From [Eubacterium] eligens ATCC 27750 (GTDB taxonomy: Bacteria > Bacillota > Clostridia > Lachnospirales > Lachnospiraceae): DNA of 64,000 nucleotides. Below are positions 1-64,000 of this stretch, one piece after another. The DNA lies in NCBI RefSeq assembly GCF_000146185.1, contig NC_012780.1, forward strand, positions 248,001 to 312,000, read 5' to 3'. A model generated the notes under the pieces. The model had not been told where the DNA came from. It worked only from the letters and a program-made list of their open reading frames with translations, and searched no databases. Numbering within the stretch: position 1 is the stretch's first letter; the number at the start of each line of letters is the position of its first letter. The position numbers and the translations under genes are program-made.

Positions 1-70
1 TAATCGTTTCAATTTCGTCTTTAATTAGACTATCATAATATTTTTATTTTATCAACATTAAGCCTCTTAC

Positions 71-193
71 TCATACCTTATAAACTTTTTGTTGAGATAG
101 TTCAAAATCCATTTCAATATTACCATCTTTATCTTCTTTTAATTTTATAATCACATCATAATTTCTATTCTTTAATACATTTACTTTATGCCT
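71..193 (-). pseudogene. Possible coding remnant at the window edge; otherwise nothing seen in 1-243
   Basis: The minus strand has a short open stretch that reads like protein (VNVLKNRNYDVIIKLKED, then a run of acidic residues and a stop at 71-73). It is preceded by in-frame stops, and no start codon is visible. The neighbouring frame just upstream reads GDYYKGISRLLGIK before stopping, as if a frameshift separated two halves. I do not recognise the family. It could equally be chance in AT-rich DNA. The rest of 1-243 shows no gene or RNA. Confidence 0.18.
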
Positions 194-243
194 AATAATC
201 TACTAATACCCTTATAATAATCTCCTGTCAAAGTATATATAAA

Positions 244-277
244 GATGCAGCTACCACTCTACTGTGATAACTGCATC
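244..277. terminator. Inverted repeat downstream of the first Rpn-family gene
   Basis: The arms GATGCAGCTACCA and TGATAACTGCATC pair with two mismatches across a short loop, just past the stop of the minus-strand gene at 286. A perfect version of the same structure follows the second copy of the gene (5281-5310). It may be a weak terminator or a conserved end of the mobile unit. No T-tract is present. Confidence 0.4.
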
Positions 278-285
278 TGCAATAA

Positions 286-1482
286 CTACTTATTTTGTTC
301 TTCCAATAGTTTCTTTAATCTTGCTATTTCAGCATCTTTCTGGTCAGATGAGACTTTTAAAGCATTGTTTTCCGCTTCCAATTTATCTGTATGAACTGTC
401 AATTCTTCCTTTTCAGCCTTCAACCCATATGTCTGCTCTTCCAGTTCATCAATTCTCCCTGTAAGTTCATCATTCTGCTCCCTCAGATCCACAATCTCAT
501 CCTTCATTCTGTCGACCATCAACTCTGCAGTATTCCTATCCAATATTCTCAACGCTTCCGAAAACATACTGAGCACCTCCCCAGGTCTTTCCAAATACTC
601 ATTAATATCCTGGCGTACTGATTCCAGATCAGGAAATGTCTCTACAAGTTTGTCTATCTCCTGCGGTGTCTCGGCTACGAATAATGACAAGAATTTTAAT
701 CTGTCTCTTTTCATTTTCTCAGATACTAATGCATCATTATACTGACTACTGTCATAATCGTAATCCGTTATTTCTGTACGCCCTTCTTTAATATCAGAAT
801 ATCGGTATTTTCTGAATGTGTCAAGGCTTACCAGAACAAAATCCTGCAAAAGTTCTATCTTTATTCCTGTATTAAATTTCGTCTTTCCAACATGAAAATA
901 CAGTGCCTTGTCCATATCACTGATAAGGCTTTTATTACTGTCTTCAAAAAGAATAATCGTATGAACTTTCCTCATATCCTTATATGACGGTTTTGAAGAA
1001 CCATTCATTGATAGCTCATGCTTTCCCACCTGATTCTTGCCTGTAATCATTTTATACTGGCGAAGTACAAGATCTGCCGAATAACATGATATTCTCTCTG
1101 CCGGAAAGTCATACGAAATCTTCTGGATTTCTATATTGGCGATACTTCCGTCAGCCATCAGCACAACCATGTCCATAATAATCATCACACCAAGAAATTG
1201 TGAATCCTCATTTGGAAACACCTCAAGCACAGTAACCTTCTGCCCTAACAGACAGCTCACCAGCTCCGACAGTCTGTCCCTTCGCTCCGTTGGATTGAAT
1301 ATCTTCTTAAAAAATGGATCATACAATAAAGGAAGTGATTTCTTTCCCTTTAGAAAATCCTCATACCTTCCAGCCCACTCCTCATTCTTCTTAAGATACT
1401 GATATGTACTTAAACACAATGAATCCCCATTAATCTGATGCATTGCTGCATCATAATAATTCTTATTTTCTTTAATCTCCAT
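286..1482 (-). CDS. Rpn/PD-(D/E)XK nuclease family protein (PDDEXK_2 type)
   Basis: This 398-residue protein belongs to the Rpn/'PD-(D/E)XK nuclease family transposase' group, abundant in gut Clostridia. The N-terminal half has the family signature: a FNPTERR stretch, an aspartate-containing strand ending in ADGSIANIEIQ (the D...E-x-Q core), then YDFPAERISCYSADLVLRQY. Residues ~325-395 are a charged heptad coiled coil. Family members are DNA nucleases linked to recombination; activity here is inferred. A shortened relative lies at 5321-6003. Oddity: the ATG has no close Shine-Dalgarno. The strong AGAGGAGG at about 1510 is spaced for an out-of-frame GTG at 1498, so the true start is uncertain. 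No IS-like terminal inverted repeats were found around it. Confidence 0.85.
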   Translation of the reverse strand: MEIKENKNYYDAAMHQINGDSLCLSTYQYLKKNEEWAGRYEDFLKGKKSLPLLYDPFFKKIFNPTERRDRLSELVSCLLGQKVTVLEVFPNEDSQFLGVMIIMDMVVLMADGSIANIEIQKISYDFPAERISCYSADLVLRQYKMITGKNQVGKHELSMNGSSKPSYKDMRKVHTIILFEDSNKSLISDMDKALYFHVGKTKFNTGIKIELLQDFVLVSLDTFRKYRYSDIKEGRTEITDYDYDSSQYNDALVSEKMKRDRLKFLSLFVAETPQEIDKLVETFPDLESVRQDINEYLERPGEVLSMFSEALRILDRNTAELMVDRMKDEIVDLREQNDELTGRIDELEEQTYGLKAEKEELTVHTDKLEAENNALKVSSDQKDAEIARLKKLLEEQNK

Positions 1483-1579
1483 AAAATATACGACACTAGT
1501 GTTCTACCTCCTCTGAATTAATAAACATGCACATTTGTATACTCACAGTATCATACATATATGCTGTTGTAAATATACA

Positions 1580-1640
1580 TGTCGTAATCTGTCGGTTTTA
1601 TGTCGTAATCGGTTGATTTTATGTCGCGAACGGTATTTTA
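1580..1640. repeat. Three tandem ~21-bp units, each beginning TGTCG
   Basis: Units at 1580-1600, 1601-1621 and 1622-1640 each begin TGTCG and end TTTTA, with a variable middle. The last unit abuts the -35 of the DUF4012 gene promoter. A 20-base piece spanning units 2 and 3 (GTTGATTTTATGTCGCGAAC) recurs exactly at 5247-5266 beside the second Rpn-family gene. The repeat therefore travels with these genes or marks an element end. It could also act as an operator. Confidence 0.6.
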
Positions 1641-1669
1641 TTGTAAACCAAATAAATATCTGTTATACT
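1641..1669 (+). promoter_or_regulatory. Candidate sigma-A promoter for the DUF4012 gene
   Basis: TTGTAA and TATACT are separated by 17 bases, about 55 bases before the start codon at 1725. The tandem TGTCG repeats end directly upstream. Confidence 0.5.
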
Positions 1670-1724
1670 GAGACATTGTGATTTATACACAATATTTAAA
1701 TAGCAAATTTACAAGGAGGAACTA

Positions 1725-3590
1725 ATGGAAGAATTATTCTCTGATTCTAAAGATACTGATGAGAGCTTTGCGTATGAAAATGAGTATCATGTCCACCATG
1801 AACATCACCATAGCCATCACTCTCACAAAAGACATAAAAAAAGTCATAAACTCCGGATTGCATTGATAGTTATTGCCTGCATTTTTGTTGCTTTAGGAAT
1901 AACTGGTGCAATAGGAATTAATGTTGCAAAGAAAGAAGTTAATAATGTAAAACAGCAGGCATATGAACTTAAAGGTAATCTTAAAAATGTTATGTCAGCA
2001 GTACAGGCACAGAACCCGGAGGCTGCACTTTCAGCATGCGATATGCTTGATGAGTCGGTAACAAAACTCAACCAGACCATGGATGGCGGTATATGGAAAT
2101 TTGCAGCTAAATTTCCTGCAACTAAAGGATATATGACCTCTGTGAAACAGTTACTTAATGCTGTAAATGATGCTTCTTCAGAAATAGTAAGACCAGCAAT
2201 TCAGGTATTGAGTGATTATCCTATGTCAGGACTTAAAGTTGACGATGGGTTCAGCATATCAACAATTAATGCATATATAGCTTTACTTGAAGATATTGAA
2301 CCTAAAATAGATGAAATATCAGAAACCATGAAAAATATCAATCTGCCAATGGGATTAAACAGCATGATTTCTGAATATGCTGATCAGCTTGTTTCTATGA
2401 CAACATCTTATGATGATGCCAAAGAATTTCTGCCACTCTTCCAGATATTTGTCGGAGACGGAAGTGACAGAACATACCTTCTGACTGCGCAGAATTCTTC
2501 TGAACTCAGGGCATCCGGTGGTTTCCCTGGTTCTATAGGAACAATCCGCATAAGAGATGGAGTATTAACAATTGGTGATTTCCAAAGCGAACCTAAAGTT
2601 CTTGCCCAGCATACATCTGCGAACTCACAGATAACCGATTTAGAATATGAATTGTTTGGTGCATGGATATATAATCCTCGAGATGCATGTTTTGATCCTG
2701 ACTTTGAAAGAACCGGATATATATGGGCTGTTGCCTATGAAGAACGAAACAACGAAAGTGTTGACGGAGTAGTTTCGCTTACACCTACTATTATTCAGGA
2801 TTTACTCGGCATTGTAGGTGATATTACATTGTCAGATGGAACAGAACTCACAAGTGAAAATGCTACTAAGGTTTTGCAGTACGATATGTATTATAAATAT
2901 CTTGATGCTTCTCATGCAAGCACTATGAACGAAAGCAATAATTATGTTGATGATTTGTTTTCTGAGACGGCTAAAACAGCCATGGCTAAGCTTGTAGATA
3001 ATTTCGATATCAAGAAAGTTAGTGATTATTATAAGATATTAGCCGATGGCGCAAAGAAGCGTACAGTAATGATGTGGATGAAAGATGAAAACGAACAGGA
3101 ACTCGTCCGTAACGCTGGTTACTCAGGAACTCTTAATTTCGATCCTGAAAACCCTGAAACAGGTGTATATTTTAACTTCACTGACCCGTGTAAACTCGGC
3201 TGGTTCCTTGATATTAACACTGAAGTAAGCGAGCCAGTAATTAACGACGATGGTACCCGTACTTACGAGGTAACTGCCACATATGGCAATGTCATTACTA
3301 ACGAAGACATTACTAACGGCAGTACATACATTATCGGCAACTACGGCGGCCGCATAAGCGGTTACGCACATATATTTGCTCCAGCTGGCGGAACAATATC
3401 CGACTTTAAGGCAAGTAATGGTGGAAAAATGTATATGAATGAATACCATGATCATCAAGTAGCTTATATGTTTGGTATCGGTATAGCCCCTGGCTCACAG
3501 CTGACAATTACTTACAAAGTAACAACTGCTGCCGGTGTGACAACCCCGCTTGGCGTCAACACTACCCCTACTCTGCAGGAGTATAGGTAA
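1725..3590 (+). CDS. DUF4012 family membrane-anchored protein with His-rich N-terminus
   Basis: The start follows AAGGAGGAACTA. Residues ~20-44 are a histidine/lysine-rich cytoplasmic head (HVHHEHHHSHHSHKRHKK). One transmembrane helix (~45-68) follows, then a long extracytoplasmic part. The DUF4012 hallmark is at ~245-285: RTYLLTAQNSSELRASGGF, then G-rich strands. The biochemical role of DUF4012 is not established; members are surface proteins in Actinobacteria and Clostridia. The His cluster could bind metal ions, but that is inference. The gene stands alone, with its own promoter and a terminator at 3606-3635. Confidence 0.85.
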   Translation: MEELFSDSKDTDESFAYENEYHVHHEHHHSHHSHKRHKKSHKLRIALIVIACIFVALGITGAIGINVAKKEVNNVKQQAYELKGNLKNVMSAVQAQNPEAALSACDMLDESVTKLNQTMDGGIWKFAAKFPATKGYMTSVKQLLNAVNDASSEIVRPAIQVLSDYPMSGLKVDDGFSISTINAYIALLEDIEPKIDEISETMKNINLPMGLNSMISEYADQLVSMTTSYDDAKEFLPLFQIFVGDGSDRTYLLTAQNSSELRASGGFPGSIGTIRIRDGVLTIGDFQSEPKVLAQHTSANSQITDLEYELFGAWIYNPRDACFDPDFERTGYIWAVAYEERNNESVDGVVSLTPTIIQDLLGIVGDITLSDGTELTSENATKVLQYDMYYKYLDASHASTMNESNNYVDDLFSETAKTAMAKLVDNFDIKKVSDYYKILADGAKKRTVMMWMKDENEQELVRNAGYSGTLNFDPENPETGVYFNFTDPCKLGWFLDINTEVSEPVINDDGTRTYEVTATYGNVITNEDITNGSTYIIGNYGGRISGYAHIFAPAGGTISDFKASNGGKMYMNEYHDHQVAYMFGIGIAPGSQLTITYKVTTAAGVTTPLGVNTTPTLQEYR

Positions 3591-3605
3591 AATTAAACTA
3601 ATTAT

Positions 3606-3635
3606 GGCGGCTCAATGTTATGAAATTGAACCGCC
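3606..3635 (+). terminator. Rho-independent terminator after the DUF4012 gene
   Basis: GGCGGCTCAAT and ATTGAACCGCC form an 11-bp stem with one G-U type mismatch, followed by TTTAATTATTTATTT. Confidence 0.75.
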
Positions 3636-3672
3636 TTTAATTATTTATTTGATGCTAATGCTATTTTTCAAT

Positions 3673-3818
3673 TATTGGAGACATTTTTAAACTCACATAA
3701 TAATACTTGCCCTCATATTTATCATAAGCGCTACATAATCCTGCAAACTGTAAATTGTAAATATTCTTTATAAAATAAAAGACACCCGCAATAAATAATG
3801 CGAGTGCCTTTCAACCAA
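3673..3818 (-). other. Intergenic stretch with a possible coding remnant (3636-3893)
   Basis: The minus strand stays open for 48 codons and reads plausibly as the end of a protein: a hydrophobic start (ALFIAGVFYFIKNIY), then QFAGLCSAYDKYEGKYYYVS and a stop at 3673. It has no start codon, and it overlaps the hairpin at 3781-3808 that looks like the terminator of the next gene. One of the two readings must be wrong. Family not recognised. Confidence 0.2.
3781..3808 (-). terminator. Terminator of the Abi-family gene
   Basis: On the minus strand GGCACTCGCA pairs with TGCGGGTGTC (10 bp, two G-U pairs) and is followed by TTTTATTTT. It lies 86 bases past the stop codon at 3894. Confidence 0.65.
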
Positions 3819-3893
3819 AATCAATATGGTTATCTCTGTAGTAGTATACTAACATATCTGTTATTTAATTACAATAAATTTTAAAATTTATTT

Positions 3894-4913
3894 TTATTTA
3901 TTTTCAACTTTTCTATCAAATGTATTGTAATTAATTTTTTCTTTTTTTAACTCAACCAATATCTTTAAATCATCAATGTCTTTTATTCCCATTTGCCCAC
4001 GAATATTATCAAATGCATTTTGCGATACTTCTTTTTTTATGGCACTCAGCATCTCTATAAATTCCTTCATCATATTTTTAAATTCTGAAGCGGGTAAATA
4101 ATATTTAAAATAAATTAATAAATCCATCAATTTCTTCTCAGTATCTTTTGAGTAAGATGCTCTTAATTGTTTAAAATATTTTTCTTTTATTCTTCCTTTT
4201 TTACTTTTGTCTTTTGTTTCTGTAATGCAATAAATCCTTTCATTATGAGCACACGAGTTTCTAACTTTTCTAAGCCAATGTAAACTTCCAATTAATAATT
4301 TAACATCTGGATACCCTTTTTCATCAATCATACCATATAATTCACATAAACTATGTTTAACAATCATTTTACTATTGTTCAACACATCAATAAATGTTGA
4401 AAAATTTATAACCTTTATCATTATCCATGTCGGAATTGATGTGTGTTGATTCATGTAAAACTTTACATAATCCAACTGGCTTTTACTTAATTCACTATAT
4501 GCTGAAGAAATTGCACTTATTTTATTTTGTAACCTTGCCTTTTCCGAATATGCATTCGCATCATACCAAGGTATTTTTCCATTATCATTACACTGATCAA
4601 ATTTATACCCTGTTAATGTCCTAACTTCTTCTTCAATCTGTGTAATATATCTAAGTAAAAAACTCCTTAACTTCTCATCAAATTTTTTTAATTCATAAAT
4701 ATTTGCCAAATCAGTATTAGGTAAATAAATATGTTTTCCAGTATTATCTATTCCGCAGATAAACGGATATTTATAACCATTAACAATATTAAAATATCCC
4801 ATTCTAACAAGAATTTCTTTATCTTTAGTACTATTATTACAAGTAATTTTCTTATTATTTCTCAATTTTTTCAACTGTTGATTATATGTCAAAAAAACTT
4901 TTTCCTCACTCAT
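3894..4913 (-). CDS. Abi family protein (Abi_2/AbiD-AbiF type, HEPN motif)
   Basis: The 339-residue protein matches the Abi-like family: N-terminal YNQQLKKLRNN, the RMGYFNIVNGYKYPF stretch, IEEEVRTLTGYKF, and C-terminal WLRKVRNSCAHNERIYC. The R-N-x-x-x-H part of the last motif (Rx4H) is the HEPN ribonuclease signature known in this family. Members cause abortive infection, presumably by RNA cleavage that kills or arrests phage-infected cells; that role is inferred here. A longer open frame begins at 4952, but AAGGAG sits nine bases before the ATG at 4913, so the shorter start is preferred. The gene is monocistronic and AT-rich. Confidence 0.85.
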   Translation of the reverse strand: MSEEKVFLTYNQQLKKLRNNKKITCNNSTKDKEILVRMGYFNIVNGYKYPFICGIDNTGKHIYLPNTDLANIYELKKFDEKLRSFLLRYITQIEEEVRTLTGYKFDQCNDNGKIPWYDANAYSEKARLQNKISAISSAYSELSKSQLDYVKFYMNQHTSIPTWIMIKVINFSTFIDVLNNSKMIVKHSLCELYGMIDEKGYPDVKLLIGSLHWLRKVRNSCAHNERIYCITETKDKSKKGRIKEKYFKQLRASYSKDTEKKLMDLLIYFKYYLPASEFKNMMKEFIEMLSAIKKEVSQNAFDNIRGQMGIKDIDDLKILVELKKEKINYNTFDRKVENK

Positions 4914-5280
4914 AATGTGCTCCTTGTACCATTTCATTAAATTAATCGCCAATAATGTAATTCATATATTACATACAGTAAATGTTCAAGAATATAAAAA
5001 TTATAGATTTTACTTTCCAACTTAGAGAGGCTACTTCTTGTGTCCTCTCATCTTCTATATATATTTATTAAATTTTAATAATTTCCTACTTTTAAATAAT
5101 AATATCCATAACATTGAATCAATCATCCTGTTCTAATTAATAGATTTCTATTAAAAATTCATGACTAATCCAACTGCTAATTTCGATTTAAACTGTTATT
5201 ATAGTATCATATTGACTTTGATTTATCAAGTTCTTGCTATGAGTCCGTTGATTTTATGTCGCGAACGTTTCTATGTAAAA
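4914..5280. other. Gene-free stretch between Abi gene and second Rpn copy
   Basis: No convincing coding region is visible on either strand. The only structure noted is a 20-base copy (5247-5266) of the TGTCG repeat found at 1612-1631. The rest is AT-rich sequence, probably including the Abi promoter just above 4913. Confidence 0.5.
5247..5266. repeat. Second copy of the TGTCGCGAAC repeat
   Basis: GTTGATTTTATGTCGCGAAC is identical to 1612-1631. Here it lies on the 3' side of the truncated Rpn gene, whereas at the first locus it is on the 5' side. Confidence 0.6.
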
Positions 5281-5310
5281 TGCAGTTATCACATCCCTAT
5301 GATAACTGCA
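5281..5310. terminator. Perfect inverted repeat downstream of the second Rpn copy
   Basis: TGCAGTTATCA and TGATAACTGCA are perfect 11-bp arms around an 8-base loop, just beyond the gene end at 5321. It is homologous to the imperfect hairpin at 244-277. The lack of a T-tract leaves open whether it is a terminator or a mobile-unit end. Confidence 0.5.
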
Positions 5311-5320
5311 TCTATATTAA

Positions 5321-6003
5321 CTACTTATTCTGTTCTTTCAACTGTCTCTTTAGCCTTGCTATCTCAACGTCTTTCTCTGCACTCAGTTTATCAGATGCTT
5401 CACTTCTCTTCTTCAACTCTTCTGAAAACATACTGAGCACCTCCTCTGGTCTTTCCATATACTCACTAATATCACGATGTACTCCTTCAAGGTCAGGAAA
5501 TATCCCGATAAGCTGCTCTATCTCCTGTGGAGTTTCAGCTACGAATAACGACAGGTACTTCAGACGGTCAAGCTTCATCTTCTCCGTCACAGCTTTGTCC
5601 TTATACTGTGTACTGTCATAGTCACATTCCCGTATCTCAGTACGCCCTTTCTTGACATCAGCATATCGGTATTTCCTAAATGTTTCAAGACTTATCAATA
5701 CATAATCCTGCAAAAGGTCTATCTCAATCCCAGTATTGAACTTCGTATTTCCTACATGAAAATATAACTCCTTATTCAACTCACTGATAAGACTGCTGCT
5801 ACTGTTCTCAAAAAAAATAATAGTATGAACCGGCCTCATATCCTTATATGATGGCTTTGAAGAACCATTCAGCAAATTGTTCAACGAAGTACTCATCGAT
5901 TCCCCAGTCTTTCCTAACTCACTTTTGCCTGCCAGCTGCTTGTACTGGCGCAGTACAAGGTCCGCCGAGTAACACGATATTCTCGCTGCTGGAAAATCAT
6001 ATA
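5321..6003 (-). pseudogene. 5'-truncated Rpn/PD-(D/E)XK family gene
   Basis: This frame is homologous to the C-terminal two thirds of the gene at 286-1482. It starts abruptly at YDFPAARISCYSADLVLRQY (about 6003) and runs through NGSSKPSYKDMR and FVAETPQEIEQL to a short coiled tail. The first ~115 residues, including the strand with the catalytic D and E-x-Q, are missing, and no start codon precedes the homologous part. An internal ATG at 5896 could give a 191-residue product without the nuclease core. The coiled-coil tail is also much shorter than in the intact copy. The break coincides with the 3' end of the next gene (6028), suggesting an insertion or deletion there. Confidence 0.75.
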
Positions 6004-6027
6004 ATGTAATTATTCCGTTTAAGAATT

Positions 6028-6498
6028 TTATTTCTTAGTATTTCCCTCATATGCATCATTAACACATTTATAAATTGCCTCTATTTTTTCATTAATAATC
6101 TTAAATTCTTCCGCTTGTTCATCCTGTTCATAGTTACGGTTATTTCCACACTCAGCTAGATAACTTTCCAATTCATTAATCTTACTTTTTAGTTCTTTAT
6201 AAAAATCTCGATTAGTGTACTTAAAATATAAGGCACTTCTTAGCATAGCATCAAGTTCATCTACTAATTTACTAAAATCTTTCATTCTTTCGTCTTCGAA
6301 CCTTATATATCTTCTTGCTTCCGGAATCTTATATATTAAAAAATCATCAAATATCACATTATAGTATTTTGCCATAGAATTGCTATGATTAATTCTTTCC
6401 GTCTGTTCATATGTTTTTTTGAACAAAATTATATTGCCTAATAATGTAAAAGCACCAACCACAGCGCCAGCAACAGTACATATAGCACTGATACTCAT
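6028..6498 (-). CDS. Hypothetical membrane-anchored helical protein
   Basis: The 156-residue product has an N-terminal transmembrane helix (residues ~3-27, ending NIILFKKTYEQTERI), then a charged, largely helical cytoplasmic domain with two runs of heptad-like spacing. Family not recognised. The frame opens with GTG at 6510, but that GTG overlaps the GGAAGAGGGTGA ribosome site; the ATG at 6498 is correctly spaced and preferred. It is the last gene of the minus-strand set that includes the STAS-like and GHKL proteins, 24 bases downstream of the former. Confidence 0.6.
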   Translation of the reverse strand: MSISAICTVAGAVVGAFTLLGNIILFKKTYEQTERINHSNSMAKYYNVIFDDFLIYKIPEARRYIRFEDERMKDFSKLVDELDAMLRSALYFKYTNRDFYKELKSKINELESYLAECGNNRNYEQDEQAEEFKIINEKIEAIYKCVNDAYEGNTKK

Positions 6499-6522
6499 AT
6501 CATATGTCACCCTCTTCCATAA

Positions 6523-6807
6523 TTACAACTTCCGTTTAATTGATTCAGCTATATCCAGTGTAGCAGCCTTAATTGTAAGACGGCTTTCAGTATTTGCTAA
6601 TCCTATCTGATTAACTATATCAGAGAAAAGTCCTTGAACAAAGGATGATGCTATCATCTCTATATAGTCAGGAAATTCAATTTCAAAATTCTTGCTAATA
6701 TCTAATTTGCCTTTTATCTGTTCTTCATATATAGAAACTCCATATTCATATCCCGCTAAATTAGGAATTGATTTATCAAACTCAAGTACTATTGAATTAT
6801 CCATCAT
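6523..6807 (-). CDS. STAS-like protein (DUF4325 type)
   Basis: The 94-residue protein resembles the DUF4325 STAS-like family: a central strand-helix segment IEFPDYIEMIASSFVQGLF (compare the usual DF..v..i..SF...lf pattern), followed by a C-terminal strand and helix. Such proteins usually sit beside a GHKL ATPase, as here. The pair recalls anti-sigma/anti-anti-sigma switches, but the partners and output are unknown. Its ATG overlaps the stop of the upstream ATPase gene (ATGA), so the two are probably translationally coupled in fixed ratio. Ribosome site AAGGAG is clear. Confidence 0.65.
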   Translation of the reverse strand: MMDNSIVLEFDKSIPNLAGYEYGVSIYEEQIKGKLDISKNFEIEFPDYIEMIASSFVQGLFSDIVNQIGLANTESRLTIKAATLDIAESIKRKL

Positions 6808-7979
6808 TCAATACTCTCCTTCTTTATTACATAACTTAAATTATACATAGTTCCTGGGAGATACACATCTACATCTCTTATAACACCATCTTCTGGAATT
6901 GAATTAATATAATCATTATTCTTATTGAATCCTATAAATTCCTCTTTGTTAAATCTCATATGATCCGCATAAAAAAATAAAGCTCTGTTACCCGATGCCA
7001 TATAACATAACTGATCTGATGCTTTTTCTCCTAATGAAGATATCAGACTGGTTAAACCTCTGCCACCAGTCTTATTCTTTTGTATGCTTCCAGATATTTT
7101 ATCCTGAAAACTGGATATGGTATAAAAATCTTTTTCAGAATATTTATCTGAGAAATACCTTTCATGATTATTCTTAGCTTTTTTTACCCAGATATGTCTT
7201 TCATTGACTTCTTGTGATGACTTCATTTTATTCATCAGTGGAACATAGAACAATTCCTTTGAAAAATTAACAACACATGCATTCAAACCATAATAATTAT
7301 CTAAATCATCCGCTGTGCTTTTATATGTATCATCAGTTAAATCTAAATCTATGAGACAATCTGTTTTCGCATGTTCACCAGAATTTCCTACTAACTCTAT
7401 CAAAACTTCTGTCAATTCATCAACACTGCTCTCATTAATACAATTATTCTTTAGAAAACACCTTATATCTGTCATTAATTTAGATAAACATTTTTTATCA
7501 CAATAATCCTGATATGTAAACACTTTCCTGAAATGTTTTCTATCTAAATCATACTTGAATTTCTTTTCGAATATATCAAAACCATCATTGACATTATTTA
7601 AACACGAATATTTAAATCCTTCTGTCCATATACTATCTGTAACTTTATAACAAATATATACTTTCCTATGATATTTCTCCATAACAATATGAATTACACA
7701 TTCCAACACAATATATACCAGCTTATCGTTAAAAGATGTCTCACCAATATCCAGCATTATAGGATACTTAAGGGCACTGTACTTGACAACTGTATAATGT
7801 AAAAGATGAATTATATCTCTCATTCCAGTCCCTGTAATAACATTCTTATGATACTCTATTAAAAAACATTTCAATTTTCTTCCGTTATCATTACATGTAC
7901 TCAATCTAATCCTACGCTTATAATACCTATCTCTACATGTAAATGGATTCTCTAATATTAAAAGTTCATCATTTTTCAT
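6804..7979 (-). CDS. GHKL (histidine-kinase-like) ATP-binding protein
   Basis: The C-terminal half has an N-box-like ELTEVLIELVGNSGEHA, with the Mg/ATP-binding N and E, and a G-box KTGGRGLTSLI. Between them the usual D-x-G-x-G box is replaced by ACVVNFSKE. The N-terminal ~180 residues are unrecognised, and no phospho-acceptor His domain is evident, so this is not a classical sensor kinase. It pairs with the STAS-like gene through an ATGA overlap. The frame could start at 8027 inside the upstream gene, but AGAGGG is nine bases before the ATG at 7979, just past the upstream stop; that start is preferred (391 residues). Confidence 0.65.
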   Translation of the reverse strand: MKNDELLILENPFTCRDRYYKRRIRLSTCNDNGRKLKCFLIEYHKNVITGTGMRDIIHLLHYTVVKYSALKYPIMLDIGETSFNDKLVYIVLECVIHIVMEKYHRKVYICYKVTDSIWTEGFKYSCLNNVNDGFDIFEKKFKYDLDRKHFRKVFTYQDYCDKKCLSKLMTDIRCFLKNNCINESSVDELTEVLIELVGNSGEHAKTDCLIDLDLTDDTYKSTADDLDNYYGLNACVVNFSKELFYVPLMNKMKSSQEVNERHIWVKKAKNNHERYFSDKYSEKDFYTISSFQDKISGSIQKNKTGGRGLTSLISSLGEKASDQLCYMASGNRALFFYADHMRFNKEEFIGFNKNNDYINSIPEDGVIRDVDVYLPGTMYNLSYVIKKESIE

Positions 7980-7998
7980 TTCCCTCATCCCTCTGATT

Positions 7999-8772
7999 TC
8001 AGCTTTTCCCCTTCCCCATAGCCTCAAGCAACAAAACCACCGAAGCCACTGCCGACGGAGTCATCTTGTATTTCTTTTTCAGCCCCGAAATAAACATTTC
8101 ATCTTGTGTAATATAAGCCTGTTTCAACTGGTCTATCGTAAGAAATGCGTACTTTGTACCATCTATCATAGCAGAACTTTTATCTTGCTTCAGGCTGCTT
8201 TCATAACCATCCTTATTAAATTTAACATCCAATTTTTCATTTCCAAATTTATGATATAATAAAAATTGTGTTTTACCACCTTCAACTAAATCTCTATAGA
8301 AAGCAAATATGCTTCCATTTATCTGCTTTGCTGTGACATTAATTGGCTGTCCATTAACTCTGAAATACTTCAATTCCCTATTAATACTTTCAGCTATAGA
8401 ATCGTAAAATCCATCAAGTGTAAAATGTTCTCCCTTTTTATAATCATATTTCGGACTTAATTTGGCTGATATACTTGTTCCCCATGTTTTCTTGCCAACA
8501 GACATTTTATTACTTCTTCCAACAAAAAGAATTCCTATTTCGTGGAATTCAATAAACCCATTAAAACCAATATGATTAACCATTAACGAAAATTCCAACG
8601 GACTGATGAATGGACCCGGCTCATATACATTCCTATTTGTCTTTCTATTCTCCCATTCATAATCCATAGCTCTGTTAGTTCTTAACAAATCCCAATATGT
8701 CGTATTAGAATATGTTAATATTATCTTATTATCCTTATGTGTTAAATTATCAAGTCCTACTGTCATAATCAT
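7999..8772 (-). CDS. Hypothetical protein in the GHKL/STAS-like cassette
   Basis: The 257-residue soluble protein has no transmembrane segment. I do not recognise its family. Visible features are mixed alpha/beta composition, an N-terminal strand-rich region (NKIILTYSNTTYWDLLRTN), GFNGFIEFHEIGILFVGRSN at ~68-88, and a basic C-terminal helix. It lies directly upstream of the GHKL gene (its stop is about 20 bases before the preferred GHKL start) and overlaps the small gene upstream by 23 bases, so it is part of the same transcript. It may be a sensor or effector for the ATPase switch, but that is inference from position only. Confidence 0.6.
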   Translation of the reverse strand: MIMTVGLDNLTHKDNKIILTYSNTTYWDLLRTNRAMDYEWENRKTNRNVYEPGPFISPLEFSLMVNHIGFNGFIEFHEIGILFVGRSNKMSVGKKTWGTSISAKLSPKYDYKKGEHFTLDGFYDSIAESINRELKYFRVNGQPINVTAKQINGSIFAFYRDLVEGGKTQFLLYHKFGNEKLDVKFNKDGYESSLKQDKSSAMIDGTKYAFLTIDQLKQAYITQDEMFISGLKKKYKMTPSAVASVVLLLEAMGKGKS

Positions 8773-8947
8773 ACGAACACCTGTGAGCGTTTAATAACCA
8801 TTCTGATTGATTTTCTATCTGTTTTGGAAGACTATACACATTAGCAGCATTCTTATGATTCATAATAATATCAAATGGTTTATCTTTTAATTTTCTTTTA
8901 ACCAAAACAGTTATTAGAAATTTCACATTTCTATTATAAGTTAACAA
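8750..8947 (-). CDS. Small hypothetical protein
   Basis: A 65-codon frame begins with TTG, which overlaps the stop of the upstream membrane protein gene, and ends inside the next gene. The product is basic at the N-terminus (FLITVLVKRKLKDKPFDI). Not recognised. Overlaps on both sides suggest translational coupling, or the frame may be the 5' part of the 257-residue gene after a frameshift. The unusual start lowers confidence. Confidence 0.4.
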   Translation of the reverse strand: MLTYNRNVKFLITVLVKRKLKDKPFDIIMNHKNAANVYSLPKQIENQSEWLLNAHRCSYDYDSRT

Positions 8948-9219
8948 TAGTTCTTCCTTATATCTTTTGCAAATTCCACATAATCCATAGACAACTTTAT
9001 TGAATCTTCTTTATTGTTAGAATATAAATTATATATCAATCCACTTGCAATATTACAGACAAATAATGTAAAAACAGACAAAAATAAAGATATATCTACA
9101 GTATCAATTTCCATAAAGTTATATGCAATAAATAACACTATACTAGCTGCAATAAATCCCGGAAAATCTTTGTCAAACAATATTTTATATAACAAAGTAT
9201 TTTTATTATTTTTCCTCAC
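8941..9219 (-). CDS. Small membrane protein with two transmembrane helices
   Basis: The 92-residue product has two hydrophobic helices (~14-33 and ~40-62) and a charged C-terminal tail. The start is GTG, behind AAGGAG with good spacing. It is the first gene of the minus-strand cassette that continues through the GHKL/STAS-like pair. Function unknown; a membrane anchor or pore for the cassette would fit. Confidence 0.55.
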   Translation of the reverse strand: MRKNNKNTLLYKILFDKDFPGFIAASIVLFIAYNFMEIDTVDISLFLSVFTLFVCNIASGLIYNLYSNNKEDSIKLSMDYVEFAKDIRKNYC

Positions 9220-9360
9220 TGGAATCTCCTTTTCGCATTCTTTTTATGTATATATGTTTCATTATTGTCGTTTATATTTAAACATTTAACAAATTATTAG
9301 GTTATTTTAATTGTGATTAGTATTTATTGCAAAGTTACTTTATTAGTTATTTGCAATATT

Positions 9361-9510
9361 TTATATCTTAATTGTAAATATCCTCTTATTTCCAGATATG
9401 CTTTCCAAATTAAAAAACAATAAAAATACAATACTTATAGTTAATAGAAACTGCAACATTTCTTTACTAAGTATAAATTTCATACATCGGATTAACCTTC
9501 TCTTTAACAT
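9361..9510 (-). CDS. Very small membrane protein
   Basis: Counting from the ATG at 9510, which has a good AAAGGGCGGAG ribosome site, this encodes about 49 residues with one transmembrane helix (LQFLLTISIVFLLFF) and a basic N-terminus. An upstream in-frame start at 9564 lacks a ribosome site. The flanking stretch 9220-9360 and the region up to 9712 contain no other gene that I can support. Such small frames are easily spurious. Confidence 0.35.
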   Translation of the reverse strand: MLKRRLIRCMKFILSKEMLQFLLTISIVFLLFFNLESISGNKRIFTIKI

Positions 9511-9712
9511 AGTCTCCGCCCTTTCTATGTAAAATAGTAATCCGACTATTAACTTTAATTCCAACTGTAATTACAATATCATATCAATGTGATGTCAGCA
9601 AGGGGATTATTATGGAGAACTATAGTAATCTCAAAAATAACTGTTTGCTTCTTCTGCAAATGCATTGCTGTAATCAAATACCGCCACATTCTCAACATAA
9701 TCCATTTACAGC

Positions 9713-10293
9713 TCACTCCGCCACCCAGGCTTCACACTCCCCATACTCAAGCACATCTGCTATCCTCTTGCAGGCGTTGCCGTCACCATATGGATTGCAC
9801 GCATGAGACATAGCGTCATAAGCTTCATGATTCTCCAGAAGTTTCTTAAAATTACGATATATTGTCTCCTCGTCTGTTCCAACCAGTCTTAATGTACCGG
9901 CTGCAACACCTTCCGGGCGTTCTGTTGTATCACGCATAACCAGTACAGGCTTGCCATATGATGGGCATTCTTCCTGTATTCCGCCTGAATCTGTAAGACA
10001 AAGATGGCACCTTGCTTCGAAATTATGACAATCAAATACTTCTATAGGATCAATAATATGTATCTGGCTGCAATCCCCCAGTTCTTCATCTGCTGCTTTT
10101 TGAACTACTGGATTCATATGAATAGGATATACCGCCTTACATTCTGGATGTTCATCAAGCACTCTCCGAATAGCCCTGAACATATGATGCATAGGCTCTC
10201 CTAAATTTTCCCTTCTGTGAGCAGTAATAAATATAAGCTTTCCATCTCCAACCCAGTCTAATTCTGGATGAGTATATTCTTCACTGACTGTAT
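9713..10293 (-). pseudogene. wecB: Truncated UDP-N-acetylglucosamine 2-epimerase (non-hydrolysing type), C-terminal half
   Basis: The frame reads as the C-terminal ~190 residues of a ~380-residue WecB-type epimerase. It starts at TVSEEYTHPELDW near 10293 and continues through ITAHRRENLGEPMHHMF, TDSGGIQEE, RDTTERPEG and NPYGDGNAC. These are the catalytic and UDP-binding motifs of the second Rossmann domain. The N-terminal half is gone; the homologous part meets the stop of the next cluster gene at 10295. An internal ATG at 10192 could make a 159-residue piece, which would not be active because the active site lies between both domains. It is likely the scar of replacement of the capsule-specific genes. 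Confidence 0.85.
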
Positions 10294-10294
10294 G

Positions 10295-11143
10295 CTACTT
10301 TAAACTATAAATATTAATATAACTACAATTAAAAATATCATGATGAAACTTACCGTCATTTGCAATATATAATGTATCATCCAAAATAACAATCCCCTCT
10401 ATTGCATGTGAATCTTCTAATTGATATTCACAACTTATAATTCCACTTTTTAAATTGTATTTAAAGACAAAATTATTATCTCCTAAGTAATCCGCCCCAA
10501 TTGTTACATATAAATTATTGTTTATTAAATAAATGTGATCCTGATCTTTATAATTAAATTTGTATTTTTCCTCTATATCACCATATTTATTCAACTTTAA
10601 TAGAAATTTATTATAACATAATACCCAGATATTATCTTTATCAACAGCTATACCATTTGATTTATACTTTGAATAATTTCCCATTGAAATTTTTGAAAGT
10701 ATTTTTCCTGTCTTATTTATTTCAATTACAAATTTCCCAGTTGCCATCCATAATGAATCATTACATATATCATATGCTATCCCTTGTAAATCAAATTCAT
10801 CATCTTTTATTTGATCTACTTCTATGATATTTAGAGTCTGTGTAAAATCTTTATTAACTTCAATTAATCTTGGATGTAATTGCTGATCATTATTATTATT
10901 ACCATGATCAGCTATCCAAAAAGAATCATCACATTTATCATATGTCAACCCAGTACATGTAAAATCGTTTTGTTCAAATTCCTCAAATTTAATTTTATTT
11001 GTTTCGTTTAATCTTGTAGTCTGCTCTGTAACTCTTTTTTCTGGCTTAATTGGCTTATTACTATGCCTAATCATTACTGCGGTCAATATTAATATTATTA
11101 TAAATATACCCTGTATTAATATAATACATTTTTTTTTACTCAT
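10295..11143 (-). CDS. Membrane-anchored beta-propeller-like protein (SdiA-regulated-like)
   Basis: The 282-residue protein has an N-terminal signal anchor (CIILIQGIFIIILILTAVMI). An extracytoplasmic domain of repeated blades follows: FTCTGLTYDKCDDSFWIADH, FDLQGIAYDICNDSLWMATG and SNGIAVDKDNIWVLCYNK. This resembles the SdiA-regulated/NHL-like six-blade propeller family. Its role in polysaccharide export or modification is unknown. The start overlaps the flippase stop (ATGA-type), so it is cotranslated as the last intact gene of the capsule operon. The stretch is very AT-rich, like the rest of the variable capsule region. Confidence 0.55.
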   Translation of the reverse strand: MSKKKCIILIQGIFIIILILTAVMIRHSNKPIKPEKRVTEQTTRLNETNKIKFEEFEQNDFTCTGLTYDKCDDSFWIADHGNNNNDQQLHPRLIEVNKDFTQTLNIIEVDQIKDDEFDLQGIAYDICNDSLWMATGKFVIEINKTGKILSKISMGNYSKYKSNGIAVDKDNIWVLCYNKFLLKLNKYGDIEEKYKFNYKDQDHIYLINNNLYVTIGADYLGDNNFVFKYNLKSGIISCEYQLEDSHAIEGIVILDDTLYIANDGKFHHDIFNCSYINIYSLK

Positions 11144-12560
11144 ATTTTTCCTTCCTTTTTATTAAACAATTTTTGATAAGACAAATAAAATCCCTATTAA
11201 GCCAAATAGCATAAATTGCGTAAAACGGTATAAATAATATAGTTATTATCTTTTTATTAATATAATATATTATTGTACTCGTAATGATTCCTAACAATAG
11301 TATTAAATACTTTTTTATATTGTACTTAATACACAAATATTTTCTAGTATCAATAATTCTATATATCATTGCGACCAAATATCCTACAAATGTAGATAAA
11401 GAAGCCGCATATAATCCAATATATGGAATTAGAACAATATTAACTATTATATTTATTGCCGCTGAAATCATAGTTGTTTTTGCTATTTCAAATGTTTTTT
11501 TAGTAGCAACATATACTACTCCTAATAATCCAACAATAACATTAAACAATGATGCAATTAAATATATTGGAATATTATAATATGCCTCGCTAAATGACTT
11601 ATTTATAAACCAATCAAATATAATTGGCAACACAACTATCATTCCAACACATATTGTTGAGAAAATCGTTATAATTTGTTCTATTGTTTTAGTAAAAAAA
11701 GAATCTCTATCCTCATCGAAATAATGAACTGCTCCTGTTTCATGCCATGCTAATAAAAATATGTTAAATAATGTCATAAAAACAGTCGGAAATTTATGTG
11801 AAACAGCAAGCACTCCATTAGCAGCAGCCCCAACATAATATGCTACAACTAATCTATCCGAACTGTTCATAACCCATATCGATAGTTGATTAGGAACCAA
11901 AGGCATAGAATATTTTATTTCCTCAATTATAACAATCTTACTTATACTAAATATTGATATGTACCTATATATTCTAAGCTTTACAAAAATAAATAAACAA
12001 CAAAACAAATTTCCTATAAATGTTGATATTAACATTCCAACTGCACCCATTTTAATAAATGCGATACATAACACATTTAATATAATAGTTATAAATGAGC
12101 ATATAAAACTTCCAACGGTATATTCAATCGTTTTTTTCAATCCCCTTGAAATTTGTAAAAATAAATTACTAAATGTTGTAATTGTTAAAATAAGCAAAAT
12201 CCATACTTTATATTGTAACTTATTAACTGGTATTAAAAAAATATAAAGCAATAAAAAACACAAATTCAAAAAAAATAAAATAAAAAAAGCATTTGATATG
12301 ATACTCTTTTTTTGTGATTCTTTTTGACATGTTAATAGATATCTAAACACGCCTTGATCAATCATTATAGACACTATGGGAACAAGCAATTGTACTATTG
12401 TTGTCACTAAATCTACTGATCCATATTCTTCTGTAGATAAGAGTGCTGTATAAAGAGGCAATAATAAAAAAGTTATAAATTGCGTTGATATCCTTCCTAT
12501 AGTAATTATCAATGTATTTTTGCCCAATTCCTTTGTCCGTATCATTTTTTTTTCATACAT
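11136..12560 (-). CDS. Polysaccharide flippase, Wzx type (MOP superfamily)
   Basis: The 474-residue protein has about 14 hydrophobic segments. The N-terminal TLIITIGRISTQFITFLLLP and LLSTEEYGSVDLVT patterns are typical of oligosaccharide-repeat flippases. It would move undecaprenyl-linked repeat units across the membrane before polymerisation by the EpsG/Wzy-like protein encoded upstream. C-terminal tail is lysine-rich (NCLIKRKEK). The gene lies in the AT-rich, strain-specific part of the capsule operon. Confidence 0.85.
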   Translation of the reverse strand: MYEKKMIRTKELGKNTLIITIGRISTQFITFLLLPLYTALLSTEEYGSVDLVTTIVQLLVPIVSIMIDQGVFRYLLTCQKESQKKSIISNAFFILFFLNLCFLLLYIFLIPVNKLQYKVWILLILTITTFSNLFLQISRGLKKTIEYTVGSFICSFITIILNVLCIAFIKMGAVGMLISTFIGNLFCCLFIFVKLRIYRYISIFSISKIVIIEEIKYSMPLVPNQLSIWVMNSSDRLVVAYYVGAAANGVLAVSHKFPTVFMTLFNIFLLAWHETGAVHYFDEDRDSFFTKTIEQIITIFSTICVGMIVVLPIIFDWFINKSFSEAYYNIPIYLIASLFNVIVGLLGVVYVATKKTFEIAKTTMISAAINIIVNIVLIPYIGLYAASLSTFVGYLVAMIYRIIDTRKYLCIKYNIKKYLILLLGIITSTIIYYINKKIITILFIPFYAIYAIWLNRDFICLIKNCLIKRKEKYE

Positions 12561-12567
12561 ACTTTGC

Positions 12568-13677
12568 CTACCTTAATTTATCTTTTATTCTTTTTTGATA
12601 TTTTTTCCCTACTTGTTTTATTGCTCCATAAGGTGCTTCAATAATATTTTTTATTGATATAAAATTTTTCTTTATATTACTTAGTTCTTTATTATCATCA
12701 GATAATTTTTGTGACATAATTTCTTTCATATCCTTTTTTATCCATTGATCACCATTAACCATTACTCTATTTCTCATAGATTCATAATTCGGTGTGTCTA
12801 TTTCCGGTATAAGTCCTAGCGTCATTAATGCATGAGAATTAAAACAATGCGGAGATAAACACATATGACCTATCGGTTTAAAAACTATAGGCTTTGATAA
12901 ATCTCTGTAAATGTTCTGAGAATAAAAAGATTTATAACACTGTTTTGCTTCTCCTGTTGCTAAATTTAAAAACAATGCCCAATCTCCTGCATAACAAAAT
13001 TCTTTTCGCTTTATATTAAATGTAGAATATTTAAATCTAAACATATTTGAATCAAATTCTTTATTCCATACATTATAAAAATCTTTATCACTTAAAGATG
13101 TTAATTTTTTCATTTTTGAAGTTCTTTCATCGCGAGGAATTGTAATATGACATAATGCTCCAAAATTTTTAATACACAATTCTTTTATTTGCGGGATTTG
13201 ACCTATCAATGAATCATCAGGCACCATCTCAATGGTAACAGACGCCTTACTCTTTATCACTCTTTTTACATTTTCTATATAGGTATTCAATAATCCACTT
13301 CTGATCAATTCCGCATAATGAAATGAACACTTAAATTCTAACTTTGACAATATATCGTCATCAAACTGTAATATTTCATTAATTCTATTTGATAATGTCA
13401 TATTAGTAACCAATTCCACATAATGCCCTTCTGTTAGAATCTCTTTCAATATATCTATAACTTCATGAGGTAATAATGTTTCTCCCTCTCCACAAAAATT
13501 AAATAAACATACGCCACCTAATCTGTCTTTTGATAATGCTTTTCTAATATATTTAGCATCATATTTAAATAGTGGCATTTTATTTGTTTTTCTTCCACTT
13601 ATATGAGGAACATAACAATACTCACATTTCAAATTACATGCTGTGACTGGAATTAAACAATTAATGAATCTTTTCAT
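12568..13677 (-). CDS. Radical SAM protein of the capsule cluster
   Basis: The N-terminus contains the 4Fe-4S motif C-x3-C-x2-C (Cys14, 18, 21: TACNLKCEYCYV), followed by the radical SAM GE-like motif (FCGEGETLL). The C-terminal part has further cysteines (around AKQCYKSFY and HMCLSPHCFNSH), suggesting an auxiliary cluster as in SPASM/twitch proteins. It is 369 residues with a basic tail. The substrate cannot be told; position between flippase and pyruvyltransferase suggests a modification of the repeat unit or its lipid carrier. Radical SAM enzymes are uncommon in capsule loci. Confidence 0.75.
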   Translation of the reverse strand: MKRFINCLIPVTACNLKCEYCYVPHISGRKTNKMPLFKYDAKYIRKALSKDRLGGVCLFNFCGEGETLLPHEVIDILKEILTEGHYVELVTNMTLSNRINEILQFDDDILSKLEFKCSFHYAELIRSGLLNTYIENVKRVIKSKASVTIEMVPDDSLIGQIPQIKELCIKNFGALCHITIPRDERTSKMKKLTSLSDKDFYNVWNKEFDSNMFRFKYSTFNIKRKEFCYAGDWALFLNLATGEAKQCYKSFYSQNIYRDLSKPIVFKPIGHMCLSPHCFNSHALMTLGLIPEIDTPNYESMRNRVMVNGDQWIKKDMKEIMSQKLSDDNKELSNIKKNFISIKNIIEAPYGAIKQVGKKYQKRIKDKLR

Positions 13678-13715
13678 AGCCTAAATACATATTCCTTTCT
13701 GCTAAAATTTAATTA

Positions 13716-14804
13716 TTAATTTTTATTTAGCATACCATTCATAATAGCTTGTGCTAAATTATCATAATATTTTATAATATTTGTATTATTATACACACGC
13801 GGTTCTTCTATCATTTTCTTAAAATTAATCTCCGATATTTCATTTTTATCCTTTATAAGTTTAACAGTAGAAATATCTTTAATAAACTCATATACTCCAC
13901 TAACCTTTTTACTTGAATTATCAAGTGCTATACATGGAGTACCAGAGATAATACTCATAATCATACCATGTAATCTATCTGTAACTACAAATCCTGAGTG
14001 TGAAATAAGTTCTATCAATTTTAATAACTCTTTTTCTCTATTTTCTTTTGTTACTCGCAAATGCCTTATTACAGTGTCACTTTTATTAACTTTATATGTA
14101 CACTCTAATTTTTCCTCTATTTTTTCTATTTCAGCTGTTTTTTCTTTATCATTTCTCTCTATAACTAAGCATGATTTTTGATTATATTTTCGTCCCAGAT
14201 TATTTGTAAAATTTAAGAACAATACTATATCAGGAACTAATAACAACTTATTTTCTGGCAATAATTTCCTGTTTATAGCAAAATTATAAGAATTCATTTC
14301 TCTTAAACACATAATTAAATTTTTATTCTTCATTAATATTTTTTTAAATTTATCAATCTCTCTTTCTTCGCATTCCTTAAAAAAAATAGTTTGAGGAAAA
14401 ATAATCATTTGATTTTCGGAAAATGATTTTATTATGTTAACTATATGATTATGTTCATTTTTCCATAATGAACCAATCGAGCCTCCTCCAGTAATGATGA
14501 TAACATCCTCTTTGTTTATATATTTTTTTATTTTTCTTTTATTCCCCCTATATGAATTTTTACTTATCTCTATAACATCACAATCAAAATACTTCTTTAT
14601 AAATGCTTCTTCTGCATAAACAATTGCTTGATCTCCCATATTACCATGCTCTGGTACCCCCATTATTATAAATCTTTTATTTTTTTTAATACTTTTGAGT
14701 TTTTTTAATTCTTCATCAGAAAGGGAATGCCAATAATCAACAATCAAATGAAATGGAATTTTTATAGAATAAGGAATTAAATCTAACAAACTGTTAATAA
14801 ACAT
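13716..14804 (-). CDS. Polysaccharide pyruvyl transferase family protein (CsaB-like)
   Basis: Recognised by GVPEHGNMGDQAI near the N-terminus, VIITGGGSIGSLW in the middle, and FVVTDRLHGMIMSIISGTPC plus SKKVSGVYEF near the C-terminus, all hallmarks of the family. The enzyme adds a pyruvate ketal to a sugar using phosphoenolpyruvate, or acts as a related glycan transferase. The frame could start at 14810, but AAGGAG directly abuts that ATG; the ATG two codons later (14804) has proper spacing. About 362 residues. It is part of the capsule operon. Confidence 0.8.
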   Translation of the reverse strand: MFINSLLDLIPYSIKIPFHLIVDYWHSLSDEELKKLKSIKKNKRFIIMGVPEHGNMGDQAIVYAEEAFIKKYFDCDVIEISKNSYRGNKRKIKKYINKEDVIIITGGGSIGSLWKNEHNHIVNIIKSFSENQMIIFPQTIFFKECEEREIDKFKKILMKNKNLIMCLREMNSYNFAINRKLLPENKLLLVPDIVLFLNFTNNLGRKYNQKSCLVIERNDKEKTAEIEKIEEKLECTYKVNKSDTVIRHLRVTKENREKELLKLIELISHSGFVVTDRLHGMIMSIISGTPCIALDNSSKKVSGVYEFIKDISTVKLIKDKNEISEINFKKMIEEPRVYNNTNIIKYYDNLAQAIMNGMLNKN

Positions 14805-14817
14805 ATACATCTCCTTT

Positions 14818-15807
14818 TTAATTTAAAAAATTTTTAATTTTAGCAAGTAATTCATATAATTTAGCAAAATATCCACATACTAAAAACTGTATTTTTCTTG
14901 CAAAAGACAGTTTTTTATTTATTATAATTGCCTTTTTATATTTTTTTATCACATCCTGTATTGTCATTTGATATATTCTTAGTTCTTTACTATTCCCAAT
15001 TATTGCTTTATCTAAAAAACTTATATAATATCTTATATATCCTACCATAATATCATTTATATTGTTTGGAAATCTTCTTTTGCTATCATTCATAACAAAA
15101 CCTATGGCATCTAAAACCTCTGCTGATTTAGAATTAAATATTGCATTAGTAATTGAATCTTTTCTTTGCCTATAAACATATCCACTTTGCCAAATAAAAT
15201 ATACCTTTTCAGACTTTAAAAATACTTTATAAATTGTAATAATATCCTCAAAATGCTTACCTATAGGAAATTCTACATTTTGAAACAATTCTTTTTTGAA
15301 TATTTTATTAGGTGCATAGAATTGATAAAATTGAGGATACATCAAATTTACAATAGCTTCATTTTTGTTATAGATATCAATCCCATTTTTTCCTCTCTTT
15401 ATAATACGCTTATCTATTTCTAAGTCAAAATTACAGCACACAATTTGTGCATTCTTCTCCAATACAATTTTCATCATATCTGAATACATATTTTCATATA
15501 TCCAATCATCACTATCTACAAACCCTAAATATTGTCCCTGTGCTTGTGCTATTCCAAAATTTCTAGTTGCAGCAAGTCCTTCGTTTTCTCTATGAAAAAC
15601 TCTTATATTACTATATTTCTCTCCGAAATAATCACAAATTTCTCCACTATTATCTGTCGAACCATCATCTATCAAAAGTATTTCAATATTTAAATACTTT
15701 TGATTTATTATAGAATTACAACATTCCTCTAAATAATCTTGCACATTATACACTGGAACAATTATGCTCAAAAGAGGTAATTTTTCATTTTTTATATATA
15801 TTTCCAT
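14818..15807 (-). CDS. Family 2 glycosyltransferase
   Basis: The GT-A fold is plain: LLSIIVPVYNVQDYLEECCN, LLIDDGSTDNSGEICD, NEGLAATRNFGI and FVDSDDWIY (the DxD metal site). A further domain follows and ends in a basic amphipathic tail. It transfers a sugar onto the growing lipid-linked repeat unit at the cytoplasmic membrane face; donor and linkage cannot be read. The frame extends to 15852 into the polymerase gene, but GGAAGGAT before the ATG at 15807 supports the shorter start (329 residues). Confidence 0.85.
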   Translation of the reverse strand: MEIYIKNEKLPLLSIIVPVYNVQDYLEECCNSIINQKYLNIEILLIDDGSTDNSGEICDYFGEKYSNIRVFHRENEGLAATRNFGIAQAQGQYLGFVDSDDWIYENMYSDMMKIVLEKNAQIVCCNFDLEIDKRIIKRGKNGIDIYNKNEAIVNLMYPQFYQFYAPNKIFKKELFQNVEFPIGKHFEDIITIYKVFLKSEKVYFIWQSGYVYRQRKDSITNAIFNSKSAEVLDAIGFVMNDSKRRFPNNINDIMVGYIRYYISFLDKAIIGNSKELRIYQMTIQDVIKKYKKAIIINKKLSFARKIQFLVCGYFAKLYELLAKIKNFLN

Positions 15808-15833
15808 TATAATATCCTTCCATTTAAATCTAA

Positions 15834-16937
15834 TTACAATATGGCACTCCAAAAACTATAATTTTGAATTTGATCCATTCCTGTGAAATATGATCTTACA
15901 AAATCAGCTGTAAAAACAATTATAACAGCTGTATAAATTATAATTTTATATTTCTTTATTTTATTAGCAATCATAGGAACAAATATCATTGAATTAATAC
16001 TAAACAGCCAATATACTCTATTATGTTCTGGAATATACGGTGCATTAATAGCGATTATAAGGCTAAATAATTGCATCCATAAATTTAATGAATAAACCTT
16101 GTCATTTAATTTGAATATAAACTGTATAAGTAATCCTAATCCTAATATGACAAATGAAATTACAACAAAACTAATAGTAACTGAATGATAATATTTACGA
16201 GTTTTTAAATAATACAATAATTTTTCTGATTTCATAAATTTTGAAAAGAAATTCCAAAATATTGGAAAGAAAAATGTACATAAACTTAAAATTACAGTGG
16301 ACTTCTTTATATCACATTTTATATTATACAAAAAATATAACGGAATATATACTAATGCCATTATATGAAATGTAGAAGCAATCATTATAAAAATAATATA
16401 TGGAATAAATTTTTTTGAATATATAAATTTAAATGCAAGTAGAACTATTCCAATTGATATAAACTGTCTTATCCCATTAAACATATGAAAATAATTATAA
16501 CTTAAAAAGAAAATTAAAATACTCATGCCTATATCTTCAGAATTTTTTATTATATATACATAAAAAATCAGCCATGATATTGTTCCTGTAATAAATATTA
16601 TAGCAAAGAAATTATCAGTAATACCCGCTACTAAATTATTAAATAATAAATATCCCGCTTCTGCATTATCTGCATATATCTGATATGATCCATTCAGTGA
16701 ATGTTGAAATATCCTATAATATGTAATTCCTGTATCCGTTCCAACACTTATATTTCTAAATGCTATCAAAACCCACATCGGAATAAATATTAATACAAAA
16801 TATATTATTTTTTTATCATATGTAATTTTACCATTTATAAATGACAGCTTAAACTGCATTTGTTTTCTGTTAATTTTAAAAATATAGCAGAAAAATAAAG
16901 TAATAAATAACACTCCTAAATAATATATTAATGACAT
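15834..16937 (-). CDS. EpsG/Wzy-like polysaccharide polymerase
   Basis: The 367-residue polytopic membrane protein carries the EpsG-family features: FRNISVGTDTGITYYRIF (the GTDT loop), EAGYLLFNNLV, FNGIRQFISIGIVLLAF and ASTFHIMALVYIPLYF. It is the likely polymerase joining repeat units on the outer membrane face. It overlaps the start of the HAD-type gene upstream by 10 bases. Very AT-rich. Confidence 0.8.
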   Translation of the reverse strand: MSLIYYLGVLFITLFFCYIFKINRKQMQFKLSFINGKITYDKKIIYFVLIFIPMWVLIAFRNISVGTDTGITYYRIFQHSLNGSYQIYADNAEAGYLLFNNLVAGITDNFFAIIFITGTISWLIFYVYIIKNSEDIGMSILIFFLSYNYFHMFNGIRQFISIGIVLLAFKFIYSKKFIPYIIFIMIASTFHIMALVYIPLYFLYNIKCDIKKSTVILSLCTFFFPIFWNFFSKFMKSEKLLYYLKTRKYYHSVTISFVVISFVILGLGLLIQFIFKLNDKVYSLNLWMQLFSLIIAINAPYIPEHNRVYWLFSINSMIFVPMIANKIKKYKIIIYTAVIIVFTADFVRSYFTGMDQIQNYSFWSAIL

Positions 16938-18757
16938 TTCTTACCTCTTTTCTTTAACATCTTATATGTCTGTAAATATGGAAAATGCTTAATACCAATT
17001 GTTTTTTTTAAGAAACCTATTTTCCATCCAGAATTCACTAACCCATTTTTAAAATTTTTTATATTATTATCACAAATTAATTTTGAAACATATTCATCAT
17101 AATATGGCAAATTTCCTAATAATTTTAAACATTTCAAATCTGGATTTACTGCCAATTGAATAAATCTATCAATAGGAACATTAGATTCTAATAAATCAGG
17201 CGCAAATATATTATTTGAAAATATTTGTATATAATATAATGCGCCTTTCTGTATTTCCCTTATTTTTTTATAATCCTCTGTATCAAATTCCGATTTTTTT
17301 AGAACAGGAATAATTTTTTCATCTGATTCTTTGTCATAATTATACCCTACAGTTGTTCCATGATAAGGCATAAACATTGTTTCATATAATATTGTTCCTG
17401 CTTCAAGTTCATTATCCCTATCTGTTATAAATCCATATGATTCATCTTGATAAGAGCTTTCTCTTTTCCCAAAATAAATTCCTATTTTTTTTGATTGTGG
17501 AAATATATTATTTAAACTGTGCTGCATTGATCCTTTCCATCCAATATCAACTAATGCACTATTGTTATCAAAATAATCTAGTTTGTTTAAATAATCTTTT
17601 AACATATTTTTCCCTGTCTCGGAATTATTCCATAATATAGGCATAACATTTTCTATAACCGATGTGACATTTTTATTATTTATTAAACTTTCTTTCTCAA
17701 CTCCATACCGTTTTAAAACATCCTCATAAGCATTAATTTCTAAATTCCATTTGTCAAAAAACCTCTCAATTGTTTCATCCACTCGAGGTTCTGTCATCTC
17801 TAACAATTGTTTTACAGACATATCTGGTTTAACAGCAGCTACTCTTACTGGTTTTCTCGAAATATAAAGATATATATTTTTCCCTGATTTTCCCATAAAT
17901 GTTTCATAGCATTCTCTAATAAATAATCCCTCTCGCGCAAGAAAAAATAATTTATCAATATTTTTCTTTACTTTAATATCTTGTAACCAATTACAAAACT
18001 GAAACATGACTGGACCTAAATATATATATCCTAATTTATAATATTCATTATTTTGATATGGGAAATAATTATAACCTATTCTATCATATATGTTTTGTTT
18101 GGGAGTTAAATTGCTTATTTTATTACATTTATAATGTATCGCCCTTATTCCTGATTTAATAGCCATTAAAAAATCGCTTTTTATATTATCCCCAATATGA
18201 ATAATATCTTTATTTTTTACACCTAACTCATTTTGAACAATTTTATATAACTTTCCCGTAGATTTTCTTGCTCTATACTCAGAGGAAATAAATATATTAT
18301 TAATATTTTTATAACCACATTGTATTAAAATACTCATGATATTTTCAGTTGATAAATACATATCGCTAATAACTATAATTTTTTTATTTTCATTTATGCA
18401 ATAGTTATATATTTCTTTTATTTCCTTATTTGGAACTATATTATCTAATTCAATTTTTAATTCCATTTCTTTTAATTGTTGCTTTACATTTAAATATTGA
18501 TCATTTATACACGCATAAATTTCATTCAGATTTATTTCTTGATACTTACTTATTTCATATGCTAATTTCTGTGCCATTATTCTGTCTTTAACAAAATCAC
18601 ATTTAGGTGAAATCCATCCATTCTCTTTAGCAACTTTTTCTACTAAAGAAAAAATCATTTCTGGTTTATTTACATTTCTATACACAAGCGTATCAAATAC
18701 ATCAAATGAAACATATTTATATTTTTTTATAATATTCAACTTATTTTTTATATTCAT
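16928..18757 (-). CDS. HAD-superfamily protein fused to a glycan-cluster domain (COG5610-like)
   Basis: Residues ~14-215 form a HAD-like phosphatase domain: SFDVFDTLVYRN with the nucleophile aspartate, VISDMYLS, KSTGKLYKIV and HIGDNIKSDF. The remaining ~390 residues contain LFFLAREGLFIRECYE and the LVDIGWKGSMQHSL stretch found in predicted hydrolases of capsule and rhamnan clusters. The function of the second part is unknown. Long for a HAD protein (609 residues) and lysine/asparagine-rich, matching the AT-rich capsule core. Likely acts on a sugar phosphate or a nucleotide-sugar precursor, by inference. Confidence 0.7.
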   Translation of the reverse strand: MNIKNKLNIIKKYKYVSFDVFDTLVYRNVNKPEMIFSLVEKVAKENGWISPKCDFVKDRIMAQKLAYEISKYQEINLNEIYACINDQYLNVKQQLKEMELKIELDNIVPNKEIKEIYNYCINENKKIIVISDMYLSTENIMSILIQCGYKNINNIFISSEYRARKSTGKLYKIVQNELGVKNKDIIHIGDNIKSDFLMAIKSGIRAIHYKCNKISNLTPKQNIYDRIGYNYFPYQNNEYYKLGYIYLGPVMFQFCNWLQDIKVKKNIDKLFFLAREGLFIRECYETFMGKSGKNIYLYISRKPVRVAAVKPDMSVKQLLEMTEPRVDETIERFFDKWNLEINAYEDVLKRYGVEKESLINNKNVTSVIENVMPILWNNSETGKNMLKDYLNKLDYFDNNSALVDIGWKGSMQHSLNNIFPQSKKIGIYFGKRESSYQDESYGFITDRDNELEAGTILYETMFMPYHGTTVGYNYDKESDEKIIPVLKKSEFDTEDYKKIREIQKGALYYIQIFSNNIFAPDLLESNVPIDRFIQLAVNPDLKCLKLLGNLPYYDEYVSKLICDNNIKNFKNGLVNSGWKIGFLKKTIGIKHFPYLQTYKMLKKRGKKCH

Positions 18758-18797
18758 TTTTATCCCTTAAGATATATATCTTATTTTTGATATAATA

Positions 18798-19643
18798 TCA
18801 TTTAAATTTCTTTAATTTCATCCCCAAAAATCTTGCAGTCATGTTGGGAATATATTCCACTGCTACTTTCCAATTTTTATCTTCTATAATTCTTTTCAAT
18901 ATATATTTAGCCATACCAGCACCAGCATTATTAGTACCATATGTATTCATATATGGCTCGGCTCTATAGAACTCTCCTGTATCCTGATATCTTTTGTATA
19001 AAGACTTGAAATTAAAATCATGCGAATGAAATACTTGTGATTCAGCACAATACTTAATCCTGTAATCATTCATAATTAACTTATGTGCTATATATTGATC
19101 CTCATTTGATGCAAATCTCTTTCCGTCATAATAATTTAGTTTTTCAAATACATCTCTTTTTATCGCTGATGAAGCATCTGAAAAGAAAAAAGTATTAAGT
19201 CCTAATTTTTCTATATCATCTTTTGTTTTAACAAAAGAGACATTTCCATAATTCTTTTCTCTAGTGTATTTTTCAATATTATTTTTTTCTGCAAGCTGCC
19301 GAGAATATGCTGCATCACATTCTCCTAATTCAATATCTTTTGTAAGATAATAAAGCCAATCATCTCTTACAATCTTTATATCCTGAGATATAAAGACGAT
19401 TATATCAGCTTTACATGTCTTTGCCATCATCTCCCTTGTGGCAGAATGCGAAAAATCTTTAGGTTCAATCTCTACATACTGAGCATTAATCCTTTTTAAA
19501 ATTGCTTCACTATTATCTTTTGACCTTGTAAGAACAAATTTTATTTCATGTAAATCAATATTATTTTGTTTCTGAATTGATTGATATAAAGGTTCAATAT
19601 ACTTTTCCGCATTAAATAATGGACAAATAATATCTATATTCAC
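18798..19643 (-). CDS. Family 2 glycosyltransferase (rhamnosyltransferase-like)
   Basis: The 281-residue protein opens with IDIICPLFNAEKYIEPLYQS and has KDFSHSATREMMAK, the F-x-H-x-x-x-R motif of rhamnosyltransferase-type GT2 enzymes, and IIVFISQDIKIVRDDWL. The start is GTG behind GGAAGGTG. It lies directly downstream of the priming sugar transferase, so it may add the second sugar. Confidence 0.8.
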   Translation of the reverse strand: MNIDIICPLFNAEKYIEPLYQSIQKQNNIDLHEIKFVLTRSKDNSEAILKRINAQYVEIEPKDFSHSATREMMAKTCKADIIVFISQDIKIVRDDWLYYLTKDIELGECDAAYSRQLAEKNNIEKYTREKNYGNVSFVKTKDDIEKLGLNTFFFSDASSAIKRDVFEKLNYYDGKRFASNEDQYIAHKLIMNDYRIKYCAESQVFHSHDFNFKSLYKRYQDTGEFYRAEPYMNTYGTNNAGAGMAKYILKRIIEDKNWKVAVEYIPNMTARFLGMKLKKFK

Positions 19644-19655
19644 TCTTTCACCTTC

Positions 19656-21743
19656 CTATTGTGCCCCGCTTCCCTTCAACACTGAACTAAATGTCTTAAA
19701 TATAATCTTAATATCCAGCCACAGGCTCTGATGCTCAACATAATACATTTCCATCTTCTGTCTCTCGCCACTTTCATATGTAGCATTATTTCTCGCATAT
19801 GCCTGCCAGTATCCTGTTAGCCCCGGCTGTACACTTAAAAGCTTGGCTGTATCCTTTCCATATATTTCAATTTCCTTTTCTACAATTGGACGAGGTCCTA
19901 CTATAGATATATCACCTTTAAGAATATTGATAAGCTGTGGCAGCTCATCGAGGCTTGATTTCCTTATGAAATTCCCCACCTTTGTTATTCTCGGATCATT
20001 GTCTATCTTAAATTCTGTTCTGTATTGTAACAGCTGCTCCGGTGTCAATATTTTTTCTATATCAACATCAATATTTTTCATACTTCTGAATTTATATACG
20101 CATATTTTCTTTCCGTTTTTTCCTATTCTTATATGACCATAAAAAGGATTACTTCCATCCTCAGCAATTACACATATCATAATAATTAAGAATACTGGTG
20201 ATAATATAATCAATCCTATTGCAGATAACACAATATCAAATGTTCTTTTTATTATAAGATATATATGTCTGCCAAATGTTTTTTCTACTTTATATACGCT
20301 TTCATCATACTGATAAGGAACTTTGTTCTCAAGTATTTCACTAATGGCACCTATCTGTTCATCAATTTCTAATTGTTTCATAATATGCTTCGGATGATAT
20401 ACTACACATCTTCCCATTGCCATAACAAAACGCTTTATATCTCCCTTCATACTTTTGTCATATGGCATATCATAACTCTCTGAAGTTGCTGCTATCTGCT
20501 CATATTCTTTAGGACGAAAACTCCATTCTCCTATCAAACCTGGTTTTATAGTAAGTTTTCTTTTTTGTAAAGGAATATAGTTCATGTATTCCACTACCGA
20601 TGGTGATTGGGGACCTATAATCCCTATATCCCCACACAATAAATTATAAGCCACTGGAAGTTTATCTAAGTGTAGCCTGAACAATATTCTACCAGTTACC
20701 ATATATGGATTCTTACCGTTATTCATACAATCCTGTGCATTCATTTTCATCGTACGGAATCTATATTGCAGATACTTTCGTCCATTCCTGCCGATTCTGA
20801 CACTTGAAATTATTATCTTACCTGGCGATTCAATTAACATTCCAATTCCAACGAATGGAATTAATATTAATGTCAGCACACATCCTATAAGACCTGCAAT
20901 AACCTCAATAGTTCTCCTTATAATCACCTGATAAAACATCATGTTCTTAGATGACATATAGCTTATTGTAGCATAGGAACCTATCTTTTTAAATTGTTTA
21001 TACCCATCACACAATTCATATTCTCTTAATCTGACATGAACATTTTTACCTATGCTCTGTAATGTTGATATAATCTCTGAACTCAGCTGATCATCTATAT
21101 CGTTTGCCGATAATAATACTGAGTCAGCCTCTCTTTCCTCAATAGCCTGAATATATGTATCTTTATCTGCTATAACATCTACACCATAATAATCATTGCC
21201 TATTTGATTACTATCAGTTAGTACAATGCCGACTATTTTATAGTTATCATCATTTTTCAGTCCTGACATTGTCTCTTCAATGTACCATGAATCGCTTATT
21301 ACCACAACCCGTTCCTGATATCTGTCACTTGCATATGCAACTCGTAATATTCTCTTTAGCACCTGTCTTCCCATTAACATGACCGGACATGATACAACTA
21401 TAAATATAAGCATCATAGACCTCGAATAATTAGCGCTGTTTTTCAAAAAGAACAACACAACCATAACGAGAACTGATATATAAACAATTGTTTTTACGGT
21501 TTCGATTACCTCTTTTGTTATATTTCTACTTATGAAATCAATATTCTTCATAAAAATCAGATTAATCAGAATATACATTATCGAAATCAATAAAAATAAT
21601 ATTATATAATCACTCCTGTGAATATTATTTTCTCCTTCTATCCAGTTAAACTTAACTAAATATGCCATGCAAAACGATATTATCAGTGTTACCACATCCA
21701 CAATGTACATAAAATACATGGCTGTTTTCTTTGAACTATTCAT
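19656..21743 (-). CDS. Exopolysaccharide priming sugar transferase with two tandem transferase domains
   Basis: The 695-residue protein starts with four transmembrane helices (~10-125) and a Rossmann-like region (~140-240), as in WcaJ/WbaP-type polyprenyl-phosphate hexose-1-phosphate transferases. It then has two copies of the bacterial sugar transferase domain. The first (~276-455) is degenerate: it has FRTMK and HLDKLP with Lys361 in place of the catalytic Glu, and GPQSP instead of GPRP. The second (~498-695) is canonical: KFRSMK, SLDELPQL (Asp599-Glu600) and VGPRP. The C-terminal copy should start repeat-unit synthesis by loading the first sugar phosphate onto undecaprenyl phosphate. The doubling is unusual. 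Confidence 0.88.
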   Translation of the reverse strand: MNSSKKTAMYFMYIVDVVTLIISFCMAYLVKFNWIEGENNIHRSDYIILFLLISIMYILINLIFMKNIDFISRNITKEVIETVKTIVYISVLVMVVLFFLKNSANYSRSMMLIFIVVSCPVMLMGRQVLKRILRVAYASDRYQERVVVISDSWYIEETMSGLKNDDNYKIVGIVLTDSNQIGNDYYGVDVIADKDTYIQAIEEREADSVLLSANDIDDQLSSEIISTLQSIGKNVHVRLREYELCDGYKQFKKIGSYATISYMSSKNMMFYQVIIRRTIEVIAGLIGCVLTLILIPFVGIGMLIESPGKIIISSVRIGRNGRKYLQYRFRTMKMNAQDCMNNGKNPYMVTGRILFRLHLDKLPVAYNLLCGDIGIIGPQSPSVVEYMNYIPLQKRKLTIKPGLIGEWSFRPKEYEQIAATSESYDMPYDKSMKGDIKRFVMAMGRCVVYHPKHIMKQLEIDEQIGAISEILENKVPYQYDESVYKVEKTFGRHIYLIIKRTFDIVLSAIGLIILSPVFLIIMICVIAEDGSNPFYGHIRIGKNGKKICVYKFRSMKNIDVDIEKILTPEQLLQYRTEFKIDNDPRITKVGNFIRKSSLDELPQLINILKGDISIVGPRPIVEKEIEIYGKDTAKLLSVQPGLTGYWQAYARNNATYESGERQKMEMYYVEHQSLWLDIKIIFKTFSSVLKGSGAQ

Positions 21744-21806
21744 AATTCATCCTTTATGTAATTATCTATTAAATATGTTTATTCCTCATATCAATATACA
21801 CAACTA

Positions 21807-21875
21807 CGGAGCCAAAATCCTCCAAGAAGAAAGGTATTCTCTCTACCCCTCCCAACGAAATTCAGCTCCGTACAG
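21807..21875. other. Short spaced inverted repeat between sugar transferase and CpsD genes
   Basis: TACGGAGC and GCTCCGTA (8 bp) enclose about 50 bases in the 146-base gap. No T-tract is evident. It could be an RNA processing or attenuation structure in the operon, or chance. Confidence 0.2.
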
Positions 21876-21889
21876 GTTATTCCTCGCTC

Positions 21890-22591
21890 TTAACTTTCTT
21901 CACCGTATTTTCCATAATATTTGCCGTAATACTTGCCATAGTATCTGCCGTAATATGAATTACCAGCCATATCAACCTTATTAAGAACGCATCCAAGAAT
22001 CTTGCAGCCTACAAGGTCAAGCTGTTCTTTGGATTTCCTTGCGAACTTGTAGCTTATATCTCCTGCACCTATTACAAGTATTCCGCCATCACAGAACTTA
22101 GACATAACAGCGGCATCGATAACACTTCCTATTGGTGGTGTATCAACTATTATCATGTCAAATGTCTCTCTTGCACTTTCAATCAGTTCAGCAAATCTGT
22201 CATTTCCAACCAGTTCACTTGGGTTAGGAGGAACAGGACCTGCGAATATCATGCAGAAATTAGGCTCATCACTTACGCTTATAACATCTGTAAGTTCATT
22301 TTTTCCTGAAAGGTAATGAGTAAGACCATATTTAATCTTACCTTTTCTCCATCTGTTCTTCATAACTGATTTTCTTGTATCAGCATCTATAAGAAGTGTC
22401 TTCATTCCGTTCTGCGCAAATGACATTGCTAACTCAAATGATACTGTACTCTTACCTTCTCCTGGTGTTGTACTTGTTATGAATATTACCTTATTATTAT
22501 CTCCTGAGAACTCTATGTTTGTTCGTAACATTTTATATGCTTCCCTTGTTCTGAAATCAAGATAACTTTTCTTTACTGAAAACTCCTGCAT
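21890..22591 (-). CDS. CpsD/CapB-type bacterial tyrosine kinase
   Basis: BY-kinase features are complete: Walker A TTPGEGKST (~41-49), Walker A' LLIDAD (~66-71), Walker B MIIVDTPP (~146-153), and a C-terminal tyrosine cluster built from repeated YYGK units (nine tyrosines in residues 213-229). Autophosphorylation of that cluster controls polymer length and export together with the Wzz-like partner encoded just upstream. The phosphatase two genes upstream would reverse it. Clear GGAGG ribosome site; 2-base gap from the partner gene. Confidence 0.93.
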   Translation of the reverse strand: MQEFSVKKSYLDFRTREAYKMLRTNIEFSGDNNKVIFITSTTPGEGKSTVSFELAMSFAQNGMKTLLIDADTRKSVMKNRWRKGKIKYGLTHYLSGKNELTDVISVSDEPNFCMIFAGPVPPNPSELVGNDRFAELIESARETFDMIIVDTPPIGSVIDAAVMSKFCDGGILVIGAGDISYKFARKSKEQLDLVGCKILGCVLNKVDMAGNSYYGRYYGKYYGKYYGKYGEES

Positions 22592-22593
22592 TT

Positions 22594-23445
22594 TTATTCC
22601 TCCACGCTTTCTTTAGCACCATTACTTTTCTTCTTATTCTCAAGTTCAGATGCCTTAAAGCTTCTTCCCTTATCATCATTCATAGTGATATCGGTTTTTG
22701 AACCACCTTTTGAAGGTACTGGTACTCTTCTCTTACCCTGATTACTATTCTGTCCTTCATTAACAGGGATAAGTGCCAGTGTACTGAGTCCAAGGTATCT
22801 CTCAATATCTTCAGAAGTCTTGATTGTATCATCAAGAAGATGCTGTATGATAATAACTGCTGCTGATATTACAATACCCACAAGAACACCTATTATAGTC
22901 CACTTAGGAATTGAAGGTGATACTGGTTCATCAGGAAGATTAGCCTGATCAACAACATTTACCGCTTCAATATCCATAACTTCTGTTATATGCTTGGCTG
23001 CCAGATCTCTGACTGAATTGGCTATCTTCTGTGCCTGTTCAGGTTCTGGATCTGTAACTGTAATTGCTATAATTCTTGTATCTGTAGCATTAGATGCTGA
23101 TACTCTTTTAACAAGACTTTCGTATGTTTCATCAAGCTTAAGATCGTTAATAACACCTTCTATAACATATCTGCTTGTAACAAGCTGCTCATAATCTTTT
23201 GAAAGTGTTGATGATAACTGTACATCACTATAAGTAACTGATCCGCTTGCATTCTGCTTGTTAAGAATATATACCTTTGTTGTTGACTCATACTGTGGTG
23301 TAATAACAAAGAAGCTGTACATAAACGCAACCGATCCACACACTAAAGCTGCCACAACAATAATCCATAATCTGTGAATTAATACTCCAAATATTTCACG
23401 GAGGTCTATTTCAATGTTCTCTGTCTCTTTACTTTTTTCCTGCAT
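22594..23445 (-). CDS. Wzz/CpsC-type chain-length determinant and kinase activator
   Basis: The 283-residue protein has a Wzz domain with two transmembrane helices: RLWIIVVAALVCGSVAFMYS near residue 30, and the second around IIGVLVGIVISAAVIII. A proline-rich VDQANLPDEPVSPS lies just before the second helix, as usual. The C-terminal cytoplasmic tail (~90 residues) is long and charged and should contact the CpsD kinase. Controls polysaccharide length at the membrane. Confidence 0.9.
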   Translation of the reverse strand: MQEKSKETENIEIDLREIFGVLIHRLWIIVVAALVCGSVAFMYSFFVITPQYESTTKVYILNKQNASGSVTYSDVQLSSTLSKDYEQLVTSRYVIEGVINDLKLDETYESLVKRVSASNATDTRIIAITVTDPEPEQAQKIANSVRDLAAKHITEVMDIEAVNVVDQANLPDEPVSPSIPKWTIIGVLVGIVISAAVIIIQHLLDDTIKTSEDIERYLGLSTLALIPVNEGQNSNQGKRRVPVPSKGGSKTDITMNDDKGRSFKASELENKKKSNGAKESVEE

Positions 23446-23476
23446 TATATAATCTCCTTAATCTTATTCTGACATT

Positions 23477-24220
23477 CTATAAAAGCCTGTCCATGGCATT
23501 GCCATATAATATATCATCAACATACTGTTCATTATATTTTTTATACAGCATGTCGGCACATTCCTGAATCTTAGGTGTACGGCTGCCTTCACATCGGTGT
23601 GAATCAGTTCCGACATAATCAACTATCTGCTCACTAAGCAGTTTCTGTAGAAATTTCTTTATATCCTTGCCTATATCACCAAGTATGCTTGATGCATTAA
23701 CCTGAATTTCTACACCCATATTCTTGATTTCACGCACATTTTCAATATCATCTACCATACATCCATACCGCTCAACATGCGCAATAATTGGCTGATAGCC
23801 TTCACTCATTATCTCATCTAATGAATTACGTATATACTGATATGGATCAGATGGCATAAATTCAACAAGTACATAATCTGTCCCATTCATCCTGCTGATG
23901 CGTCCGCTGTCAACACCTTCACATAATTCATCATGATACAGGATTTCATTTCCCTGATATAACTTTATTCCTAAATTACATTCATCTGCTGCTTCCTGTA
24001 CCTCATCAATAAGCGCACTTACCTTCTCTGGTGAAGCATTGTGATGTCCGCTTTTAAAATGTGGTGTCGCAATAATATGCGTTATCCCCTCATTATGTGC
24101 GATTTCCAGCATCTTTAATGTCTCAGACATATCCCTTGAGCCATCATCTATTCCCGGAAGGATATGGCAATGAACATCTACGATATAATCCGCTGCCTTT
24201 TTCTTCTTTCCAAATAACAT
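23477..24220 (-). CDS. CpsB/CapC-type PHP-fold tyrosine phosphatase
   Basis: The metal-binding PHP motifs are visible: DVHCHILPGIDDGS at ~16-29, ATPHF, HVERY and GTDSH. The family (YwqE/CpsB) dephosphorylates the CpsD tyrosine tail, closing the regulatory loop. The 247-residue protein is the first gene of the capsule operon, 65 bases after the predicted -10 of the promoter. A basic N-terminal patch (KKKKAA) is present. Confidence 0.92.
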   Translation of the reverse strand: MLFGKKKKAADYIVDVHCHILPGIDDGSRDMSETLKMLEIAHNEGITHIIATPHFKSGHHNASPEKVSALIDEVQEAADECNLGIKLYQGNEILYHDELCEGVDSGRISRMNGTDYVLVEFMPSDPYQYIRNSLDEIMSEGYQPIIAHVERYGCMVDDIENVREIKNMGVEIQVNASSILGDIGKDIKKFLQKLLSEQIVDYVGTDSHRCEGSRTPKIQECADMLYKKYNEQYVDDILYGNAMDRLL

Positions 24221-24284
24221 ACTATTCCCTGTACTTTGTGATTCTTCTTATTTATAATAGGTTAACTTTAAATAAGCCTTAAAT

Positions 24285-24313
24285 ATCTTAACAATGTGCA
24301 ATAGTAATGTCAA
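24285..24313 (-). promoter_or_regulatory. Capsule operon promoter
   Basis: On the minus strand TTGACA (24308-24313) and TAAGAT (24285-24290) are separated by exactly 17 bases, close to the sigma-A consensus. It is positioned to drive the CpsB-like gene and the whole operon down to 10.3 kb. Confidence 0.7.
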
Positions 24314-24358
24314 CCAAACTGTAAAAAATTTAAGAATTTTGGCAAATCAGGGCAAAAA

Positions 24359-24399
24359 AAATCCCCCGGTGGGACATTACATGTCCGTCCAGGGGATTT
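24359..24399 (-). terminator. Strong terminator of the lipid operon
   Basis: A 19-bp stem (arms AAATCCCCTGGACGGACAT and ATGTCCCACCGGGGGATTT on the minus strand, three mismatches) is followed by eight T. It ends the minus-strand lipid operon and insulates the capsule promoter. Confidence 0.85.
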
Positions 24400-24416
24400 C
24401 TAATGTGTTATAAATC

Positions 24417-24686
24417 TCACATCGGCTGCTTTCTATACTCATCATTCCTGCTGATTGCAAGATTAGCAAACAAATCTTGCGAATCACATCCTTTACTATA
24501 GTATGCCGTTAACATATTTGCTGTTATTGACTTACCGAACCGTCTTGGTCTGCTGTTACATACATACCCTTGTAATGTGTTCATTATCTTGTTAGTATAT
24601 TCCAGCAATCCCGTTTTATCTATATATATTTCAGAATTGATTGCAACTTCAAATGCACTGTTGTCAGGATTGACAAATACCCCAAT
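24417..24686 (-). pseudogene. Truncated AAA-ATPase-like/PD-(D/E)XK protein, N-terminal fragment
   Basis: About 90 codons match the start of the 'AAA-ATPase_like' family common in anaerobes: RIGVFVNPDNSAFEVAIN, IYIDKTGLLEYTNK, and the P-loop SRPRRFGKSITANML. The intact family is over 500 residues; here it stops at RKQPM. The start codon position holds ATT (24684-24686) behind AAGGAGG, as if an ATG was lost. It is the last piece of the lipid operon before the terminator and is probably non-functional. Confidence 0.75.
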
Positions 24687-24704
24687 ACGCAGCCTCCTTA
24701 CTTC

Positions 24705-25457
24705 CTACCCAATCAGTTCATAACTCTCATTAATTTCCCCAGCCTTAATCTGAGCCAGTCTCTCCGCAATCCTGCTCTTAACCAGCTCGGCTACCTCTTT
24801 TTTCTTAAGCTCACCATACTCTGAATAAAGAATAGGCTTTAAGAAATGTACCTGTGTATCTACTCTTTCAAATGTATTGCTGTTCATGGATTTATACGAA
24901 TCAAAAAGTGCTACAGGAACAATAGGCGTCTTCGACTGTAAACTGCATGAAAAACAGCCTGCCTGAAATTCCTGAAGTTCATTCTTATTGTCAGTGTAAC
25001 CCCCCTCAGGAAATATAAGGAAATTCCTTCCTGACCTGACCTGTCTGGTAACATCCATAATAGCCCTTACCTTGTCACGGTTATTATCAAGATCAATAAC
25101 AACTGCATCAATAAGACCACATACCTGACGGCTCATAAGTCTTTCAGCCTGCTTCTTTCCCCAGAGGACACCACACGGCTTATCCTGTGCAAGAATAATT
25201 CCCAGCGCATCATATTTCCCCTGATGATTAGGATACATTATGTAATTGCTGTCCGTTGGAATATTCTCTCTGCCATATACCCTTGTTCTCGTTCTGGCAT
25301 GTCTTCTCATGTAGTCAATAATCCACTTGGCATATACAAATCTTTCTTTCTCTGAATAGCGGTTCTTGTTGGCAATCATCTTATTAGCTTTAGGTACAGC
25401 ATGAAGCACCATGCGCCAGCTTGATATAACAGTACATTTGAAACGCAGATTAAACAT
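24705..25457 (-). CDS. Lysophospholipid/1-acylglycerol-3-phosphate acyltransferase (PlsC-like)
   Basis: The acyltransferase motifs are present: NHQGKYDAL (H-x4-D catalytic site) and FPEGGYT (phosphate binding), with PVALFD later. It is 250 residues with no obvious long membrane helix. It would transfer an acyl group to a lysolipid or similar hydroxyl at the membrane. It is the last intact gene of a minus-strand operon with ACP, acyl ligase, patatin and SGNH genes, alongside a second PlsC-like gene at the start of that operon. Confidence 0.85.
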   Translation of the reverse strand: MFNLRFKCTVISSWRMVLHAVPKANKMIANKNRYSEKERFVYAKWIIDYMRRHARTRTRVYGRENIPTDSNYIMYPNHQGKYDALGIILAQDKPCGVLWGKKQAERLMSRQVCGLIDAVVIDLDNNRDKVRAIMDVTRQVRSGRNFLIFPEGGYTDNKNELQEFQAGCFSCSLQSKTPIVPVALFDSYKSMNSNTFERVDTQVHFLKPILYSEYGELKKKEVAELVKSRIAERLAQIKAGEINESYELIG

Positions 25458-25474
25458 TATAACCCCTCATCTTT

Positions 25475-26167
25475 CTATATAATACCTGCTACAGATGCAA
25501 AATATTTTTCAAAATCACCACGAATAAGTGCATATCCTGCCTCATTCGGATGCATCCCATCCTTACTATAATATGCCTTCATGTCATCAAGTGCAAGAAA
25601 GCTTTCACGAAGACTTAATATTTCACAGCCATTTTCCTTGGCGACAGCTCTCATTATGTCGCCATATTCTGCATACTCGTACTGCATCTGCTGAACTGAG
25701 TTCACATATTCTGACATAACTTCCCTGCTGATTCCGCTTTCAAGCAGATGTGAAAGATACACTTCAATAGCAATCGGAGGTGCAATTACTGCTGTTACTG
25801 CTGCTCCCTTTTCCTGCAACAAATATATCATATCCTCATAATTCTTCTTAAAATCCTGTGGGGCAACTCTGTGCCTGTGTTCATAGTCACATTTGCCCTC
25901 ACATATCGACTTCCAGTCATAGTCGCAGTCGTTACCGCCACATTCAAGAAATGCCACATCAGGTACCGGATAACTTGACATTACCTGTGTAAGCCACATT
26001 TTTACTCTCTCTGATGTGAATGTCGGCATTGCAAAATTTAAAAACTTCATATTATATTGTGCCTGCATTTTCTCAAAACCGATTGCATCTGAGCTGTGAT
26101 AATTCCACACTTCATCCGGCATAACCCCGCGCATAAGCGAGTCGCCAAACATGTAATATGTTTTCAT
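25475..26167 (-). CDS. SGNH/GDSL-type hydrolase
   Basis: The 230-residue protein begins MKTYYMFGDSLMRG (the GDS block with the catalytic Ser), has GGNDCDYDW (block III Asn) and ends with DGMHPNEAGY (catalytic Asp and His). The family hydrolyses esters of lipids or sugars. No signal peptide, so it is probably cytoplasmic. Spaced 10 bases from the flavodoxin-fold gene upstream. Confidence 0.85.
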   Translation of the reverse strand: MKTYYMFGDSLMRGVMPDEVWNYHSSDAIGFEKMQAQYNMKFLNFAMPTFTSERVKMWLTQVMSSYPVPDVAFLECGGNDCDYDWKSICEGKCDYEHRHRVAPQDFKKNYEDMIYLLQEKGAAVTAVIAPPIAIEVYLSHLLESGISREVMSEYVNSVQQMQYEYAEYGDIMRAVAKENGCEILSLRESFLALDDMKAYYSKDGMHPNEAGYALIRGDFEKYFASVAGII

Positions 26168-26177
26168 AACCCGCCTC

Positions 26178-26924
26178 TTATCTTAAATTAGGAGCCGGAA
26201 GAGGATTCTCTGGTGTAACTGCATCCCAGTAATTGTTCATAAGCTTCTCTAATGCTCTCTGTGGAATCATTGGCTGCGAAGCATAATCAATCATATCCTG
26301 AGGGATATCTTCACCTTTTCCCATAACCTTACCGATTTCTGTATATCTCTTAAGATATTCATTAATCTGATTTACCATTGGTGGAATTGCAAACATTTCA
26401 CTCTGCGGACAAAGGAGAGCCTGATATCTGCCCTTGCCATAGATAAAATTAAATTCCTTGATAAGTGCATCATATATCTCCTGAGTCCTTCCGTATCCAC
26501 ATGATGATATAACATAGAACTTCTTGCCGCTTACATCATAACGGAATTCGTGGAACGCATTATCTCCGATATCTCTTACCTTGCCATTGTAAGTCTCCAT
26601 AAGTGGCATGATTCTGTCAACAAATGTTTTCATTGGACCTGGCATGCCAAAGAAATACAGTGGAAAACTGTATATTATCACATCTGCATTCATGAATTTA
26701 ACATGAACATCCTGCATAACATCATTGATAACGCACTGTCCCGCTGTCTTTCCCCAACAGCTCATGCATCCCATACATGGCTTAATATCCATATCTTTAA
26801 CTGTAAGAAGCTCAATTTCAGCTTCCGGATTAGTCTCCTTAAGTCCTTTAAGAACCGCATTTGTCATCTGCATAGTATTACTCTTAGGTCCTTTAGGACT
26901 TCCGTTTACTACCAAAACCTTCAT
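26178..26924 (-). CDS. Flavodoxin-fold NAD(P)H-dependent oxidoreductase
   Basis: MKVLVVNGSPKGPKSNT is the FMN phosphate-binding loop, followed by CMGCMSCWG (a Cys-rich stretch typical of iron-sulfur flavoprotein-like reductases), YSFPLYFFGMPGPMKTF and DRI. It is 248 residues, soluble, with a C-terminal extension of ~60 residues. It may supply reducing equivalents to lipid modification in this operon, by context only. Ribosome site AAGGAGG. Confidence 0.82.
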   Translation of the reverse strand: MKVLVVNGSPKGPKSNTMQMTNAVLKGLKETNPEAEIELLTVKDMDIKPCMGCMSCWGKTAGQCVINDVMQDVHVKFMNADVIIYSFPLYFFGMPGPMKTFVDRIMPLMETYNGKVRDIGDNAFHEFRYDVSGKKFYVISSCGYGRTQEIYDALIKEFNFIYGKGRYQALLCPQSEMFAIPPMVNQINEYLKRYTEIGKVMGKGEDIPQDMIDYASQPMIPQRALEKLMNNYWDAVTPENPLPAPNLR

Positions 26925-26926
26925 TA

Positions 26927-27835
26927 TTAATCCTCCTTGTTTTCCGCAGGAAAATCCGAGCCTCTCTGGCGAGGAGAGGATTTATCCTCCATAAACTTCT
27001 CAAATGCTTTAAACTGTTTTCTCATCGTGTCATATCCATACTGATAGCACTGAAGAAGTTTTTCATTATTATTCTCAAAGTGTCTTATCATCTGCTCCTC
27101 CGGACGGATAACAAAGACCTTTCCCTCTTTCACAAGCTTTTTCATGAACTTATCCTGCCTGTCATAAGCCTGCCTTCTGTGTGCCATAGCATCACAAAGT
27201 TCCGGATATTTCTTGTAGCTCCACTCTATAAGCTTCTTTACCTTAGAATAATCTGTAGGCTTAGAACCCTCCGGCTTGGTAAGTACAACAACAATCTTAT
27301 CGCACCCCTTCTCAACTGCTCTTTCAAGCGGTATCGAATCGATAATACTTCCATCAAGATAATGATAGCCGTCAATTTCAACAGGTTCACATATAAATGG
27401 CACAGAGCAGCTTGCCATCTGACACTTCAAGAATTCATCCTTCGTCTTAAAATTCCCTTTATACTCAGCCTTTCCAGTCTCGCAATTAACAACAACACTC
27501 TCACACTCTGTCTTAGATGCGAAAAATGTGTCAAAATCATAAGGAATATCTTTAAGAGCATATTCGGCTACCAGCATTTCAAGATTAAGAATCTTCTTAT
27601 TCTCGAAAAGCTGTCCGACTCCATAATAGCTTTCAGCATTTTCATGGGTAATTATCTTTTTCGTTCTTCCTTCCTGTCTGGAAACATAGTTTACCGCATT
27701 ACCTGCCCCCGCAGACACTCCTATAACATAGTCATAATAAATGTCCTTCTTAAGCATGTAATCAAGCACTCCGGCTGAGAAAATACCTCTCATAGCCCCG
27801 CCTTCCAGCACAAGTCCTGTCTTTACTTCACTCAT
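26927..27835 (-). CDS. Patatin-like phospholipase/acyl hydrolase
   Basis: The oxyanion loop GLVLEGGAMRGIFSAG, the nucleophile elbow GVSAG (Ser41), and the D-G of YHYLDGSIID define a bacterial patatin (302 residues). It would release fatty acids from lipids. It sits between ACP and flavodoxin-fold genes with 2-9 base gaps, so it is cotranscribed with acyl-transfer genes. It may supply acyl groups that the ligase then activates. Confidence 0.88.
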   Translation of the reverse strand: MSEVKTGLVLEGGAMRGIFSAGVLDYMLKKDIYYDYVIGVSAGAGNAVNYVSRQEGRTKKIITHENAESYYGVGQLFENKKILNLEMLVAEYALKDIPYDFDTFFASKTECESVVVNCETGKAEYKGNFKTKDEFLKCQMASCSVPFICEPVEIDGYHYLDGSIIDSIPLERAVEKGCDKIVVVLTKPEGSKPTDYSKVKKLIEWSYKKYPELCDAMAHRRQAYDRQDKFMKKLVKEGKVFVIRPEEQMIRHFENNNEKLLQCYQYGYDTMRKQFKAFEKFMEDKSSPRQRGSDFPAENKED

Positions 27836-27844
27836 AGGTGACCT

Positions 27845-28072
27845 CTATTTAGCGTTAGCTTCTACATAATCAACAATATCTTTAACAGTTTCAAGCTTGG
27901 CATCAGAACTGAATCTGATCTTAAACTCATCCTCAACAGTAATAGCCAGTAACATCATATTAAGAGAATCAACTCCTAAATCTGTTGCAAGAACACTGTC
28001 CATTGTAATAGTTGCCGGGTCGCACTGTGGCATAACCCTTCCAAAAATTTCCTTTAACTTCTCAAATACCAT
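27845..28072 (-). CDS. Acyl carrier protein
   Basis: The 75-residue acidic protein has the 4'-phosphopantetheine site DLGVDSLNMMLL, with Ser in DSL. The context (acyl ligase, acyltransferases) suggests a dedicated carrier for this operon rather than the housekeeping AcpP, which normally sits near fabD/fabF. Ribosome site AAGGAG. The GC-rich repeat begins 28 bases upstream of its ATG. Confidence 0.92.
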   Translation of the reverse strand: MVFEKLKEIFGRVMPQCDPATITMDSVLATDLGVDSLNMMLLAITVEDEFKIRFSSDAKLETVKDIVDYVEANAK

Positions 28073-28100
28073 GATAAAATCTCCTTTTGATTTATTTTAT

Positions 28101-28705
28101 GAAATCCGGTGGGGTGTGTTGGCAATCGGACGGTACGCGGTTTTGGAAAGGCTCGCTCCAAAAACACGCTTCCGCTCGGCTACTGACGCAGCGGACACTA
28201 AGCTCGTTCTGGCTTTTGATGAGGGATGCCGCGAGCAAGCTCCCGCATCCCTCATCAAAATCCCGAACTCCCTAAGTGCCGGCGTCCTCCGACGGTTTTT
28301 TCCGCAAGCCTTTTCAAAACCACGTACCTGCGACTGACACCTCCCAGATTATAATCAACTAAAACTGTATGGTCGCCAGCCTTCAGCTGTCTGCCCACCG
28401 TCGCCTACGCCCCTACCCACCGGGCGACCCCTCCGCAGGAGGCAGCCCGGAAGGCTGTGGCTGACGCAGGGGCTGCGAGCTGGGTGGGATGCGGACGGCG
28501 TGTGAGTGTGTAGTAGTTTGAAACCGTTGGAGGACGCCGGCACTTGGTAAGCTGGAGCAGTTGGCACTTCGTGCCAACAAACTCCAGCGAACCTAGTACC
28601 GTTGCGTCCGGATACGAGCGAAAGCGTGTTTCAAAATGCTACACACCCACACAACGCCCGCGTCACACCCAGCCGCAGCCCCGTTCGTCCTGTCACTACC
28701 TTCCG
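28101..28705. repeat. GC-rich intergenic repeat, copy A (605 bp)
   Basis: This block is far richer in G and C than its surroundings. It is a near copy of 30231-30665, starting with GAAATCCGGTGGGGTG and ending TCACTACCTTCCG. The right ~235 bases differ from copy B at only a few positions. It contains nested palindromes: GCTGGAG...CTCCAGC enclosing GTTGGCAC-TTC-GTGCCAAC at ~28550-28587. Left and right ends are partly inverse to each other (AACACGCTTCCGCTCG against CGAGCGAAAGCGTGTT). It lies within an operon between the ligase and ACP genes. Open frames inside it are not protein-like. Confidence 0.85.
28199..28340. repeat. 142-bp insertion inside repeat copy A
   Basis: Relative to copy B, copy A has 142 extra bases bounded by a GACAC direct repeat. 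The insertion holds a perfect 16-bp hairpin (28214-28229 with 28245-28260, arms TTTTGATGAGGGATGC and complement, loop 15). It also holds an inverted copy of a piece of the same repeat (AGTGCCGGCGTCCTCC against GGAGGACGCCGGCACT). It looks like a nested palindromic element with a 5-bp target duplication. Confidence 0.65.
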
Positions 28706-28720
28706 GGCACCACCACAACC

Positions 28721-30205
28721 TTACGCCTGATTCCTCAAAATCTTCATTGCGCCATTTCTCTTAAAATCTTCTGTACGCACCTTAAGCTTAAGCACTCTCT
28801 TGAATGGTGGGAGTTCCTTATTAACCTCATTAACAGTTTCCTGCAATCTGTTCTGGATTTCTTCCTCAGATGCACCCTCTAATTCAGGCATATATGGAAT
28901 AATCTCAACACCGATAACAGTGTTTCCATTCATTTCCATCTCCTGTACAAGACAATCCTTTACAAGCGACTGCTTGTAGAACAATTCCTCTATCTCTTCT
29001 GGCGATACATTTTCACCATTAGGAAGAATGATAAGATTCTTGATACGACCTGTTATGTATATCCAGTCATTATCATCAAACTCAACAAGGTCACCTGTCT
29101 TAAACCATCCGTCTTCTAATACTTCTGCTGTATGCTCAGGATCCTTGTAATATTCCTTCATTACATTATCACCCTTAATCCAGAGTTCTCCTTCAACAAC
29201 CTTAACCTGCTGTTCTGGATAAATGTGTCCCATAGATTCAGGCTTCTTATCTGTATCGCAATTGCCTGATGTCAGGTTAGCACACTCTGTAAGTCCATAA
29301 CCCGCGCATAATGTAATTCCTAATTCACGGCACTCTGCCATCTGTCTTGGAGGAACAGGTGCAGCTCCGCACATGATAAGCTCAAGATCTCCTAAGAATG
29401 CTCTTCCCTTAAGCCTGGCAATGTTAAGGATAATCTCAACAAGACCAGGAACAAGTACAAGCGTTGTAGGTCTTACAACAGGAATATCACCGATACCGGC
29501 TCTCATATCAACACATGTATATATAAGCGAACCTGTATACAATTTAGCCATATATCCCATAATTGCCCCAAATATGTGTGAAAGAGGAAGCATAGCTATA
29601 TATCTCTTATGGAGAATACTTCCCGGTCCAAATACTCCATTAAATGAGCCCCTCATAATAGAACCGTGGCTGTGAACTGCACCCTTAGGCGCTCCTGTAG
29701 TTCCACCTGTAAAGAAAATGGCTGCTGTAGTATCCTTTTCAACATCTGCAAATGCACTTTCTGTCTCACCAATAGAAGTGCTTGGCCATGTCTTACAAGG
29801 AAGATTAGCTGTAACCTCTGTAAATTCCTTGCCAACGAACATACCAGCAAGGTCAAACTTCATGCTGATTCCTGCAAGTGCCTTATCGTTAAGTGCATTA
29901 GGAAGCATAATAAGTACATGTCCAGCCGCTGGAATTGCAAGGAAAAGCTCCATTGCATCTAAATCGTTCTTTGCAAGTACTGCTATGTTAGAACCCTTCT
30001 CAAGTCCTAATGAATTAATAAATGTAACTCTCTTAGCAACTCTTGAAACAAGCTCCTCATATGTATATGTAGTAACCTTGTCACTTATGGCTGGATAATC
30101 AGAATATTGCTTCTTAATAAATTCAAGAAACTTTGGAATAGTTGGAATATATTCCAAAGTAGCCATTTCATCAGTATCTACCATGTTATAAAAATAATTA
30201 TTCAT
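28721..30205 (-). CDS. AMP-forming acyl ligase (acyl-CoA/acyl-ACP synthetase family)
   Basis: Adenylation motifs are complete: FTGGTTGAPKGAVHSHG (P-loop), YGLTECANL, GDLVEFDDNDWIYITGR and C-terminal FKRNGAMKILR with the catalytic Lys. It is 494 residues. It activates a carboxylic acid as acyl-AMP and passes it to CoA or, given the ACP gene next to it, probably to that carrier. The substrate chain cannot be predicted. The gene is flanked on both sides by GC-rich repeats A and B. Confidence 0.88.
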   Translation of the reverse strand: MNNYFYNMVDTDEMATLEYIPTIPKFLEFIKKQYSDYPAISDKVTTYTYEELVSRVAKRVTFINSLGLEKGSNIAVLAKNDLDAMELFLAIPAAGHVLIMLPNALNDKALAGISMKFDLAGMFVGKEFTEVTANLPCKTWPSTSIGETESAFADVEKDTTAAIFFTGGTTGAPKGAVHSHGSIMRGSFNGVFGPGSILHKRYIAMLPLSHIFGAIMGYMAKLYTGSLIYTCVDMRAGIGDIPVVRPTTLVLVPGLVEIILNIARLKGRAFLGDLELIMCGAAPVPPRQMAECRELGITLCAGYGLTECANLTSGNCDTDKKPESMGHIYPEQQVKVVEGELWIKGDNVMKEYYKDPEHTAEVLEDGWFKTGDLVEFDDNDWIYITGRIKNLIILPNGENVSPEEIEELFYKQSLVKDCLVQEMEMNGNTVIGVEIIPYMPELEGASEEEIQNRLQETVNEVNKELPPFKRVLKLKVRTEDFKRNGAMKILRNQA

Positions 30206-30230
30206 GCTTTGCTCCTTATTTTACTTTATT

Positions 30231-30665
30231 GAAATCCGGTGGGGTGTGTTGGCAATCAGACGGTACGCGGTTTTGAAAAAGCCCGCTCCAAAAACACGCT
30301 TCCGCTCGGCTACGGACGCAACGGACACCTCCCGGATTATAATCAACTGCCATGCGTCATCGCAAACCTCTACGCCCCACCGGGCGGACCCTCCAAAGGA
30401 GGCAGCCCGAAAGGCTGTGGCAAACGCAGGGGCTGCGAGCTGGGTGGGATGCGGACGGCGTGTGAGTATGTAGTAGTTTGAAACCGTTGGAGGACGCCGG
30501 CACTTGGTAAGCTGGAGCAGTTGGCACTTCGTGCCAACAAACTCCAGCGAACCTAGTACCGTTGCGTCCGGATACGAGCGAAAGCGTGTTTCAAAATGCT
30601 ACACACCCACACAACGCCCGCGTCACACCCAGCCGCAGCCCCGTCCGTCCTGTCACTACCTTCCG
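30231..30665. repeat. GC-rich intergenic repeat, copy B (435 bp)
   Basis: This is the same repeat as 28101-28705 in the same orientation but without the 142-bp insertion and with a divergent middle (30350-30400). Its right end overlaps the last codons and stop of the PlsC-like gene (30656-30665), so that gene's C-terminus (EQLGR) is provided by the repeat. Its left end is 25 bases before the start of the ligase gene. Confidence 0.85.
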
Positions 30666-31273
30666 AGCTGCTCCACAGCCTCCCGGAACCTCGCACACTC
30701 CCCTGCGAGATACTCTGCATTAAGCCCTTTTCCCTCTTTAGTAAGTTCCATCGGCTCGCCAACATACAGCTTAAGTCTCTTCCCAAACAGCTTATGATAT
30801 TCTCCGTCATTATATACCGGAACAATTTTTGCACCTGACATAACTGCCAGCATTGCAAAGCCCGGCTTGAATTCATCCATAACCCCTGTCTTAGAAGTAT
30901 GTCCTTCTGGGAAAATTATCATATTATCTCCTGCACGAAGATGCTCCGATGCTCCTCTTATCCATGTAATGTCTGTTCCAAAGCGGTCTACAGAAATAAA
31001 CTTACCACCGCTTGTAATCCACTTTAGAATCTTCTTATCAGCCCAGTCTTTGGCTATTATAAGTACACTGTTCTTAAACAGCATATAAAACATCTGTCCA
31101 TCATTATGTCCTACATGATTGCCAATAAATATGATTCCGCCTTTTTCAATTTCCTCTTTAGCTTTTCTGCTCTGATAACATATCTTAGGTCTGAACATAA
31201 TATACAGGTAAGCGTATAAAAGACCTCTCCCCATACTGGCTGTTACATTAATAAATGCATTTTTCTTTCTCAT
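30656..31273 (-). CDS. PlsC-like acyltransferase, first gene of the lipid operon
   Basis: Motifs NHVGHND (H-x4-D), FISVDRFG and FPEGHTSKTG identify a glycerolipid acyltransferase of 205 residues, shorter than the second PlsC-like protein in the operon. It has one hydrophobic N-terminal stretch (LLYAYLYIMF). It is the promoter-proximal gene, transcribed divergently from the TetR-type regulator. Its last residues fall inside repeat B. Confidence 0.87.
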   Translation of the reverse strand: MRKKNAFINVTASMGRGLLYAYLYIMFRPKICYQSRKAKEEIEKGGIIFIGNHVGHNDGQMFYMLFKNSVLIIAKDWADKKILKWITSGGKFISVDRFGTDITWIRGASEHLRAGDNMIIFPEGHTSKTGVMDEFKPGFAMLAVMSGAKIVPVYNDGEYHKLFGKRLKLYVGEPMELTKEGKGLNAEYLAGECARFREAVEQLGR

Positions 31274-31350
31274 TTGATACCTCTTGCTGTCAAATCATTT
31301 ATCCGCGTATTACTATTTAATCACAAGTTAATACACAAACGTTCCAATAT

Positions 31351-31381
31351 CATACAATATGTTTCCAATCAGCATTGTATG
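31351..31381. promoter_or_regulatory. Candidate operator in the divergent region 31274-31565
   Basis: CATACAAT and ATTGTATG are perfect 8-bp arms 15 bases apart, located between the lipid operon and the TetR-type gene. It is a plausible binding site for that regulator. Nothing else structured is seen in this 292-base gap apart from the promoter at 31453-31481. Confidence 0.35.
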
Positions 31382-31452
31382 TTTTTTAACAAATATTTTC
31401 AAAGGTCAATTAATTTCTTTTTGGCACTTATGTAACATTTTGTCGTATTTTG

Positions 31453-31481
31453 TTTACTATTATTTGCAAATGTTGTACAAT
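31453..31481 (+). promoter_or_regulatory. Candidate promoter of the TetR-type gene
   Basis: TTTACT and TACAAT separated by 17 bases, 85 bases upstream of the start codon. Confidence 0.45.
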
Positions 31482-31565
31482 ATAGTTAACTGCAAAATAC
31501 ATTTTTCATAGTATTTTCATAACAATTTTATATATATTTTATAATCTGATTAATAGGAGTTTATT

Positions 31566-32177
31566 ATGGCAAAATCTGAAGAAATCAGTTTTACTTCTGC
31601 ACATGAAATTAAAGCTGACCGCAGAATTCTAAAAACTAAAAAAGCGATTTACGAAGCACTTGTTGAACTTATGCAGAAGAAAAAGCTAAATTCAATAACA
31701 GTTACTGAGCTTGCTGCACAGGCTGACATTAACAGAAAAACATTTTACACATATTACTCAACTGTCAATGATGTTCTTGATGAAGGAATTAATGAACTTA
31801 TAACATCTCTTAAAGATCTTTTGTGTGCTATGTCTGAGGATTATAATATGTTCTCACCTCAGACTTTATTTGCATTTCTTAATACAATTATGTCTGATGC
31901 AGATATTGCAAGAGACCTTTTTGCTTCGGACAACGGAAGCCTGCTTTTTAACAGGCTTCAGAAAGCATTGCAGGAAACTCTTCTCAAAGAGCTGGTAGAA
32001 AAGGATATTAAGATGAATGTTCCTTCTGAACAATATCCTCTGATTTCTAGCTTTGTCGCTGGCGGAATGGTTTCCGCGTATTATGAATGGATAACCAATC
32101 CTGACGGTATTACTCTTGATGAAATGGCACGCACACTTACAACGCTTATTATTTCTGGCGTTCACGCATTTGCATAA
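31566..32177 (+). CDS. TetR/AcrR-family transcriptional regulator
   Basis: The N-terminal DNA-binding domain is clear (ILKTKKAIYEALVELM, SITVTELAAQADINRKTFYTYY); the ligand domain is variable. It is 203 residues. It is divergent from the lipid operon and 9 bases ahead of a second HTH gene. The likely role is sensing an acyl compound or lipid and repressing the operon at 31.3-24.4 kb. The target assignment is inference. Confidence 0.85.
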   Translation: MAKSEEISFTSAHEIKADRRILKTKKAIYEALVELMQKKKLNSITVTELAAQADINRKTFYTYYSTVNDVLDEGINELITSLKDLLCAMSEDYNMFSPQTLFAFLNTIMSDADIARDLFASDNGSLLFNRLQKALQETLLKELVEKDIKMNVPSEQYPLISSFVAGGMVSAYYEWITNPDGITLDEMARTLTTLIISGVHAFA

Positions 32178-32186
32178 GGAGAGCTT

Positions 32187-33689
32187 ATGACTTTTAATGA
32201 CAAATTTAAGTTTCTGATGGATATAACAAACACTAATAACACAACTCTGGCTGGTGCTGTTGGCATCGATAATTCTGCTGTAAGCCTGTATCGCAGTGGT
32301 AAGAGAAAATGTCCTCGTAATAAGGAAATTTTAAGACGAATGTCGGACTATTTTGCCGCTTCAATTAAACTCAGCTATCAAAGAAAGGCTTTGGCTCTTG
32401 CATCTGATTATAGCAGATTCAATCATTCAAGACCTTTGCCTGAATATTCAGACATGCTTTACCAGTGGCTGGCGGATGAGCTTCCTCAGACCAATACACT
32501 GGTTGACGGCATTCTTAATGAAAATATCTCTTCATCAGGCACTAATAATATTATGGGAATAAAATCCATTGACGTAATTCCCAATGCTACCAGTATTCTT
32601 TATAAGTCCGAAGGAAAAAAACAGGCTGTTATCAGTTTTATCAACCATCTTCTTACCCTTGAAGACCACGGTACAGTATATGTATGGATTGATGATGATG
32701 TTTACAGTATATTTGATAATAAGGAAATTCTTAATTCTATACAGGAGCTTCTGCTCAGATTGATAGATTATGGATATACTATATGCCAGATTTCCCCTTC
32801 TCCTGTTAATACCACTCAGTTTTTTGAAGAGTTTTTCTACTGGGTTCCGGCATATATTACCGGACGGGTGAAATCTTACTACTATCCTCGCATGCGTGAT
32901 AATCTGTTTTCAAAAATAAGCATAATTTATCCTCCGCATGTTGCAGTTTACTCTGACTGTCTTTCAACGGTAAGTGATAATTCATTTACTGTTATGACAA
33001 CCGAACCTGCAGTTATTTCTATTAAAGAAAACGAATTCAAAACATTTTTATCCTACTGCAGGCCAACCATGAATATATATGAATCAGCAGAGGATGTTTC
33101 TAAGTGTTTCCACCGTATCTTAAACACCCATGTAAACCATATCCAGAAGGGATTGAGTCTTCCTCCAGCAGCCATGCCGGAAGAGCTGATAACAGAGTTT
33201 CTTAATAATAATCCTGATAGCCTTGGTGTAAATCTGCGTACCTCTTACCAGTTATCCACTGTATTTGATGATTTACGCAATGTTGATATATGTCCACTGG
33301 CAACTGCTGAAGAAGTTATAGCTGGTCATGTTCCGGTTATTTTCCCTGTTGTAAGACAACAGACAGCTGTATATTACACGCCCCGTTCTTATGCAAAGCA
33401 TCTGCAGAATATTATAAGAATTATGGATACATATCCTGACTATTTCTTTGTTCCGATACAATACGATCCAGATGATAACGTATGTATAATTGTTAACGAA
33501 GGATCTGAGGCAATACTTGTCCGTACAGCCCTGCCAAGCATGGTTTTTGATTTCAATCACCCACAGATTGTACAGAACTTTCAGGAATATCTTTATAAGA
33601 TTGCCAACGAAATTGGTTATTCGGATATCAATCGTAAGAAAATCCGGGCACAGCTAAAGGAATTAATAAATGTACTAGAAAAAGCATAA
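32187..33689 (+). CDS. Large HTH (XRE-like) protein paired with the TetR-type regulator
   Basis: Residues ~5-65 form a lambda-repressor-like HTH (TTLAGAVGIDNSAVSLYRSG). The remaining ~430 residues are an unrecognised soluble domain with no transmembrane segment. It may be a second, ligand-dependent regulator of the lipid operon. The AAGGAG ribosome site precedes the ATG, and the gene is cotranscribed with the TetR-type gene. Confidence 0.7.
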   Translation: MTFNDKFKFLMDITNTNNTTLAGAVGIDNSAVSLYRSGKRKCPRNKEILRRMSDYFAASIKLSYQRKALALASDYSRFNHSRPLPEYSDMLYQWLADELPQTNTLVDGILNENISSSGTNNIMGIKSIDVIPNATSILYKSEGKKQAVISFINHLLTLEDHGTVYVWIDDDVYSIFDNKEILNSIQELLLRLIDYGYTICQISPSPVNTTQFFEEFFYWVPAYITGRVKSYYYPRMRDNLFSKISIIYPPHVAVYSDCLSTVSDNSFTVMTTEPAVISIKENEFKTFLSYCRPTMNIYESAEDVSKCFHRILNTHVNHIQKGLSLPPAAMPEELITEFLNNNPDSLGVNLRTSYQLSTVFDDLRNVDICPLATAEEVIAGHVPVIFPVVRQQTAVYYTPRSYAKHLQNIIRIMDTYPDYFFVPIQYDPDDNVCIIVNEGSEAILVRTALPSMVFDFNHPQIVQNFQEYLYKIANEIGYSDINRKKIRAQLKELINVLEKA

Positions 33690-33694
33690 AAAAT

Positions 33695-33733
33695 TACCGG
33701 TTAAGTTCTTAATATATACAAACTTAACCGGTA
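33695..33733. terminator. Bidirectional terminator between HTH gene and chemoreceptor
   Basis: TACCGGTTAAGTT and AACTTAACCGGTA are perfect 13-bp arms with a 13-base loop between two convergent genes. Confidence 0.8.
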
Positions 33734-33745
33734 TCTTTATTCTGA

Positions 33746-35599
33746 TTACATCTTAAAATACTTCATATCTTCATTAAGCTGGTCTGATACTTCCTTAACC
33801 TTAGCCGCTGTTTCTGCAAGAATATTAATAGTTGCATTAAGCTCCTGCATAGAAGATGTTGTCTGCTGTGTTGAAGCAGCATTCTCTTCTGATATAGCAG
33901 ATAGATTAGATATTACATCAACAACGGTAACTCTTGAGCTGTCGCATACTTCGGCATTGCCTTTAATAACATCTGTTCCACGCTTTGAAACATTAATGCC
34001 ATTACCAACTTCCTTAAATCTTTCCTTAGTTGCTGCAAGCTTTTCATACTGCTCTCTTACAAGAACTTCTGTACTTCTCATAACCTCAAGTGTTTCTTTC
34101 GAATCATTCTGGAGATCTGTAATAATCTCCTGAATCTTACTTGCTGTGCTGTCAGATTGTGATGAAAGCTTCTGAATCTCTGATGCAACAACTGCAAATC
34201 CTTTTCCTGCTTCTCCTGCTCTTGCTGATTCAATAGAAGCATTCAGTGATAACAGGCTTGTCTGGCTTGCAATATCTGCAATAAGTGAAGCAGCATTGCC
34301 AATCTTATCTACCGATTCATTAGTTGTCTCTATCTGTTTTGCAATTCTTGCAACTGCATCAGTAGTTCTCTGTACTGCATCACTTAATTCAATCATTGTA
34401 TCCTGTGAAGCATTTTCGGCTTCTTCCATGTTCTTAGATGTCTTTGTAAGGTCAGCAATATTATTAACTATCTGAGTAATCTGTTCACCCATTGTCATAA
34501 TTTCATTAGTTGCTGTCTCAATATCTTCTGCCTGTGATACTGCACCCTTAGATATCTCCTCTACTGCTGTACTGATTTCTCCTGCAGCAACACTTGACTG
34601 TGAAGCCATAGAGTCAATTGAATTACCTGACTCACCAAGATCTGTTGCAGACTTTGCAAGACTTCCAACAATTTCTCTTAACTTAATTATAAGAGTTTCA
34701 AGGGCTCTGCCCATGTCTCCGATTTCATCCTTTCTCTTAAGTACAGTCTTATCGACCTCTACTGTAAGATCTCCTCCGGCAACTTTCGTTACAGATACAC
34801 TTGCTCTCTTAATCGACTTTGAAATACTCTGTGCTATAAATGTTGCCACAATTCCTACTAATATAAGTACTACTGCAGAAACTATAAGCATTGTTCCAAC
34901 CTTCTGCATTATATAGTTTGTAATATCTGATGTAGGCTGTCCTGCAAATACACATCCTACAACCTGGTTATTATCCTTTAGTGGCACATATACTGCACAG
35001 TATCTCTTTCCATCTACCTTATAATTAGTATCTCTATATGTCTTTCCCGTCTTAACTACATCCCACACTTCACTTGATATATCTGTTCCCGTTAATCTTG
35101 CTCCCTTTTTATCAGTAAGCGTTGTAAGAACTCTCTTGGTTCCATATGTAAGTGTAACCTGGACATCATTCTTGGAGTTCTTGACATATATATCAAGTGC
35201 AGCCGGTTTAATAGTCAATTCTTCGCCACCCTTGAATAATCTACCGTTCTTATATTCATAGTTGCCTTTAATATCCTCATAAGAACTCTGTACTGCCCCA
35301 CTTAACAGTTCTAGTCCATCCATGGCCTCTTCTTCCAGTCCTGACTTAAGACTGAATACTGTAGTTGTAATAAGCCCCAGTACCATAACAATTACCGGTA
35401 CAATAGCAAGCATAAACAGTCTGAATGTAATACCCGCTCTTCTCTTCTTTCTATCAGCGGCAACCTGTCTGGCTTTCTTCTTAACCTCAGCATCAAGCTC
35501 TTTCTTCTTTGCCCTGATCTCTTTTACCTTCTTCCTATTCTCAGCCTTAATCTCTTCAACTTTTTCAGTTCTTTCGGCCTTAGTATGCATTTTCCCCAT
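33746..35599 (-). CDS. Methyl-accepting chemotaxis protein
   Basis: An unusually long basic cytoplasmic N-terminus (~55 residues, K/R/E-rich) precedes transmembrane helix 1. An extracytoplasmic sensor follows that resembles a single Cache-type domain (~80-225; ends [17 protein letters not shown]), then helix 2, HAMP, and the signalling hairpin ([26 protein letters not shown] in the tip region). 617 residues. The ligand is unknown. It signals through CheA/CheW to flagella, or to another output if the strain is non-motile. Ribosome site GGGAGG supports the start. Confidence 0.9.
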
Positions 35600-35737
35600 T
35601 ATAAGACCTCCCTTTCCTCTTATTTAATTATTCACCAGAACATTCTTTTGTTCATATTGTTCTTTAAATTATACACCATTACGCCAATTTTAAAAACCTT
35701 TTTCTTGTCAAAATATTAAAGTTTCACCAAAAAATTG

Positions 35738-36313
35738 CTATAATCCGCCTGTTTTCTTTTTCTTAAGCACATTTGCTTTTATATATGCAAATGTATACTC
35801 TTCCCCTTTATCAGCAAGCATCTTCAAAAGATTGTGAAGAAGCTCATCTGTTTCCGGATGCATAATATAATGCCCAAGCCCCTTAATATAGTAATCCAAT
35901 GGATCTGAATCTTTGTACTTGTCTTTATTATATATCCTGCTCGCTGCAACTCTGTCGCAAAACATCTCAGCAACATATTTCACAGGCATTTTCATTCCTG
36001 CAAGAATAGTGCTGTTACCATCGACATCGTAATCTATCCAGTATTCAAAATGATGTTTATTCCTGCCCTTATGATGCAGCCATGCCTTTGAAACACCTTC
36101 ATCTTCACGCTGTGCATTATTAGGACTTCTGTGTCCATCCTGATAGTACTTAACTCCTGGTATGAACTCCGATGGCGAATATTTTGACAAATCATGCATC
36201 ATTCCCTGCCTGTATAATCCAAGCTTAAAGCAGTATTTTCTCACCAGCCTTCTGTGGGAATTAACCGTGTGCAGATGCCCATTGAAATTATGCAGCAACT
36301 TCTTCAATGTCAT
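35738..36313 (-). CDS. DUF5662 family protein
   Basis: The 191-residue protein is His-rich, with HD-like patches GMMHDLSKYSPSEF and WLHHKGRNKHHFEYW, matching a conserved Firmicutes family (DUF5662). Metal binding is likely, but activity is unknown. It lies 22 bases after the DUF4317 gene and is probably cotranscribed. Confidence 0.65.
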   Translation of the reverse strand: MTLKKLLHNFNGHLHTVNSHRRLVRKYCFKLGLYRQGMMHDLSKYSPSEFIPGVKYYQDGHRSPNNAQREDEGVSKAWLHHKGRNKHHFEYWIDYDVDGNSTILAGMKMPVKYVAEMFCDRVAASRIYNKDKYKDSDPLDYYIKGLGHYIMHPETDELLHNLLKMLADKGEEYTFAYIKANVLKKKKTGGL

Positions 36314-36335
36314 ACAGACTCATCCTCCATTATCA

Positions 36336-37505
36336 TTATTCTACATATCCATCAGCGGTTCTATCTATAACCTCACCTGTATCAGGATTAACTGAAATCC
36401 CATTAACCTCAAGTCTCTCGTCAATCTGAATTACAAGGCACTGTCTTCCATCAATTATCTGTGTACTCACAATATCTGTCTTATCTGAATTAATCTTTAT
36501 GACAACATCCGGCGTTTTCACTTCAAATTTCTTACCAGATGAAACATTTGATGCAACAAGCTTTCCATGTTCACCGGCAGCCATCTCAAAGTGCTCCTCG
36601 AAATTCTCAAGCTTTTCCTCTTTAACACCACTTTTTTCCAACAGATCCTTCATCTCAGTTTTATCAAGCATAACCGGTGCCGGACTTTCCTGCTTCTTCT
36701 CTTCTATAATCTGCTCAAGATTTTCATGAATATTCTTCACAATCTCAAGGTCAGCCTCTTCACCAAGTGCCTCATTAACAAGTGATGTAAATGTTTCCTT
36801 CTGCTGCTTTGCAGGAAGCGGAACCGCACAGTCAAGCAGGCAGTCGATAAGCCCGTCCTCAAATTCACTGACATCTTTAGTATAGAAAAGAGTCATATCC
36901 TCATCTGCACTTCTCTTATTAAATGCCGGGAACAGAAATCCCACATCAGGTACATCTACCATATGATTCTGCTTCTTATCATGGAAATTATTGTCCTCCT
37001 CATCATACCCAAGCCCCGGCTTAGAAAGATTCACATGACATATACTGCATAAAATGTAGCTGTAAACCTCATCAGATGCATCATCCATCTCTATATTATC
37101 AGTAGTAACCGCAGGAATATCATATACCTGATTAATTAGAAGAATCAGATAATTACCAACATAGCTGTAATTATTGATAATCCTGTCATAGAATTCGTTA
37201 AGAAGTCTGTCATCCTTAAGACCGCTGTCTCTTAAATTCATTAAAAATGTTCTTGCGCCCTCATCAGCATACGCATCGACATTAAACTTCATATCAACCA
37301 GATTCTTTCCTGGTGTTCCTGAAAGAGTCTTCTTAAATATATCAAAATATTTATGCTTCTCCTCTTCCGGAAGATTAAGAAAATTCTCATTAAACTGTGT
37401 TATCTTATTTCGCTCACCATCAACATAGCATCCGCATAACCTTAATATTCCACAGTCCTCTAATGTATATTGTGATTTAATTTCATTAAGTTCTTTTCGT
37501 GTCAT
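36336..37505 (-). CDS. DUF4317 family protein
   Basis: Family hallmark at the N-terminus: MTRKELNEIKSQYTLEDC followed by RLCGCYVDGERNK. It is about 389 residues and soluble, with conserved acidic stretches. Widespread in Lachnospiraceae, function unknown. The frame opens at 37517, but GGAG is correctly spaced for the ATG at 37505. Confidence 0.85.
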   Translation of the reverse strand: MTRKELNEIKSQYTLEDCGILRLCGCYVDGERNKITQFNENFLNLPEEEKHKYFDIFKKTLSGTPGKNLVDMKFNVDAYADEGARTFLMNLRDSGLKDDRLLNEFYDRIINNYSYVGNYLILLINQVYDIPAVTTDNIEMDDASDEVYSYILCSICHVNLSKPGLGYDEEDNNFHDKKQNHMVDVPDVGFLFPAFNKRSADEDMTLFYTKDVSEFEDGLIDCLLDCAVPLPAKQQKETFTSLVNEALGEEADLEIVKNIHENLEQIIEEKKQESPAPVMLDKTEMKDLLEKSGVKEEKLENFEEHFEMAAGEHGKLVASNVSSGKKFEVKTPDVVIKINSDKTDIVSTQIIDGRQCLVIQIDERLEVNGISVNPDTGEVIDRTADGYVE

Positions 37506-37927
37506 AACTAACTCCATCCTCTGATTATTTATTTACTCATAGCCGGTATTGTCTGAATGTAAACATATTGTGTAATTATAGCATATACTGATGCCCACAT
37601 GTAAAAAAGTTTCAATTCATGCAAGCATGATTACAGTACATTTTTATATTCTCCTCGCTATCCGCGCATAAAAAACTTCCCCGGTTCTGGGGGAACCGGG
37701 GATGAGTAGAGGGGATAGAAATATAGTCAAATATAAGGAATTATGGAGTTATCCTTATATCTGTGTGTAATGTTAATTGTAAAATCATTCAAATTCATTC
37801 AAACAAATTCAATTTCTTTTACAATCATCTATATTATAGCATATTATTTTTGTCAATCAACAGTTTTTTTGCCATTTTTTTTAAAAAAACAGTATTTTTT
37901 GTCAATTTTTTGTCATTTTTTGTGACA
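37506..37927. other. Gene-free stretch of 422 bases
   Basis: Contains the terminator at 37679-37701. A simple repetitive patch at ~37784-37816 has three ATTCAAA-like units. A T-rich patch at ~37860-37925 has GTCA interrupting T runs. No coding region is supported; two overlapping plus-strand frames here are low-complexity. Confidence 0.5.
37679..37701 (-). terminator. Terminator of the serine dehydratase operon
   Basis: CCCCGGTTC and GAACCGGGG (perfect 9-bp stem, 5-base loop) are followed on the minus strand by AAGTTTTTT. Confidence 0.8.
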
Positions 37928-38809
37928 TTAGTTGTCAATATTATTTAACTTTTGCTTATACACTTTTGCAGTTGGTGTTATTGCCAGTCCACCTTCACCT
38001 GTTTCTTTAAGACATACCGGCATGTCATTACCTATCCTTCTCATGGAATCTATAACCTCGTCTGCAGGAATTACGCTCTTTATACCCGCCATTGTCATCT
38101 GTGCCGCCGTAATTGCATTGACTGCCCCAGAAACATTTCTCTTTATACATGGAACCTCAACTAATCCGCAAACCGGATCACATGTCAGCCCCAGCATACT
38201 CTTTAAAGCAAGTGCCAGGGCATTTGCACATCCTTCACTATCTGCTCCCTGCATATAAGCCAGTCCCGCCGCTGCCATTGCACTTGCCGAACCAATCTCT
38301 GCCTGACAGCCACCTGCTGCTCCTGCAATAGATGCATTTTCAGCAATTACCGCACCTATTCCGGCCGCAATTAATAACGCTTTTACACATTCATCTTCTG
38401 TAACGCCAAAACATTTTTCATAAGACAGTAATACAGCCGGAATAACACCACATGAACCTGCTGTAGGTGCTGCTACTATTCTCTTCATGCATGCATTCGA
38501 TTCCCCCATCTTTAATGCTTTTTCCATAACCACACCAATAAAATCACCACATATATTTCTGCCAGACTCATTATAAATTCGCATTTTATATCCATCACCA
38601 CCAGCCATTTTACTTGGTGACCTCAACTGCTGGTCATATTGCTCATCTGCGCTCTTCATAGCCTGATACATCTTTTTCATCTGTGCAAATACATCTCTTT
38701 CAGACATTAGCTTGTCACGTGCTTGTCCCGTAAGAACAACCTGCCATAATTCCTGCTTATTATTAATACTTAATTTCACAAGGTCACTGATTGAATGATA
38801 TTCTGCCAT
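37928..38809 (-). CDS. sdaAA: L-serine ammonia-lyase, iron-sulfur type, alpha subunit
   Basis: Characteristic cysteines and glycine motifs of the catalytic subunit: APTAGSCGVIPAVLLS, GGCQAEIGSASAMAAAG, CDPVCGLVEVPCIKRN. It converts L-serine to pyruvate and ammonia with a 4Fe-4S cluster. The frame begins with GTG at 38830, but GGAGG lies inside that extension and points to the ATG at 38809 (293 residues). Downstream of the beta subunit gene, 51 bases apart. Confidence 0.93.
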   Translation of the reverse strand: MAEYHSISDLVKLSINNKQELWQVVLTGQARDKLMSERDVFAQMKKMYQAMKSADEQYDQQLRSPSKMAGGDGYKMRIYNESGRNICGDFIGVVMEKALKMGESNACMKRIVAAPTAGSCGVIPAVLLSYEKCFGVTEDECVKALLIAAGIGAVIAENASIAGAAGGCQAEIGSASAMAAAGLAYMQGADSEGCANALALALKSMLGLTCDPVCGLVEVPCIKRNVSGAVNAITAAQMTMAGIKSVIPADEVIDSMRRIGNDMPVCLKETGEGGLAITPTAKVYKQKLNNIDN

Positions 38810-38860
38810 AAATCCTCCATTTTTCACCAATAATTATGCTAATCAAATTCTACATTATGA

Positions 38861-39520
38861 TTATTCCAAGCCAAGATAAGTCACCTTGACAACACCTTCT
38901 GCATGTCTTAACCAGTTAATTCCCTCCTCTGGCACTTCCTGGTCACACTCAAGCACCATAACTGAATTGCCGCCTCTGCCAGCCCTGTACAACTGCATGG
39001 CAGCAATATTAACTGATTTGTGTGCAAGCATTGATGTAACTTCTGCCACATGTCCAGGCTGATCCATGTTATGCACAACAAGTGTCGGATAATCACCTGA
39101 AAAATTCGTAGATATACCGTCAATCTGAGCAATATTAATTCGTGATCCTCCAAGTGATTCACCAACAACTTCAAGATTCTTACCAGTTACAGATGTCAGG
39201 AAAATCTGGGCTGTATTCGGATGTGCATCTCTTAATGCTGATTCTCCGAAAACAACCTCTATACCATGCTCCTTAGCAATCTCAAAACTGTCCGGAATTC
39301 TCATATCATCCGGTTTCATTCCAAGAAGTCCGGCAACAAGTGCCTTCCTTGTTCCATGTCCTTTTCCTGTTGCCAGAAACGATCCATATAGAAGAATTTC
39401 TGCTTTTGCAATCGGCTCTCCCATAAGTTTTCCTGCAATGTAACCAATTCTGACAGCACCTGCTGTATGTGAGCTTGACGGACCAACCATCACAGGTCCT
39501 ATTATGTCAAATATATCCAT
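38861..39520 (-). CDS. sdaAB: L-serine ammonia-lyase, iron-sulfur type, beta subunit
   Basis: IGPVMVGPSSSHTAGAVRIG is the diagnostic N-terminal motif. The C-terminal ~75 residues form an ACT domain (TLVVHNMDQPGHVAEVTSML), which probably binds serine. 219 residues. It forms the heteromeric enzyme with the alpha subunit of the same operon. Confidence 0.93.
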   Translation of the reverse strand: MDIFDIIGPVMVGPSSSHTAGAVRIGYIAGKLMGEPIAKAEILLYGSFLATGKGHGTRKALVAGLLGMKPDDMRIPDSFEIAKEHGIEVVFGESALRDAHPNTAQIFLTSVTGKNLEVVGESLGGSRINIAQIDGISTNFSGDYPTLVVHNMDQPGHVAEVTSMLAHKSVNIAAMQLYRAGRGGNSVMVLECDQEVPEEGINWLRHAEGVVKVTYLGLE

Positions 39521-39551
39521 AAATTATCCCTCTTTCCAAGATTTTAAAAAA

Positions 39552-39580
39552 GCCACCGCTCCCTATACAGAAGCGATGGC
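39552..39580 (-). terminator. Terminator after the MATE gene
   Basis: GCCATCGCT and AGCGGTGGC pair on the minus strand with one mismatch, followed by six T. It separates the MATE gene from the serine dehydratase genes. Confidence 0.8.
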
Positions 39581-39607
39581 ACCTTTGCTATCATTGTCTT
39601 TAGAATA

Positions 39608-40948
39608 CTATTCCGGCAGTTTTTTGTAAAGTGTAAAATACATTGTAGTAAAGCTTGCCAGACCACCTATTGCATTAGATACCGGCTCAGCAATAAACAC
39701 TCCTTCAACTCCAAGTCCAAGCATAGGAAGAATAATTGTAAGCGGAACAACAATTATAACCTTCCTGAATATTGAAAAGAACACAGCTCTCTTCGCACAT
39801 CCAAGAGCTGTAAATGTCGACTGTCCCACGAACTGGAACGACATAAAGAAAAACCCAAAGAAATACAGCTTCAATGCATGTTCTCCTAAATTAATCATTG
39901 CCTTATCCGTTGTAAATACCGACAGAATCTCTTTCGGAAATATAATTACAGCAAGCCACGCAATAAGCATATATAAAAATCCAATCGCAGCCGTAAATCT
40001 TATTGCTTTTCTGACTCTTTCGTATTGCTTTGCACCATAATTGTAGCCAAGAACAGGTTGTGCTCCACTACCAAGTGTACTACCAGGAACAGAAAGAATC
40101 TCCCTGACTGAATTAATTACAGTCATAATTCCTACATACATATCCCCGCCATACATAAACAGCATTTTATTACATACAATCTGCACAAGGCAGTTAGTTC
40201 CCTGCATAACAAATCCTGATATTCCAAGAGATGTAATCTTTCCAAACATTCGTGCTTTCAGAATCAGATTTTCTTTTTTTATATGGTAAAATGTTTTCTC
40301 CCCCATAAAAAAGCTTAAAACCCACGCAAAAGACACCCCCTGGCTTATTACTGTTGCTATTGCTGCACCATAAACGCCCATATGAAGCCCATATATGAAC
40401 ACTGGATCAAGAATGAGATTAATAATTGCACCAAGCATAACTGTCATCATGCCCTTTTTAGGATATCCCTGCGCATTAATAAATCCATTAAGTCCGGTTG
40501 AAAGCACTGAAAATATCGTTCCCAGAAGATATATTTTAAGATACTGGTCAGCATATACATAAGTTTCTTCACTTGCTCCGAAAAGGAACAGTACTGGTCT
40601 TTTAAATATATAGCATAACGCCATAAGTGCCAGCGATGTAATAAAAAGCAGTGATACAACCTGTCCTAGTATAAGTTCCGCTTTCTTTTCTTCTTTTGCT
40701 CCTCTTGCCATAGAAAAGAGCGGCACACCACCTGTTGAAAACAGATTAGTAAATGCCGCAACAAGTGTTGTAATAGGAAAAACCAGTCCTATTCCTGTTA
40801 AAGCATTGCTTCCAATAACAGGAAGATGCCCAATGTATATCCGGTCAACAACATTGTACAGAATCTGTATAAGCTGTGCGACCATAAGCGGAATTGCCTG
40901 ATTAATAACATTTTTCCAGACTTTTCCCTGTGAAAAATCACTTTGCAT
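39608..40948 (-). CDS. MATE family efflux transporter
   Basis: 446 residues with 12 membrane helices. N-terminal IPLMVAQLIQILYNVVDRIYIG and the later ILSVPGSTLGSGAQPVLGYNYGA are typical MATE segments. It exports organic cations or drugs using an ion gradient; substrate unknown. It follows the small gene at 40951 within 3 bases. Confidence 0.9.
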   Translation of the reverse strand: MQSDFSQGKVWKNVINQAIPLMVAQLIQILYNVVDRIYIGHLPVIGSNALTGIGLVFPITTLVAAFTNLFSTGGVPLFSMARGAKEEKKAELILGQVVSLLFITSLALMALCYIFKRPVLFLFGASEETYVYADQYLKIYLLGTIFSVLSTGLNGFINAQGYPKKGMMTVMLGAIINLILDPVFIYGLHMGVYGAAIATVISQGVSFAWVLSFFMGEKTFYHIKKENLILKARMFGKITSLGISGFVMQGTNCLVQIVCNKMLFMYGGDMYVGIMTVINSVREILSVPGSTLGSGAQPVLGYNYGAKQYERVRKAIRFTAAIGFLYMLIAWLAVIIFPKEILSVFTTDKAMINLGEHALKLYFFGFFFMSFQFVGQSTFTALGCAKRAVFFSIFRKVIIVVPLTIILPMLGLGVEGVFIAEPVSNAIGGLASFTTMYFTLYKKLPE

Positions 40949-40950
40949 TA

Positions 40951-41277
40951 CTATTCCTCATCACTTACATGTTCTTTAATATCTTTGGCATCTACAATGA
41001 TATCTGGTGCTTTGTTGCCTGTTGCAGCAGTACCAGCTGTCTTAGAAGATGCTCCACCTGCCTTATTCTTATAGCCCGCAACAATTTCTCCAGCGACCTC
41101 TCCAATCTTATTTCCTGCTATTTTAATACCTTTTTCGGCAGTTTTCGCAGCCTTCATAGCTTTCTTGTCAATTTCCTTTTCCTTAACAAATGAAGAAGCC
41201 TTATCTGCCATATTATTAGTAGCATCCACAGCTTTTCCGACTCCATTCAATACTTTTTCTTTATTAATAAGACTCAT
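40951..41277 (-). CDS. Small helical low-complexity protein
   Basis: 108 residues, rich in Ala, Lys and Gly, no membrane helix, with an amphipathic helical N-terminal half (NKEKVLNGVGKAVDATNNM) and an acidic end. Family not recognised. AAGGAG is placed for the ATG at 41277 rather than the frame opening at 41295. Adjacent to the MATE gene. Confidence 0.6.
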   Translation of the reverse strand: MSLINKEKVLNGVGKAVDATNNMADKASSFVKEKEIDKKAMKAAKTAEKGIKIAGNKIGEVAGEIVAGYKNKAGGASSKTAGTAATGNKAPDIIVDAKDIKEHVSDEE

Positions 41278-41339
41278 AATTGCACTCCTTTCCATGCGTT
41301 GGAATTTGCATTCCAGAATTATATAACAAATATTAATTT

Positions 41340-42056
41340 CTAATATTTCAGCATAATTACTGCATTTATCTTATCCGTATTTAAAGATATTATACATCCT
41401 TTGTCAATTTTATAAAAATGTGCTTTTACCTCATCATTTCTAAGCAATTCCTTACGATATTCAATACTTACAAAGTTGAATTGTGGTCCGTTAAAATATT
41501 CTTCTGGCATTACATCATAAGCAGCATCCAGATAACTGATATTATGCATATGACCAAGATAATCAACATCTCTCCTTAATATATTATATGGAATTTCAAT
41601 ATAACCAGTGTCTGGAGGATCTATTCTGTTTACTTTTTCAGTAAACACATGTATTTCAGGCTCTGATTCATATCTGTCCATTATTTCCGGTGTAATTCTT
41701 ACCGGTCTTCTCCTGTTAATATCCATATATAACCAGCGTGATGTCGCAATAACAATTGTTTCACCATTCTTATCAGTAATCCTGAAATCTCTCTCCGCAA
41801 ACAGCTTATCTGCGGATGTTGACCATGTATAAACAGTTAATTCATCATTATATGCAGGGCGCCTTATAATTTTCATCTGCCAGTTCAAAACAACCCATGC
41901 ACAGCCTGTTTCATTGATTTCATTAAGTCCAAGCCCTACTGTAGCAGAATGCAAGCCTGCAATATCCTCCAAAATAGTAAGAATAGCCCTGTTAGTAGCC
42001 TTATTTTCCCTTCCACAATCTTCAAGACCAATTCTGTATGTGTAATTAAATACCAT
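41340..42056 (-). CDS. Acyl-ACP thioesterase family protein
   Basis: Double hot-dog fold. First domain: NRAILTILEDIAGLHSATVG and VVLNWQMKIIRRPAYNDELTVYTWS. Second domain: RRDVDYLGHMHNISYLDAAYDVMP, with the D-x-x-x-H-x-x-N active-site pattern. It releases fatty acids from ACP. 238 residues. Monocistronic, next to the replicon module. Confidence 0.85.
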   Translation of the reverse strand: MVFNYTYRIGLEDCGRENKATNRAILTILEDIAGLHSATVGLGLNEINETGCAWVVLNWQMKIIRRPAYNDELTVYTWSTSADKLFAERDFRITDKNGETIVIATSRWLYMDINRRRPVRITPEIMDRYESEPEIHVFTEKVNRIDPPDTGYIEIPYNILRRDVDYLGHMHNISYLDAAYDVMPEEYFNGPQFNFVSIEYRKELLRNDEVKAHFYKIDKGCIISLNTDKINAVIMLKY

Positions 42057-42180
42057 AATAACCTCATAATTCCATAAAAATAATTTGTTTGATAATTATA
42101 CCGTTAGTTGCAAGATAACTCAATACATCTAATATTAAATTGTGTACTTAAAACATCTGAAGCACTATATATTGTGAAAA

Positions 42181-42196
42181 TGTTTCACATGAAACA
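42181..42196. promoter_or_regulatory. parS-like site
   Basis: TGTTTCACATGAAACA differs from the Firmicutes/chromosomal parS consensus TGTTTCACGTGAAACA at one central base and keeps both 7-base arms. It lies ~365 bases upstream of parA. Confidence 0.7.
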
Positions 42197-42249
42197 TGAT
42201 AAACATATGTTCTAATTTCCATTTTGATTATTCTATTTATTGTTAAAAC

Positions 42250-42266
42250 TTTGAACTCAGTTCAAA
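42250..42266. promoter_or_regulatory. Palindromic operator, copy 1
   Basis: TTTGAACTCAGTTCAAA is a perfect 8+1+8 palindrome. Its core TGAACTSAGTTCA recurs at 42374-42386 and 48610-48622, with a degenerate copy at 42470-42482. Confidence 0.65.
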
Positions 42267-42373
42267 AATCTTTCTGTTTTTCACTCATAAACTATCTTAT
42301 TTGTACATATTATTATAATATTCCAATTTGTATTTCAAATTATATTCAAAGTGCAATACATCATTCCATTTTT

Positions 42374-42386
42374 TGAACTGAGTTCA
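42374..42386. promoter_or_regulatory. Palindromic operator, copy 2
   Basis: TGAACTGAGTTCA, perfect 6+1+6 palindrome, same core as copy 1. Confidence 0.65.
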
Positions 42387-42469
42387 CTTTTTTCTGTTAA
42401 ATCTAATTAAATATAAAACTATAAAGTAAAATTATGAAGTATGAACCATGAAGTATGAAGTATGAACTG

Positions 42470-42482
42470 TGAACTGAGTGCA
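42470..42482. promoter_or_regulatory. Palindromic operator, copy 3 (one mismatch)
   Basis: TGAACTGAGTGCA lies 19 bases upstream of the parA -35 box, the expected place for promoter control. Confidence 0.5.
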
Positions 42483-42501
42483 AAGTTTTTCGAAAAATCA
42501 A

Positions 42502-42529
42502 TTGAAAAGTATTTTAAATGATGTATAAT
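42502..42529 (+). promoter_or_regulatory. parA promoter
   Basis: TTGAAA and TATAAT separated by 16 bases, 32 bases before the ATG. Confidence 0.6.
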
Positions 42530-42561
42530 TAACATATACTAATATTAAGAAAGGAAATACA

Positions 42562-43389
42562 ATGGCAGAAGTAATTAGTTTAATTAATGAAAAAGGTGGA
42601 GTAGGAAAGTCTACCTCTGCAATAACTATTGCACAGATTTTAGCTATTTCAGAATACAACGTATTATTGATTGATCTTGATCCACAGATGAACACAACTA
42701 AAATGTTTGGACAGGCAGAAGCTAATCCTGATATTAATTATGAACATCTGTTTTGCGTAAAGCAAAATAATAAAGATGCCGTTATGAATTTTATAACAGA
42801 TACAGACTACGATAATATATCTATTCTTGCTGCATCAAGGGAGCTTAACAGTCTTATATATAAGATATACGATAAAATGAAAGAAACTAATGTTGAACTT
42901 TATCTACGATATAATCTTAATCTTATTAAAGACGAATTTGATTATATTATAATAGACAATTCACCTTTTAAGTCTTATCTTACATCATGTGCAATGTGCG
43001 CAAGTGATAAAATTATTACACCTATCTGTGTAGATAATTTCTCTTATGATGGACTTATGTCTCTATTAGATACAATTGAAGAACTTAATGACAAATATGC
43101 ACTAAGCATTGAATTTGCAGGTATATTTATGACTCGTGTAGCAGGAAGAACTACACTTTTCCGTCAGATGTATGAAAGTTATGAAAATATGTTCGGTGAC
43201 AGATTTCTTCCAATTTCTATAAGGAACTGCATAGCTGTCAATGAATCAAACACTACATTTGAACCTTTGTTAACATATGACAAGAAGTGTCCGGCATCGC
43301 TTGATTATGTTGAACTTGTCAATTATCTTGGATTAATGGACACACCTCATTACCGTAAGCTTGCAAAATATCTGAAAGGAGAGAAGTAG
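42562..43389 (+). CDS. parA: ParA-family partition ATPase
   Basis: The deviant Walker A KGGVGKST lies at residues 11-18, with LLIDLDPQMNTT (A' motif) and DYIIIDNSPF (Walker B) following. 275 residues with no N-terminal HTH, so it is a small ParA/Soj-type protein rather than a P1-type one. It drives replicon segregation by ATP-dependent nucleoid binding together with the ParB encoded next. The upstream operators suggest autoregulation or a shared regulator. Confidence 0.9.
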   Translation: MAEVISLINEKGGVGKSTSAITIAQILAISEYNVLLIDLDPQMNTTKMFGQAEANPDINYEHLFCVKQNNKDAVMNFITDTDYDNISILAASRELNSLIYKIYDKMKETNVELYLRYNLNLIKDEFDYIIIDNSPFKSYLTSCAMCASDKIITPICVDNFSYDGLMSLLDTIEELNDKYALSIEFAGIFMTRVAGRTTLFRQMYESYENMFGDRFLPISIRNCIAVNESNTTFEPLLTYDKKCPASLDYVELVNYLGLMDTPHYRKLAKYLKGEK

Positions 43390-43391
43390 TA

Positions 43392-44588
43392 ATGGCAAAG
43401 AAATCATTTAGTGCCGGAACAACTAAATCCGGTGTACTCAATAACGATGGTGGTGAAAAGCTCCGTGAAATACAGGCTAAAGCCCAGTATAATTTTAAAT
43501 ACATTCCAAAAGAAAAGATTATTCCAAATCCTAAGAATGAGCAGTATTCACAGGATGGAATAGAAGCACTCAAAGAAAGTATTCTTGTAAATGGTCTGCG
43601 TCACAATCTGTCTGTTTTATATGATGCTGAAACAGACCTATACAGACTTATTTCTGGTGAAAGAAGATATCATGCCATATGCCAGATGACTGATAAAGAA
43701 TACCGGGATAACTTTCCTGCAGGAATACCTTGTAAAGTAGAGAAATCTGATGTAAATGCTATTGATGAAGAAATTATGCTTATTTCCGCCAATCATGATG
43801 TCAGAGAATCAAGTATGGAAGTAAAAAGATGGGAAGTAAGCCGTTTATTAGAACTCTATGAAGCCAAGAAATTAAAAGGTGAAATTAAAAATATACACGC
43901 TGAAATTGCTAACCAGCTTAATATCTCTGAAAGACAGGCAAGAAAATATACAACAGCCGAGAAGCTTATACCAGAACTTTCTGAATTACTTAATTCTAAT
44001 GGCATTGATCTTAATCAGGCAGATAAATTCGGCAAACTTGATGAAGATGCACAGAAAACAATTCTTTCTATTATTCAGAAGAATGGAACTATTGAAAATG
44101 CGGAATTCCAGTCTATAAAAAAATTATCAGAAGAACGTGCCGATGAAGCAAGAGAGTATAAGAAGCAGCTCGATTCAGCAACGAAAGAAATCGAAGATAA
44201 GGAACAGACAATCCGGTTATTAGAACAGAAAATCAGTTCTATACAGCAAAATGATAAGCCATCTAATACTGAACAGGACAAAGATGACATGGTTAAATTC
44301 GCAATGCTGGCAAAAGAAAAAGCCGAAAAGGAAAAGGCTAAGATGGAAGCCCAGGTAGAAAAGCTTAAGCAGCAGCAAAAGGAAAAAGAACAGCGACAGA
44401 CATCTATCTCTGATTCTGAATTAAAAAGAATAAATTCAATTGCCAAGCTTGAACAGTCTTTAACCTTATTAGAAAATAATTTTGACATTCTTAAAAATAA
44501 TAAATCAGTTATAAAAAATGATGCTGAGCTTAAAATAAGAGTTGAAATTTTAAAAGACAGACTGGTTGACCTTATAGATAACCTTTAA
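43392..44588 (+). CDS. parB: ParB-family partition protein
   Basis: The N-terminal ParB/Srx domain has KYIPKEKIIPNPKN and LISGERRYHAI (the CTP-binding GERR box). The HTH region follows (HAEIANQLNISERQARKYTT). The C-terminal ~170 residues are a long charged coiled coil rather than the usual short dimer domain. 398 residues. Starts 3 bases after parA with its own GGAGAG site. Binds the centromere and loads on DNA; candidate sites are the parS-like sequence and the TGAACTSAGTTCA palindromes. Confidence 0.88.
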   Translation: MAKKSFSAGTTKSGVLNNDGGEKLREIQAKAQYNFKYIPKEKIIPNPKNEQYSQDGIEALKESILVNGLRHNLSVLYDAETDLYRLISGERRYHAICQMTDKEYRDNFPAGIPCKVEKSDVNAIDEEIMLISANHDVRESSMEVKRWEVSRLLELYEAKKLKGEIKNIHAEIANQLNISERQARKYTTAEKLIPELSELLNSNGIDLNQADKFGKLDEDAQKTILSIIQKNGTIENAEFQSIKKLSEERADEAREYKKQLDSATKEIEDKEQTIRLLEQKISSIQQNDKPSNTEQDKDDMVKFAMLAKEKAEKEKAKMEAQVEKLKQQQKEKEQRQTSISDSELKRINSIAKLEQSLTLLENNFDILKNNKSVIKNDAELKIRVEILKDRLVDLIDNL

Positions 44589-45196
44589 TTTCCTCATATA
44601 TGAATTTTTGACATATATATACATATTTCATCAAATACATAATAAAAATGCGTATATGGTCATTTTACAAAACCATAATTTTGACGGGTAGTATTCAATT
44701 TTAGTTAAATTTGAATATTTACCTGTCATTTTTTATTTAATAATAATTTATAATAGTTCTTTTTAAATCTATATATACATATATATTATTATCATTTAAA
44801 CATATATTGTTAATTAGCAGTTATGTTAAACCGCATTATTACTAACTTTATTGAATTTTCATGTGTTATTTTTTTTCATTTATGATGACTTATTAAGGTC
44901 AATAAGAATTCTTTTTTTTCAAAAAATGTATTTAATTTTTTTATATATTTTTTTTCTTTCAAAAAAGGTATTTTGTTTAATAATTATGTGTTTTTTTATA
45001 CTTTTTCTGTCGAAAACTTTCAAATAACATTTATTATAGTAGTCGCATAAATACACTTTTACACTATTTTATGTAACAATTTGATAGTAATAAGATGTAT
45101 CTTCAACATTTTAAAGATGAGAATTTCTTAAATTATAATATTTGACTAAAATTTATGGGATAAATGAAAAAAAAGACACGAAAAAAAGACTGTTTT
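44589..45196. other. AT-rich gap of 608 bases after parB
   Basis: Contains the parAB terminator at 44683-44727 and several T-rich runs with CAAAAAA-GTATTT-like units (~44930-44975). Extreme AT content could help strand opening, but no iteron-like array is visible here. No gene seen. Confidence 0.5.
44683..44727 (+). terminator. Terminator of the parAB operon
   Basis: An imperfect ~20-bp inverted repeat (GACGGGTAGTATTCAATTT against AAATTTGAATATTTACCTGTC) is followed by ATTTTTTATTT. Confidence 0.65.
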
Positions 45197-46378
45197 TTAT
45201 GCAGCCTTTTTTGATTTATTAAATTCTGATCTTATAATTGTAGAAACCAGACCTCCAAGATTATTAACTGTCTTCTGATACATATAGTATTCTCTATATA
45301 CAACAGATAAGGCATTAACTACAATGTCATAAGAATAGTGAACTGACAGACTTGCCAGATCATCAATCTCAATTTCTGTAAGTAGCATTGGTTTAAATGG
45401 AGCTGCAGATTTCTTATTTTTTATAGAGAAGAAATCGTTCAGATAATCAGGACAAATACCGCCAGAATTAACATAAGCCACATTCTGGTTGAACTCCCAT
45501 ATAAATTTTTCTAATGTTCTGGCATATTCATCATGAACACGAAGTTTTTCATTCTTAGGAATAAACTCTGTATCTATCTGGAATCTGACAACATCATCTT
45601 TAAAGGAAACAATAAAAATATCTGATTCCTGACCAAGCTTTTCCTTTATTACCGATGGCTTACAGTAAGCAGGAAGAAGATTTCTGATTTCTTTAATTTT
45701 CTTATAATCAACACTAGCTTGTCCTTTTAATTCAGGAGCATCAAGACTTAACAGTTCACGGATAAATATTCTCAATGAAACCAAAGATTTGATATTGCAC
45801 AGTCTTTTATACAGTTCTTTGGATACAACAAGAAAACCTCGCCCACCCTTATTGGCAGGAAGGTAGTAGTTTTCGTAATCATTAAGAAGTATATTAATCA
45901 GTCCATATTCATTTTTAGAATATGAAATATATGTATATTCCTGAAGAGTCTTTAAGTTATTCCATATTGTGCGGACATTGCATCCAACATTAACTGCAAG
46001 TTCGCCGGCATCAAGATTTCTGATAATACCATTAGAATCAGGATGATAAAAATGCAGTAACATAAATAATTTTATCGCATTTGCTTTAAGCATAGGTCTA
46101 TAGCCATAACGATTCTTTTCATTATGGTAAACTTTTTTATACACATTCTTATGGGCTAATGCTTTATGCGGACAATGCTCACAGGTACTGCATGCATCAG
46201 AATATGCCCGGCTGTCTTTGCCAAATGTTTCAATGACAGCTTTATATTTACAGTTAATGCAGGCTGCATTATTATAGTCAATGGTTTCTACAGTGGATTC
46301 AATTACTTCTGTGTAATTTTTCTGGATACCAAGAGACTGGATTATAACTGATTTACCTATATTTGCAAAATTATCCAA
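45197..46378 (-). CDS. Winged-helix replication-type protein with a cysteine cluster
   Basis: Residues ~35-75 carry paired cysteines (CINCKYK, then CSTCEHCPHKA) likely to bind zinc. Residues ~95-165 form a winged-helix domain (LDAGELAVNVGCNVRTIWNNL, YISYSK). The C-terminal ~60 residues (EIDDLASLSVHYSYDIVVNALSVVYREY) resemble the DnaD/DnaB_2-type C-domain. About 393 residues. The gene reads away from the iterons, which lie just upstream of its start, as expected of a plasmid initiator or loader. The frame opens with GTG at 46387 inside AGGGGGTGA; TTG at 46378 has better spacing. The specific role is inference. Confidence 0.6.
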   Translation of the reverse strand: MDNFANIGKSVIIQSLGIQKNYTEVIESTVETIDYNNAACINCKYKAVIETFGKDSRAYSDACSTCEHCPHKALAHKNVYKKVYHNEKNRYGYRPMLKANAIKLFMLLHFYHPDSNGIIRNLDAGELAVNVGCNVRTIWNNLKTLQEYTYISYSKNEYGLINILLNDYENYYLPANKGGRGFLVVSKELYKRLCNIKSLVSLRIFIRELLSLDAPELKGQASVDYKKIKEIRNLLPAYCKPSVIKEKLGQESDIFIVSFKDDVVRFQIDTEFIPKNEKLRVHDEYARTLEKFIWEFNQNVAYVNSGGICPDYLNDFFSIKNKKSAAPFKPMLLTEIEIDDLASLSVHYSYDIVVNALSVVYREYYMYQKTVNNLGGLVSTIIRSEFNKSKKAA

Positions 46379-46440
46379 GCATTTCACCCCCTTTTAGACC
46401 ATAATTTAACAGTATTTTGGCAGGAAATCAAATTCTCTGT

Positions 46441-46894
46441 TTTACTCCGTTTTTATCCACATTACTGATATTTTTCTCTATTTTTACTCCGTTTTTATCT
46501 ACAATTTTTAAAAACTGTGGTATTTTACTCTAAATATGTCTACGAAATTTCTTTGATTTTTTTTATGTAGACCACAAATTGCATATTTTGTGTGATTTAC
46601 TCCAAAAATATCTACATTTAGGTTATGATGTGTTCATATAAAAGGTGCTAAACTAAGGAAATCTAGTATTTAAGCCAAAAATGTAGACATCGAACAGTTT
46701 TTTTGAATAAAAAAATGTAGAAAAACAATACTAAAGGAATATATTGCATTCAAATAAGCATACTTATGAGATATATTTTTATGAAAAAAAGCAAAATTTA
46801 CTCCAAAAATATCTACATTTAATAAATTTACTCCAATTTTATCTACATTATATTAACTTCTTATTATAAATTTACTCCAAAAATATCTACATTT
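46441..46894. repeat. Iteron array with DnaA box: probable replication origin (oriV)
   Basis: Seven same-orientation copies of a 23-24 base unit (TTTACTCC, four or five A/T, TATCTACATT) begin at 46441, 46483, 46524 (variant), 46596, 46797, 46827 and 46871. The first contains the perfect DnaA box TTATCCACA (46453-46461). Spacing is irregular and the DNA between is highly AT-rich. The neighbours parAB and two Rep-like genes support a plasmid-type origin. The whole gap 46388-47141 holds no gene. Confidence 0.85.
46562..46722. promoter_or_regulatory. Inverted half-iterons
   Basis: The iteron 3' half appears reversed (ATGTAGA) at 46565-46571, 46681-46687 and 46715-46721, with another at 47103-47109. 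In iteron plasmids, inverted half-sites often serve as Rep autoregulatory operators or handcuffing sites. Here they are interleaved with the direct iterons. Confidence 0.5.
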
Positions 46895-47041
46895 TTTCTT
46901 CAAGAATTAATCAAAATTTCAAATAAATCTTTAATAAAATTAAAAATGGCTTAAATAGGGCAGTAGTGAGCATTTTTTATATTAAATTATAAAAATAAAC
47001 GACAAAACTCTATAAAATCCCATATTTAAGCCAAATAAAAA

Positions 47042-47071
47042 AAGGATAATTGAAATTAATCAATTATCCTT
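47042..47071 (-). terminator. Terminator of the Rep-like gene
   Basis: AAGGATAATTGA and TCAATTATCCTT are perfect 12-bp arms; the minus strand continues with seven T. It separates the Rep-like gene at 47142 from the iterons. Confidence 0.8.
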
Positions 47072-47141
47072 CATTATTCGACATCAGATTGTCAAATTAA
47101 AAAATGTAGACTTACATTCAATATTAAATCGTTTATTAATA

Positions 47142-48548
47142 TCAAATATCAAAACTATCAATCAGCAATCCTTTATCATTCTTATCATTATCAGAATTAA
47201 GATCTTCAATCTCAGCATCAGACAACGGCAGAAAAGTTATAATAAACACGCCATTCTTTAATTCAAACTTTTCAATAGCAATATGATTATCGACAAACTC
47301 CTGAAGACTTTCCTGGATAAGCTGCAGATTTTTCTTTTTATTCTTGAGCTTGAATCTTACAATCTTCTGGAAGTATGTATAACTATATTCGTTAACTCTT
47401 GTTTCCTGATTAGCTATCTGTTCACGCTTTATCGCATAGCATATAATCTTTGAAAGGTTATTATCAAGAACATCATAAGAAGCAGAAGTAATAGAGATAA
47501 GCTTCTTCTGAATAATTGCGTTGCTTAGAATCTCTCCAAATTGTGCTATGGCATATGGCCGTTCCGCATCCTCTTTAATAACAATATTATCAAACAAGTT
47601 GAAATATATCTTACTGCCTTCAGCTTCATAAGAGAAGTTATACTCTACCAGTTTACGGCATGAATTACTAATCTTATTAAGAACATTCTTGCCTACATGA
47701 TAATCAACAACCTCTTTACCCAGAGTATTAAGATCGACAACAACAGATTTCTCTTTAGAGAACTCCTGCATATTAATATTAGAGATAAATGCATTGACAA
47801 GTTTAAGGTCATCTGTATCCATAGACTTAGGTGGCGTCAGCTTACCATTATCCACAGTGACCTCTAACAGTTCATCTCCATCATCATCAGTAATAATTTC
47901 CTTTAACAAATTATTGGAAGCTGTTTCCATCATCAGAGTAAAAGAAGATGGGCTGAATAATGGTTTATCAACAAGGTCAACCGGATACATTCTTAGATAA
48001 GAATCAATGTTTCCGGCCAGCTCACTTTCTATATACTTCCATGCACTGATAATTAAATCATTCTTAAGAGAATTATATATTGAATTATTAGTGAAAGAGT
48101 AGAGTCCTGGAAAATCAATCAGAAGACTTCCGGAATCATTCTTCCATTTATTAGCTGCAACCTTCTTATCTTTGATAATATCATCAAGCTCTTTATCTCC
48201 ATAAAGCTTGGCATATTCGTCAGGTCTTAATGATCTGGCCAGAGAAATAAAACTGGCAAGAGGATGCTTGGGATCATCAAGATTCATATTATCAATGTCA
48301 TTATTGTATGCCTTATACCATCTGGCGCGTTTCTGAAGACGCGACTTTTTTATCTTGTTAATAATAGGCATTAAATCTTCACGACTCGTTTTACCTTCAA
48401 GATACTCCATCAATGTTTCATCTATAAGCTCTGCTACATTATCAGCTGGAAAATTCATGAGATTTCTTTTTTTATTATAGAATTCTAGAATAGCAGGGTT
48501 GATATGCTTGGCAAGCTCTTCTATAAATCGCCTAGAATACTGTTCCAT
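47142..48548 (-). CDS. Candidate plasmid replication initiator (Rep_3-like tandem winged helix)
   Basis: 468 residues, no membrane helix. The C-terminal ~220 residues have the length and secondary-structure order of two winged-helix domains (VLDNNLSKIICYAIKREQI, then YSYTYFQKIVRFKLKNKKK and a terminal strand pair), recalling RepE/RepA-type initiators. The N-terminal half is not recognised. Support also comes from position beside the iterons and parAB. A good promoter (TTGCTT-17-TATAAT) with the shared TGAACTSAGTTCA operator directly upstream drives it. Ribosome site AAGGAG. Confidence 0.55.
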   Translation of the reverse strand: MEQYSRRFIEELAKHINPAILEFYNKKRNLMNFPADNVAELIDETLMEYLEGKTSREDLMPIINKIKKSRLQKRARWYKAYNNDIDNMNLDDPKHPLASFISLARSLRPDEYAKLYGDKELDDIIKDKKVAANKWKNDSGSLLIDFPGLYSFTNNSIYNSLKNDLIISAWKYIESELAGNIDSYLRMYPVDLVDKPLFSPSSFTLMMETASNNLLKEIITDDDGDELLEVTVDNGKLTPPKSMDTDDLKLVNAFISNINMQEFSKEKSVVVDLNTLGKEVVDYHVGKNVLNKISNSCRKLVEYNFSYEAEGSKIYFNLFDNIVIKEDAERPYAIAQFGEILSNAIIQKKLISITSASYDVLDNNLSKIICYAIKREQIANQETRVNEYSYTYFQKIVRFKLKNKKKNLQLIQESLQEFVDNHIAIEKFELKNGVFIITFLPLSDAEIEDLNSDNDKNDKGLLIDSFDI

Positions 48549-48577
48549 ATTAACTCCTTCAATTTAAATATAAATAT

Positions 48578-48606
48578 ATTATACGGACTTTCGACATAAA
48601 AAGCAA
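48578..48606 (-). promoter_or_regulatory. Promoter of the Rep-like gene
   Basis: On the minus strand TTGCTT (48601-48606) and TATAAT (48578-48583) are separated by 17 bases, ~30 bases from the ATG. Confidence 0.6.
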
Positions 48607-48609
48607 ATG

Positions 48610-48622
48610 TGAACTGAGTTCA
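48610..48622. promoter_or_regulatory. Palindromic operator, copy 4, at the rep promoter
   Basis: TGAACTGAGTTCA lies three bases upstream of the -35 box of the Rep-like gene. It is identical to copy 2 near parA, linking replication and partition control. Confidence 0.65.
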
Positions 48623-48667
48623 ATCAGGAAGCTTTTCTTAATTATTTTGGGTTTTGTTTATTTTATT

Positions 48668-48696
48668 TTGATTTTATTGTGGAGGAATGGTATAAT
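48668..48696 (+). promoter_or_regulatory. Promoter of the recombinase-fold gene
   Basis: TTGATT and TATAAT with a 17-base spacer, 77 bases before the ATG. Confidence 0.65.
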
Positions 48697-48773
48697 TTTG
48701 TTTGTGGTTAAGACATATGTCGTCATATTTAACTAAACTATACTACACCACTGCTTTAGAGAAAGGATAACAT

Positions 48774-49709
48774 ATGATATCAGCTAAATTTGAAGATGAG
48801 ATATGGATATATTTCCAGACGAATTTGCGTCCAAGAACACGGAAAGAATATTGGAATGTTATAAAAAGTTTTGATAAAATAATCGGACACGACCCACTTA
48901 AATTAACAAGAAAAGAGGCAATGAATTATTACAACAACCTTATAGAGAAAGTTAACTCTGGCAGATTGTCATATAATACTGCAGTTATGCGTCTTTCAGT
49001 TATGAAATCTGTATGCACATTTATAGAAACTTATACTATTAATCATGGCAAACGATATGTTAATCATTTTGAAAGTATGTCTCTTCCAGAACAGGATAAA
49101 ATATTGCCAAAAGATGCAATACCTAATACTAAAGAAATTGATAATCTTCTGAGTGCGGCATTAGATGCCAATGACAATAAAGCATTTTTAATATTTTCAC
49201 TAGTAATTAAGATGGGACTTACCAATCAGGAAATATGCAATCTAAACAAGGAGTATATATGCCGAAATCAGACAGGGAATCTGTGTATTAATATGCCACC
49301 AAAGAATCATATAAGCAGATTTCTTATTATACCTGATGACCTTGGTACAATTCTTGATAAATATATTATGGCAGAGAATATACAGAGCGGCGCATTATTT
49401 ACAAACATACGAAAAAACCGTATTAAAATGCGCGATACAGAACGTCTTCTTGCTTCATACACAGATAAACTTGTGAAAGCCAAAAAATTGCGGAAGCATT
49501 ATACAATGCAGACACTCCGTCATGCAGCTATAAGCTATATGTTAATGGGAGGAGCATCTAAAGATGAAGTTGCTTCATACACTGGAGTAACAGGAAAATG
49601 GATGAACAGATATGATAAAATAATAGCTGACAATGTAATAAATGTAGCTGCTAATTATAATGTAATTAATATCAATCCTTCTAAAATTGACAAAAATGTA
49701 TCTGAATAA
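48774..49709 (+). CDS. Tyrosine-recombinase-fold protein with altered catalytic residues
   Basis: 311 residues with the N-terminal SAM-like DNA-binding domain (LRPRTRKEYWNVIKSF) and a catalytic-domain fold. The usual GLRxxE is GLTNQE (Arg to Thr). The H-x-L-R-H box is QTLRH (first His to Gln). The LGH box is YTGVTGKW (His lost). The Arg of LRH and the final Tyr (NRYDK) remain. It may be inactive as a recombinase and serve as a DNA-binding or replicon-resolution accessory factor. The nearby origin suggests a role in replicon maintenance. Confidence 0.75.
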   Translation: MISAKFEDEIWIYFQTNLRPRTRKEYWNVIKSFDKIIGHDPLKLTRKEAMNYYNNLIEKVNSGRLSYNTAVMRLSVMKSVCTFIETYTINHGKRYVNHFESMSLPEQDKILPKDAIPNTKEIDNLLSAALDANDNKAFLIFSLVIKMGLTNQEICNLNKEYICRNQTGNLCINMPPKNHISRFLIIPDDLGTILDKYIMAENIQSGALFTNIRKNRIKMRDTERLLASYTDKLVKAKKLRKHYTMQTLRHAAISYMLMGGASKDEVASYTGVTGKWMNRYDKIIADNVINVAANYNVININPSKIDKNVSE

Positions 49710-49775
49710 CTATAATTACACAATGAAAAAAATTCATAACTGTGGATTATACAAAAACATGTCAGGAGGGATATT

Positions 49776-50195
49776 ATGATATATAAACCATACAAACATC
49801 TGGTTCAGTATTATGAAACAGACCAGATGGGAATAGTTCATCATTCTAATTACATAAGATGGTTTGAGGAAGCAAGGTCATTTCTTCTTGAAGAGAATGG
49901 TTTCGGCTATAAGAAAATGGAAGAATCAGGCATAATAAGTCCTGTATTATCAGTTAATGCCAGATATAAGTCTATGACTCATTACTATGATACTGTTATT
50001 ATTAATGTCAAGGTTGTTAAATACAATGGTGTGAAGATTACACTAGAATATACTGTGATTGATGAAAAGACTGGGGAAGTAAGATGTACTGGCGAAAGTG
50101 AGCACTGTTTTCTTGATACATCAGGCTGTCCTGTATCATTAAAAAGATCTTTACCAGAATTAAATGTAATGTTTATTGATATGGCTGAAAATTAA
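49776..50195 (+). CDS. Acyl-CoA thioesterase, 4HBT/YbgC-like hot-dog fold
   Basis: 139 residues with YYETDQMGIVHHSNYIRWFE, the D-x-x-G-x-x-H-x-x-Y active-site pattern. Hydrolyses short or aromatic acyl-CoA. Clear AGGAGG site; single gene ended by a bidirectional terminator. Confidence 0.88.
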   Translation: MIYKPYKHLVQYYETDQMGIVHHSNYIRWFEEARSFLLEENGFGYKKMEESGIISPVLSVNARYKSMTHYYDTVIINVKVVKYNGVKITLEYTVIDEKTGEVRCTGESEHCFLDTSGCPVSLKRSLPELNVMFIDMAEN

Positions 50196-50205
50196 TAATA
50201 TACAT

Positions 50206-50240
50206 AAACCGCGATATAGCAATTTACTATACCGCGGTTT
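50206..50240. terminator. Bidirectional terminator between thioesterase and fucO
   Basis: AAACCGCGATATAG and CTATACCGCGGTTT form a 14-bp stem with one mismatch and a 7-base loop between convergent genes. Confidence 0.8.
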
Positions 50241-50258
50241 ATTATTTACATATATTAC

Positions 50259-51407
50259 TTAGATAAGACTCTCATAAAGCTTTGTAATCTCTTCTACGCT
50301 TGTTTCTCTTGGATTACCTGGACGGCATGCATCATCATATGCAGACTGTGCAAGGAATGGAATATCTTCTGGCTTAACAATATCCTTAAGATTAGCAGGA
50401 ATTCCAACATCAGCAGCAAGCTTCTTAACAGCATCAATAGCAGCTTTTCTGTATTCATCCTGAGTCATCTTTTCTGTGCCTTCAACACCCATTGCCTTGG
50501 CAATATCACGATACTTTTCACCAGTAGCAGGTGCATTATACTCCATGCCTGTTGGAAGAATAATAGCATTAGCTACACCATGTGGTGTATCATAAAGTGC
50601 TCCAAGTGGATGAGCCATAGAATGAACAATACCAAGACCTACATTAGAAAATCCCATACCAGCTATGTACTGACCTAAAGCCATTCCTTCTCTTCCTTCA
50701 GGAGTATTATCAACTGCACCTCTTAAACTCTTGGCAATAATCTCAATTGCTTTAAGATGGAACATATCAGATAATTCCCATGCACCAGCAGTAATATAAC
50801 CCTCAATAGCATGTGTAAGAGCATCCATACCGGTAGCAGCAGTAAGACCTTTAGGCATGCTTGACATCATGTCAGGATCTACAACAGCAACAACAGGAAT
50901 ATCATGAGGATCTACACATACCATCTTACGATTCTTCTCTGCATCAGTAATAACATAATTAATTGTAACTTCTGCGGCTGTACCAGCTGTAGTAGGAACT
51001 GCAATAATAGGAACTGCCGGATTCTTTGTATCAGCAACACCCTCAAGACTTCTTACATCAGCAAACTCAGGATTATTGATTATAATACCGATTGCCTTGG
51101 CTGTATCCATAGAAGAACCACCACCAATAGCGATCAAGTAATCTGTTCCTGCATTCTTGAATGCTTCTACACCTGTCTGTACATTCTCAATTGTTGGATT
51201 AGGCTTGATGTTAGAATATAATTCATAAGAAAAACCATTGTCATCAAGAACCTTAAGAACCTTTGCTGTCACACCAAACTTAACAAGATCAGGATCAGAA
51301 CATACAAATGCTTTCTTAAACCCTCTTGACTTAACTTCTGTTGCAATCTCCTGTATTGCACCTGCTCCATGATAAGAAGTTCCATTCAAAATAAATCTCT
51401 GTGCCAT
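50259..51407 (-). CDS. fucO: Iron-containing alcohol dehydrogenase, lactaldehyde reductase type
   Basis: 382 residues, strongly similar in pattern to E. coli FucO: YLIAIGGGSSMDTAKAIGII, PEFADVRSLEG, TTAGTAAEVTINYVIT, GMDALTHAIEGYIT and VHSMAHPLGALYDTPHG (Fe-binding Asp and His residues). It reduces lactaldehyde to 1,2-propanediol with NADH, giving a route for fucose/rhamnose fermentation. Single gene with its own promoter region. Confidence 0.9.
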   Translation of the reverse strand: MAQRFILNGTSYHGAGAIQEIATEVKSRGFKKAFVCSDPDLVKFGVTAKVLKVLDDNGFSYELYSNIKPNPTIENVQTGVEAFKNAGTDYLIAIGGGSSMDTAKAIGIIINNPEFADVRSLEGVADTKNPAVPIIAVPTTAGTAAEVTINYVITDAEKNRKMVCVDPHDIPVVAVVDPDMMSSMPKGLTAATGMDALTHAIEGYITAGAWELSDMFHLKAIEIIAKSLRGAVDNTPEGREGMALGQYIAGMGFSNVGLGIVHSMAHPLGALYDTPHGVANAIILPTGMEYNAPATGEKYRDIAKAMGVEGTEKMTQDEYRKAAIDAVKKLAADVGIPANLKDIVKPEDIPFLAQSAYDDACRPGNPRETSVEEITKLYESLI

Positions 51408-51628
51408 AAAAACGCCTCCATAAATATAAAATTGTTCACTTTTAAAAGTTGACTATATTTTACCACTATGACAAAATAATAACAAGTTGATTTTATTAAA
51501 AAAGCATAATAAAATCATGATTTCTTATAAACAATTACCATTTAACTTCTGTCAGATAAATGTTATACTTATAACAATTGATTTTAAGCAATTTATTAAT
51601 TTCAGAACCAGAAAGAGAGGTACAAATT

Positions 51629-52786
51629 ATGAATATATCAGATAAAATAAAATACATCGGAGTTGATGATACAACAATAGATCTTTTTGAAAGCCAGTAT
51701 GCTGTTCCAGAGGGTGTTTCATATAACTCATATGTAATCCTTGATGACAAAACAGCCATTATGGATACTGTCGACAAGCGCGGAATGAAAGACTGGGAAA
51801 ACAATCTTCTTAATACTCTGGATGGAAAGAATGCAGATTATGTAATTGTCCAGCATATGGAACCTGACCATGCTGGAAGCCTTGCCAGACTTATTGAACT
51901 TTTCCCTGAAATCACTGTAGTAGGTAATGCTAAGACATTTGTAATGATTAACCAGTTCTTTGAGAATATTAATATTAAGAATTCTCTTACAGTTAAAGAA
52001 GGAGATACTCTTAATCTTGGTTCCCACACTCTTACTTTTGTTATGGCACCAATGGTTCACTGGCCTGAGGTTATGGTAACTTATGAAAGCAGTGAGAAGG
52101 TTCTGTTCTCGGCGGATGGATTTGGAAAATTTGGTGCTCTGTCGCTTACTGAGAATGCTGACTGGGCATGTGAAGCAAGAAGATATTATTTTAACATAGT
52201 TGGTAAATATGGTGCTCCTGTCCAGACCTTACTTAAAAAAGCTTCGGCACTTGATATTAAGACTATATGTCCATTACATGGTCCTGTATTATCAGATAAC
52301 CTCGGATATTACCTTGACTTATATAACACATGGAGCAGTTATCAGCCAGAAAGCAAAGGTGTATTTATAGCCTATGCTTCAATTCACGGCAATACTGCAT
52401 ATGCTGCTGAACAATTTGCAGAAATGCTTCGTAACAAAGGCGTTGAAAATGTTGTTATTACTGACCTTTCAAGATGTGATATTGCTGAGGCTGTAGAAGA
52501 TGCATTCAGATATGACAGAATGGTTCTGGCTGCTGCAAGTTATGATGCAGGTGTATTTCCGATTATGCAGGATTTTCTTCATCATCTTCAGGCAAAAGCA
52601 TTTCAGAACAGAACAGTAGGACTTATTGAGAATGGCTCATGGGCACCTACAGCTGCAAAAACAATGCGAAACATACTTGAAACAATGAAAAATATAACAA
52701 TTGTTGAACCTGTTGTCACAATTAAATCAGTTCTTAAAGAAACTGATATTCCTGCATTAGAGCAGTTGGCTGATGCAATTAAATAA
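51629..52786 (+). CDS. FprA-type flavodiiron protein
   Basis: The N-terminal metallo-beta-lactamase-like domain has the diiron motif HMEPDHAGS and later histidines (PMVHWPE, CPLHGP). The C-terminal flavodoxin domain starts VFIAYASIHGNTAYAAEQ (FMN loop). It reduces O2 to water, or NO to N2O, protecting a strict anaerobe. The frame opens at 51578, but AGAGAGG before the ATG at 51629 sets the start (385 residues). Confidence 0.92.
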   Translation: MNISDKIKYIGVDDTTIDLFESQYAVPEGVSYNSYVILDDKTAIMDTVDKRGMKDWENNLLNTLDGKNADYVIVQHMEPDHAGSLARLIELFPEITVVGNAKTFVMINQFFENINIKNSLTVKEGDTLNLGSHTLTFVMAPMVHWPEVMVTYESSEKVLFSADGFGKFGALSLTENADWACEARRYYFNIVGKYGAPVQTLLKKASALDIKTICPLHGPVLSDNLGYYLDLYNTWSSYQPESKGVFIAYASIHGNTAYAAEQFAEMLRNKGVENVVITDLSRCDIAEAVEDAFRYDRMVLAAASYDAGVFPIMQDFLHHLQAKAFQNRTVGLIENGSWAPTAAKTMRNILETMKNITIVEPVVTIKSVLKETDIPALEQLADAIK

Positions 52787-52837
52787 ACATTTCTCCATTA
52801 ATAATGGAACAACAAAATTATCAAAGAGGGTGTTTTC

Positions 52838-55156
52838 ATGAACAATTTCATTATTATAAATAAAGCAGAGCAGGATGTTGCCAAAGCAAAAGAACACTTA
52901 TCTGTTCTTAAACAGAAGATAACTGATAGCAAAACTAAGCTTGAAGAAGCAAAGGCTGATTATGAAGCTAATGTTAATTCATCATGCACTGATAATTCAG
53001 GGCTTCACGAGCTTACATTATCTGTTGATCTTATAAAAGTTGAATTAAAAAAAGCAGAAGATTCTCTAACAACGCTTAATAATGATTTGGAAAATTCAAA
53101 AGAACAATCAAAGAAAGCATCCGAAATTCACTCTGCTGCAAAACAAAAAACAATTGAAACCGGCAATAAATTCTATGATGTTAAGAAAAAGGCTGATGCA
53201 TTTAAAGACAGTATCAACAAAGTGTCAGACAATATGAAAGCTAAAAAAGCAGTATATGATGAATATCTTGATTCAGCCGATAATTCTACTGACAAAATAA
53301 ATCAGGCTAAAGAAACTCTTGAAGCGCTTAATAAAAAGTATGCTTCTTCTGTTACTTCCATACAAAGTCTTCAGGAGGAGTATGACCGCAATACTGCATT
53401 AATTTCCGGAAGAAAAGCTATGCTTGAAAAAGCGGAAGCATCCGCTTCTGAAAAAAAGAAAGACTATGAACAGGTCCGTTCAGGTGAAACTATAAAGAAA
53501 GTTGCATATGACAGGGCTGTAGAAGCGCAGAATCGTCTTAAACCTGCATATGAAGAAGCTGTTGGTATCGAAAATTCAGCTAAAGAAGCTTATGACAATG
53601 CTGTAAAAATGCTTAATGAAGCTAACAAGGCTTATGATAATGCCATAGCTGATGAAGCTGCTAAAGAGAAAAATTATAACAGGCAGGTCGATACCGGCCG
53701 TGACTCACATAATTACGATTTTGATTCCATATTGGATAGTCTGCGTGCGGAGAGTAATAAGCTGGCAGATATTAAAGACTTCACAATTTCTAATCCTGAA
53801 ATACAGGATTATTGCAAGAGTCTGATTCTCTATAATCTTTCTGTATGTAATTATAAAGACATAACATTTGGAGAATGGATAATTAATCTTCGTGGTCTTG
53901 GCGGTTTATCATATATTCAGGTAAGATTCACACAGAATGGTGTTCCTGCAAAATGTAATTTTTCATGTGACTGTAAAAAAGAACCTGATAATAGCATAGA
54001 AATATCTGAATGTAATATAACTGATATGTCAAATATTTCAAAAAAACATTTTATATCTAATAAAGATATTGTGAATGGAACTGATTTGTATCAGTTAAGT
54101 TTAAAATCTATACAGGATGACATAAACAGGGCTGAAATCAGTTACAATACTGCCAAAACCACAACTGATGATGCTGCTGTTCATCTTGAAGAATGTAAGA
54201 AAAATGTTCCCGGACTAAAAACTGATTACGAGAAAGCAGTTAAAAATGCTGAGTCTGTCAAAATGAATTATAATACACAGCGTGCTATGGTAAACCGGGC
54301 TAAAGCGGCATACGATGAGGAAGCTAAAACTACAGCTGCTTCTTACAGTATTTATAGTGAAGCCAAAAAGAAATATGACGAGATGCTTGAGGAATATAAC
54401 AGAATAACTAGCAATACATCTTCAATTAATATTGAATATGAAAATGCTAAATCATCTGTTGAAAAAATCCTTAATGAAATTGATGCTGCTAAAGATAATA
54501 TTAAACGACTTGAGGAATTTAATAATAATTCAAGTGATGTGTTAAATAAGGCAAAGCTTGAATATGATAAAGCTGTTGCTGATTATCAGGCAGTTCAACA
54601 GGAACAGGCTGATGCTGCACATAATATGCCGCAGCTAAAAAAGCTGCTTGATGAGTGTATTGAAGATGAAGAATTAAAGAAAAAAGCAATGGAAAATTCT
54701 CTTAATGATGAAATGAATCTGCGTAAGAAAATTAGCCAGACTAAAGATGAAATAAACAAAATTAAATTTAAGCTTCATGAAGCCTCAGAAAAATTAAGCA
54801 AAGCTCAGGCAAATTCTGATGCAACAGGAAGAACAACAGAATCTTTAAAGCTTGCATATGACAATGCAAAAACAGAATATGAAAAAGCTAATTATACATA
54901 TACACAGAGCAGCAGCATAAGTAATCAGCTTTCAAAGGCATATTATAAGCTTAATTATGAAGCAACAAGAAGTGATTATAATAAAACAGATTTTGATAAT
55001 GCAAAGTCTGTTTATGATAAAGCACTGATTGAATATACTAATCTTACCGGTATAACCTTTAATATGACAGACGAAACAGATACTCTTATCAATGAAACTG
55101 AAACATCAAAGGAAAAGGGATTATTTTCTAAATTTTTTGGCGGTAAGAAAAAATAA
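52838..55156 (+). CDS. Large coiled-coil protein with a central globular domain
   Basis: 772 residues. Residues ~5-285 and ~430-745 are long heptad-rich coiled coils full of Lys, Glu and Ala, with recurring YDNA/YEKA units. Between them lies a non-coiled segment (~290-425) with five or more cysteines (CKSLILYNLSVC, CNFSCDCKKE) and a strand-like pattern. The C-terminus is an amphipathic, basic tail (GLFSKFFGGKKK) that could touch membrane or nucleic acid. Family not recognised; SMC-like architecture without an ATPase head. It precedes the symporter/asparaginase genes by 42 bases. Confidence 0.75.
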   Translation: MNNFIIINKAEQDVAKAKEHLSVLKQKITDSKTKLEEAKADYEANVNSSCTDNSGLHELTLSVDLIKVELKKAEDSLTTLNNDLENSKEQSKKASEIHSAAKQKTIETGNKFYDVKKKADAFKDSINKVSDNMKAKKAVYDEYLDSADNSTDKINQAKETLEALNKKYASSVTSIQSLQEEYDRNTALISGRKAMLEKAEASASEKKKDYEQVRSGETIKKVAYDRAVEAQNRLKPAYEEAVGIENSAKEAYDNAVKMLNEANKAYDNAIADEAAKEKNYNRQVDTGRDSHNYDFDSILDSLRAESNKLADIKDFTISNPEIQDYCKSLILYNLSVCNYKDITFGEWIINLRGLGGLSYIQVRFTQNGVPAKCNFSCDCKKEPDNSIEISECNITDMSNISKKHFISNKDIVNGTDLYQLSLKSIQDDINRAEISYNTAKTTTDDAAVHLEECKKNVPGLKTDYEKAVKNAESVKMNYNTQRAMVNRAKAAYDEEAKTTAASYSIYSEAKKKYDEMLEEYNRITSNTSSINIEYENAKSSVEKILNEIDAAKDNIKRLEEFNNNSSDVLNKAKLEYDKAVADYQAVQQEQADAAHNMPQLKKLLDECIEDEELKKKAMENSLNDEMNLRKKISQTKDEINKIKFKLHEASEKLSKAQANSDATGRTTESLKLAYDNAKTEYEKANYTYTQSSSISNQLSKAYYKLNYEATRSDYNKTDFDNAKSVYDKALIEYTNLTGITFNMTDETDTLINETETSKEKGLFSKFFGGKKK

Positions 55157-55198
55157 TAATTAACTACATACTACAATATAAACAGGATGGACTAATTA

Positions 55199-56599
55199 AT
55201 GCTTTCAACAATTGAATCAATTAACAGCGTAATCAATAACTTTATCTGGGGACTTCCCGCAATGATATGTATTATCGGTGTAGGAATGGTATTAAGTGTA
55301 AGAACAGGATTTATCCAGATAAGGAAATTTCCTTATGCAATGAAAATAACTATAGGGCGCATGCTTAAGAAGCGAAATGCTTCAGACGGCGCCCTAACGC
55401 CATTTCAGGCAGTATGTACAGCGCTTGCTGCTACAGTAGGTACAGGTAATATAGCAGGTGTCGCCGGAGCAATTGCGATCGGCGGACCTGGAGCTGTATT
55501 CTGGATGTGGATATCAGCAATACTTGGAATGTGCACAAAGTTCTCTGAAGTAGTTCTTGCAGTGCATTTCAGGGAGACCAATGATAAAGGTGAACTTGTC
55601 GGCGGTCCTATGTACTACATAAAGAACGGTCTTAAAAAACACTGGCACTGGCTTGCCTATCTTTTCTCAGCTCTTGGAATTCTTACAGTTTTCGGAACTG
55701 GTAATGCAACACAGGTCAATACAATCACAGCAGCAATAGATTCAGCATTGCTTAATTACAATATAATATCTGCTGACTCAACCCATATAGTTAATCTAAT
55801 AATCGGAATTATAATCATGCTGCTTATTGCACTTATTATGATTGGCGGAATTAAAAGAATTGGAAAAGTGACAGAAAAGCTTATTCCATTCATGGCCTTA
55901 TTATATATAATTCTTGCAATTGGAGTTATAATAGTTAATATTACAAATGTCCCTTATGTATTTAAGTCAATATTCCAAGGTGCATTTTCTCCAGCATCAG
56001 TTACTGGTGGTGCTGTAGGCAGTTTCTTTATGAGTATGAAAAAAGGTGTATCAAGAGGTATATTTTCTAATGAAGCCGGTCTGGGTACAGGTTCTATTGC
56101 GCACGCATGTGCAGATACAAGAAAACCTGTAAAACAGGGATTCTTTGGTATCTTTGAAGTATTTGTTGATACAATTGTAATCTGTACACTTACTGCTCTT
56201 GTAATTTTATGCAGCGGAGTTCCTGTAACATATGGACATGCTGCTGGTGCAGAGCTTACAATATCAGGTTTTACAGCTACCTATGGCGGCTGGATATCAA
56301 TATTTACAGCTATTGCAATGTGCTGCTTTGCATTTTCAACGGTCATTGGCTGGGGACTTTACGGCCAGAGGTGTATTGAATTTCTTTTTGGTCCTAAATC
56401 AGCAAAGCCATTTATGGTTATTTACTCACTTGTTGCAGTTGTGGGTGCTACTATGAATTTAGGCTTAATGTGGAGTATAGCAGAAACATTTAACGGTCTT
56501 ATGGTAATTCCTAACCTTATAGCAGTATTCCTGCTGTCCGGTACGGTTGTACAACTTGTAAAAGATTACTTTAACACAGAAGGTAAGAAGGTAAAATAA
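55199..56599 (+). CDS. Amino acid:cation symporter of the AGCS family (AlsT/DagA type)
   Basis: 466 residues, ~11 membrane helices. Family signature ATVGTGNIAGVAGAIAIGGP and GAVFWMWISAILGMCTKFSE. It imports alanine, glycine or related amino acids with Na+. The next gene, an asparaginase, begins 1 base after its stop, so asparagine or glutamine may be transported; that is inference. Confidence 0.92.
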   Translation: MLSTIESINSVINNFIWGLPAMICIIGVGMVLSVRTGFIQIRKFPYAMKITIGRMLKKRNASDGALTPFQAVCTALAATVGTGNIAGVAGAIAIGGPGAVFWMWISAILGMCTKFSEVVLAVHFRETNDKGELVGGPMYYIKNGLKKHWHWLAYLFSALGILTVFGTGNATQVNTITAAIDSALLNYNIISADSTHIVNLIIGIIIMLLIALIMIGGIKRIGKVTEKLIPFMALLYIILAIGVIIVNITNVPYVFKSIFQGAFSPASVTGGAVGSFFMSMKKGVSRGIFSNEAGLGTGSIAHACADTRKPVKQGFFGIFEVFVDTIVICTLTALVILCSGVPVTYGHAAGAELTISGFTATYGGWISIFTAIAMCCFAFSTVIGWGLYGQRCIEFLFGPKSAKPFMVIYSLVAVVGATMNLGLMWSIAETFNGLMVIPNLIAVFLLSGTVVQLVKDYFNTEGKKVK

Positions 56600-56600
56600 T

Positions 56601-57575
56601 ATGAAACATATTTTACTGATAGCTACCGGTGGAACCATTGCTTCTAAAGACTGTGGCAATGGACTTACACCGTGTATTGATGTCAATGCTTTAATTGAAT
56701 ATATTCCATTAGTCAGACAAATGTGCCGGATTAACGGAATATCATTAATGAATATTGATAGCAGCAATATGAATACAAATCACATTGCTGCCATATCAGA
56801 ATGTATTAAAAAACACTATAATGACTATGATGGTTTTGTCATAACACATGGAACTGATACATGTGCTTATACCGCGGCTGCATTGTCATATCAGCTTATT
56901 AATCTCTCTAAACCCGTTATTCTTACAGGTTCCCAATTACCAATAGATGCGGATGCAACAGATGCTGTTATTAATTTGCAAAATGCAATTATATATTCAT
57001 GTGAAAATATATCTGGTGTATTTCTTGCATTTTGTAATAAACTGATAGCCGGAACATGTGCCAAAAAAATTAAGACTAAAAGTTTTGATGCATTTGAAAG
57101 TATCAACTATCCTGTGATTGCTCAGATTGTAGAAAACAGGGTTTTATATAATAATCACCCATTCAAAAATAACAAAAACAATTATTATGATTTCCGTATT
57201 GAAACCGACATGTGTACTGATATAGCTGTTATAAATATTTTCCCGGGAATGAATTACAAGCTGCTGGACTATATTAATTCATCTTGCAGAGGTGTTATAA
57301 TTGAAAGCTTCGGAATAGGCGGCCTGCCAGACAACATTATTGATTATATTTACAAGCTTACAGCAAATGGAATATGTGTTGTTGTCACAACACAATGTCT
57401 TTATGAAGGCGTTAATCTTGGAATATATGAGGTTGGGCGCAATCTTGCCGAAGCAGATATTATCAACGGAAAAAATATGACAGTTGAAAACCTTACGATG
57501 AAACTTATGTGGTCTTTAGCACATTTTAATACTATAGGTGAGGTTAAAGATTTTATGGAAAAGGAGTTGATTTAA
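56601..57575 (+). CDS. Type I L-asparaginase
   Basis: 324 residues with ATGGTIAS (first catalytic Thr) and THGTDTCAYTAAAL (second Thr/Asp pair), and LTGSQLP. No signal peptide, so it is the cytoplasmic type. It hydrolyses asparagine to aspartate and ammonia. Tightly spaced between the symporter and the DeoR-type regulator. Confidence 0.9.
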   Translation: MKHILLIATGGTIASKDCGNGLTPCIDVNALIEYIPLVRQMCRINGISLMNIDSSNMNTNHIAAISECIKKHYNDYDGFVITHGTDTCAYTAAALSYQLINLSKPVILTGSQLPIDADATDAVINLQNAIIYSCENISGVFLAFCNKLIAGTCAKKIKTKSFDAFESINYPVIAQIVENRVLYNNHPFKNNKNNYYDFRIETDMCTDIAVINIFPGMNYKLLDYINSSCRGVIIESFGIGGLPDNIIDYIYKLTANGICVVVTTQCLYEGVNLGIYEVGRNLAEADIINGKNMTVENLTMKLMWSLAHFNTIGEVKDFMEKELI

Positions 57576-57576
57576 T

Positions 57577-58317
57577 ATGCTAACTGAACAAAGACATGAA
57601 ATAATTCTTAATCTGTTATCTGAAAAAGGCAGTATTACTGTTACCGAACTTAAGGAGGTGCTTAACACCTCTGAATCTACTATAAGACGTGATCTTAATA
57701 CTCTTGATGAACAGGGCAGACTCACAAAGGTATTTGGTGGGGCGGTTGAAAAAAATAATGGTATATCCACTACCGAATTATCAGTTTCACAGAAAGCTGT
57801 GTTTAATACTGAAGAAAAAAAGAAAATCGCAATGTATGCTGCAAGGCTTGTAGCTCCTAATGATTTTGTATATATAGATGCCGGAACAACTACTGAATAT
57901 CTTATTGATTATCTTGAAGAGAAAAATGCAACATATATTACTAATGCAGTGACACATGCAAGAAAACTTGCAATTGCGGGATTTAAAGTTATTCTTATCG
58001 GTGGAGAACTTAAAGGTATAACCGAAGCTGTTGTCGGTAATCAGGCTATTCTTACAATAGACCGCATGAACTTCAATAAAGGATTCTTTGGAACTAATGG
58101 AATAACTGAAAAATCAGGCTTTACGACACCAGATATCAATGAAGCATTAGTTAAAGAAACTGCATTTGCTCACTGTCATTTTAAGTATATTCTTGCAGAC
58201 AGTTCAAAGTTTGGAGAAACAAGCGCCGTAACTTTTGGAAATATCAAGGATGCAACTATAATTACAGATAAAAAAAATGGCAGCTTTGCAAAGCTGCCAA
58301 ATATAATAACTGTATGA
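57577..58317 (+). CDS. DeoR/GlpR-family transcriptional regulator
   Basis: N-terminal HTH (RHEIILNLLSEKGSITVTEL, STIRRDLNTLDEQGRL) and a DeoR sugar-phosphate-sensing-type domain (DAGTTTEYL, IGGELK). 246 residues, last gene of the symporter operon, which it probably controls. Its final codons contain the hairpin at 58278-58299. Confidence 0.9.
   Translation: MLTEQRHEIILNLLSEKGSITVTELKEVLNTSESTIRRDLNTLDEQGRLTKVFGGAVEKNNGISTTELSVSQKAVFNTEEKKKIAMYAARLVAPNDFVYIDAGTTTEYLIDYLEEKNATYITNAVTHARKLAIAGFKVILIGGELKGITEAVVGNQAILTIDRMNFNKGFFGTNGITEKSGFTTPDINEALVKETAFAHCHFKYILADSSKFGETSAVTFGNIKDATIITDKKNGSFAKLPNIITV
58278..58299 (-). terminator. Terminator of the convergent GGDEF gene, embedded in the DeoR coding end
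   Basis: TGGCAGCTTT and AAAGCTGCCA meet head to head with a two-base centre (a 22-bp perfect palindrome). The minus strand continues with eight T. It therefore ends the GGDEF transcript while encoding NGSFAKLPN of the DeoR protein on the other strand. Confidence 0.8.
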
Positions 58318-58330
58318 TTTCGTAATATAT

Positions 58331-60106
58331 CTATAACACGCTGGCAATGATTTTGCTGATAATAAGTACAAAATTCCTGTCAGAGTCATTCCAGCGGTTT
58401 TTATGATTAAATACATCATAAAAGAAATAGTATCTTCTGTATCTGAATTCATACCATGCACTTATAAATGCCATGATATTACTTTCTGATAACTCATTAA
58501 ACAACCCTTTATGCCATGCTTCAACAGAAGGAACGATACCGATTGACATTGAATTGTTCTTTCCATATCTTGATAAAAATGCTTCATCCTTAAGAATATT
58601 GGTCATATCCGGAACTTTCTTATAATCACCACACATATATATAAGTTCAGAATTATCATTATAAATTCGTATTCCATCAATCTCAAACTGTTCCATGATA
58701 TTCCGGGTAACATCCTCTATAGCATCTTTTCCTCTTGACATCAAATCAAGAATCATATCAGAAACAACACCTGACATATACTCTGAATGCTCAGATAAAT
58801 CAAGTATTTTATGTATGTGTCTGCCATTATCCTGAATAGAACCATGTATTTCTTCATTATAGATAATAAAACGGTTTCTTCCTTTTTCTTTAGCCAGATA
58901 TAGACATTTATCTGCTTTTTTAAACAGAATTTCATAATTATTTCCATCTTTTGGATACTCGCTGACTCCCACTGATAAAGTAACACCAAATTCATCGATT
59001 CTGCTGTCAAAAGCATACTGAAGTTCTTTTCTCATTGTAGTAAGAAGTATTCTCAAATCTTCAGTATCTTTAATATTACTTGTAAAAATATAAAACTCAT
59101 CCCCGCCAAATCTGCCTGCAATCCCACGACCATTAAGATTAGCATTAAGGATAGTAGCAATCTTACTTAAAACCTCATCTCCAAAAAGATGTCCATATGT
59201 ATCGTTGATACTTTTAAAATTATCTACATCAAATATAATCATATAATGAATTTTATTATCATTAGATGCCATCACTGCTTTTGTATATTCCATGCATGCC
59301 CTTTTATTAAGAAGCCCGGTTGCAGAATCAACTGCTTCACTTGTTGCATAATACGGTATTATATTATTAACATTTCCATCAGCTGTTTCAAGATATCCAG
59401 CAACTATGGGATGCTTGTTATTGGCAAAAAGACTGTCGCCATTAACCTTAAACTTATATAATTCATCATTGTTCTCACCAAGTGGAAGATAAACCATGCA
59501 GCTAAACATATTAGAACCTGTTTTAAGATAATTATAAAAAACATTAAATTCTTTTTTTTCTGCATCATTTCGTAACAGTGACAGCATTCTGTCTTTAAAC
59601 TGCTCAAGAGGACATTTAACCGGTGCTGTACACTGATTACCTCTGTACATATATATAGTAAATATATCTGTATACGAGTTATAATCGAACAAATAATTAC
59701 GATACACTGAAAGCAGTGTTCTGTATTTATTAATATTATCAAGACCCATAAGATATCTGCTCTCAACCGCTGACAAAAAGAAACATCTTATTTCAAGAAT
59801 ATTCTCACCTGAAAGCACCTTGCCATTATTAAAAATGTACATGTCTGACCAATAATATTCACCAATTCCATTTCTTAACAGAATTATAATTCTGCTATTC
59901 TCTCCTGGTTTTAATGATTCAAATGTTGTCTTAAAATCCTTCAGCTGATCAGGATGCACAATATCCAGAAAATTAATTCCAACCAGCTTCTCCACAAAAT
60001 GATAAAAATGCTCATCCGCATTAATTACTTCATAATTTCTTCTAATTAAGATATCGCAATAAGCAACACAATTTTCTTTTCCAAAATGATTTTCTGATAT
60101 AATCAT
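58331..60106 (-). CDS. PAS-like / GGDEF / GAF-like diguanylate cyclase
   Basis: 591 residues. The N-terminal ~100 residues look like a PAS domain. A GGDEF domain spans ~255-418 with the intact active site GGDEF at 334-338 and the DVDNFKSINDTYGH metal site. No RxxD inhibitory site is found ahead of GGDEF, so feedback by c-di-GMP would be weak. The C-terminal ~170 residues end in RWNDSDRNFVLIISKIIASVL, which resembles the end of a GAF domain. No membrane helix, so cytosolic. It synthesises c-di-GMP. Confidence 0.85.
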   Translation of the reverse strand: MIISENHFGKENCVAYCDILIRRNYEVINADEHFYHFVEKLVGINFLDIVHPDQLKDFKTTFESLKPGENSRIIILLRNGIGEYYWSDMYIFNNGKVLSGENILEIRCFFLSAVESRYLMGLDNINKYRTLLSVYRNYLFDYNSYTDIFTIYMYRGNQCTAPVKCPLEQFKDRMLSLLRNDAEKKEFNVFYNYLKTGSNMFSCMVYLPLGENNDELYKFKVNGDSLFANNKHPIVAGYLETADGNVNNIIPYYATSEAVDSATGLLNKRACMEYTKAVMASNDNKIHYMIIFDVDNFKSINDTYGHLFGDEVLSKIATILNANLNGRGIAGRFGGDEFYIFTSNIKDTEDLRILLTTMRKELQYAFDSRIDEFGVTLSVGVSEYPKDGNNYEILFKKADKCLYLAKEKGRNRFIIYNEEIHGSIQDNGRHIHKILDLSEHSEYMSGVVSDMILDLMSRGKDAIEDVTRNIMEQFEIDGIRIYNDNSELIYMCGDYKKVPDMTNILKDEAFLSRYGKNNSMSIGIVPSVEAWHKGLFNELSESNIMAFISAWYEFRYRRYYFFYDVFNHKNRWNDSDRNFVLIISKIIASVL

Positions 60107-60285
60107 ATCCCCAATCTCCGTCCATAAAATGTTATGTATATTTTAACATGAATGCATTTAATTATCTAGGACAAATTGTAATTATTGATAAATTATTGGC
60201 AAATATATATTGCCTTGAAAAAAATGTTTTAAAAATGTATTCTATATATACATAAAGAAAATAACATATTTACAAGGTGATTATT

Positions 60286-61122
60286 ATGAATACAGATATT
60301 AAACTTGTGGCTCTTGATTTAGACAGGACAACTCTTAATTCAGAAAGCCATCTATCAGAAGTAAACAGACAGGCATTAATCGATGCCATAAGCAACGGAG
60401 TGCATGTATGTATCGCAAGCGGACGTGCATTTGACACACTGCCTGAGGATATCATATCAGTTCCTGGAATTGAATATGCAATAACCAGCAACGGTGCAGC
60501 AATTTACAGAATTGCAGGTAAGGAATGTCTTAAATCATATCTTCTAACTCCATCGTCAGTAAAGACAATCCTTAACCTTACAGCCAATGACACAGTTACA
60601 TATGAAGCATTTATAAAAGGACAGGCCTTCGCTTCAACAGAGTATATCAGACACCCTGAAAAATACGGTGCTACAGAACACTCACTTGCCTATGTTAAGA
60701 AAACAAGAATCCTAAAAGATGATATTAAAGACTTTATACTTGAACACTGTCATGAACTGGACAGTTTAGATATAGTAGTCGGCAACGAAGAATTAAAGAA
60801 AAACATAATGGACAGAATACGCAATGCAACTGACGAAGTGTACATGACAAGTTCTATCAGCCAGCTTCTTGAGATATCATATAAAGACGCCGGCAAAAAA
60901 TCAGGTGTTAAGTTCTTAACAGAATACCTCGGTCTGTCCCGTGAAAATGTAGCCGCCTTCGGTGACGCAGACAACGACACAGACATGATAGAATACGCCG
61001 GAACCGGTATCGCAATGGAAAACGCCGCCCCTCACCTGAAACAAATAGCCGACCACATAACCCTCCACCACGATAAAGACGGCGTAGCATACGCATTCCG
61101 CAATATACTTAATATATGTTAA
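60286..61122 (+). CDS. HAD-superfamily phosphatase, Cof type
   Basis: Begins IKLVALDLDRTTLNSES (nucleophile Asp), ASGRAFDTLP (motif II), KKSGVKFLTEYLGLSREN, and AFGDADNDTDMIEYAG (motif IV). ~278 residues. Dephosphorylates sugar phosphates or nucleotides. GTG at 60277 is part of the AAGGTGAT ribosome site; the ATG at 60286 is the start. Confidence 0.9.
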   Translation: MNTDIKLVALDLDRTTLNSESHLSEVNRQALIDAISNGVHVCIASGRAFDTLPEDIISVPGIEYAITSNGAAIYRIAGKECLKSYLLTPSSVKTILNLTANDTVTYEAFIKGQAFASTEYIRHPEKYGATEHSLAYVKKTRILKDDIKDFILEHCHELDSLDIVVGNEELKKNIMDRIRNATDEVYMTSSISQLLEISYKDAGKKSGVKFLTEYLGLSRENVAAFGDADNDTDMIEYAGTGIAMENAAPHLKQIADHITLHHDKDGVAYAFRNILNIC

Positions 61123-61196
61123 TTTCAAGGTTGAAATGCGTCTGCAAAATGTGTAAAATACTATGAGATTTATTTAGCAATATAAGGAGATTAATA

Positions 61197-62855
61197 ATGA
61201 ACGAGCAGGATTGTAAGAAATTAGCAGAACTCTTATTCCCTGATGTGGATAAGACACCTGATTATTATGAGGAGAAATACCCATATAGAAAACTTCCTAA
61301 TAAGGCAGAAGTAACAAGATTAGGTCCAAGCCCTACAGGCTTTATCCATCTTGGCAATCTCTACAGTGCTTTAGCTGATGAGAGAATCGCACACAAGAAT
61401 GGTGGTGTATTCTACTTAAGAATTGAAGATACTGATGCCAAGAGAACTGTTGAAGGTGCTGTTGACCTTGTAATCAATTCTTTAAGATATTTTGATATTG
61501 AATTTGATGAAGGAGCAGGCTTCCCGGATTCTGACCCGGTTAATGCATACGGACCATATTATCAGACACAGAGAGTTGATATCTATCATACATTTGCAAA
61601 GGAACTTGTACTTAAAGGTCTTGCTTACCCTTGCTTCTGTACAGAGGAAGAGCTTGAGGCTGTAAGATTACAGCAGGAGACTGATAAGGTTCTTACTGGA
61701 TATTATGGCAAATATGCTGTATGCCGTGACCTTTCTTTAGAGACTATCGAGGAAAATCTTAAGGCAGGAAAGCCTTATGTATTAAGACTTCGTTCACAGG
61801 GAAGTCCTGAGAATGAAATCACATTTACAGACAGCATTAAGGGAGAGATTAAGCTTCCAGAGAATATCCATGATGTAGTTCTTCTTAAGAAAGATGGTAT
61901 TCCAACATATCATTTTGCACACGCAATTGATGACCACTTTATGAGAACTACTACAGTTGTACGTGGCGGTGAATGGCTTGCATCTGTTCCAATCCACTAT
62001 GAATTATTCCATGTATTAGGCTTTAAGATGCCAAAATATGCACATACAGCACACCTTATGAAGTTTGATGAGGAGACTGGCGGAAAGAGAAAGTTATCTA
62101 AGAGAAAAGATCCGGAGCTTTCACTTGATTACTACAGAAAAGACGGATATCATCCATACACAATGAAGGTCTATCTTCTTACACTCCTTAACTCTAACTT
62201 TGAGGAATGGCATGAGAAGTTCCCTGACAAGGATATCAATGAATTCCCATTCTCAGTAGATAAGATGAGTGTTTCAGGTGCCTTATTTGATAAAGAAAAG
62301 CTTCATAACATCTGTAAGAATGAGCTTTCCAAGTTATCAGAGGATGATTTATATGAATTCCTTCACAACTGGGCATTAGAGAATGAACCTGAGATGGAAA
62401 AGGTATGGTTTGCTGACAAAGAGAAGTTACTTGCTATATTAAGACTTTACATGGGTGTTGGTGCTAAGAGAAGAAGAAAAGACTTCATGTATGCTAAGCA
62501 GATATTTGAACTTATCAGCTTCTTCTTTGATGGCGAGTCTGGTGAAAGAGATGAATTCAGATTAGTTGATGACGAGGTTAAGGCTATTCTTAATGATTAC
62601 CTTGCAGCTTATGACCATAATGATGATAACAGCATGTGGTTTAACAAGCTTAAGGAAATAGCTGACAAGAACGGCTATGCTTCTGATATGAAGGCTTACA
62701 AGGCTAATCCGGAGAACTTCAAGGGTAATGTATCAGACGTTGCAGAGGTTGTAAGAATTGCTGTAACCGGCAGAGCTAATACACCTGATTTATGGACTAT
62801 CGTTCATATCATGGGCGAAGAGCAGATGAAAGAGCGTATAAGCCGTTTCCTTTAA
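61197..62855 (+). CDS. gltX: Glutamyl-tRNA synthetase
   Basis: 552 residues. TRLGPSPTGFIHLGN carries the HIGH-type motif (HLGN) and KRKLSKRKDPE the KMSKS-type motif. An N-terminal extension of ~40 residues precedes the catalytic domain, as in several clostridial enzymes. Charges tRNA-Glu (perhaps also tRNA-Gln where Gat amidotransferase is used). Only 74 bases lie upstream, with no T-box visible. It is an essential gene, notable on a plasmid-type replicon. Confidence 0.93.
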   Translation: MNEQDCKKLAELLFPDVDKTPDYYEEKYPYRKLPNKAEVTRLGPSPTGFIHLGNLYSALADERIAHKNGGVFYLRIEDTDAKRTVEGAVDLVINSLRYFDIEFDEGAGFPDSDPVNAYGPYYQTQRVDIYHTFAKELVLKGLAYPCFCTEEELEAVRLQQETDKVLTGYYGKYAVCRDLSLETIEENLKAGKPYVLRLRSQGSPENEITFTDSIKGEIKLPENIHDVVLLKKDGIPTYHFAHAIDDHFMRTTTVVRGGEWLASVPIHYELFHVLGFKMPKYAHTAHLMKFDEETGGKRKLSKRKDPELSLDYYRKDGYHPYTMKVYLLTLLNSNFEEWHEKFPDKDINEFPFSVDKMSVSGALFDKEKLHNICKNELSKLSEDDLYEFLHNWALENEPEMEKVWFADKEKLLAILRLYMGVGAKRRRKDFMYAKQIFELISFFFDGESGERDEFRLVDDEVKAILNDYLAAYDHNDDNSMWFNKLKEIADKNGYASDMKAYKANPENFKGNVSDVAEVVRIAVTGRANTPDLWTIVHIMGEEQMKERISRFL

Positions 62856-62899
62856 TTAATACTAGTTTATAAGTCAACATAATAAGGAGGCTATGTAAT

Positions 62900-63757
62900 A
62901 TGTATGACCTTATGATAATCGGCAGCGGACCTGCGGGAATATCTGCTGCACTCACTGCTAAAGCAAGAAATCTTAACTTTATATGGTTTGGTTCAAGAGC
63001 ACTAAGCACTAAGATAGAGAAAGCCGAGAAAATCATGAATTATCCTGGACTTCCTGCTGTTACAGGAAGCGAAATGCAGTCTGTGTTCTTAAAGCAGATT
63101 GACGACTGTGGCATTACTATAACAGAGTCACAGGTTAATTCCATATATGACTGCGGCGGTTATTTTGCAGCCGGTGCTGATAATGAGATATATGAAGCCA
63201 AAGCTGTCATAATGACTGTTGGTATGACAACAACAAGAGAGATTGAAGGTGAAGCAAGGCTTTTAGGTTGTGGCGTAAGTTATTGTGCTACATGTGATGG
63301 AGCATTATATAAGAATAAGGATATTGCTGTTATATGTGCATCACCTAAATTCGAGGATGAAGTAACATTTTTAGCAGGACTTGCTAATCATATATATCTT
63401 TTCACACCTTATAAGGAAACCACGTTACAATATGATAACATAACGCATTTTAACGGACTTCCTGCAAGTGTTGACGGAGATAAGAAGGTTGCTTCAGTAA
63501 CTTTCAAGGGAGAAGCTATCCCTGTAAGCGGAGCTTTCTTCTTAAAGGATTCTATCAATCCGGGTGTATTATTATCAGGACTTGATATGGCTGGTGGACA
63601 TATTATTGTTGACAGAACTCAGATGACTAACATTGATGGTGTATATGCAGCAGGTGACTGTACAGGCAGACCTTATCAGTATGCCAAGGCTGTTGGTGAA
63701 GGAAATGTTGCTGTACACAGCGTACTTGAATATCTTAAAGAACATAAAGATAATTAG
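62900..63757 (+). CDS. Thioredoxin-reductase-like flavoprotein lacking the NADPH motif
   Basis: 285 residues. IIGSGPAGISAA binds FAD, SYCATCDG provides the redox disulfide (Cys129/Cys132), and GVYAAGDCTGRPYQ is the second FAD motif. In the pyridine-nucleotide domain, where NADPH enzymes have GGGxSA, this one has VICASPKFEDE, and the protein is shorter than usual (~310). This matches the ferredoxin-dependent flavin thioredoxin reductases described in clostridia; the electron donor is inferred. Ribosome site AAGGAGG. Confidence 0.85.
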   Translation: MYDLMIIGSGPAGISAALTAKARNLNFIWFGSRALSTKIEKAEKIMNYPGLPAVTGSEMQSVFLKQIDDCGITITESQVNSIYDCGGYFAAGADNEIYEAKAVIMTVGMTTTREIEGEARLLGCGVSYCATCDGALYKNKDIAVICASPKFEDEVTFLAGLANHIYLFTPYKETTLQYDNITHFNGLPASVDGDKKVASVTFKGEAIPVSGAFFLKDSINPGVLLSGLDMAGGHIIVDRTQMTNIDGVYAAGDCTGRPYQYAKAVGEGNVAVHSVLEYLKEHKDN

Positions 63758-63778
63758 TTTAACAGGAGACAATTAATA

Positions 63779-64000
63779 ATGGGCGAGATATGGGATATCT
63801 ATGATGTCGATAAACAACTTACAGGCCGTACTATGAAACGTAATGACTGGAACATGAAAGATGGGGACTATCACCTGACTGTTCTTGGCATAATCAAAAG
63901 ACCTGATAATACATTTTTAATAACACAGAGAGTCTTAACTAAAGCATGGGCACCGGGGCACTGGGAAGTCTCAGGCGGTGCATGCCAGGCTGGAGAGACA
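63779..64000 (+). CDS. Nudix hydrolase, N-terminal part (continues past the window)
   Basis: The frame starts at an ATG behind AGGAG and reads MGEIWDIYDVDKQLTGRTMK, then YHLTVLGIIKRPDNTFLITQR and HWEVSGGACQAGET, the first part of the Nudix box (G-x5-E). It ends at the window edge. This type with the long N-terminal strand region resembles isopentenyl-diphosphate isomerase-like/MutT hydrolases. Confidence 0.8.
   Translation, partial: MGEIWDIYDVDKQLTGRTMKRNDWNMKDGDYHLTVLGIIKRPDNTFLITQRVLTKAWAPGHWEVSGGACQAGET

Follow-up and report, generated by a model that had tools for sequence, protein, structure and literature searches.

A probable chromid origin in the genus Lachnospira, with plasmid-type replication and partition genes and a chromosomal-type parS site

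How secondary chromosomes keep step with the main one is an open question. As described in the accessible text of PMC7858055, Pseudoalteromonas chromids have a RepA-type origin, replicate unidirectionally and carry dif2 4 to 27 kb from ori2, with a terminus that moves away from the origin; the same text predicts 77 unidirectional large replicons, Firmicutes included. In the multipartite genome of Agrobacterium, centromeres are clustered by ParB/RepB (PMC13342612). Hi-C has revealed origin-origin contacts in many species; Agrobacterium is the one case for which the accessible part of that article holds ParB proteins responsible (PMC13342612).

Here, we describe an origin-like module in a 64,000-nucleotide stretch of DNA (the window) from [Eubacterium] eligens ATCC 27750. 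The window is part of a 626,744-bp contig (C2) that is distinct from the contig bearing dnaA/oriC (C1). The dnaA region and soj-spo0J lie on C1, and another submission has a circular plasmid record of 628,583 bp from Lachnospira eligens that matches the module at 100% identity. An earlier, sequence-only reading of the window had located the parS-like site, parA, parB, two Rep-like proteins, seven iterons and a recombinase-fold gene, all of which lie where it put them. The features are as follows (window positions).

25692 to 25704, no strand: distant TGAACTGAGTTCA palindrome, 16.6 kb away from the palindrome array
42181 to 42196, plus strand: Spo0J-type parS, TGTTTCACATGAAACA, the only C2 copy
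42252 to 42482, no strand: three TGAACTSAGTTCA palindromes (the array), at 42252, 42374 and 42470 (one mismatch in the last)
42562 to 43389, plus strand: parA, Walker-type partition ATPase (AAA_31, E = 4.7e-39)
43392 to 44588, plus strand: parB, plasmid type (ParB_N, E = 1.7e-4; PHROG ParB-like, E = 1.7e-26)
45197 to 46387, minus strand: Rep1, initiator-like, with a RepE/Pi/RctB-like double winged-helix fold in the predicted model
46441 to 46894, plus strand: seven iterons, the proposed origin, starting at 46441, 46483, 46524, 46596, 46797, 46827 and 46871
46453 to 46461, plus strand: TTATCCACA, possible DnaA box, inside iteron 1
47142 to 48548, minus strand: Rep2, initiator-like, with a first winged helix like RepA/RepE in the predicted model and an extra N-terminal helical domain
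48610 to 48622, no strand: TGAACTGAGTTCA palindrome, flanked by rep2 and the recombinase-like gene
48774 to 49709, plus strand: protein with a tyrosine-recombinase fold and substitutions at catalytic positions (R1 to T, H to Q, H/W to V)
61197 to 62855, plus strand: gltX, the only genome copy over the family cut-off

From the sequence alone, C2 had been suspected of being either a second replicon that had captured core genes or an integrated megaplasmid with an origin that might compete with oriC. The former holds: the replicon is separate in this assembly and circular in the other submission, and it carries the only gltX over the family cut-off and the only rplT (a single genome match). A second gltX elsewhere, which the sequence-only reading had proposed looking for, was rejected, as the one weaker match to the family, on C1, scored 85.8 bits, far under the cut-off of 289.95; we take it for a glutaminyl relative. 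The annotation of the matching plasmid record also has thrS, suf genes and infC-rpmI-rplT. Because the sole gltX and the sole rplT lie on it, C2 should be indispensable to the cell; a replicon filed as a "plasmid" carries genes that the cell should be unable to lose. An integrated megaplasmid would fit the closeness of core genes to a plasmid-type origin but is contradicted by two assemblies (a separate contig and a separate circular record) and by the place of the dnaA region on C1, and we give chromosomal integration next to no chance. The base composition of C2 is near that of the chromosome (36.78% GC versus 36.94% in 400 kb of C1; 33.55% in the 22-kb C1 origin region), the C1 values being drawn from these two parts of the 2.14-Mb chromosome. 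Judged by sequence, C2 is a chromid of the genus Lachnospira, a second chromosome derived from a plasmid: besides this composition, its replication and partition genes are of plasmid type (ParA/ParB, RepE-like folds, and iterons), and it holds, in single copy, core genes that other bacteria keep on the chromosome.

Some part of the module was visible in all 13 good-quality Lachnospira genomes. Rep1 was present in 14 of the 22 genomes of the genus and in 11 of the 13 good-quality ones, the exceptions among the latter being G013, where a contig end carries Rep2 and the recombinase, and G007, whose contig starts at the parS flank. G013 was rejected as a genome without the module, as its contig begins beside Rep2. 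Rep2 is well conserved inside the genus and had two weak matches among 297 genomes of other genera (a Lachnospiraceae sample); a large protein search, with the best 7,996 candidates scored, gave at least 86 relatives at E ≤ 1e-3, including a set at 42 to 49% identity. In G019 (99% complete), Rep1, Rep2 and the recombinase are present, and the ParB match is only 29% and lies elsewhere. The recombinase-like gene was kept in most module copies seen. Of the 13 proteins compared, 12 have T for the first R; all 13 have Q for H and V or I for H/W, and all keep the second R and Y. The catalytic R-H-R-H/W-Y set of an active tyrosine recombinase is incomplete at these positions, which we assigned from sequence motifs.

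Seven copies of the iteron (TTTACTCY-N7-TCYAC) lie between the two Rep-like genes, at C2:294-295 kb; TTTACTC/GAGTAAA boxes occur seven times there, where 200 letter shuffles gave 0.17 on average. A further, isolated iteron lies at C2:467366. At E 1e-3, Rep1 and Rep2 matched no Pfam or NCBIfam family; Foldseek matched neither at E ≤ 0.001, and a sequence search of solved structures returned nothing for either at E ≤ 1. The predicted models show the double winged-helix fold of Rep_3-type initiators (the Rep2 model is of middling quality, pLDDT 75); lacking a Pfam sequence match, the Reps may be said to "work like" Rep_3 and are not filed as members. Fold families missing from the fold lists were not counted as evidence. 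Rep1 has an invariant cysteine cluster. From sequence and models, the module looks like a replication origin made up of iterons between RepE/RctB-like proteins plus ParA and ParB. The DnaA box of the sequence-only reading does exist as a sequence, inside the first iteron and one base away from an iteron half; since TTATCCACA was found in only 3 of 14 homologous intergenic regions, it was rejected as a conserved part.

GC skew and gene strand are almost one-sided around C2, as in a unidirectionally replicating chromid, with 81.8% of coding bases on one strand (530 mechanical ORFs) and the opposite skew sign in the approximately 50 kb right of the origin. The pattern suggests that a single replication fork copies most of C2. 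We compared C1:990-1070 kb with all of C2 using 28-mers (at least 24/28 identity and palindromic arms); in all, the scans for dif covered 422 kb of the 2.14-Mb chromosome. Dif-like sites with identical arms, each with two 11-bp arms and a 6-bp center, lie near skew switches, at C1:1024257 (skew maximum at 1,023,154 in 400 kb of C1) and C2:340494 (detrended skew maximum at 340,994). The site also occurs in the named record L192; a Firmicutes dif consensus gave no match. Neither the one-sided skew nor the dif-like site appeared in the sequence-only reading. Because of the 28-mer comparison, the C2 site was chosen by its likeness to C1 and not by its place on C2, and the relatives are an independent test.

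Among relatives, the dif-like site and the skew switch shift together. Change point and dif lie 45.7 and 47.3 kb from Rep1 in our genome, 7.4 and 7.5 kb in G019, 9.0 and 9.1 kb in G018, 76.4 and 75.9 kb in G002, and 4.9 and 4.6 kb in G005, where the dif is weak (four mismatches, inverted). G001 does not fit the pattern: its change point is at +47.9 kb near the contig end, no good dif was found, and the best 6-spacer candidate has five mismatches at +39.3 kb. Skew estimates vary by method; the plain cumulative skew maximum right of Rep1 lies near dif in G018, G019 and G005 and well short of it in our genome (+35.9 kb) and G002 (+47.8 kb, with a negative bin at +50 kb). Skew is an indirect sign, and C2 might instead be bidirectional, its forks meeting opposite the origin and its skew and strand bias arising from rearrangement or transcription, an account that could point to the opposite skew sign of the 45 to 50 kb right of the origin. 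Such an account is, in our view, rather improbable, as change point and dif coincide at differing distances in our genome, G018, G019, G002 and, weakly, G005, and as all seven contigs showing a left arm have negative skew there.

The parS-like site of the sequence-only reading is real, and that reading missed its chromosomal type. Sites matching the chromosomal parS (the 16-bp TGTTNCACGTGAAACA or the species' own variant) occur at four places in this genome, three beside soj/spo0J on the chromosome and one, identical to these, on C2 at C2:290181. In 10 of 12 genomes, our own included, the 1.8 kb upstream of parA contained exactly one parS (≤1 mismatch), as did 1 of 2,400 Markov-resampled regions; G007 and G011 were left out of this count because they had been noticed only through their parS match. 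In the other two, G005 and G020, there was no parS with ≤2 mismatches in 20 kb around parA (the place of the one genome-wide match in G020 is not among the matches listed). Such absences would suit a functionless remnant left by a past recombination event with the chromosomal origin. We find that reading quite doubtful, given that each of the four main clades in the ParA+ParB tree has the site and that it stays within consensus, its place at the outer edge of the palindrome array kept, despite diverged surrounding DNA (of 66 pairs, 9 gave no match and 57 gave local matches of 19 to 736 bases at 65 to 100% identity). Among the literature matches listed, no title or abstract beginning treated the replication of this replicon or described a chromid carrying a chromosomal-type parS.

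As for type I ParABS, ParA and the clustered palindromes are clear, and the C2-borne ParB scores 22 bits against ParB_N, below the Pfam cut-off of 26.3. The chromosomal ParB is Spo0J-like (6SDK, E = 6.6e-57); the C2-borne protein shares 25% identity with it. The helix-turn-helix parts align poorly, and a comparison by eye shows the GHARA motif of the chromosomal ParB to be absent from the C2-borne one. We propose that the TGAACTSAGTTCA array is a putative private centromere/operator of the C2-borne ParB. The position of parS within the chromid's par region, where parB adjoins parA, would also agree with a parS read by that ParB, the palindromes being operators or another regulator's sites and cross-talk with the chromosome being absent. 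This is unlikely in view of the divergence from Spo0J and of the palindrome itself, which is confined to C2 in this genome (6/6 places) and present in 12 of 12 parA upstream regions (3 to 11 copies each with ≤1 mismatch) versus 10 for parS. The center of the C2-type parS (CATG or CGTG) is also among the same genome's chromosomal sites in 10 of 10 cases, which is weak evidence because at least 5 of these genomes hold both centers on the chromosome.

Our preferred reading, to which we assign a probability of about 0.7, is that the module is a chromid origin and centromere that supports near-unidirectional replication and uses its own ParABS plus the chromosome's Spo0J/SMC and Xer/dif. Rep1, with Rep2, would bind the iterons and start replication; one fork would run leftwards past parAB for some 580 kb, almost the whole circle, and the other arm, only about 47 kb, would end at the chromosome-type dif, where the host Xer recombinase would resolve chromid dimers. 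The C2-borne ParB would read the TGAACTSAGTTCA array and drive the private ParABS. Chromosomal Spo0J would load at the single parS just outside the array, so that the chromid origin would also receive Spo0J and, most likely, SMC, coupling its folding, positioning or timing to the main chromosome. A published rule speaks against such cross-use: where replicons share a cell, cross-reaction between their partition systems does not occur (PMC4409726, PMC13245405). We put slightly better than even odds on the fuller proposal of two centromere classes on a secondary chromosome, with Spo0J-SMC also handling the chromid and dif/Xer closing a nearly unidirectional round whose terminus drifts from the origin among species. 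If true, it would provide a simple molecular basis for the reported origin-origin coupling of large secondary replicons, and the chromosome's ParB site, as a single 16-bp chromid element, makes that coupling directly testable. Across the genus, dif lies about 7 to 76 kb from the origin, a natural series of stages by which a one-armed replicon would gain its second arm, in a phylum other than that of Pseudoalteromonas.

C2 differs from Vibrio cholerae Chr2 (RctB; ParB2/parS2) in its two initiator-like proteins, one-sided skew and chromosomal-type parS. Like F plasmid RepE, R6K Pi and pPS10 RepA, its Reps show a double winged-helix fold and are encoded next to iterons; they differ in lacking a Pfam match at E 1e-3, in the cysteine cluster of Rep1 and in the N-terminal helical domain of Rep2. 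As far as the sources' accessible text goes, Agrobacterium couples the origins of chromosome and secondary replicon through partition proteins, as proposed for C2, but by interaction of different ParB-like proteins, whereas C2 would carry the chromosome's own site. In Thermus thermophilus and with Streptomyces SCP1, chromosomal and large-plasmid ParABS co-exist as here, with strictly replicon-specific centromeres according to the text available, whereas C2 carries both types (PMC4409726, PMC13245405). The chromids of Butyrivibrio, in the same family (Lachnospiraceae), are described as much smaller, about 92 and 186 kb (PMC5716241). Pseudoalteromonas chromids, as portrayed in the accessible text, are like C2 in the traits given at the outset, and C2 may be among the 77 predicted replicons (PMC7858055); it belongs to another phylum and has, in addition, a chromosomal-type parS.

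The genome totals 2,831,389 bases in three contigs, among them the main-chromosome contig (C1; 2,144,190 bases) and the contig that holds the window (C2; 626,744 bases), which spans C2:248001-312000. The dnaA, dnaN, recF, and gyrB genes are located at one end of C1, with soj/spo0J close to the other (names assigned by reading the proteins, with that of Soj supported by similarity to ParA and that of Spo0J by the 6SDK match given below). The module at 42181 to 49709 consists of a parS-like site, a palindrome array, parA, parB, seven iterons (the proposed origin, 46441 to 46894) flanked by the initiator-like proteins Rep1 and Rep2, and a recombinase-like gene. A circular 628,583-bp sequence, recorded as a plasmid of Lachnospira eligens strain FDAARGOS_1570, matches it with 100% identity. 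The sequence-only reading had offered either a second replicon with captured core genes or an integrated megaplasmid whose origin might rival oriC. Given the separate contig, the circular matching record, and the presence of the dnaA region and soj-spo0J on C1, C2 is a second replicon apart from the dnaA replicon, and the integrated version falls away.

A second gltX, sought elsewhere in the genome, did not materialize: the only C1 match scored 85.8 bits against a family cutoff of 289.95, so that the C2 gene is the single copy above the cutoff. The rplT gene is likewise single copy (C2:458713). Annotation of the matching record, covering 1 to 300,000, 462,344 to 493,872, and 493,000 to 532,000 of its 628,583 bp, includes infC-rpmI-rplT, thrS, and suf genes. 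The G+C content is 36.78% in C2 versus 36.94% across 400 kb of C1. The sole gltX and rplT, annotated core genes, and chromosome-like G+C are, at the sequence level, marks of a chromid. Between 11001 and 19000, which may be where the sequence-only reading puts its capsule operon, G+C drops to about 24 to 26% (flanks, about 30 to 33%); this stretch may be acquired DNA.

Of 22 Lachnospira genomes (own genome counted), 14 have Rep1, as do 11 of the 13 that are of good quality. In the two good-quality genomes without it, a contig starts beside a Rep2 of 97% identity and the recombinase-like gene (G013) or at the parS flank (G007). ParB orthologues were found in 12/22 genomes. Among 299 sampled Lachnospiraceae genomes, Rep2 occurred in our genome and the relative G004, plus two weak matches in other genera (E values of 1e-9 and 6e-4). 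Gene order was constant in the copies seen, some of them shortened by contig ends; the recombinase was not found in the stretch of G020 examined. In G019 (99% complete), Rep1, Rep2, and the recombinase lie at the end of contig C4 (locus L055), and an orthologous ParB was not found in that genome, the only match being one of 29% elsewhere. The gltX gene shares the Rep contig in 3 of 13 relatives with Rep1 (G016, G018, and G019) and is on a different draft contig in the remainder. Since the module is conserved across Lachnospira genomes, the replicon is, on these sequence comparisons, an old possession of the genus.

GC skew on C2 is negative all round save at about 290 to 340 kb, and the minus strand holds 81.8% of coding bases (530 mechanical open reading frames). 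Wherever a left arm was visible (our genome and six contigs of relatives), its skew was negative. A 28-bp dif-like site occurs at C1:1024257, adjoining the skew maximum (1,023,154) of the 400 kb of C1 analyzed, and at C2:340494, 0.5 kb from the detrended C2 skew maximum; the 11-bp arms are identical and the 6-bp centers differ.

Right-side distances from Rep1 (best single skew change point; plain cumulative skew maximum; dif arms with mismatches)
Own genome: +45.7 kb; +35.9 kb; +47.3 kb (0)
G005: +4.9 kb; +3.6 kb; +4.6 kb (4, inverted; weak)
G019: +7.4 kb; +7.2 kb; +7.5 kb (2)
G018: +9.0 kb; +8.8 kb; +9.1 kb (0)
G002: +76.4 kb; +47.8 kb; +75.9 kb (2)

These differing distances suggest that the terminus moves among relatives and that the skew boundary, by the change-point measure, follows it. 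In G001, skew changes near the contig end, yet a good dif-like site was not found; nor was one found in G016, G012, and G017, whose contigs end before the right-side switch.

The parS-like sequence TGTTTCACATGAAACA occurs at four places in the genome, three adjoining soj on C1 and one on C2 at 42181, and its reversed control pattern at none. Sequence upstream of parA was available for 12 genomes (own included), of which 10 had exactly one parS-type site (≤1 mismatch) within 1.8 kb before parA, 381 to 1,276 bases away; a site of this kind turned up in 1 of 2,400 Markov-resampled upstream regions. No chromosomal-type parS was found near parA in G005 (locus L054) or G020 (L053; one genome-wide match, position not listed). 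Of the right arms, that of G005 (+4.9 kb) is also the shortest. The carriers occur in all four main clades of the ParA-plus-ParB tree, with flanking DNA largely diverged. The central CATG or CGTG of the C2-type site was also found among the same genome's chromosomal sites in 10/10 cases, a match weakened by the presence of both centers on the chromosome in at least five of the ten.

The palindrome TGAACTSAGTTCA forms an array of 3 to 11 copies upstream of parA in 12/12 genomes, and parS was farther from parA than the array in all 10 carriers (G012 and G001 each have one stray palindrome well past parS). All six palindrome places in our genome (≤1 mismatch) are on C2, including the following.

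25692 to 25704: outlying copy of the palindrome, with 16.6 kb between it and the par region
C2:472572: further palindrome copy, one mismatch

By its match to 6SDK (E value of 6.6e-57), the ParB of the chromosome is clearly Spo0J, and soj and spo0J adjoin the chromosomal sites in 10/10 relatives examined. The C2-borne ParB has 25% identity to Spo0J and, judged by eye, a different helix-turn-helix region. The simplest reading is that Spo0J would read the single parS and the C2-borne ParB the array.

The recombinase-fold protein (48774 to 49709; loci L044 to L057) has its second arginine and its tyrosine intact; the first arginine is T in 12/13 copies, and the histidine positions are Q and V/I in 13/13. 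Its role may be that of a DNA-binding partner, not of a resolvase. A lone iteron, TTTACTCCAAAAATGTCTACAT, lies outside the window at C2:467366-467387 (L002), some 172 kb away from the origin iterons, and is a possible candidate for an initiator-binding control site.

From the observed sequences, copy counts, conservation, and skew, we infer the binding and movement steps as follows. Rep1, perhaps together with Rep2, would open the iteron origin; one fork would take the long way round C2, and the short arm would terminate at dif, through which the host Xer would act in the terminus. The private ParABS would move the origin. Spo0J would load at the single parS, slide outwards, and recruit SMC. 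This would link the folding of the chromid, the position of its origin, or its timing to the main chromosome.

Chromids, iteron initiators, private ParABS systems, and unidirectional chromids are already known kinds. One study reports unidirectional replication, demonstrated by sequencing, in Pseudoalteromonas chromids (PMC7858055) and describes a moving terminus there, as appears among the Lachnospira relatives of C2; the unidirectional mode of C2 may already be among published predictions. Among the matches listed in our literature search, none described a chromid that, next to its own array, carries one conserved parS of the chromosomal type. Because two papers (PMC4409726 and PMC13245405) stress that each replicon keeps its partition system strictly apart from those of others, and a review assigns the 16-bp parS to single and primary chromosomes (PMC7022226), we count the chromosomal-type parS on C2 as a real variant.
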